Both the position numbers and the translations under genes were made by a program. Source: a virus. Taken from it: a DNA stretch of 23,905 bases. Shown here piece after piece: positions 1 through 23,905 of the stretch (position 1 is its first letter; each line of letters starts with the position of its first letter). Under the pieces are notes generated by a model. The model did not search any database, was not told the DNA's origin, and worked only from the letters and a program-made list of their open reading frames with translations. The DNA lies in the IMG/VR virus record IMGVR_UViG_3300043444_000628, positions 1 through 23,905 of that record; one strand, given 5' to 3'.

Positions 1-1
1 C

Positions 2-370
2 AAGCCTGTATTAGGCAGTCCTATTCAAGGAGCAAAACCTAGAGGTGGAAAGACAGTACCTGTTATTCCTGCAAAAGAACTTAACGTTTTATTATCAACA
101 GCCTACACAAATGAAAACTACACTGAGTTTGCAGATGTAGATTCATGGAAGCTTCAGTTTACAATTGACAATGACAGTCCTTGGAATCATGAGGTTGTTA
201 TTGGATGGGTGTATACTGGAGAACGCCTTACCGCAAAAACGTTATTAGAAAGTGTAAACAAGGTTGCCTCTCACATTGGAGAGTTTAAGCTTGTGAATAA
301 CGAGTTGCATCTTGTAAAAAGTTACATTGGAAAGATCGCATCTGCATGGTTGATCTTGACATTAGACTAA
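2..370 (+). CDS. 3' end of hypothetical protein (5'-truncated)
   Basis: The frame beginning at base 2 is open for 122 codons to a TAA at 368-370, so this is the C-terminal part of a gene that starts left of the window. The visible protein begins KPVLGSPIQGAKPRGG and ends SAWLILTLD. It has a basic glycine-rich stretch near its visible start, then mixed alpha/beta-looking sequence. I see no catalytic motif, membrane segment or zinc site. It converges on the leftward operon, and both share the terminator at 393-417. Function unknown; coding status is supported by the long open frame and the correctly placed terminator. Confidence 0.75.
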   Translation, partial: KPVLGSPIQGAKPRGGKTVPVIPAKELNVLLSTAYTNENYTEFADVDSWKLQFTIDNDSPWNHEVVIGWVYTGERLTAKTLLESVNKVASHIGEFKLVNNELHLVKSYIGKIASAWLILTLD

Positions 371-392
371 AAGAAAAAATACACCCAATAAA

Positions 393-417
393 AAACCCAG
401 GTCAAAAGCCTGGGTTT
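393..417. terminator. Bidirectional intrinsic terminator
   Basis: Nine-base-pair stem AAACCCAGG / CCTGGGTTT with a 7-base loop, preceded by a run of A and followed by CTTTTT. It sits between the stop of the rightward gene (370) and the stop of the leftward gene (422). It therefore has a U-tract in either direction and can end both converging transcripts. Confidence 0.85.
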
Positions 418-421
418 CTTT

Positions 422-625
422 TTAGTTAGAAGTTTTAAGGAGTATGTCTGGGTGATCAGATAGTTCTACTTCATAGTGCCAATCTACGTCCTGACCTTGA
501 GCACATTTGTATAGCATGCCACCATCAGCGCATACTTGAATACCTGTGATTATTCTTGGCAATTGCTCTAGGTCTGTCTTTAGATAGATGATTGTGCCAA
601 GTTCAAATTGATTATTTATATACAT
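422..625 (-). CDS. Hypothetical 67-residue protein, last gene of leftward operon
   Basis: ATG start at 625, TAA stop at 422-424. The 67-residue protein is acidic, with short beta-like segments (for example FELGTIIYLKTD and PRIITGIQV) and two cysteines, and has no recognised family. It lies 6 bases downstream of the PhoH gene and directly before the terminator at 393-417, so it is the promoter-distal gene of the leftward operon. Small size and beta-rich pattern would suit a small accessory or host-takeover protein, but that is a guess. Confidence 0.65.
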   Translation of the reverse strand: MYINNQFELGTIIYLKTDLEQLPRIITGIQVCADGGMLYKCAQGQDVDWHYEVELSDHPDILLKTSN

Positions 626-631
626 AGTGCT

Positions 632-1279
632 TTAATTATATTCGTAATCTAATATTTTACCAACCACATCGCTTCTGTGATTCTCTTTGAGCTTGATCCA
701 TTTGATCTCATCAATCTTCTTACTGAGTTCAATAGCATAACTAAGACCGTTGTATTCATCTCTGATGTCTTTTTGCTCATTGTCACCATTGATAATGATC
801 TTACCATGTTTACCCAGCCTTGTCAGAATAGCCAACATCTGTGCTTTAGATAAGTTTTGTGCTTCTTCTACAACAAGTACATCGTCAATTGTTTTTCCTC
901 TAATGAACTGTACAGGATAAGCAACAATCTTTTGGTCTTTAATCATGTCTCCAATCTTCACAGTGTCATAACACTTAGTAAGATTTTCCATGAAAGCTTC
1001 AAGATAAGGATTAAATTTCTCGTCAAGAGAACCAGGTAAAAATCCTAAAGAATTACCAACTTCAATTGTGGCACGTGTAACATAGATTTTATCACATTGC
1101 TTCTTGAATAAAAAGTCTAATGCTGTGATTGCAGAAACCAAAGATTTTCCTGATCCTGCCCTTCCTGTTACGATAACAATTTGATTGTCTATGATAAGCC
1201 TTTTTGCGTCCTTTTGTTCTGAGTTAAGTTCAATGTTGTACTTGATTTCGTTTTTCCTAGGTCTGTTAGGCTCTCTCAT
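632..1279 (-). CDS. phoH: PhoH-like ATPase
   Basis: 215 residues; ATG at 1279, TAA at 632. The Walker A loop GRAGSGKS is at residues 39-46, RGKTI at about 127-131, and the Walker B segment VLVVEEAQNLS at about 134-144. A later INGDNEQKDI matches the conserved PhoH segment after Walker B. The usual DEAQN is EEAQN here. The protein is just the P-loop PhoH domain, without the PIN/NYN nuclease part found in some bacterial relatives. PhoH ATPases of RNA-helicase-like fold are common in large phages, including marine and Bacteroidota phages; their role in infection is unsettled, with RNA handling and phosphate stress both proposed. It is the fourth gene of the leftward operon, 19 bases after the small membrane protein gene. 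Confidence 0.94.
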   Translation of the reverse strand: MREPNRPRKNEIKYNIELNSEQKDAKRLIIDNQIVIVTGRAGSGKSLVSAITALDFLFKKQCDKIYVTRATIEVGNSLGFLPGSLDEKFNPYLEAFMENLTKCYDTVKIGDMIKDQKIVAYPVQFIRGKTIDDVLVVEEAQNLSKAQMLAILTRLGKHGKIIINGDNEQKDIRDEYNGLSYAIELSKKIDEIKWIKLKENHRSDVVGKILDYEYN

Positions 1280-1298
1280 ATTTTAAGTTTTGGTTACA

Positions 1299-1565
1299 CT
1301 ACAAGTTACTAAAAAAATTCATTAAAAACGAACTTGTGTATAACCCAAGTAAACTTCCAATTGTTGCACCAATTGAATAGAATACTCTATCAGAAAAAGT
1401 ACCAAATACAATCTTCTTTATGTTATAAGACCATACCATGGAAATTGCAAATGCTGCGAACATGACACCTAAATAAATTTCTTTTGCTAAAAAGCATGTG
1501 TTGACAGCAACAAAATAAACTTGAACTATACCTGTCAATGATAGTTTAATCTTGGAATGGATCAT
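1299..1565 (-). CDS. Small integral membrane protein
   Basis: 88 residues; ATG at 1565, TAG at 1299-1301, one of only two TAG stops in the window. Hydrophobic stretches at about residues 8-25, 28-46 and 62-85, separated by a short basic segment (NIKKIVFG), suggest two or three membrane helices in the host inner membrane. I recognise no enzymatic family. Its start overlaps the end of the upstream zinc-ribbon gene by exactly 20 bases, which points to translational coupling within the leftward operon. Possible roles include superinfection exclusion or lysis control, but nothing in the sequence decides between them. Confidence 0.75.
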   Translation of the reverse strand: MIHSKIKLSLTGIVQVYFVAVNTCFLAKEIYLGVMFAAFAISMVWSYNIKKIVFGTFSDRVFYSIGATIGSLLGLYTSSFLMNFFSNL

Positions 1566-2028
1566 CTTTTATTTCTTTAGAAAGTTTGACTTTAATTTTA
1601 TTTAATATGTATGTTGAATTCTTGGTCTTGAAAAGCAACTCATTTTTAGAAATCCTTTCAAAACTTTCTATTGTAGTTGTAAGCCACGTAAATGAAGCGC
1701 CATACTGAGGATTTACAATACAAGATAAACCAATGTTTGGTCTGGCCATAAGCTTGTGAAAACGTCCATCCTTTTTCCACTTGACCCATTTAAGTTGATC
1801 AGCTGTCCACATCTTACCATCATTAACTCTAACAAGATGATACTGTGTGTATTCTTTTGTAAGGTTGTCAAAACATTTTGTGCAATATCTAGGAAGCATT
1901 ACTTGCTTGCCTTTCATCGCGTCTTTTTCAAACTGAGACATATCTGCTCCAGTTTTAATTATGGTTCTACAAGAAGAGCACAACAAGGCTCCCAGACCAC
2001 CGTTGAATTTAAAGATTGCTTTCTCCAT
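1546..2028 (-). CDS. Zinc-ribbon-like hypothetical protein
   Basis: 160 residues; ATG at 2028, TAA at 1546-1548. The N-terminal part carries two CxxC knuckles (C17/C20 in CSSC, C49/C52 in CTKC), the layout of a four-cysteine zinc ribbon. The remaining ~100 residues, rich in Trp, Lys and beta-strand-like segments, match no family I know. It lies between the thioesterase and the membrane protein and overlaps both by exactly 20 bases (2009-2028 and 1546-1565). The knuckles suggest nucleic-acid or protein binding; the function is otherwise unknown. Confidence 0.75.
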   Translation of the reverse strand: MEKAIFKFNGGLGALLCSSCRTIIKTGADMSQFEKDAMKGKQVMLPRYCTKCFDNLTKEYTQYHLVRVNDGKMWTADQLKWVKWKKDGRFHKLMARPNIGLSCIVNPQYGASFTWLTTTIESFERISKNELLFKTKNSTYILNKIKVKLSKEIKDDPFQD

Positions 2029-2419
2029 TTGGATATTGTTTTTTGGTTCTTTCTCCTATTGGTAATGGATCACCTGCTTCATCTATCCTCACAAATCTCA
2101 TATTTGTATGAAGAACAACAGTTTGTGTTCCACTATACACATTATGAGCCCTGGCTTCCATATAAAGTGTAATTGATGTATTACCCACATGCATGACTTT
2201 ACCATAAATCTTGACTAATTGACCTTCTTTTGCTGGCTTTTTAAAGACACATTTATCTATAAGAACTGTAACCATACGCGGTGTGTCACATACTTCCATG
2301 GCAAATCCTGCAGCTGCAGCGTCCATCCAAGCCAGTAGTTTTCCACCAAAAAGGTTGCCATGAAATCCTAAGTCAGATTTCTTAATAGGGTGTGTTGTTA
2401 TAAGCGTCATGCCTTGCAT
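2009..2419 (-). CDS. Hotdog-fold acyl-CoA thioesterase (YciA/BACH type)
   Basis: Predicted to hydrolyse acyl-CoA thioesters to free acid and CoA in the host cytoplasm. The signature GNLFGGKLLAWMDAAAAG, with the probable catalytic Asp at residue 33, is the classic active-site helix of YciA-type thioesterases. It is followed by the expected strands (VTVLIDKCVFKKPAKEGQLV and VMHVGNTSITLYMEARA). Length of about 136 residues is a single complete hotdog domain; the family works as an oligomer. I start it at the ATG at 2419. A GTG at 2446 would extend it, but that codon falls inside the -7 element of its own promoter. The ATG at 2410 is also possible. It is the first gene of the leftward operon and its end overlaps the next gene by 20 bases. 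It would act as an auxiliary metabolic gene altering host lipid or acyl-CoA pools. Confidence 0.88.
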   Translation of the reverse strand: MQGMTLITTHPIKKSDLGFHGNLFGGKLLAWMDAAAAGFAMEVCDTPRMVTVLIDKCVFKKPAKEGQLVKIYGKVMHVGNTSITLYMEARAHNVYSGTQTVVLHTNMRFVRIDEAGDPLPIGERTKKQYPNGESNL

Positions 2420-2445
2420 TAGTAATAAAAAAGATTTAAACTTCA

Positions 2446-2453
2446 CAAATGTA
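2446..2453 (-). promoter_or_regulatory. Leftward Bacteroidota-type -7 element for the thioesterase operon
   Basis: On the minus strand this reads TACATTTG, a perfect TAnnTTTG -7 box of Bacteroidota primary-sigma promoters. No good TTTG is seen about 20 bases upstream (only GTTTA), so the -33 half is weak. Transcription would begin near 2440, some 20 bases before the ATG at 2419, which favours that ATG over the GTG at 2446. Confidence 0.6.
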
Positions 2454-2461
2454 AATAAAAA

Positions 2462-2493
2462 TTTGCAGAATTTAAACTTTTGAAGTATATTTG
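2462..2493 (+). promoter_or_regulatory. Rightward Bacteroidota-type promoter for the middle operon
   Basis: TTTG at 2462-2465 (-33 element), a 20-base spacer, and TATATTTG at 2486-2493, a perfect match to TAnnTTTG. Both halves and the spacing fit the Bacteroidota housekeeping promoter. Transcription would start near 2500, about 38 bases upstream of the first rightward ATG at 2538. It is divergent from, and close to, the leftward promoter at 2446-2453. Confidence 0.7.
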
Positions 2494-2500
2494 TATTGAG

Positions 2501-2514
2501 GTTTCATGTGAAAC
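2501..2514. promoter_or_regulatory. Operator-like palindrome at the rightward transcription start
   Basis: GTTTCA-TG-TGAAAC: two 6-base arms in perfect inverted repeat around a 2-base centre, beginning 8 bases after the -7 box and so covering the expected start site. That is a typical place for a dimeric repressor to block transcription. The regulator is not identified in the window. Confidence 0.45.
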
Positions 2515-2537
2515 TATAAAATCTTAAACCAAATAAC

Positions 2538-2765
2538 ATGGCAACAACAGAAAAAGAACCAACCAGAGAAGAAGTCATTGCCTGGTATAAAAGCCAGATT
2601 GAACTTGCTTCTCTTCGCGCTGAGCTGGCGGAGTTACAAGCAAAGGCTGTAACTGAAGAAGCTAAACGTATTCAGGCAACAATCATGATTGCAAACATGA
2701 CGACTCCTGATAATGCAGAAAACACCAATACTGACGGACCAGGTGGAGCTGAGACTTCAGAGTAA
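2538..2765 (+). CDS. Small helical/coiled-coil hypothetical protein
   Basis: 75 residues; ATG at 2538, TAA at 2763-2765. Residues about 8-52 are charged and Leu/Ala-rich with a heptad look (ASLRAELAELQAKAV), predicting a helix or coiled coil. The C-terminal 20 residues are acidic, Asn/Thr/Gly-rich and probably disordered. It is the first gene after the promoter at 2462-2493 and is followed by 360 bases without a protein gene and two tRNAs. No family recognised. Confidence 0.8.
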   Translation: MATTEKEPTREEVIAWYKSQIELASLRAELAELQAKAVTEEAKRIQATIMIANMTTPDNAENTNTDGPGGAETSE

Positions 2766-2779
2766 AAAACCAAACGTTA

Positions 2780-2798
2780 CAAGTTTAAACTAAACTTG
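2780..2798. repeat. Inverted repeat after the 75-residue gene
   Basis: CAAGTTTA-AAC-TAAACTTG, 8-base perfect arms around a 3-base loop, 15 bases after the stop at 2765. There is no following T-run, so it is a poor intrinsic terminator. It may be a protein-binding site or a 3'-end/processing hairpin for the RNA downstream. Confidence 0.4.
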
Positions 2799-2810
2799 AA
2801 TCGTTCTTTG

Positions 2811-3110
2811 ACATTTGATTTGTGTTTGTGACAGAACAAACTCTTGAGAGGAGTTAATGTGGCTTTTCCAATTCTGCAAAGTTTTGAGGGAGGCGCTGTC
2901 AAGCATGTGAGTTAAAACCACTCATCTTAAAGGTAGCGTAACTGATAAGCTCTGAGGTCCTGTGAAGACATATACTATCTGATCTCCGCAGCAGGTGCTG
3001 GTAGTCAATCCAGCTAGTCATTAACAAGTGAACTGATCATTTACTTGGACTATGGGTGAAAAGGGGCATGCCCTAGACTTGTGGGTATTCAGTAATCCCA
3101 CTGAACATCA
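2811..3110 (+). ncRNA. Candidate structured non-coding RNA upstream of the tRNAs
   Basis: The 360-base stretch 2766-3125 has no credible protein gene but many local hairpins on the plus strand. They are: GCTGG/CCAGC with an 8-base loop (2997-3014), CAAGTGAA/TTTACTTG with a 7-base loop (3025-3047), a GGGC-AT-GCCC palindrome (about 3064-3073), GTGGG/CCCAC (3081-3101), and a possible GAGGTC/GATCTC pairing (about 2954-2986). GC content looks higher than in the neighbouring genes. No Rfam family is recognised by eye, and the RNA boundaries are guesses. It could also be the processed leader of the tRNA transcript or hold decayed tRNAs. Confidence 0.35.
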
Positions 3111-3125
3111 AATCAATAACGATGA

Positions 3126-3199
3126 GGTCTCATAGCTCAATTGGATAGAGCAACAGCCTTCTAAGCTGTAGGTTCTAGGTTCAAATCCTAGTGGGATCA
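3126..3199 (+). tRNA. tRNA-Arg (TCT)
   Basis: Full cloverleaf: acceptor GGTCTCA/TGGGATC (two G-T wobbles), D-stem GCTC/GAGC, anticodon stem ACAGC/GCTGT with loop CTTCTAA giving anticodon TCT at 3160-3162, T-stem CTAGG/CCTAG with loop TTCAAAT, discriminator A3199. CCA is not encoded. It decodes AGA, the main Arg codon in most genes of this window. Confidence 0.95.
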
Positions 3200-3206
3200 C
3201 AAACAA

Positions 3207-3279
3207 GCCTTCTTAGCTCAATTGGTAGAGCAGCTGATTTGTACTCAGCAGGTTGTGGGTTCAACTCCTACAGAAGGCT
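3207..3279 (+). tRNA. tRNA-Thr (TGT)
   Basis: Acceptor GCCTTCT/AGAAGGC, D-stem GCTC/GAGC, anticodon stem GCTGA/TCAGC with loop TTTGTAC giving anticodon TGT, T-stem GTGGG/CCTAC with loop TTCAACT, discriminator T3279. CCA is not encoded. It lies 7 bases after tRNA-Arg, so both probably come from one transcript. It decodes ACA. Confidence 0.93.
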
Positions 3280-3310
3280 CAAATTTTTAATAACCAAACA
3301 TAAATAAACA

Positions 3311-3598
3311 ATGGCAGAATTCAAAAAGCTGGTAGGAACAAGGGTGTTGCTTACCAAACCAAAAAAACCAGAATCAAAAGTATTGTTATCACCAGAAGCT
3401 GAAGCACAGATGGAAGCTGAAATGATGGCAAAATGGACAGCATTAGAAGTATATGCTGTTGGAGATGAGGTTTCTATCGTTCAACCTGGAGACAAAGTAT
3501 TTGTTGAAACGTATTCATTACAGAATGCAGGAGTTGTATCAATTGGAGATGATTTAAAATTAATGATTGCAGAACGAGATATTGCAATCATATGGTAA
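3311..3598 (+). CDS. GroES-like co-chaperonin
   Basis: 95 residues, close to the ~97 of bacterial GroES; ATG at 3311, TAA at 3596-3598. The order of elements fits the Cpn10 fold: an N-terminal strand (KKLVGTRVLLTKPKK), a segment with a hydrophobic triplet in SKVLLSP at about 22-28 where the GroEL-binding mobile loop lies, then LEVYAVGDEVSIVQPGDKVF (45-64), equivalent to GroES VLAVG...VKVGDKV, and a C-terminal strand ERDIAIIW equivalent to ESDILAIV. It should cap the host GroEL ring and help fold a phage protein, as gp31 does for the T4 capsid protein. It sits upstream of the head genes. The mobile-loop region is Glu/Met-rich and diverged, so this is a fold-level assignment. Confidence 0.78.
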   Translation: MAEFKKLVGTRVLLTKPKKPESKVLLSPEAEAQMEAEMMAKWTALEVYAVGDEVSIVQPGDKVFVETYSLQNAGVVSIGDDLKLMIAERDIAIIW

Positions 3599-3616
3599 AC
3601 CCTTAAAACAAAAGCT

Positions 3617-3871
3617 ATGTTAAAAACCATCATTAACAAGTTAACAGGCGCGTCAAGTTCATCAAGAGATTTTCAAGAAAGAAAAGACGCCATTCTTTCA
3701 GGATTTGTAACTACATTACATAGTTTGCAATCTTTGGAAGAAGAACAAGAAAAACATATTGACATGGTCAACAATCAAATTAATGATTTGATGGCAGAAT
3801 CTGATCGCACTAAGAAAATTCTTAGTAGTACTCAGAAGACCATTTCAAAGATTCAGAATATTCTGGATTAA
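3617..3871 (+). CDS. Coiled-coil hypothetical protein
   Basis: 84 residues; ATG at 3617, TAA at 3869-3871. After a short basic start (MLKTIINKLTG) and a Ser run, residues 18-84 are almost entirely helix-forming with heptad spacing (LHSLQSLEEEQEKHIDMV and similar), so a long dimeric or trimeric coiled coil is likely. It lies 18 bases after the GroES-like gene and 6 bases before tRNA-Met. No family recognised; a small scaffold or structural role is possible but unproven. Confidence 0.75.
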   Translation: MLKTIINKLTGASSSSRDFQERKDAILSGFVTTLHSLQSLEEEQEKHIDMVNNQINDLMAESDRTKKILSSTQKTISKIQNILD

Positions 3872-3877
3872 AGGTTT

Positions 3878-3952
3878 GGCGGGGTAGACTGGAGTAGGTC
3901 CCAGCTTGGTCTCATAAGCCAAACAACGTAGGTTCAAATCCTACCCCCGCAA
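3878..3952 (+). tRNA. tRNA-Met (CAT), initiator-like
   Basis: Anticodon stem TTGGT/GCCAA with loop CTCATAA (anticodon CAT), T-stem GTAGG/CCTAC with loop TTCAAAT, acceptor GGCGGGG against CCCCGCA, discriminator A3952. The 3' half ending CCCCCGCAA and the unpaired 1-72 position (G1 with A72) match bacterial initiator tRNAs, which have C1 with A72, and the loop CTCATAA is that of tRNA-fMet. The D-arm is unusual: CTGG/CCAG with an 8-base loop, leaving four bases rather than two after the acceptor. CCA is not encoded. Initiator Met is favoured over elongator Met or Ile2, but not certain. Confidence 0.8.
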
Positions 3953-3960
3953 CAAAGAAA

Positions 3961-4101
3961 ATGCATGCCATGCATAAGTCGCCAGTACCGCACTAGTGTA
4001 AGCGTAAAAAAAGCACTCCAAAGCTGTAAGGTGGGACAGCATACTAAAGACTCGCAAGTCTGATGTGAATTGGAAGTTCAGGTGAAAATCCTGAGTGTAT
4101 G
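3961..4101 (+). ncRNA. Candidate structured RNA between tRNA-Met and the HTH gene
   Basis: Between tRNA-Met and the ATG at 4130 lie several hairpins: ATGCAT-GCC-ATGCAT (3961-3975), GCTGT/ACAGC (4023-4040), AGACT-CGCA-AGTCT (4048-4061) and TTCAGG/CCTGAG with loop TGAAAAT (4077-4095). CATAC (4040-4044) can pair with GTATG (4097-4101) to close the last two. The final hairpin next to the closing stem looks like a tRNA T-arm plus acceptor, but there is no anticodon arm, so it is not a normal tRNA. It could be a decayed tRNA, a tRNA-like element or the 5' leader of the next gene. Confidence 0.35.
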
Positions 4102-4129
4102 GTACATAACATTAATAAAATTAAAAACC

Positions 4130-4525
4130 ATGGAAGTGAACAGAGTCCAAAAAAAGATTAGAGTTAGCTCTTACGACTTGGTTAAATATCAGATTATTAC
4201 AGAATTGATATTCTTTAAAAAAGAACATTTAATTCCTTCTGATATTGAACTATTGACTTTACTTGCGTTGTGGGGTCCTATTGAGTTAGGAAAGTTCTGC
4301 AATGCCGCTGCTAAAAAATTGTACAAAAACATTGAAATGGAAGAGTTCTCTGTGCGTGCACAAAATGTACGCAATAGAATGGCCAAATTAGAAAAAAGAG
4401 GTATTGTACAAAAGATCAACAATGGGAAGAGACAAATACAAATTAGTCCTTCTCTTGGCATTTATGGTAAAGGAAACGTATTGTTAGACTATAATATTTT
4501 AGCCCTTGAATCCAACAAAGCGTAA
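4130..4525 (+). CDS. Putative winged-helix/HTH DNA-binding protein
   Basis: 131 residues from the ATG at 4130 to TAA at 4523-4525. A TTG at 4070 would add 20 residues but reads through the structured leader, so I reject it. The middle is helical (SDIELLTLLALWGPIELGKF). Residues about 75-100 (VRAQNVRNRMAKLEKRGIVQ) look like the recognition helix and wing of a winged-helix domain, and the following KRQIQIS is a plausible beta wing. Its gene end overlaps the HU/IHF-like gene by 20 bases. Candidate roles are transcription regulator or small terminase subunit, given the downstream large subunit; the sequence does not decide. Confidence 0.75.
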   Translation: MEVNRVQKKIRVSSYDLVKYQIITELIFFKKEHLIPSDIELLTLLALWGPIELGKFCNAAAKKLYKNIEMEEFSVRAQNVRNRMAKLEKRGIVQKINNGKRQIQISPSLGIYGKGNVLLDYNILALESNKA

Positions 4526-4898
4526 GGAAATATCCAAGATAACTTCAGAAGCACTTGGATTAGATCATCTTGTTGTAGATGATATTGTAGCTTTTTTTTA
4601 CAGAAGCGTGCAAAAGAAATTGTCTGCAGTAAATCATAGCTTTGTGAATGTTCCTAATATGGGAACATTTGTGCTTAAAAGACAACGTGTAGAAAAGAAA
4701 CTTGAAAAATATGAAGCGTTCTTAAATAAAATTGATGCTTCTGAATCTATTGGCATGTATGAGACTTCTCTTGAGGTAAAAGCAGATATAGAAAAATATA
4801 AATCTATTCTTGAATTTATGGACCAAGAGAATGTAAGAAAAGAAGAAGTAAAAAAACTTAAACAAAACTATATTGATAATGTTGAACAACGCGATTAA
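4506..4898 (+). CDS. HU/IHF-like DNA-binding protein with coiled-coil tail
   Basis: 130 residues starting at TTG 4506. An in-frame TAG lies at 4500-4502, no ATG comes before residue 52, and HU proteins begin right here, so TTG is the likely start. Residues 7-60 follow the HU/IHF pattern: helices ISKITSEALGL and VVDDIVAFFYRSVQKKLS, then FVNVPNMGTFVLKR, matching the HU strand ending in GfGtF. The DNA-clasping beta-arm of cellular HU (RNP motif) is missing; instead residues 61-130 form a charged coiled coil. IHF-like subunits are a recurring feature of crAss-like phages. It may organise phage DNA or help packaging. It overlaps both neighbours by 20 bases. Confidence 0.82.
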   Translation: MNPTKRKEISKITSEALGLDHLVVDDIVAFFYRSVQKKLSAVNHSFVNVPNMGTFVLKRQRVEKKLEKYEAFLNKIDASESIGMYETSLEVKADIEKYKSILEFMDQENVRKEEVKKLKQNYIDNVEQRD

Positions 4899-5193
4899 AA
4901 TCTGGAAAGAAAAGGGCAAGATTTTTGAAGGTGTTAGAAACAACATCTTTAAAAAAGAACACATTGAAGAAATTGCATATAGCAGAAATGAAGTGTGTAT
5001 TAAGTGTCCTTACATTGACCTTAAAGGTGATCAGTGTGCTGTTGTTGGTACACAACCTTGTTGTAAAGAATGTGGATGTTCTTTGAGATTAAAGACAAGA
5101 TCCCTTTCTTCTGAATGCCCTAAAGGATTTTGGAAAGCTGTAACTACACAGCAAGAAGAAGATCTTATTAGAGCAAGTATAAACCAAAAATAA
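4879..5193 (+). CDS. Cysteine-rich zinc-binding hypothetical protein
   Basis: 104 residues from ATG 4879 to TAA 5191-5193; a TTG two codons earlier is less likely. Eight cysteines lie in residues 40-80: C40xxC43, C53, C61C62xxC65xC67 and C80, within segments such as CIKCPY, CCKECGCSL and ECPKGFW. The spacing suggests one or two structural zinc sites. It overlaps the HU/IHF-like gene by 20 bases and precedes the nuclease gene by 6 bases, so it is part of a tightly packed operon. No function known; nucleic-acid binding is a reasonable guess. Confidence 0.78.
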   Translation: MLNNAIKIWKEKGKIFEGVRNNIFKKEHIEEIAYSRNEVCIKCPYIDLKGDQCAVVGTQPCCKECGCSLRLKTRSLSSECPKGFWKAVTTQQEEDLIRASINQK

Positions 5194-5199
5194 GACAAA

Positions 5200-6045
5200 A
5201 TGAGTTTAGTATTTGAACCTAAAACCCACAGTTACACATCTGTTGATCCAAATGATACCACAAAATGGATTAGTGTTACAACCTTGATAGGTGGTTTAAA
5301 ACAACCATTTGATTCAAATAGCATTGCTAAAAAATCAGCAAGCAACAAAAAGAGCAAGTGGTTTGGTATGACAGTGGAACAGATTCAGGAGGTTTGGAAA
5401 AAAGAATCTGATAGAGCATGTACACTAGGTAATTGGTATCACGATCAAAGAGAAACAGATATCACAAATTGTGACACCATTGTAAGATATGATGCTACTC
5501 TTCCTGTAATCAAACCAATGACAGATGAGAATGGTTTAAAAGTAGCACCTTCACAAAAATTGATGGATGGCATCTACCCAGAACATATGGTCTATCTAAG
5601 ATCAGCTGGTATTTGTGGTCAAAGTGATTTAGTTGAAGTAGCAAATGGATTTGTTCATATAACAGACTACAAAACAAATAAAGAAATCAAAGCTGAATCA
5701 TTTAAAAACTGGGAAGGAATTTCTCAGAAAATGAATGCGCCTGTTTCTCATCTTGATGATTGCAATCTTAATCATTACAATTTGCAGTTATCAATTTATA
5801 TGTATATGATTCTTAAGCACAATCCACAATTAAAACCAGGAAAGCTTACTATTCATCATATCATATTTGAAGAAGAAGACGAAAAAGATGAATTTGGATA
5901 TCCAATTTCTAAGTTAAACGCTGAAGGAGAACCTATCATTAAAGAAATTGTACCTTATGAGTTACCATACTTAAAAGATGAAGTACTTTCAATTATGATG
6001 TACTACAAGGAGAACCCTTCTAAATTTTTTAAAAAGAAGAACTAA
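5200..6045 (+). CDS. PD-(D/E)XK superfamily nuclease (RecB/Cas4-like)
   Basis: 281 residues; ATG at 5200, TAA at 6043-6045. The catalytic core is GQSDLVEV...VHITDYKTNK, with D143, D156 and K158 as metal ligands and catalytic Lys. An upstream Glu (E128 in PEHMVY) is placed like the RecB-family acidic residue, and QLSIY at 196-200 is the QxxxY motif. The N-terminal part (ISVTTLIGGLKQPFDSNSIA) is typical of phage exonucleases of this superfamily. Likely a magnesium-dependent DNA exo- or endonuclease acting in replication, recombination or DNA clean-up before packaging. Its stop overlaps the next ATG by one base (TAATG), a translational-coupling arrangement. Confidence 0.87.
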   Translation: MSLVFEPKTHSYTSVDPNDTTKWISVTTLIGGLKQPFDSNSIAKKSASNKKSKWFGMTVEQIQEVWKKESDRACTLGNWYHDQRETDITNCDTIVRYDATLPVIKPMTDENGLKVAPSQKLMDGIYPEHMVYLRSAGICGQSDLVEVANGFVHITDYKTNKEIKAESFKNWEGISQKMNAPVSHLDDCNLNHYNLQLSIYMYMILKHNPQLKPGKLTIHHIIFEEEDEKDEFGYPISKLNAEGEPIIKEIVPYELPYLKDEVLSIMMYYKENPSKFFKKKN

Positions 6046-6560
6046 TGGTAAAGATTTTTGATTTACAAAATGGTGTTGTGGTTCCTACAGAACATTGCTA
6101 CACTTTGAATTTTTTAAAAAGGATTATGGATGAGTATCCTGAAAACTACATGACAGTTTACATGTACCTGTTTTACATGACATGTCCTAATCCAGATATG
6201 AACCCTTTTTTTGACACTCCAGAAAATGAAAAAGAAGAACTTATTCTTTCGCAACTTAATGTGGACTTTTCTACTGAGGATGACGCAATTTTGGCAGCTC
6301 TTGAGCTATGTAAAAAACTTTATGAAACCCCTACGTACAGGGCGTTTATGGGTATCAAACACATGCTTGACCGTTTGGCGAAGTATATGGAAACTACCAG
6401 TATTGAACACGGTAGGGATGGTAACATCAATTCTCTTGTTAATGCTGCGGCAAAGTTTGAGCAAATACGTCTATCGTTCAAAGGGGCGTACAAAGATCTC
6501 ATGGAAGAGCAGAAGAGTCAGGTACGAGGAGGCCAACACCTTGCGTATGATCAAGGATAA
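6045..6560 (+). CDS. Hypothetical protein upstream of terminase
   Basis: 171 residues; ATG at 6045 in a TAATG overlap with the nuclease, TAA at 6558-6560. The protein is mostly helical, with an N-terminal helical region (NFLKRIMDEYPENYMTVYMY), an acidic middle and a C-terminal helix pair (IKHMLDRLAKYMETTSIEHG; AAKFEQIRLSFKGAYKDLME). No enzymatic motif is seen. Position just ahead of the large terminase and the helical, oligomer-like composition make it a candidate small terminase subunit, competing with the HTH protein at 4130; I cannot decide. Confidence 0.8.
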   Translation: MVKIFDLQNGVVVPTEHCYTLNFLKRIMDEYPENYMTVYMYLFYMTCPNPDMNPFFDTPENEKEELILSQLNVDFSTEDDAILAALELCKKLYETPTYRAFMGIKHMLDRLAKYMETTSIEHGRDGNINSLVNAAAKFEQIRLSFKGAYKDLMEEQKSQVRGGQHLAYDQG

Positions 6561-6570
6561 AAGAAAAATT

Positions 6571-6792
6571 ATGGAAGACGCATTATACCACTGGTTGTTT
6601 CATTTTAACCACCACACACAAACCTGGAATGGATTTCACAGGGATGATTATTTTGCATACTGGAATGGTACAAAACCTACACGTGCTATTATAAGAGCAA
6701 AAGATATTAAAGTAATTCATGAACTCATCATCAAAACTGATGGAGATAAAACTAAAATGAATGAGCTTACACGAGGAACTGGAAAGAATTAG
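6571..6792 (+). CDS. Small hypothetical protein
   Basis: 73 residues from ATG 6571 (MEDALYHWLFHFN) to TAG 6790-6792. An in-frame ATG at 6547 would add 8 residues and overlap the previous gene; I prefer 6571, ten bases after the previous stop. The longer upstream frame (from 6211) is only a shadow of the 171-residue gene. The protein is aromatic-rich at the start, then basic, with a segment IIRAKDIKVIHELI. Unknown function. The next gene starts inside it (32-base overlap). Confidence 0.72.
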   Translation: MEDALYHWLFHFNHHTQTWNGFHRDDYFAYWNGTKPTRAIIRAKDIKVIHELIIKTDGDKTKMNELTRGTGKN

Positions 6793-6976
6793 AACAACAA
6801 GAGTAGAAATTGTTCATATTACAGATGGATATTTGATAAGCAGAAATGTAAAGAATACTCCACTTAAAGGTGACTGGATTTCTCTTGGCTCAGATGTCTA
6901 TGTTGTAAAACAGAGAATCTGGAATTATAGTGATGGACACACTTTAAAACTAATAGTAGAAGAACCTAAAGATTAA
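6761..6976 (+). CDS. Small hypothetical protein before terminase
   Basis: 71 residues; ATG at 6761, TAA at 6974-6976, two bases before the terminase ATG. After a helical start (MSLHEELERIRTTRV) it is beta-rich (VEIVHITDGYLIS, GDWISLGSDVYVVKQRIWNY, TLKLIVEE), resembling a small five-strand barrel. It overlaps the previous gene by 32 bases, more than usual, but the protein looks well formed. Unknown function; it is co-translated with the terminase. Confidence 0.72.
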   Translation: MSLHEELERIRTTRVEIVHITDGYLISRNVKNTPLKGDWISLGSDVYVVKQRIWNYSDGHTLKLIVEEPKD

Positions 6977-6978
6977 AA

Positions 6979-9177
6979 ATGTATTTAGAGATTCCAACAT
7001 ATGATGCTGTGACAGCAGAATGGTCTACAACTGTTTTTGAAACAAAAGAAGAGTATGTAGAATTCTTATGGTCTGTGTTTAAAGAACCTGGCCAATATGA
7101 ATTTGATAAAACATCTTTACTATTCAATAAAGAAGCAAGAGCATTTAACAAATATAAAGTTTTTTGCACTGCTCCTTTCAGGTCAAAGGATTATGTGTTA
7201 TATTGGGATGACCAAAAAGTAAAATGTAGAAAAGGAGCCATTTATAAAAATGGTTCTAAAACTTGGTTTTTAACTAGAGATTACTACATGTGGGTAAACT
7301 TTTTACCAATCTATAACAAAGAGGTTGCAAAGTTTACGTTCCCTGATGTACGTGATGCACAGTATCACATGGCTTTGTATGAAGAAATTGCAAAGCATTC
7401 TTCTAAACATGCTGCCATATTAAAGAAACGTCAGATTGCGTCTTCATATTTTCATGCTGGTAAAATGATAAATCTCTTCTATTTTGAAGAGGGTGCTATC
7501 AACAAAATGGCAGGATCTTTAAAAGACTATATCAATGAGAAAGGTACTTGGCGTTTTCTTGAAGAATATAGAAACTTCTTGAATACACATACTGCATGGT
7601 ATAGACCATGTAATCCAGATAAAGTATTGAACTGGGAACAAAAGATTGAAGTTAACCAAGGAGGTAAGAAAAGAGACGTTGGTCTTAAGTCTGTTATATT
7701 TGGTCTGGCGTTAGAAAAAGATCCTACTAATGGTGTAGGGGGACCTTGTACATTATTCTTTCATGAGGAGGCTGGTATTGCCCCAAAAATGAATGAAACT
7801 ATAGAGTACTTGCTACCTGCGATGAAATCTGGTATGACATATACAGGTATGTTTGTAGCAGCAGGATCAGTGGGTGATTTGGAGCAATGTGAACCTTTGA
7901 AAGAAATGATCATGAATCCTATCTCCAAAGATGTTCTTGCAGTTAAAACAAACCTTATAAATGCTGAAGGTGAAATAGGAGATTGTGGATTGTTTATTCC
8001 TGAGCAATGGTCAATGATTCCTTGTATAGATGAATATGGTAACTCACAGGTAGAGAAAGCTTTAGAAATGATTCTTGCTGAACGTGAAGAATGGAAAAGA
8101 AACCTTAAACCTGAAGATTATCAATTACGTATTTCTCAGAAGCCAATTAACATTGAAGAAGCTTTTGCATATAGGAAAGTATCCAAGTTTCCATTACATC
8201 TTGTCACAAAACAAATAAGAAGAATTGAAGATCAAGAATACTTTAGAGAATTTGTAGAACTGGACAGAAAAGAAGATGGTAAGATTGCAATTCGCGAATC
8301 AAGAAAACTACCTATCAGTGAGTTTCCAATTTCTCCAAAAACAGTTGATAAAGAAGGAGTTGTTGTTATATATGAAAGACCTGTAAAAGATCCACAGTTT
8401 GGAATGTATTACGCGTCAATTGACCCTGTGTCAGAAGGTAAGACAACAACATCAGATTCATTATGTTCTATTTTTGTATACAAGACAGCTCAGGAAATAA
8501 CAAGACACAAAGCTGACGGAACTATAGAACAACATATTGAAAGAGATAGAATTGTGGCATCATGGTGTGGTCGTTTTGATGACCTGAACAAGACACATGA
8601 ACGTCTAGAAATGATAATTGAGTTGTATAATGCTTGGACAATTGTGGAGAATAACATTAGTTTATTTATCCAGTACATGATTTCCAGAAGAAAACAAAAG
8701 TATCTTGTACCAAAAAGTCAAATTCTTTTCTTAAAAGAACTTTCAAGTAATACTAATGTTTACCAAGAATATGGATGGAGAAACGTTGGTACACTTTTTA
8801 AAACAAATCTTATATCATATGCCATACAGTTCCTAGAAGAAGAACTAGATGTTGAGACCATGGCAGATGGAACAATTGTAAAAACCTCATATGGTATAGA
8901 AAGAATTCCTGATATAATGTTGCTTAAAGAGATGGCAGCTTATAAAGAAGGACTTAACGTGGATAGACTTGTGGCTTTTTGTGCTTTGGTAGCTTTCGCC
9001 AAAGTTCAGGAATCAAATAGAGGGTATTCAAAGAGGGTTGAAAGAGAAGAGGGTAATTTGGATAAATCAAATAAAAATGCTAAATTAAGAGTGAGCCCTT
9101 TCCGTCATTTTGGGAATGAAAACTCATCATCTACAGCGTTGAGAAAGCCAAGAAATCCTTTCAAAAACATTAGATAA
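6979..9177 (+). CDS. terL: Terminase large subunit
   Basis: 732 residues; the DNA-packaging motor with ATPase and nuclease domains. ATPase: the Walker A-like segment KKRQIASS at about 149-156 is of the deviant terminase type (basic-x-R-Q), the Walker B and catalytic Glu are in TLFFHEEAG at about 258-266, and a coupling motif AAGSVGD lies at about 294-300. Nuclease (RNase-H-like): the acidic residues are D482 in YASIDPV, probably E557 in TIVENN and D662 in NVDRLVAF. Length and domain order are normal for a full TerL. It works at the portal vertex to translocate and cut DNA. Start at ATG 6979; the portal gene follows after 25 bases. Confidence 0.95.
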   Translation: MYLEIPTYDAVTAEWSTTVFETKEEYVEFLWSVFKEPGQYEFDKTSLLFNKEARAFNKYKVFCTAPFRSKDYVLYWDDQKVKCRKGAIYKNGSKTWFLTRDYYMWVNFLPIYNKEVAKFTFPDVRDAQYHMALYEEIAKHSSKHAAILKKRQIASSYFHAGKMINLFYFEEGAINKMAGSLKDYINEKGTWRFLEEYRNFLNTHTAWYRPCNPDKVLNWEQKIEVNQGGKKRDVGLKSVIFGLALEKDPTNGVGGPCTLFFHEEAGIAPKMNETIEYLLPAMKSGMTYTGMFVAAGSVGDLEQCEPLKEMIMNPISKDVLAVKTNLINAEGEIGDCGLFIPEQWSMIPCIDEYGNSQVEKALEMILAEREEWKRNLKPEDYQLRISQKPINIEEAFAYRKVSKFPLHLVTKQIRRIEDQEYFREFVELDRKEDGKIAIRESRKLPISEFPISPKTVDKEGVVVIYERPVKDPQFGMYYASIDPVSEGKTTTSDSLCSIFVYKTAQEITRHKADGTIEQHIERDRIVASWCGRFDDLNKTHERLEMIIELYNAWTIVENNISLFIQYMISRRKQKYLVPKSQILFLKELSSNTNVYQEYGWRNVGTLFKTNLISYAIQFLEEELDVETMADGTIVKTSYGIERIPDIMLLKEMAAYKEGLNVDRLVAFCALVAFAKVQESNRGYSKRVEREEGNLDKSNKNAKLRVSPFRHFGNENSSSTALRKPRNPFKNIR

Positions 9178-9202
9178 TAACTAAAAAGTAAATAAGCAAG
9201 AT

Positions 9203-11932
9203 ATGCCAACAATAGTAAACGCAATGCAGATTAAGAATGGGGCAAAGGCAGAGCACAATAAAATGGGTACTCTGACTCAACCTATTCAGTTTTTGCGCAG
9301 AAAAGAAAAAGATGAGGCTTGGGGTGCATGGAACCTAGACTGGTTTGAAATGCAAGGTCTAAAGCAAATACGCAGAAATGCTAGAAGATTGCTCAAGAAC
9401 TACAAGCTTGCGAATGGTATTATTGATAAATCAGACTACATTGTTGAAGAAGACAATGAAGTTGCTGAATTAATTGATGTTCTTACAAAAGAAGATCAGA
9501 GTGCATTTGAACTCAAGTTCTTTCCAATTGTACCAAACGTTATCAATGTTCTCACAGGTGAATTTGCAAAAAGAAATGACAAAATCACTTACAGAGCTGT
9601 AGATGACCTATCATATAATGAAATGATAGAGGCAAAACGTGCAATGGTAGAAGAGGTGCTTGTTGCCAGAGCTGAAAAGAAGATGCAAGAGACCATTGAA
9701 AAAATGGGTCTTAATCTTGAGGATGAAGAACAAGCAGCACAAGCTCAGCAAATGATGGCTCCTGAGTCTTTAAAGTCCTTACCTGAAATTGAAGAGTTCT
9801 TTAAAAAAGACTACAGATCTTTAGTTGAAGAATGGGCTACTCACCAACATAATGTTGATGAAGAAAGATTTTCTATGAAAGAATTAGAAAACTTGGCTTT
9901 CCGCGACATGCTTATTACAGACAGAGAGTTCTGGCATTTCAAAATGAATGAGGATGACTATGAGATTGAATTGTGGAATCCTTTATTAACTTTCTATCAT
10001 AAATCTCCTGAAGCAAGATACATCTCACAATCTAACTGGGTTGGTAGAGTAGATCTTCTTACATTGGCTGATGTCATTGACAAATATGGATACATGATGG
10101 ACGAAGACCAAATGCATAGTCTTGAGGCTATTTATCCTGTAAAATCTGCAGGTTATAATTTGCCAGGCGTGCAAAATGATGGGTCTTTCTATGATGGAAC
10201 AAGATCATATGAGTGGAACACAAATGGTCCATCTCTTGGAATGCGTCAGTTTTTGAGTGCTAGTGAAATGCACATGAACACAGGTGATGACATCATCTTT
10301 AAAATCTTAAATGAGTCAGAAGACTTGCAAGAATTTAAAGACATGGGTATGTTGCGTGTAACTACTGTATACTGGAAATCACAAAGAATGGTTGGCCATC
10401 TGTCTAAAATTGATCAGACAGGCGTATTAGTAGATATGATTGTAGATGAAACATACAAGGTTACAGATAAACCAGTTTATGACACTACAGTTATCAAAAA
10501 CAAAAATAGAGAAACATTAGTATATGGTGAACACATTGATTGGATCTGGATTAATGAAACTTGGGGTGGTGTCAAGATTGGTCCTAATAGACCAGCTTAC
10601 TATGGCAATCATGATATCTTTGGATTTGCTCCAATGTATCTTGATGTAAAACCTATTCGTTTCCAGTTTAAAGGAGATTTTACATTATATGGTTGTAAAC
10701 TTCCTGTAGAAGGTGCTGTATTCTCAGATAGAAATACAAAGTCAATGTCTCTTGTAGACAAGATGAAACCTTATCAGGTAGGTTATAACTTAGTGAATAA
10801 TCAAATAGCTGATATCCTTGTAGATGAATTAGGTACAGTTATCATGTTAGATCAGAATGCGTTACCACGTCACTCAATGGGTGAAGACTGGGGTAAAGAT
10901 AATTTTTCTAAAGCATATGTTGCAATGAAGAACTTCCAGATGTTGCCATTGGATACTTCTATTACAAACACAGAAAATGCTTTAAACTTCCAACATTATC
11001 AGGTATTGAATCTTGAACAGACTAATCGTTTGATGTCACGTATTCAACTTTCTAATTACTTTAAGAATCAATGCTTTGAGGCTATTGGATTATCACCTCA
11101 GCGTATGGGAGCTGTTAATGCACAAGAAACAGCACAAGGAATTGAGCAAGCAATAAACATGAGTTATTCTCAAACTGAACCTTATTTTACACAGCATTCA
11201 GAATATTTAATGCCTCGTGTACACCAGATGAGAACAGACTTAAGTCAATATTATCACTCAACAAAACCAAGTTTAAGGTTACAATATTTGACTACTATGG
11301 ATGAAAAGGTTAACTTTGAAATCAATGGTACAGAATTATTAGCTAGAGACTTGAATATTTTTATTACAACTAAGGTTAATCAGAGACAAGTTATTGAGCA
11401 AATTCGCTCTCTTGCTGTTTCTAATAATACATCAGGTGCTTCTATTTATGATTTAGGTAACATTATCAAGGCAGACTCTATGGCTGAGATTACTCATGTT
11501 ATGAAATCTATTGAAGATAAAACTACAAAAGCTAAACAACAAGAAATGCAATCAATGCAAGAAGCTGAGAAAATGCGTCAAGAAGGTGAAACTAAACGTC
11601 TTGAAGCTAAGCTTAAATTTGACGCAGAACAAAAAGCTCTTGACAGAGAATCTGATGAAAGAGTTGCTGAAATTCGCTCTGCTGGTTATACAGCAATGCA
11701 GGATCGCGATGCAAATGCTCAGAATGACTATATTGATACCTTGGAATATCTTGATAAGAAGAATGCAAAAGAAGCAGATCAAGCATTATCAAGAGAAAGA
11801 GAGGTTAATAGACAAGCTTCTGAGCAAAGTAAACTTGAACTAAAACGTCAAGAAATGCTTTCAAAAGAAAGAATTGCAACAAAAGAATTGCAAATTGCAC
11901 AAACAAATAAAAATAAATATGACCAAAAATAA
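9203..11932 (+). CDS. Portal protein
   Basis: 909 residues; ATG at 9203, TAA at 11930-11932. Forms the dodecameric ring at one capsid vertex through which TerL pumps DNA. Typical portal segments are FFPIVPNVINVLTGEFAKRN at about 107-126, a beta-rich wing and clip region (for example YEIELWNPLLTFYHK) and the long stem/crown-helix segment SPQRMGAVNAQETAQGIEQA at about 631-650. From about residue 765 to the end the protein is a Glu/Lys/Gln-rich coiled coil (KQQEMQSMQEAEKMRQEGE...), which explains the large size. Position right after TerL and before the scaffold-like gene fits. A similarly placed coiled-coil tail could reach into the capsid or bind the scaffold. Confidence 0.92.
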   Translation: MPTIVNAMQIKNGAKAEHNKMGTLTQPIQFLRRKEKDEAWGAWNLDWFEMQGLKQIRRNARRLLKNYKLANGIIDKSDYIVEEDNEVAELIDVLTKEDQSAFELKFFPIVPNVINVLTGEFAKRNDKITYRAVDDLSYNEMIEAKRAMVEEVLVARAEKKMQETIEKMGLNLEDEEQAAQAQQMMAPESLKSLPEIEEFFKKDYRSLVEEWATHQHNVDEERFSMKELENLAFRDMLITDREFWHFKMNEDDYEIELWNPLLTFYHKSPEARYISQSNWVGRVDLLTLADVIDKYGYMMDEDQMHSLEAIYPVKSAGYNLPGVQNDGSFYDGTRSYEWNTNGPSLGMRQFLSASEMHMNTGDDIIFKILNESEDLQEFKDMGMLRVTTVYWKSQRMVGHLSKIDQTGVLVDMIVDETYKVTDKPVYDTTVIKNKNRETLVYGEHIDWIWINETWGGVKIGPNRPAYYGNHDIFGFAPMYLDVKPIRFQFKGDFTLYGCKLPVEGAVFSDRNTKSMSLVDKMKPYQVGYNLVNNQIADILVDELGTVIMLDQNALPRHSMGEDWGKDNFSKAYVAMKNFQMLPLDTSITNTENALNFQHYQVLNLEQTNRLMSRIQLSNYFKNQCFEAIGLSPQRMGAVNAQETAQGIEQAINMSYSQTEPYFTQHSEYLMPRVHQMRTDLSQYYHSTKPSLRLQYLTTMDEKVNFEINGTELLARDLNIFITTKVNQRQVIEQIRSLAVSNNTSGASIYDLGNIIKADSMAEITHVMKSIEDKTTKAKQQEMQSMQEAEKMRQEGETKRLEAKLKFDAEQKALDRESDERVAEIRSAGYTAMQDRDANAQNDYIDTLEYLDKKNAKEADQALSREREVNRQASEQSKLELKRQEMLSKERIATKELQIAQTNKNKYDQK

Positions 11933-11955
11933 TGGTTATAGCTATATAGTACAAA

Positions 11956-12000
11956 AAACTTTGAGGGGATACACTCTAAACGTGTAAATCTTCAAAGTTT
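11956..12000 (+). promoter_or_regulatory. Long hairpin between portal and scaffold-like genes
   Basis: AAACTTTGAGG (11956-11966) pairs with CTTCAAAGTTT (11990-12000): 11 pairs including one G-T. An inner ACAC/GTGT stem lies in the 23-base loop. The following bases are ATTTG, not a T-run, so it is more likely an mRNA processing or stability element, or an attenuator, than a simple terminator. It fills the 126-base gap 11933-12058. Confidence 0.5.
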
Positions 12001-12058
12001 ATTTGTAGATTATATATGAAGAAGAAGATAAAATAATACCAACTTAAACAAATCAAGT

Positions 12059-13327
12059 ATGAGTACAACAGCAGAAAACAACCAACAAACTTCTGTATCT
12101 AATGTAAGCATTGAAAGTATTGACGACTTTCTTCCAATGCCAGGTGCTGAAAGCATCATTACATCAGATGACGAAGACGAGAAGCCAACCATCTTCTCAA
12201 AAGCTAAGCAGACAGACATGTCTTTCTTAGATGATGATGGTGGATCAGATGATGATGATTCAGATGATCCTGAAAAGAAAAAGAAAACAACATCAGTAGA
12301 TACAGATTCTGCATTTGCTGAGTTGGACGCGGACTTAGAAGGTGATGAACCTGCAGATGATGCAGATAAAAAACCAGGACGCAAAAAAATTGATAAGAGT
12401 GGAATGGTAGAAACATTCTCAAAATTGATTGAGGAAGGTTTGATTGTTCCATTTGAAGATGATAAATCACTGGAGGAATACTCTGTAAAAGATTGGAAGG
12501 AATTACTTCAAGCCAATTTTGAAGAGAGAGAAAAAGCTTTAAGAGAGCAAACTCCAAAAGAGTTCTTTGAATCATTACCACAAGAACTGCAATATGCAGC
12601 AGAATATGTTGCAAAAGGCGGTACTGACATGAAAGGATTATTCCGCGCACTTTCTCAAACTGAGGAAGTAAGATCATTAGATCCAAGAAATGAAGAGCAT
12701 CAAGAACTTATTGCACGTCAATATCTTCAAGCTACAAATTTTGGAAATGGAGACAATGATCTAATTGAAGATCAATTGCAAGAATGGGTTGAATCTGGTA
12801 CAATTGCTAAAAAAGCACAACAGTTCAAACCAAAATTGGATCAAATGCAGGAAGAAGTAGTTCAATCTAAACTTGCTCAACAAGAGCAGTTCCGTGCAGA
12901 ACAGCAAAAGAAAAAAGAGGAGTACATGGAAAACATTTACAATACTCTTAAACCAGCTGAACTGAATGGTGTAAAGATTGATAGCAAACGTCAGAAGTTC
13001 TTATGGGATGAATTAACGACTGTTAAGTATGAAAGTATGACTGGGCGTCAAACAAACTTGCTTGGTAAACTATTAGAAGACCATCAGTTTGGAAAGAATC
13101 CACGTTATGACTTGATTGCTGAAACACTTTGGTTGCTATCTGATCCTGATGATTACAAGGAGAATATCAGAAAGCAAGCAAAGAATGAGGTAACACAAGA
13201 CACTGTTAGAAAACTCAAAACTGAAGAAGCACGTAAAATTGCTTCAACAACAAAAGATGAGGAAGATGATAAGCCAAGTGGTAGAAAAATACCTCGCCCT
13301 GCTGCAAATATTTTTAAACGACAATAA
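12059..13327 (+). CDS. Acidic scaffold-like protein
   Basis: 422 residues; ATG at 12059, TAA at 13325-13327. Residues about 20-115 are extremely Asp/Glu/Ser-rich (for example FLDDDGGSDDDDSDDPEKKK) and likely disordered. The middle is helical and Gln/Glu-rich (MQEEVVQSKLAQQEQFRAEQ), and the end is basic (residues ~375-422, ending IPRPAANIFKRQ). Position between portal and major capsid protein, acidic helical composition and a basic C-terminus are what scaffolding proteins usually show, the basic end binding the capsid subunit. There is no sequence motif that proves it; a minor head protein is the alternative. Long reverse-strand frames here are by-products of the GAT/TCA repeats. Confidence 0.7.
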   Translation: MSTTAENNQQTSVSNVSIESIDDFLPMPGAESIITSDDEDEKPTIFSKAKQTDMSFLDDDGGSDDDDSDDPEKKKKTTSVDTDSAFAELDADLEGDEPADDADKKPGRKKIDKSGMVETFSKLIEEGLIVPFEDDKSLEEYSVKDWKELLQANFEEREKALREQTPKEFFESLPQELQYAAEYVAKGGTDMKGLFRALSQTEEVRSLDPRNEEHQELIARQYLQATNFGNGDNDLIEDQLQEWVESGTIAKKAQQFKPKLDQMQEEVVQSKLAQQEQFRAEQQKKKEEYMENIYNTLKPAELNGVKIDSKRQKFLWDELTTVKYESMTGRQTNLLGKLLEDHQFGKNPRYDLIAETLWLLSDPDDYKENIRKQAKNEVTQDTVRKLKTEEARKIASTTKDEEDDKPSGRKIPRPAANIFKRQ

Positions 13328-13366
13328 CAAATTTTCAATAACTTTAAACTTTTAATCTAAAAAAAA

Positions 13367-15016
13367 ATGAGTACACCCGTATTAAACAATGGACTGTTCT
13401 TACGTGATACTAACTACAAAGTTGGTTCACACGTAGACTCTTACCATTTGGTGAACATGCTTAAGAGTACTGATCCTATGGATTTAGGACCAGTAGACTT
13501 ATGGGCAATGACCCAAAAGGTAGAAATGCCTCTTTATCAGATGGCTTCTTTTGGTGGTAAAAACACTATTCTTGTAGACAACCCTCGTGGTGAGTACAAA
13601 TGGCAAACTCCTATCGTACAGGATCTTCCTTACGTTGTAGAAGATGTTGAGCCAGGCGTTGCTGTGTTAGGTCAAGATGGTACTACCTTCAAAATCAAAA
13701 TTAACAAGCGTGTATTTGGACATGGTGATATCATCACTTATGACAAATATAAAGGAGCTGAACTTTACATCACTGCTGAGGATATCCTTCCTTCAGGTGA
13801 TGGTTTCGTGTACACTGTTCAATTAGTGAACAATGATAACACTAAGGCTCTTGACAAAAAGTATTTAAAACCAGGTACTAAATTCTTCAGAAAAGGTTCT
13901 GCTCGTGGTGAATACGGTGAGCGTTTCTCTGACATTGGAGAATTGAGTGCAGGTTTCCGTGAGTACTACAACTACGTTGGTGGTGCTGAAGCTCACGTAC
14001 ACTACTCTGTGTCTTCTCGTGCTGAGATGATGATGAAAGGTGGAATGAATGCAGATGGTACAGTTCCTGTAACTGAGATCTGGAAATCATTTGATGCTAA
14101 CATCGCAAAAGATCCTTCTTTAACTAACATTGATGCAATGGTAGCTAAGATGGGTAAAGATTACATCAAGAAAGCTTATGACAATGGTACTTTGACTCGT
14201 TCATTTGTTACTAAAATGGAATCTGCACACTTGAGCAAAATTGCAAACGACATTGAGACTTACTTAATGTGGGGACAAGGTGGTCGTATTAAGCAAGATG
14301 GTCCAGATGATATCAGATTATCTACTGGTCTTTGGGCTCAATTGGATAACTCATTCAAGAGAATCTACAACAAATCTAGCTTTAACTTAGAGTTGTTCCG
14401 TTCTGAGATCTTCAACTTCTACAATGGTAAGGTTGACTTCAAAGGTCCAGATCCTAATCGTCAAATCATTGTTCAAACTGGTATGGCTGGTATGAAGATG
14501 GTGAACGAAGCAATCAAAAAAGAAGCATTCAGCACTGCTGGTTCTGGTACTTCATTGTTTGCTGACATGAGCAAGTCTGGTTTAGGTGCTATCAGCGGTA
14601 ACAACGCAATGGACTTGAACTTTGGTTTTGCTTTCACTAGCTACACCATTCCGTTCTTGGCAAACGTTAAGTTTGTATTGAACCCTGCGTTTGATAACGT
14701 ACACACTAATGATATTGAGAATCCTATCATTGATGGTTTCCCATTATCTTCTTATAACTTCATCGTGTTTGACATCACTGACAACACCAATGACAACATT
14801 TACTTGTTGAAATTGAAGTGGGATAGTGAAATGAAATGGTTCTACCAAAATGGAACTATGGATTACATGGGAAGAACTCAAGGTTTCGCATCTTCAGGTA
14901 ATTTCAATGGTTATAGAGTATTCATGACTCAGACTATGCCTTCTATCTGGGTTAAAGACCCTACTAAAGTTCTCAAAATTGTTATGAGAAATCCTATCAC
15001 TGGAGGATCATTCTAA
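13367..15016 (+). CDS. Probable major capsid protein
   Basis: 549 residues; ATG at 13367 after an A-rich leader, TAA at 15014-15016. I assign it by position (TerL, portal, scaffold-like, then this gene), size, and a codon choice typical of very highly expressed genes (CGT for Arg, and C-ending codons for Tyr, Asn, Phe and Asp much more often than in neighbours). The sequence is alpha/beta-mixed, with the helical SRAEMMMKGG and ANDIETYLMWGQGG regions and a C-terminal beta-rich part ending KIVMRNPITGGSF. This is compatible with an HK97-type fold, though I cannot show the fold from sequence alone. No protease-maturation site is evident. It is followed by a large RNA hairpin and a structured leader. 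Confidence 0.8.
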   Translation: MSTPVLNNGLFLRDTNYKVGSHVDSYHLVNMLKSTDPMDLGPVDLWAMTQKVEMPLYQMASFGGKNTILVDNPRGEYKWQTPIVQDLPYVVEDVEPGVAVLGQDGTTFKIKINKRVFGHGDIITYDKYKGAELYITAEDILPSGDGFVYTVQLVNNDNTKALDKKYLKPGTKFFRKGSARGEYGERFSDIGELSAGFREYYNYVGGAEAHVHYSVSSRAEMMMKGGMNADGTVPVTEIWKSFDANIAKDPSLTNIDAMVAKMGKDYIKKAYDNGTLTRSFVTKMESAHLSKIANDIETYLMWGQGGRIKQDGPDDIRLSTGLWAQLDNSFKRIYNKSSFNLELFRSEIFNFYNGKVDFKGPDPNRQIIVQTGMAGMKMVNEAIKKEAFSTAGSGTSLFADMSKSGLGAISGNNAMDLNFGFAFTSYTIPFLANVKFVLNPAFDNVHTNDIENPIIDGFPLSSYNFIVFDITDNTNDNIYLLKLKWDSEMKWFYQNGTMDYMGRTQGFASSGNFNGYRVFMTQTMPSIWVKDPTKVLKIVMRNPITGGSF

Positions 15017-15039
15017 GGATCCTTGAAGGCACTAAGCAA

Positions 15040-15063
15040 ACCAGGGGGTTGATTCCCCCTGGT
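15040..15063 (+). terminator. Strong hairpin downstream of the capsid gene
   Basis: ACCAGGGGG / CCCCCTGGT, nine perfect pairs with a 6-base loop, starting 23 bases after the capsid stop. There is no T-run after it (CACTGCTTTG), so it may protect the 3' end of the capsid mRNA or act as a weak terminator rather than a classical one. Confidence 0.55.
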
Positions 15064-15121
15064 CACTGCTTTGACACAAGACTCCACCTCCTCACGTCAG
15101 GTCTAACTTGACAATACAATG

Positions 15122-15177
15122 CCTGGGATTATTCCCAGGTTCTCCTGAGAAGCAACTACCTTGACGTGGTTCAGGAG
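15122..15177 (+). promoter_or_regulatory. Structured leader upstream of the 338-residue gene
   Basis: Two further hairpins lie between the capsid gene and the ATG at 15240: CCTGGGA-TTAT-TCCCAGG (15122-15139), and CTCCTGA/TCAGGAG (15142-15148 with 15171-15177) enclosing ACTAC/GTGGT. GCAACT inside the second can pair instead with AGTTGC at about 15189-15194, so two alternative folds are possible, as in attenuators. No riboswitch class is recognised. Confidence 0.45.
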
Positions 15178-15239
15178 CTTTAAACTAGAAGTTGCTAAAA
15201 ACAGAAAGAAGAAAATTATTTAACCAACAAAAACAAATT

Positions 15240-16256
15240 ATGGAAGTAACAATGATTGAAAAACATCAGACCTTCAAAAGGTCAAGTACTTTAGCAGTAC
15301 GTCCGTTCATTGACAATGCAACAGCAAACATGGGATTAGAGAAGTATCAAATGGTACTTTTTGAAGGAGTGTTCCACGAGGAACAATTATCTTGTTTAGA
15401 AAACAATGGCATTAAAAGATATGTCACTGGTCTAAATGAATTTGCTCCTGAAATCAAGATGTTAGATGAAGACGACAGAGAAGCAGCTGTAAAACAGATT
15501 CGCGCAACTGTTGCCCAATTAGAAAAAGAATTGGCATCAAATGTTATTGATCCAAATGATCCTGACTTCTGGAACAAGGTAAAATTACTTAGACCAGACA
15601 ATGATGAGTTTTGGGGCAAAATTGTTATGAGATTTGGTAATGAACCAATTTATCTTGATCCTAGCAATGATCCTTATGACTTGATTAAGTTGAAGGCTAT
15701 TGAGGCAGGTGGATTTTCCATTGTTTCAAAAAGTCTAGAAGAAGCTAGACAACTTCCTGTACCACCTAAGTTTTACTTAGATAAGTATGAAGAGACAGCT
15801 TCTATCAGAACTGAAGTTAAAAAATTACGCAACAAGGCACTTGCTGAATTGCAAAAGCTATTTGAAAAAAATACAAACAAGTTGTTTTATGTTTGTAAGG
15901 TGATTGATGCAAACTCAACACAATACAAAAAATCAACTCCACATGATATTCTTTATGACAATATGGATAAGTATATCAATGGTGAAACAGTTGATAAAGA
16001 TAAACGTAAAACAGCGCAACGTTTCTTGGATATTGTTGGATTAGACATGGAGAGTTTAAAATTAAGATCTCTTGTTAAGGATGCCAACTTCTACAAGATT
16101 ATTGCAACAAGGGGTGATGGATTTATCTATCACATGAAGAGCAGCAGTCTTTTAGGCAAAAACTCATCAGATGTTGTTGAGTACTTGAAGAATCCATTGA
16201 ACGAAGAAGTTTTAGTTGATATTACTAAGAACGTTGAAAAATACTGGAATAACTAA
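15240..16256 (+). CDS. Hypothetical head-region protein
   Basis: 338 residues from ATG 15240 (MEVTMIEKHQTFKR) to TAA 16254-16256. A TTG at 15192 would extend it into the structured leader and is rejected; ATG 15252 is also possible. The protein begins with a segment that looks like a virion-protein arm (STLAVRPFIDNATANMGLEKY), followed by an acidic helical part (LDEDDREAAVKQIRATVAQL), a Pro-rich turn (QLPVPPKFYLD) and a helical C-terminal half. No known domain recognised. Its place between capsid and connector genes suggests a minor head or head-completion protein. The stop overlaps the next ATG by one base. Confidence 0.8.
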   Translation: MEVTMIEKHQTFKRSSTLAVRPFIDNATANMGLEKYQMVLFEGVFHEEQLSCLENNGIKRYVTGLNEFAPEIKMLDEDDREAAVKQIRATVAQLEKELASNVIDPNDPDFWNKVKLLRPDNDEFWGKIVMRFGNEPIYLDPSNDPYDLIKLKAIEAGGFSIVSKSLEEARQLPVPPKFYLDKYEETASIRTEVKKLRNKALAELQKLFEKNTNKLFYVCKVIDANSTQYKKSTPHDILYDNMDKYINGETVDKDKRKTAQRFLDIVGLDMESLKLRSLVKDANFYKIIATRGDGFIYHMKSSSLLGKNSSDVVEYLKNPLNEEVLVDITKNVEKYWNN

Positions 16257-16954
16257 TGAACAATAACCTACTACAAATTAAAGTTAGAGAAAGACTGAAT
16301 AAACTGTCTTCTCAGGACTATGACAACATTGAATGTTGGCAGATTGTTGAGGCTTTTAATAAAGCTCAACTAGAATGGGTACGTAGGCAAGTTCATGGTC
16401 ATAACCAAGGTAAAGAAGGAAGTGAGCAAACCATCATGAATATTGATGACTTGCAAATCCTTATTGTAGAACAAAATCTTACTGCAACAGCATCTGATTT
16501 GTACTATGAAACTGGAACACTTCCTGCTAATTACTTGTTCTATAAAAGAATATCAATCAATGCAATTACAGAGTGTTGTCCAGAAAGACCTTTAATTGTT
16601 TACTTGACACAAGTTGCTGACGTTGATAGTCTTTTGGCAGATGATTTTAGAAAACCTAGCGCTGAGTGGGGTGAAACCTTTGCAACAATGCAGAGCGATA
16701 GAATCAGAATTTATACCAATGGAGAATTTGGTCTTTCTACACCTAAACTGGTGTACTATAGAAAACCTAGAACTATTTCATTCTTAGGTTGTATCAATCC
16801 CTCAACAGGTACTGCTGACGTAGATGTAGAATGTGAATTAAAAGATGATATTGTAGAACAGATCATTGATGAAACATGCTCAATTATTGCAGGTGATATT
16901 GAACTTTTCAATCAGTATTCAAGACTAAAACAACAAGCAACATCAAATAATTAA
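16256..16954 (+). CDS. Probable head-tail connector (adaptor) protein
   Basis: 232 residues; ATG at 16256 in a TAATG overlap, TAA at 16952-16954. The layout of N-terminal helices (VEAFNKAQLEWVRRQVHG), a beta-rich centre (DLYYETGTLPANYLFYKRIS; PKLVYYRKPRTISFLG) and a C-terminal helix (CELKDDIVEQIIDETCSIIA) is that of phage adaptor/connector proteins which dock under the portal (P22 gp4 and T7 gp11 type). Position after the capsid genes agrees. The assignment is by pattern, not by a diagnostic motif; a tail-completion protein is the alternative. Confidence 0.75.
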   Translation: MNNNLLQIKVRERLNKLSSQDYDNIECWQIVEAFNKAQLEWVRRQVHGHNQGKEGSEQTIMNIDDLQILIVEQNLTATASDLYYETGTLPANYLFYKRISINAITECCPERPLIVYLTQVADVDSLLADDFRKPSAEWGETFATMQSDRIRIYTNGEFGLSTPKLVYYRKPRTISFLGCINPSTGTADVDVECELKDDIVEQIIDETCSIIAGDIELFNQYSRLKQQATSNN

Positions 16955-16965
16955 AATAAAACAAT

Positions 16966-17409
16966 ATGGACTTTGCAGGACAATACAAACCCTTAAAAAG
17001 ATCAACAGCCTCATATTCTGCTGGAAGTTCTTTAGAATCACAAACAGCTGCTTGTGTTACAGAATTAATGAATGCTGCTGTTAGCTTTCATAAATTACAT
17101 TTGAAAGTTACAGGAGTTGGCTCATATTCTTCTCACAAAGCTCTTAATGATTTGTATGATGCATTACCAGGACATGCTGATGATTTAGCAGAACAATTCC
17201 AAGGAGCATCAGAAAAATTATTAAATTTTGAAGATTCTGCACCTAGAATTTTGAATTCTGTAGAAGAAGCGTTATCTTATTTAAGAGAGATGACTCAAAT
17301 GGTTACTGGTTTACAAGCTATTACACCTTACAGTGAGATAGTAAATGATCTAGATACTATTAAAAGCACCTTTAATTCAATCAAGTATAAATTGATTTTC
17401 TTAAAGTAA
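16966..17409 (+). CDS. Dps/ferritin-like protein
   Basis: 147 residues; ATG at 16966, TAA at 17407-17409. The segment from residue 41 (FHKLHLKVTGVGSYSSHKAL) to 78 follows the Dps ferroxidase pattern: H45, H57, D72 and E76 have the same spacing (12, 15, 4) as E. coli Dps H51, H63, D78 and E82. Dps D67 is replaced by N61. The rest is helical, as expected for a four-helix bundle; length is slightly shorter than Dps (~167). Dps oxidises ferrous iron with peroxide and stores iron in a 12-mer cage. Here it lies within the virion genes, so it could be a packaged cargo, a structural bundle that keeps old metal ligands, or a true iron/peroxide protector of phage DNA. Confidence 0.82.
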   Translation: MDFAGQYKPLKRSTASYSAGSSLESQTAACVTELMNAAVSFHKLHLKVTGVGSYSSHKALNDLYDALPGHADDLAEQFQGASEKLLNFEDSAPRILNSVEEALSYLREMTQMVTGLQAITPYSEIVNDLDTIKSTFNSIKYKLIFLK

Positions 17410-17450
17410 AAACAAAAACATTTTTTTAACCTTTAAATATTTTAAACATT

Positions 17451-18605
17451 ATGGCTTACTTTCCACACGCCTTTCAAAAACTCTTAGTAGGAACTGATGG
17501 TTTCTCTACTAAAGACGGGCAAAACACATTAGCATTGGTTGCTGGTGAAATTGGTGTAGTTTCTGCGCAAGACAACTTAATCCAAGATTTAACTGTTGCA
17601 CCTACTTATGCTGCTACACCATTAATTTATCTTGCTCAAGGTAGTTTCCACACTAATGACAAGATTGGTCCTTTCCACGGTGGATACAAAGAGACTGTAA
17701 AGTCTAAAGGTATCAACCCTAAATACGTTAGTGCGTTCTACGTTACTGAACCTGCTAATGCTGTAAACCACGTTATTACTGTTGGTTGTGACAATGCATG
17801 TGATTTCACTTGTAACACTACTTACCGTTTACGTATTGACGTTAAAGGTTCTGCTGCATTACGTTTCTTAACTCACAATGCTTACAAAACTGTTGACGCG
17901 TTCACAGGTTGTTGCGAAGGTGATGTTGCTGGAACTTTGGTTGATTCAGCTATCGTTTATGAAGCATGGGCTGCTGCAATTGCTGCTGATCCTATCTTAG
18001 GCAAATTTATTGCTCCTTCATTATTGTACACTGACAACTCTGGTGCATCTCCTGTAGTTACTACTACTAAGCCTGCAAACTGGGGTACTATCGCTTTAGG
18101 TGACAAATGGGTTCAGTTAAAATTAACTGGTGCTTATGTTGACACTAAATTTGGTAACTGTTCTTTTGATCCTAAAGATCATTTTGAAATTGAGCCTGTT
18201 TACATCTACGCTTCTGCTGTTGATGCATCTGGTGATCCTTGTAAAGAAGAGTGTTTCTGCGTTGCTGAGGTTACTGCTGCTTATCAAGGTAAAGGTTACG
18301 GTGAAACTTTAGTACGTGAGTTGATCTTGGCTAAGAGATACCAACAAGAGCCTTGGACTCAAGATGTTCGTTTGCGTGAAGTATTGGATGATACTACTCT
18401 AACTGAGTTGTCTCGTTCTGCTAAGTATTTCACTTACCACATCCTTCACAGTGTTCCTCGTAAGAGCAACCCTACAGGTATGATGGATGCAGACCAATAC
18501 TTGGTAAAAGTTGTTGTTGACGCTCGCGATGCTGCTTTTGAATCATACATTGATACATTATTGGCAAGCTCTGGTAATCATGTACAACTACAAGTTCAGC
18601 TTTAA
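17451..18605 (+). CDS. Abundant virion protein (tail tube or surface protein candidate)
   Basis: 384 residues; ATG at 17451, TAA at 18603-18605. Beta-rich throughout, with cysteine clusters (CDNACDFTC, TGCCEG, PCKEECFC). Codon choice resembles the capsid gene: CGT for Arg, GTT/GCT/GGT and C-ending Tyr/Asn/Phe codons, a sign of very high expression. It stands alone between its own leader and a strong terminator. These features suit a major multi-copy virion protein, such as a tail tube protein, sheath-like protein or capsid decoration. I do not recognise the family and cannot choose among them. The C-terminal part (VRELILAKRYQQEPWTQDVR) is helical. Confidence 0.75.
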   Translation: MAYFPHAFQKLLVGTDGFSTKDGQNTLALVAGEIGVVSAQDNLIQDLTVAPTYAATPLIYLAQGSFHTNDKIGPFHGGYKETVKSKGINPKYVSAFYVTEPANAVNHVITVGCDNACDFTCNTTYRLRIDVKGSAALRFLTHNAYKTVDAFTGCCEGDVAGTLVDSAIVYEAWAAAIAADPILGKFIAPSLLYTDNSGASPVVTTTKPANWGTIALGDKWVQLKLTGAYVDTKFGNCSFDPKDHFEIEPVYIYASAVDASGDPCKEECFCVAEVTAAYQGKGYGETLVRELILAKRYQQEPWTQDVRLREVLDDTTLTELSRSAKYFTYHILHSVPRKSNPTGMMDADQYLVKVVVDARDAAFESYIDTLLASSGNHVQLQVQL

Positions 18606-18636
18606 TAGCTGATCTTGCTATCCATACATTGCAAAG

Positions 18637-18674
18637 AAGGAGGAGAAGGGTGCAACTCTTCCCTCCTTTTTTTG
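18637..18674 (+). terminator. Intrinsic terminator after the 384-residue gene
   Basis: AAGGAGG-(A)-GAAG pairs with CTTC-CCTCCTT (11 pairs with one bulged A) around a 9-base loop, followed by T-runs at 18667-18673 and beyond. A textbook rho-independent terminator, 31 bases after the stop at 18605; it separates the abundant protein gene from the appendage genes. Confidence 0.88.
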
Positions 18675-18734
18675 TTTTTGTTAGATAATTTTTGTAAATT
18701 CTAATTGTAGAGGTAACAATAATAAATTCATAAA

Positions 18735-19340
18735 ATGGCAATAAAACACATCCTGGCGTTAGATATACCAGAAACAGCATGCGACACTGTCTTAAAAATA
18801 TGGGACAGTTCTAGTTATGCTGAGACTCTTCCTGTTGACTGCCCTAGGTTAGATATTTTCTTGCCTGGTTTTGCAGCTCCTTTATATATCACAGAACCTA
18901 AATTACAACCAGGTTTTGCATTAAATCTTACTGCAAAAGATTTCAGTTTGCAACATGCACAAGCTGAAAATTTATTACCATTACCTGATGGCCTTTACAC
19001 AATAAAATATAGTGTTTCTCCAAATGATAAAGTATTTGTTGAATATTACCATTTGAGAACAACAAGCATTACGAATGCATATTACAAGGAACTTTGCAAA
19101 GTGCAATTAGAACCTTGTGAACCAACTCCAGAGCAACATCAAAAATTGCATGACTTAAGATATATTAAAATGTATATTGATGCTGCAAAAGCAAAAGCAG
19201 AATACTGCCATGCTCCAAAACAAGGAGTTGAAATGTTAGCTTATGCTGACAAATTACTTAAGAAATACATGACAGGTTGCTGTGTTACTTGTACTACAAG
19301 CAATACACATTACGGTAACTGCAGCACTTGCAACTCATAA
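18735..19340 (+). CDS. Conserved-looking hypothetical appendage-region protein
   Basis: 201 residues; ATG at 18735, TAA at 19338-19340. The N-terminal ~110 residues look like a beta-sandwich (LDIFLPGFAAPLYITEPKLQ; LPDGLYTIKYSVSPNDKVFV). A helical segment follows (IKMYIDAAKAKAEY), and then a Cys-rich tail with CC, C, C and C in the last 22 residues (from TGCCVTC). No signal peptide is present, so it acts in the cytoplasm or virion. It opens the run of Cys-rich genes after the terminator at 18637. A possible assembly or joining protein for the appendages; function unknown. Confidence 0.78.
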   Translation: MAIKHILALDIPETACDTVLKIWDSSSYAETLPVDCPRLDIFLPGFAAPLYITEPKLQPGFALNLTAKDFSLQHAQAENLLPLPDGLYTIKYSVSPNDKVFVEYYHLRTTSITNAYYKELCKVQLEPCEPTPEQHQKLHDLRYIKMYIDAAKAKAEYCHAPKQGVEMLAYADKLLKKYMTGCCVTCTTSNTHYGNCSTCNS

Positions 19341-19362
19341 ATAGTACTTAAAACCAAAGAAT

Positions 19363-19548
19363 ATGAATTGCCCAAACTGCCAATCAAAACTATCATGTGG
19401 TTGCCAAAAGAGAATTGCAACTGATGGTAAAGAAGTATGTAGTAACTGTGTTACAGCATATGAAAATCATTTAACAGCAAAAAAAGCTGCTGCTCAAGAG
19501 CAATTAAAAACTGCAGCAATGAACGCAGCATTACAAAATAAACAATAA
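19363..19548 (+). CDS. Small zinc-ribbon protein
   Basis: 61 residues; ATG at 19363, TAA at 19546-19548. Cysteines C3, C6, C12, C14, C26 and C29 in CPNC, CGC and CSNC form at least one zinc-ribbon-type site. The C-terminal half (ENHLTAKKAAAQEQLKTAAM) is an Ala-rich helix. It sits one base before the next ATG. Possibly a small assembly factor for the Cys-rich fibres; no family recognised. Confidence 0.75.
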   Translation: MNCPNCQSKLSCGCQKRIATDGKEVCSNCVTAYENHLTAKKAAAQEQLKTAAMNAALQNKQ

Positions 19549-19549
19549 A

Positions 19550-19777
19550 ATGAGTACACCACTAGAACGCATAAATGAACTATTTGCTGACTCTGTTTAC
19601 CAAGCGTATAAAAAACAACGTTATGGTTTAAAAAGTTGTAAAGCAAAAGTAGATCCTGAGTATGCTCAAGATCTTAAAGAACTTTTAGTGCGAACTAATG
19701 AGATGAACACTTGTGGTTTAACATTTGGTGGTGGTTGTAGTAAGATTAGTATTGAAGAAAAAATCAAAACATTATAA
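19550..19777 (+). CDS. Small hypothetical protein
   Basis: 75 residues; ATG at 19550, TAA at 19775-19777. Helical N-terminus (LERINELFADSVYQAYKKQR), three cysteines and a GGG turn near the end. Tightly packed: one base after the zinc-ribbon gene and a one-base TAATG overlap with the fibre gene that follows, so probably co-translated with it. It might be a chaperone or connector for the fibres, but that is inferred only from position. Confidence 0.72.
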   Translation: MSTPLERINELFADSVYQAYKKQRYGLKSCKAKVDPEYAQDLKELLVRTNEMNTCGLTFGGGCSKISIEEKIKTL

Positions 19778-21339
19778 TGAAACCATTAAATAGCAATATG
19801 CACTTAAAACCAGAAGAAGGATGTACAAAAACTTCTTCTTCTTGTGTTATCTGGCAAGGTCCAGATATTCCTTGCATTGAATTATGCAAAGGTGATTCTG
19901 TAACTGACGTTGTCTACAAACTTGCAACATTGCTATGTGAAATGACAACAGGTGTTATTGATATTAGTTCAGTAGATTTTAAATGCATTATAGCTGAAGG
20001 AATTGCTGAACCAACAACTCTTCAGGCTACTCTTCAAGCAATTATTGATAAGCAATGTTACTTTGAAGATAATTGTTGTTCTGATTCTGGAGCTAGACCT
20101 GCTGATACTCCTATTTCACTTCCTGCTTGTTTATACTATACAGTAGATGGTGATCAAATTACATCACTTTTACCTGCTGAATATAGTCAATATCTTGCTT
20201 CTAAGATCTGTCAAGTAATTACTGATATTGCTAGTGTTAATTCTACACTGAATAATCTTCAAGGTAGAGTAACAAACCTTGAAGCAAATCTCAGTGGTGG
20301 TGGTACTGGTTCTACAATTTCAGTTGTTGCGCAATGTGCAAGTGATGCTGTACCAGGAACAGTTGTTCCAATTGGTCAAGCTTTTTCTGCATTTGAAAGT
20401 AAATTTTGTCAACTAACAACTTTGTTAGGAACAAATGCTGCTTTATCAACTGCAATTGGAAAAGAATGTACTTCTTTAGATAGTGCAACTCAATTATCTA
20501 ATGCTGAGGCAACAATGTCTGAAATTCCAGGTTGGGTTGCTACACCATCTACATTGTCAGAAACCATAGTAAACATGTGGTTGACAATCTGTGATATGAG
20601 AACTGCCATTCAATCATGTTGTGCTGGTACTACAACTGGTTGTGTACCTGTTCCAGTATCTAATATTCAAATTACTAATCTTAGTGCTGGTGGTTCAACA
20701 ATCACATGGACTGCTCCTGCAGTTGGTGCAAATGAAAATCCACAGCAATATAATATTCAAGTATATGAGTGGAATGGAACAACTACAGTTGGTTCTCCAA
20801 TTGTAAATACAAATAAAGCGTTTCCTTCTACATCATTAGATATTACACTTGTTCCAGATCCTTCAAAAAACTATCAAGTTCAGATTATTGCTGAATATTC
20901 ATGTGATAGTTCAGTTGTTGCAACTGCAATTGGCAAGTTAGCATTAACAGCTGTTGTTTACTGTGTACAAGTAACTGATACAAACTATGATGAGGTTACA
21001 GAATTATGTAATGGAGAATCGTTTGTATCTAGAAGAAGAAAAACTACATTGACCTTAAAAGACATAAATACTAATGCAACAGTAGGTAATGCTTACGCTC
21101 CATTCAGTGTTAGTGTAAATTATGAAGTTAGTGGAGATTGTTCATCTGCAGTGTCAGAAACTGTAACAAGAAATTTTGCAACAGGAGTTTCATCTGTTGA
21201 TATAATCTACGCAACTGAAAGATATGTACAATGTGGAGCAGATCCTTGTAGCGCAAGAATTCAAACATACAGTTGTATTCAAGAAATTACTGGGGATAGA
21301 GCAGTTGCTTGTTCTGGTGAAATCACATGTTTAACGTAA
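19777..21339 (+). CDS. Cys-rich fibre/appendage protein with fibronectin-III-like domain
   Basis: 520 residues; ATG at 19777 (TAATG overlap), TAA at 21337-21339. Layout: an N-terminal module with CVIWQGPDIPC at 23-33 and a helix to C54, shared with the next gene; a helical linker; a short trimer-like coiled coil (SVNSTLNNLQGRVTNLEANL, about 153-172) ending in a GGGTG hinge; a second helical/Cys section; and a fibronectin-III-like beta-sandwich at about 295-390 (VSNIQITNLSAGGSTITWTA). A further beta-rich Cys-containing end follows. It holds about two dozen cysteines. Likely a tail fibre or head fibre that touches the host surface, with the N-terminal module attaching to the virion. Confidence 0.78.
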   Translation: MKPLNSNMHLKPEEGCTKTSSSCVIWQGPDIPCIELCKGDSVTDVVYKLATLLCEMTTGVIDISSVDFKCIIAEGIAEPTTLQATLQAIIDKQCYFEDNCCSDSGARPADTPISLPACLYYTVDGDQITSLLPAEYSQYLASKICQVITDIASVNSTLNNLQGRVTNLEANLSGGGTGSTISVVAQCASDAVPGTVVPIGQAFSAFESKFCQLTTLLGTNAALSTAIGKECTSLDSATQLSNAEATMSEIPGWVATPSTLSETIVNMWLTICDMRTAIQSCCAGTTTGCVPVPVSNIQITNLSAGGSTITWTAPAVGANENPQQYNIQVYEWNGTTTVGSPIVNTNKAFPSTSLDITLVPDPSKNYQVQIIAEYSCDSSVVATAIGKLALTAVVYCVQVTDTNYDEVTELCNGESFVSRRRKTTLTLKDINTNATVGNAYAPFSVSVNYEVSGDCSSAVSETVTRNFATGVSSVDIIYATERYVQCGADPCSARIQTYSCIQEITGDRAVACSGEITCLT

Positions 21340-21360
21340 ACAAAAAAATATTTTTATAAA

Positions 21361-22695
21361 ATGTATCCTAATCAATATTGTAAACCATGTAATGATCCTC
21401 AACCATGTGTTGAGATCCCAGCACCACCAGATTGTGTGGGCGAACCATGTGATGAAATAGTTTTAGACACCTGTGTTAGATACACAGGCCCAGCAATACC
21501 ATGCCTTGGCATAGAAGCTAATGCAAATTTAAATTTGAATCAAATTATTCAAATTATTGCAAATAGACTTTGTGATTGCTGTGATGGTACACCTCCAGTA
21601 GTAGACTGCCAAGTTTCTGATTGGGGTCCATGGGGTGAATGTATTAATGGTGTTCAAACTAGAACAAGAACAGTAATTCAATCTCCTCAGAATGGTGGAG
21701 CTGAATGTCCTCCTCTTGAAGAAACTAGAGAATGTTGTTTACCAGTTGACTGCGTTGTTTCTGAATGGAGCGCATGGTCTGAATGTAATGGAACAACTCA
21801 AACCAGAACTAGAACTGTAGTTACACCAGCTTCTTGTGGAGGTGCTGAATGCCCTGTGTTAGAAGAAACAAGAGAGTGTTGCACTCCTGTGGATTGTGTT
21901 GTATCAGCTTGGTCTGACTGGTCTGAGTGTGTAGGAGGTGAAAGAACTAGAACTAGAACAGTTGTAACTCCTGCATCATGTGGTGGTGTTGAGTGTCCTG
22001 TTCTTAGTGAAACAGAACCATGTGTAATACCATGTACACAAATTGAAAATATATTTGCTGAATCTGACAATTGTGAAACATTCTTTGTTTCATTTACTGA
22101 TGATGGTTCTGCTACAACTTTGTCAGCAGAATTATATGAGGTGTCAAATCCTTTAGTCATTATAAGTACTAAAACTTGGATACCTACAGGTTCATTGACA
22201 AGTTACAGTCATACATTTACAGGATTGAGCGCTGGAACATATGCAGCTAAAGTTTATAAAAATGGTGGTTTAATTTGTGATGTTGTTATTACACCACAAA
22301 TTGATGTATTGGCTTGTGTTTTAGCATGTCCAACTCCAACTAATTTAGATGTAATTGAAGTATGTGATCACACAAATAATGGTGTTACAGCTTCAGCTAC
22401 AGTTAGTGGATTATCAGCAGTAAACTTATCATTTGAATTATACAACATTACTGCAGGTACTGTCTTAGTTGATACTCAAACTGCAAGTGTACCTGGTGGT
22501 GGATCTGGTTCAGTTAACTTCTTTGGATTAGGATTAATTGCTGGAGATGAATATGAAGTTAGAGTTTCAACAGTATGTGAAAACTTTACATCATCAGCAC
22601 AAGTTGTATTTAATTTTATCAAAGCTGCTTGTAAACCTAATTTGTTAGATCCTTGTCCTCAACCTACAGATTTAACGGCAACAGTAACAGCATAA
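21361..22695 (+). CDS. Fibre protein with three thrombospondin-1-like repeats
   Basis: 444 residues; ATG at 21361, TAA at 22693-22695. Residues 38-71 repeat the N-terminal CVxxxGPxIPC module of the previous gene. Three thrombospondin-type-1-like repeats follow at 83-130, 131-178 and 179-225, each 48 residues long, with the hallmark WxxWxxC, then RTRT and a cysteine pair. Two beta-sandwich (fibronectin-III/Ig-like) domains follow at about 230-325 and 330-425, and the end (CPQPTDLTATVTA) looks like the first strand of another. There are 27 cysteines in the first 225 residues. Probably a host-recognition or virion surface fibre, with repeats acting as adhesive or glycan-binding modules. Confidence 0.8.
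   Translation: MYPNQYCKPCNDPQPCVEIPAPPDCVGEPCDEIVLDTCVRYTGPAIPCLGIEANANLNLNQIIQIIANRLCDCCDGTPPVVDCQVSDWGPWGECINGVQTRTRTVIQSPQNGGAECPPLEETRECCLPVDCVVSEWSAWSECNGTTQTRTRTVVTPASCGGAECPVLEETRECCTPVDCVVSAWSDWSECVGGERTRTRTVVTPASCGGVECPVLSETEPCVIPCTQIENIFAESDNCETFFVSFTDDGSATTLSAELYEVSNPLVIISTKTWIPTGSLTSYSHTFTGLSAGTYAAKVYKNGGLICDVVITPQIDVLACVLACPTPTNLDVIEVCDHTNNGVTASATVSGLSAVNLSFELYNITAGTVLVDTQTASVPGGGSGSVNFFGLGLIAGDEYEVRVSTVCENFTSSAQVVFNFIKAACKPNLLDPCPQPTDLTATVTA
21607..22035 (+). repeat. Three tandem ~144-base repeats (thrombospondin-1-like units)
   Basis: In-frame tandem units beginning at 21607, 21751 and 21895, each 144 bases (48 codons). Units 2 and 3 share nearly the same protein text around TRTRTVVTPASCGG; unit 1 is more diverged. 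The pattern implies internal duplication, with the last copy step more recent. Confidence 0.85.
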
Positions 22696-22720
22696 TTAAC
22701 TAGAAAAAAACAATTATAAT

Positions 22721-23500
22721 ATGGCAACATTAACTATAAATTTTACGCCAGTGCCTGGAATAACAAGTTATACAATTTGTTATAAACCTTCTGATGCTGT
22801 TAATTATACATGCATTGAAGACTCGCAATCTCCTGTGGTTATAACTGCAGGAATAGAATGTGGTGTTAGATATGATGTAACAGTGGCTACAAATTGTCCT
22901 GCCGGAGAATATGCGACAAACACAAGTGTTCCTGTTACATATACAACATTGGCATTAGATTGTCCTCCTCCTCCAACACCTTGCTTATCATATACTGTAG
23001 CTACAACTGCAGCTCAGGCACAAACAATTGATTATACAAATTGTGATGGTACACCTGGACAAATATCAATTGGTGGAGTAAGTGGATATGATGCAACTAC
23101 ATTCTGTGCTTTAGAAGGTAGTGTTGGTGCATCTGGAGAAACTTGGACAACAGTAAATGGTCCTTGTGGCGAACCTAAAACAATTAACGTTTCTGGAGCA
23201 TATGGTACAATGGAACCATGCATTGGTGGAACTATTGATGACTTTATGAGTGCAAGTGTAAATTTGGATAATACAGTATCAGTTGATACAATTTTCCAAG
23301 TAGATGTATACTGGTCTGAGAGAAATTCAGGTGGATGTGCTTACCCTAATACTCAATCATTCTGGATTCCTGTAAAAGCTGGACAAAGTAGTGGTAGTCT
23401 AAATGCTTGTACAAATGGTGCTTACTTCCCTTCAGGAGCTGACATCTGTAGTGCTGCTGTAGTTAGTCACGACAATACTGTGGACACTATTAATTTATAA
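22721..23500 (+). CDS. Cys-containing surface protein with fibronectin-III-like start
   Basis: 259 residues; ATG at 22721, TAA at 23498-23500. Residues 1-75 are the B-to-G strands of a fibronectin-III-like domain (INFTPVPGITSYTICYKPS) without a first strand, which the previous gene ends with. Residues ~88-150 hold a small Cys domain (DYTNCDGTPGQ; FCALEGSVGASG). The end is a beta-rich domain with further cysteines. Probably a virion surface or fibre-tip protein working with the two upstream fibres. The family is not recognised. Confidence 0.76.
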   Translation: MATLTINFTPVPGITSYTICYKPSDAVNYTCIEDSQSPVVITAGIECGVRYDVTVATNCPAGEYATNTSVPVTYTTLALDCPPPPTPCLSYTVATTAAQAQTIDYTNCDGTPGQISIGGVSGYDATTFCALEGSVGASGETWTTVNGPCGEPKTINVSGAYGTMEPCIGGTIDDFMSASVNLDNTVSVDTIFQVDVYWSERNSGGCAYPNTQSFWIPVKAGQSSGSLNACTNGAYFPSGADICSAAVVSHDNTVDTINL

Positions 23501-23545
23501 GATTTTGATGTGTAGGTTTGTTGGTTTTCCTGCCCATTAGAGAAG

Positions 23546-23576
23546 TGCCCCTGGCGTGAGCTGGGGGTATCTTTTT
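23546..23576 (+). terminator. GNRA-loop terminator closing the appendage module
   Basis: CCCCTGGC-GTGA-GCTGGGGG: eight core pairs (two wobbles) capped by a GTGA tetraloop, extended by T-A and G-T below, followed by ATCTTTTT. It sits 46 bases after the stop at 23500 and ends the rightward late transcript. Confidence 0.82.
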
Positions 23577-23618
23577 AAAAACCAGTAAGTTTTATAGAAA
23601 TTCTAAAAAATAATTTCC

Positions 23619-23646
23619 TATTTTTGTTAATTATTAACCAACAAAA
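23619..23646 (+). promoter_or_regulatory. Bacteroidota-type -7 box with overlapping palindrome
   Basis: TATTTTTG (23619-23626) is a perfect TAnnTTTG box, though no clear TTTG -33 element is found. Its final G begins GTTAAT-T-ATTAAC (23626-23638), a perfect inverted repeat, itself inside a wider TTTTGTT/AACAAAA pairing (23622-23628 with 23640-23646). Placement matches the promoter/palindrome pair at 2486-2514. Confidence 0.5.
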
Positions 23647-23652
23647 TAACCT

Positions 23653-23905
23653 ATGAATATAATTTCAGCAGTTTATCATAGTCTAAAAAGAAAGAAATCA
23701 GCAGAGTCTGAATCACAAAGACTAGGTATATCTTTATCTCATTATCAGAGAATTAAAGAAGAGGTAATCAAAGTGTTAAATGAAGCTGGATCTAAAATTG
23801 ATTCAGTAATCATTCAAATGGTTGAAGCAAAATTAGCAAAAAAAGGCAAACCATTATCAAATGAAGAAATTTTATTTGAATTGGAACAAGAATTAGGAAT
23901 TGCAG
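23653..23905 (+). CDS. 5' part of hypothetical protein (HTH-like, 3'-truncated)
   Basis: ATG at 23653, open for 84 codons to the window edge. The visible protein begins MNIISAVYHSLKRKKSAESE. It then shows QRLGISLSHYQRIKEEVIKV, which has the look of a helix-turn-helix segment, followed by more helices (VIIQMVEAKLAKKGKPLSNE). It lies after the terminator at 23546 and has its own promoter, so it begins a new transcription unit. Function unknown; a DNA-binding or polymerase-associated protein is possible. Confidence 0.72.
   Translation, partial: MNIISAVYHSLKRKKSAESESQRLGISLSHYQRIKEEVIKVLNEAGSKIDSVIIQMVEAKLAKKGKPLSNEEILFELEQELGIA

Follow-up and report, generated by a model that had tools for sequence, protein, structure and literature searches.

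Thrombospondin type 1 (TSP1) repeats are modules best known from animal adhesion proteins, and an apparent array of three such repeats in a phage gene raises the question of whether they are genuine TSP1 domains and what they would do there. The DNA that we analysed (the window) is a 23,905-nucleotide (23.9-kb), metagenome-derived virus record from IMG/VR that carries Crassvirales capsid, terminase and portal genes by Pfam and PHROG. It derives from an uncultured crAss-like phage, a crAssphage relative within the Crassvirales; the markers are the major capsid protein, portal and terminase, while the ring and muzzle matches are weak and come partly through a sister phage, L001. When the major capsid protein is compared with annotated phage records, Leptolyngbya phage Lbo-JY46 comes out as the best match (27% over 99%); its recorded host is a cyanobacterium, which is unusual for a crAss-like capsid. 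The 444-residue protein with the repeats has no PHROG match. Its features and those of its neighbours are collected in Table 1.

Table 1. Features of the TSP1 gene and its surroundings in the window
Feature	Position	Strand	Basis
Crassvirales major capsid protein	13367..15016	+	Pfam Crass_capsid 3.7e-33; PHROG major head 4e-34
p201, Cys-rich, at the place of the crAss001 tail-hub gene	18735..19340	+	position only
p520, Cys-rich upstream neighbour with anchor motif, weak fn3	19777..21339	+	anchor profile E 1e-5; 27 Cys
Complete ORF, 444 aa: anchor, three TSP1 units, two beta-sandwich domains	21361..22695	+	same gene-order place in sister phages
N-terminal anchor domain, residues 1-81, MYPNQYC...CVRYTGPAIPCLGI...LCDCC	21361..21603	+	alignment A4 and profile
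TSP1 unit 1, residues 83-130, without BC-loop Cys, CC at end	21607..21750	+	Pfam PF19028/PF00090
Staple 1 between repeats (predicted), codons 21736-21738 (Cys126) and 21835-21837 (Cys159)	21736..21837	+	cysteine rule
TSP1 unit 2, residues 131-178, BC-loop Cys (ASC), CC at end	21751..21894	+	Pfam PF19028/PF00090
Staple 2 between repeats (predicted), codons 21880-21882 (Cys174) and 21979-21981 (Cys207)	21880..21981	+	cysteine rule
TSP1 unit 3, residues 179-226, BC-loop Cys (ASC), without terminal CC	21895..22038	+	Pfam PF19028/PF00090
Two predicted beta-sandwich (fn3/Ig-like) domains, residues 227-432	22039..22656	+	single-sequence AF2 (low-confidence), Foldseek
p259, Cys-rich downstream neighbour, weakly like major tail protein	22721..23500	+	PHROG 4971 E 0.005; 13 Cys

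The identification as TSP1, which a preliminary description of the locus had proposed from motifs, holds up well. All three units contain WxxWxxC, TRTRT and the conserved cysteines, and the protein scores above the curated cut-offs of both Pfam TSP1_spondin (PF19028; 102 bits against 41, E 2e-29) and Pfam TSP_1 (PF00090; 40.9 bits against 21.6), each in three stretches. We also built a TSP1 profile of our own, which gave 85-90 bits for each window unit and at best 13.3 bits for 2000 shuffles of the same protein; this profile contains the window units among its members and thus Pfam serves as the independent test. With scores above the curated cut-offs and shuffles peaking so low, chance similarity to TSP1 is ruled out. 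More broadly, WxxW was found in 86 and RxR in 93 of 94 distinct phage units, and both occur in every window unit. The units had also been described as three exact 48-residue repeats, which is right for their spacing, since they begin at residues 83, 131 and 179, but not for their sequences, which are identical at only 24-34 of 48 positions. Likewise, the range given for TSP1, mainly animals and protists, needs widening, as the module occurs in scattered bacteria and has UniProt entries from algal viruses and from a single uncultured phage.

Structure prediction points to the same fold. A profile from an alignment of twelve phage arrays (A3) matched only TSP1 repeat (TSR) proteins among PDB sequences, namely complement C8, C9 and C7, F-spondin, R-spondin-2 and MIC2, with a best value of 3.7e-8. 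TSRs form a three-stranded antiparallel sheet (PMC10978931) and the AlphaFold2 model built from the same alignment has three strands in each unit with a pLDDT of 93.5, its pTM being only 0.49. Foldseek ranked properdin (8e-7), complement proteins and thrombospondin-1 (TSP-1 repeats, 2.3e-5) at the top, and single complement TSRs superpose at 1.1-1.6 Å rmsd. The window repeats are thus predicted to adopt the elongated three-stranded TSR fold. The single-sequence model of the whole protein is weak (pLDDT 55.6); in this low-confidence model residues 227-432 contain strands and no other secondary structure, and this region has no Pfam match, its best Foldseek matches being fibronectin type III domains.

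Although these domains are TSRs, their cysteines set them apart. The canonical group-2 (F-spondin) TSR has six cysteines in three disulfides (C1-C4, C2-C5 and C3-C6), and tryptophan C-mannosylation is a further mark of the subtype; the window units have the WxxW motif. The phage units have in common with spondin-type TSP1 domains (PF19028/PF00090; F-spondin, properdin, complement C6-C9) the WxxWxxC of strand A, the RxR of strand B and the GG..C of the BC loop. However, they are phage-borne, their AB loop is shortened, they lack C3 and C6, and they have four core cysteines instead of six, together with extra cysteines that we predict to pair between units. Because C3 is a cysteine in just 1 of the 94 distinct units parsed and 77 of the 94 have exactly four cysteines from C1 to C5, the phage type is a variant rather than the canonical group-2 subtype. 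Bacterial TSP1 proteins (Maribellus, Acidimicrobiales, Thermodesulfovibrionia and others) belong to the same Pfam family and also differ from the phage units, in that their well-aligned units keep C3 within CxxxCGGG and most keep C6.

The extra cysteines of the crAss-type units occupy two sites, one immediately following C5 and the other within the BC loop (ASC), and they follow a strict rule: the post-C5 cysteine of a unit and the BC-loop cysteine of the adjacent unit that follows it are either both present or both absent. The 51 adjacent pairs comprise 16 with both cysteines, 35 with neither and no discordant one (Fisher 1.4e-13), and the crAss-type arrays alone give 16, 5 and 0 (p 4.9e-5), values that overstate independence because the arrays are kin by descent. 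The BC-loop cysteine is absent from all 52 units that have no upstream neighbour, and CC from all 52 that have no downstream neighbour. Within single units the two extra cysteines show no association (p 1.0), on which ground we reject their pairing inside a unit. The topology of the fold agrees with this: the antiparallel course of strands A, B and C (PMC10978931) would place the BC loop towards the N-terminal end of a unit and its C-terminus at the opposite end, and the extra cysteines could meet only across a junction. From this strict covariation between units we predict the disulfides C126-C159 and C174-C207, which suggests that neighbouring repeats are stapled into a rod. Inside each unit, pairing would be C1-C4 and C2-C5, as in F-spondin-type TSRs minus the third disulfide; in unit 1 these bonds would be C83-C116 and C94-C125, with counterparts in units 2 and 3. 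A single TSP1 unit elsewhere (L144:5855-10333, residues 1386-1430) has lost C1 and C4 together, as is expected if C1 pairs with C4. A point against the model is that the cytoplasm in which phage proteins fold is reducing. TSR disulfides are required for stability (PMC6954052), and here they would have to arise at a late stage; disulfides are nevertheless present in the virions of crAss001.

How old is the array? Its three units had been taken as a recent tandem duplication, with units 2 and 3 nearly the same, and this does not survive comparison. The units are identical at 31 (1-2), 24 (1-3) and 34 (2-3) of 48 residues and at 66%, 58% and 60% of nucleotides, respectively, units 2 and 3 differ by 19 synonymous and 14 non-synonymous codon changes, and the array is missing from the output of Tandem Repeats Finder. 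Furthermore, unit 1 matches the first unit of sister phage L001 at 86% of amino acids and 83% of nucleotides, compared with 63% and 67% for its own unit 2 and 53% of amino acids for its own unit 3. Because unit 1 is closer to its counterpart in L001 than to its own neighbours, the duplication is older than the split of these phages, and a recent duplication is ruled out. L001 itself has four units, the third separated from the fourth by a beta-sandwich-like stretch, and by this comparison copy number has changed after the phages split.

The gene sits among virion genes. The ORF lies between homologues of crAss001 gp34 (ring) and of gp40, gp43 and gp44 (rings, muzzle), matches that are weak but colinear, and the corresponding crAss001 interval encodes capsid auxiliary and tail-hub genes. 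The same gene-order place, with matching flanks on both sides, recurs in the independent contigs L001, L008, L035, L098, L101 and L108. Judged from gene order, the ORF is thus in a conserved place within the virion gene cluster. Cysteine makes up 5.0-9.8% of p201, p61, p520, the TSP1 protein and p259, and 0-0.2% of the capsid, scaffold-position and portal proteins. For p520, the fn3 match in Pfam (6e-4) is below the cut-off. The neighbouring families p384, p201, p75, p520 and p259 gave no match to crAss001 proteins by hhalign, fibre proteins included. The appendage cluster also holds a 61-aa protein with paired, zinc-ribbon-like CxxC motifs (19363-19548, +). Directly after the ring-protein gene, inside the structural cluster, is a Dps/ferritin-like gene (16966-17409, +; PHROG 858 E 4e-21, DUF5856 1e-14) that is kept in many, although not all, relatives. 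In L001, the muzzle-like protein (1723 aa; L001:16551-21719) has a C-terminal region that, by eye, resembles a von Willebrand A domain with Ig-like repeats after it.

The N-terminal anchor is conserved (alignment A4), and its profile finds only uncharacterised neighbour proteins, that is, the upstream p520 and proteins in the same slot of sister phages that lack TSP1. An anchor common to p520 and these TSP1-free proteins indicates that TSP1 is an exchangeable payload. In phages whose capsid protein is 92-94% identical, the slot proteins are short (92-176 aa) and have the same anchor with no TSP1 in their records, which are of mixed length and include some fragments; TSP1 presence is patchy on the capsid tree. 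As far as sequence comparison shows it, payload and copy number have been exchanged among phages while anchor and capsid stay conserved.

Nor is the module confined to this slot. In IMG/VR, the TSP1 type of the window is also found on three other carriers in other phages, and the proposed survey of copy number gave between 1 and 11 units per protein. One carrier is the C-terminus of a virion protein of 1400 aa (PHROG 14478), with 1-11 units, in relatives of Cellulophaga phages phi18:3 and phi38:1; its N-terminus matches the crAss001 muzzle gp44 (hhalign 87%). Another is the C-terminus of a tail-tube-like protein (Phage_tail_2/PHROG 1407) in relatives of Cellulophaga phage phi10:1 and Flavobacterium phage 11b, and the third is a 912-aa protein that adjoins phage genes. 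Including the window slot, there are thus four carriers in which the module is fused to or lies beside known virion proteins in unrelated phages. In one contig, a tail-tube-like protein with two TSP1 units (L102:9563-10618) is adjoined by a similar protein without them (10622-11134), the pair lying downstream of a likely tape-measure gene. A different TSP1 type is found in another virus contig, where a 718-aa protein (L111:8276-10429) has five TSP1-like units among many YSFTP repeats and an N-terminal PASTA domain. Among cultured phages, tblastn with the whole protein and the TSP1 arrays against 50,697 phage records gave nothing above chance. The hosts of the cultured relatives suggest Bacteroidota as hosts of phages with this module. 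Taken together, neighbourhood and carriers support the virion-surface setting implied by the earlier term "phage fibre", but a fibre as such is not shown; the TSP1 protein is probably on an exposed virion appendage.

We consider it likely that the gene encodes a modular crAss-like virion appendage with a role in adsorption, in which a docked anchor is followed by a stapled rod of four-cysteine TSP1 repeats and by beta-sandwich domains. The Cys-rich N-terminal domain, common to the upstream structural protein, would dock the protein on the virion. The three repeats, of the phage-specific four-cysteine type, would form a short rod, stiffened by the extra disulfide from the cysteine after C5 to the BC-loop cysteine of the next unit, with the two beta-sandwich domains coming next. 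The array may show a Trp/Arg-rich surface, hold the terminal domains off the virion, or both, and would contact host surface polysaccharide or protein and so aid adsorption. Presence in the particle, surface exposure, the stapled rod and the adsorption role are what we infer. A wider reading, for which we see about even chances, is that this is a phage TSP1 lineage in which inter-repeat disulfides have replaced the third within-domain one, with covalently stapled rods as the result, and that it has spread, in the role of a mobile adhesive module, to at least four unrelated virion proteins, probably of Bacteroidota phages.

The array could instead be a passive stiff spacer or protective decoration with no ligand of its own, keeping the terminal beta-sandwich domains, or nothing at all, at a distance from the virion, its copy number tuning length. 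The range of 1 to 11 units, the alternation of arrays with beta-sandwich domains or spacers of about 100 residues, the rigidity suggested by the inter-unit cysteines and the position of the array as a C-terminal extension in muzzle homologues all fit such a role, which we regard as possible if somewhat unlikely: patchy presence and payload swapping fit host-interaction parts better, and single isolated units exist (L010, L106, L108) that are too short for a useful spacer. Binding to animal, algal or protist extracellular matter such as mucus or sulphated glycans, which would hold the phage close to the bacteria that it infects, much as the Ig-like domains of gut-phage adhesins and T4 Hoc would, seems doubtful to us. 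Some animal TSRs do bind glycosaminoglycans (Sema5A, PMC10978931), and crAss-like phages carry epithelium-binding Ig-like adhesins (PMC13370021). However, related carriers are found in phages of free-living marine Flavobacteriia, and the ligand sites of animal TSRs are not transferable at this level of identity.

Two further alternatives concern the cysteines and the origin of the gene. If first, middle and last unit types were inherited by position, the extra cysteines could be unpaired, and descent does contribute, since window unit 1 is closest to unit 1 of its relatives. Yet the rule is kept where the order of units differs, the stapled set being units 3-5 in L098, units 1-3 of 4 in L094 and L095, and units 1-3 in L009, where units 4-5 are free and unit 2 has CGC in place of CC; we therefore hold purely positional inheritance to be unlikely. 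Eukaryotic contamination or a chimeric assembly might come to mind for a module best known from eukaryotes in a metagenome-derived record, but we reject it as vanishingly improbable given the synteny with matching flanks across the independent contigs and the phage-specific cysteine type that these phages have in common.

Other phage decorations offer the closest comparisons for the appendage that we favour. Ig-like and fn3 decorations (the lambda gpV C-terminal domain, T4 Hoc, and the BACON and PKD gut-phage adhesins, PMC13370021) are likewise small beta domains, borne in unrelated phages by proteins of the head, tail and tail tip and swapped between relatives, whereas phage TSP1 is another fold, rich in cysteine, with predicted inter-domain disulfides. 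The PhicrAss001 head fibres gp21 and gp29 and the tail-fibre docking system (PMC10172136) occupy a comparable virion gene interval and have short N-terminal attachment segments, but the neighbouring families in the window have no detectable sequence match to those proteins. Known here as database labels are the TSR of UniProt A0A6J5N7M8 ("TSP1 repeat", an uncultured Caudovirales phage fragment) and the TSP1 proteins of prasinoviruses and Fadolivirus; these labels mean that TSP1 in viruses is not new. We found no paper on point about TSP1 on phage virions in the open-licence literature; what appears new is the range of carriers, together with the cysteine rule between repeats.

The inter-repeat cysteine rule provides a sharp prediction. 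In addition, TSP1 in a metagenomic contig need not indicate eukaryotic sequence. For phages, the finding would extend the set of virion-decorating beta modules by a class of domains stapled through cysteines, with slot, tail-tube-like and muzzle-type proteins as its carriers.
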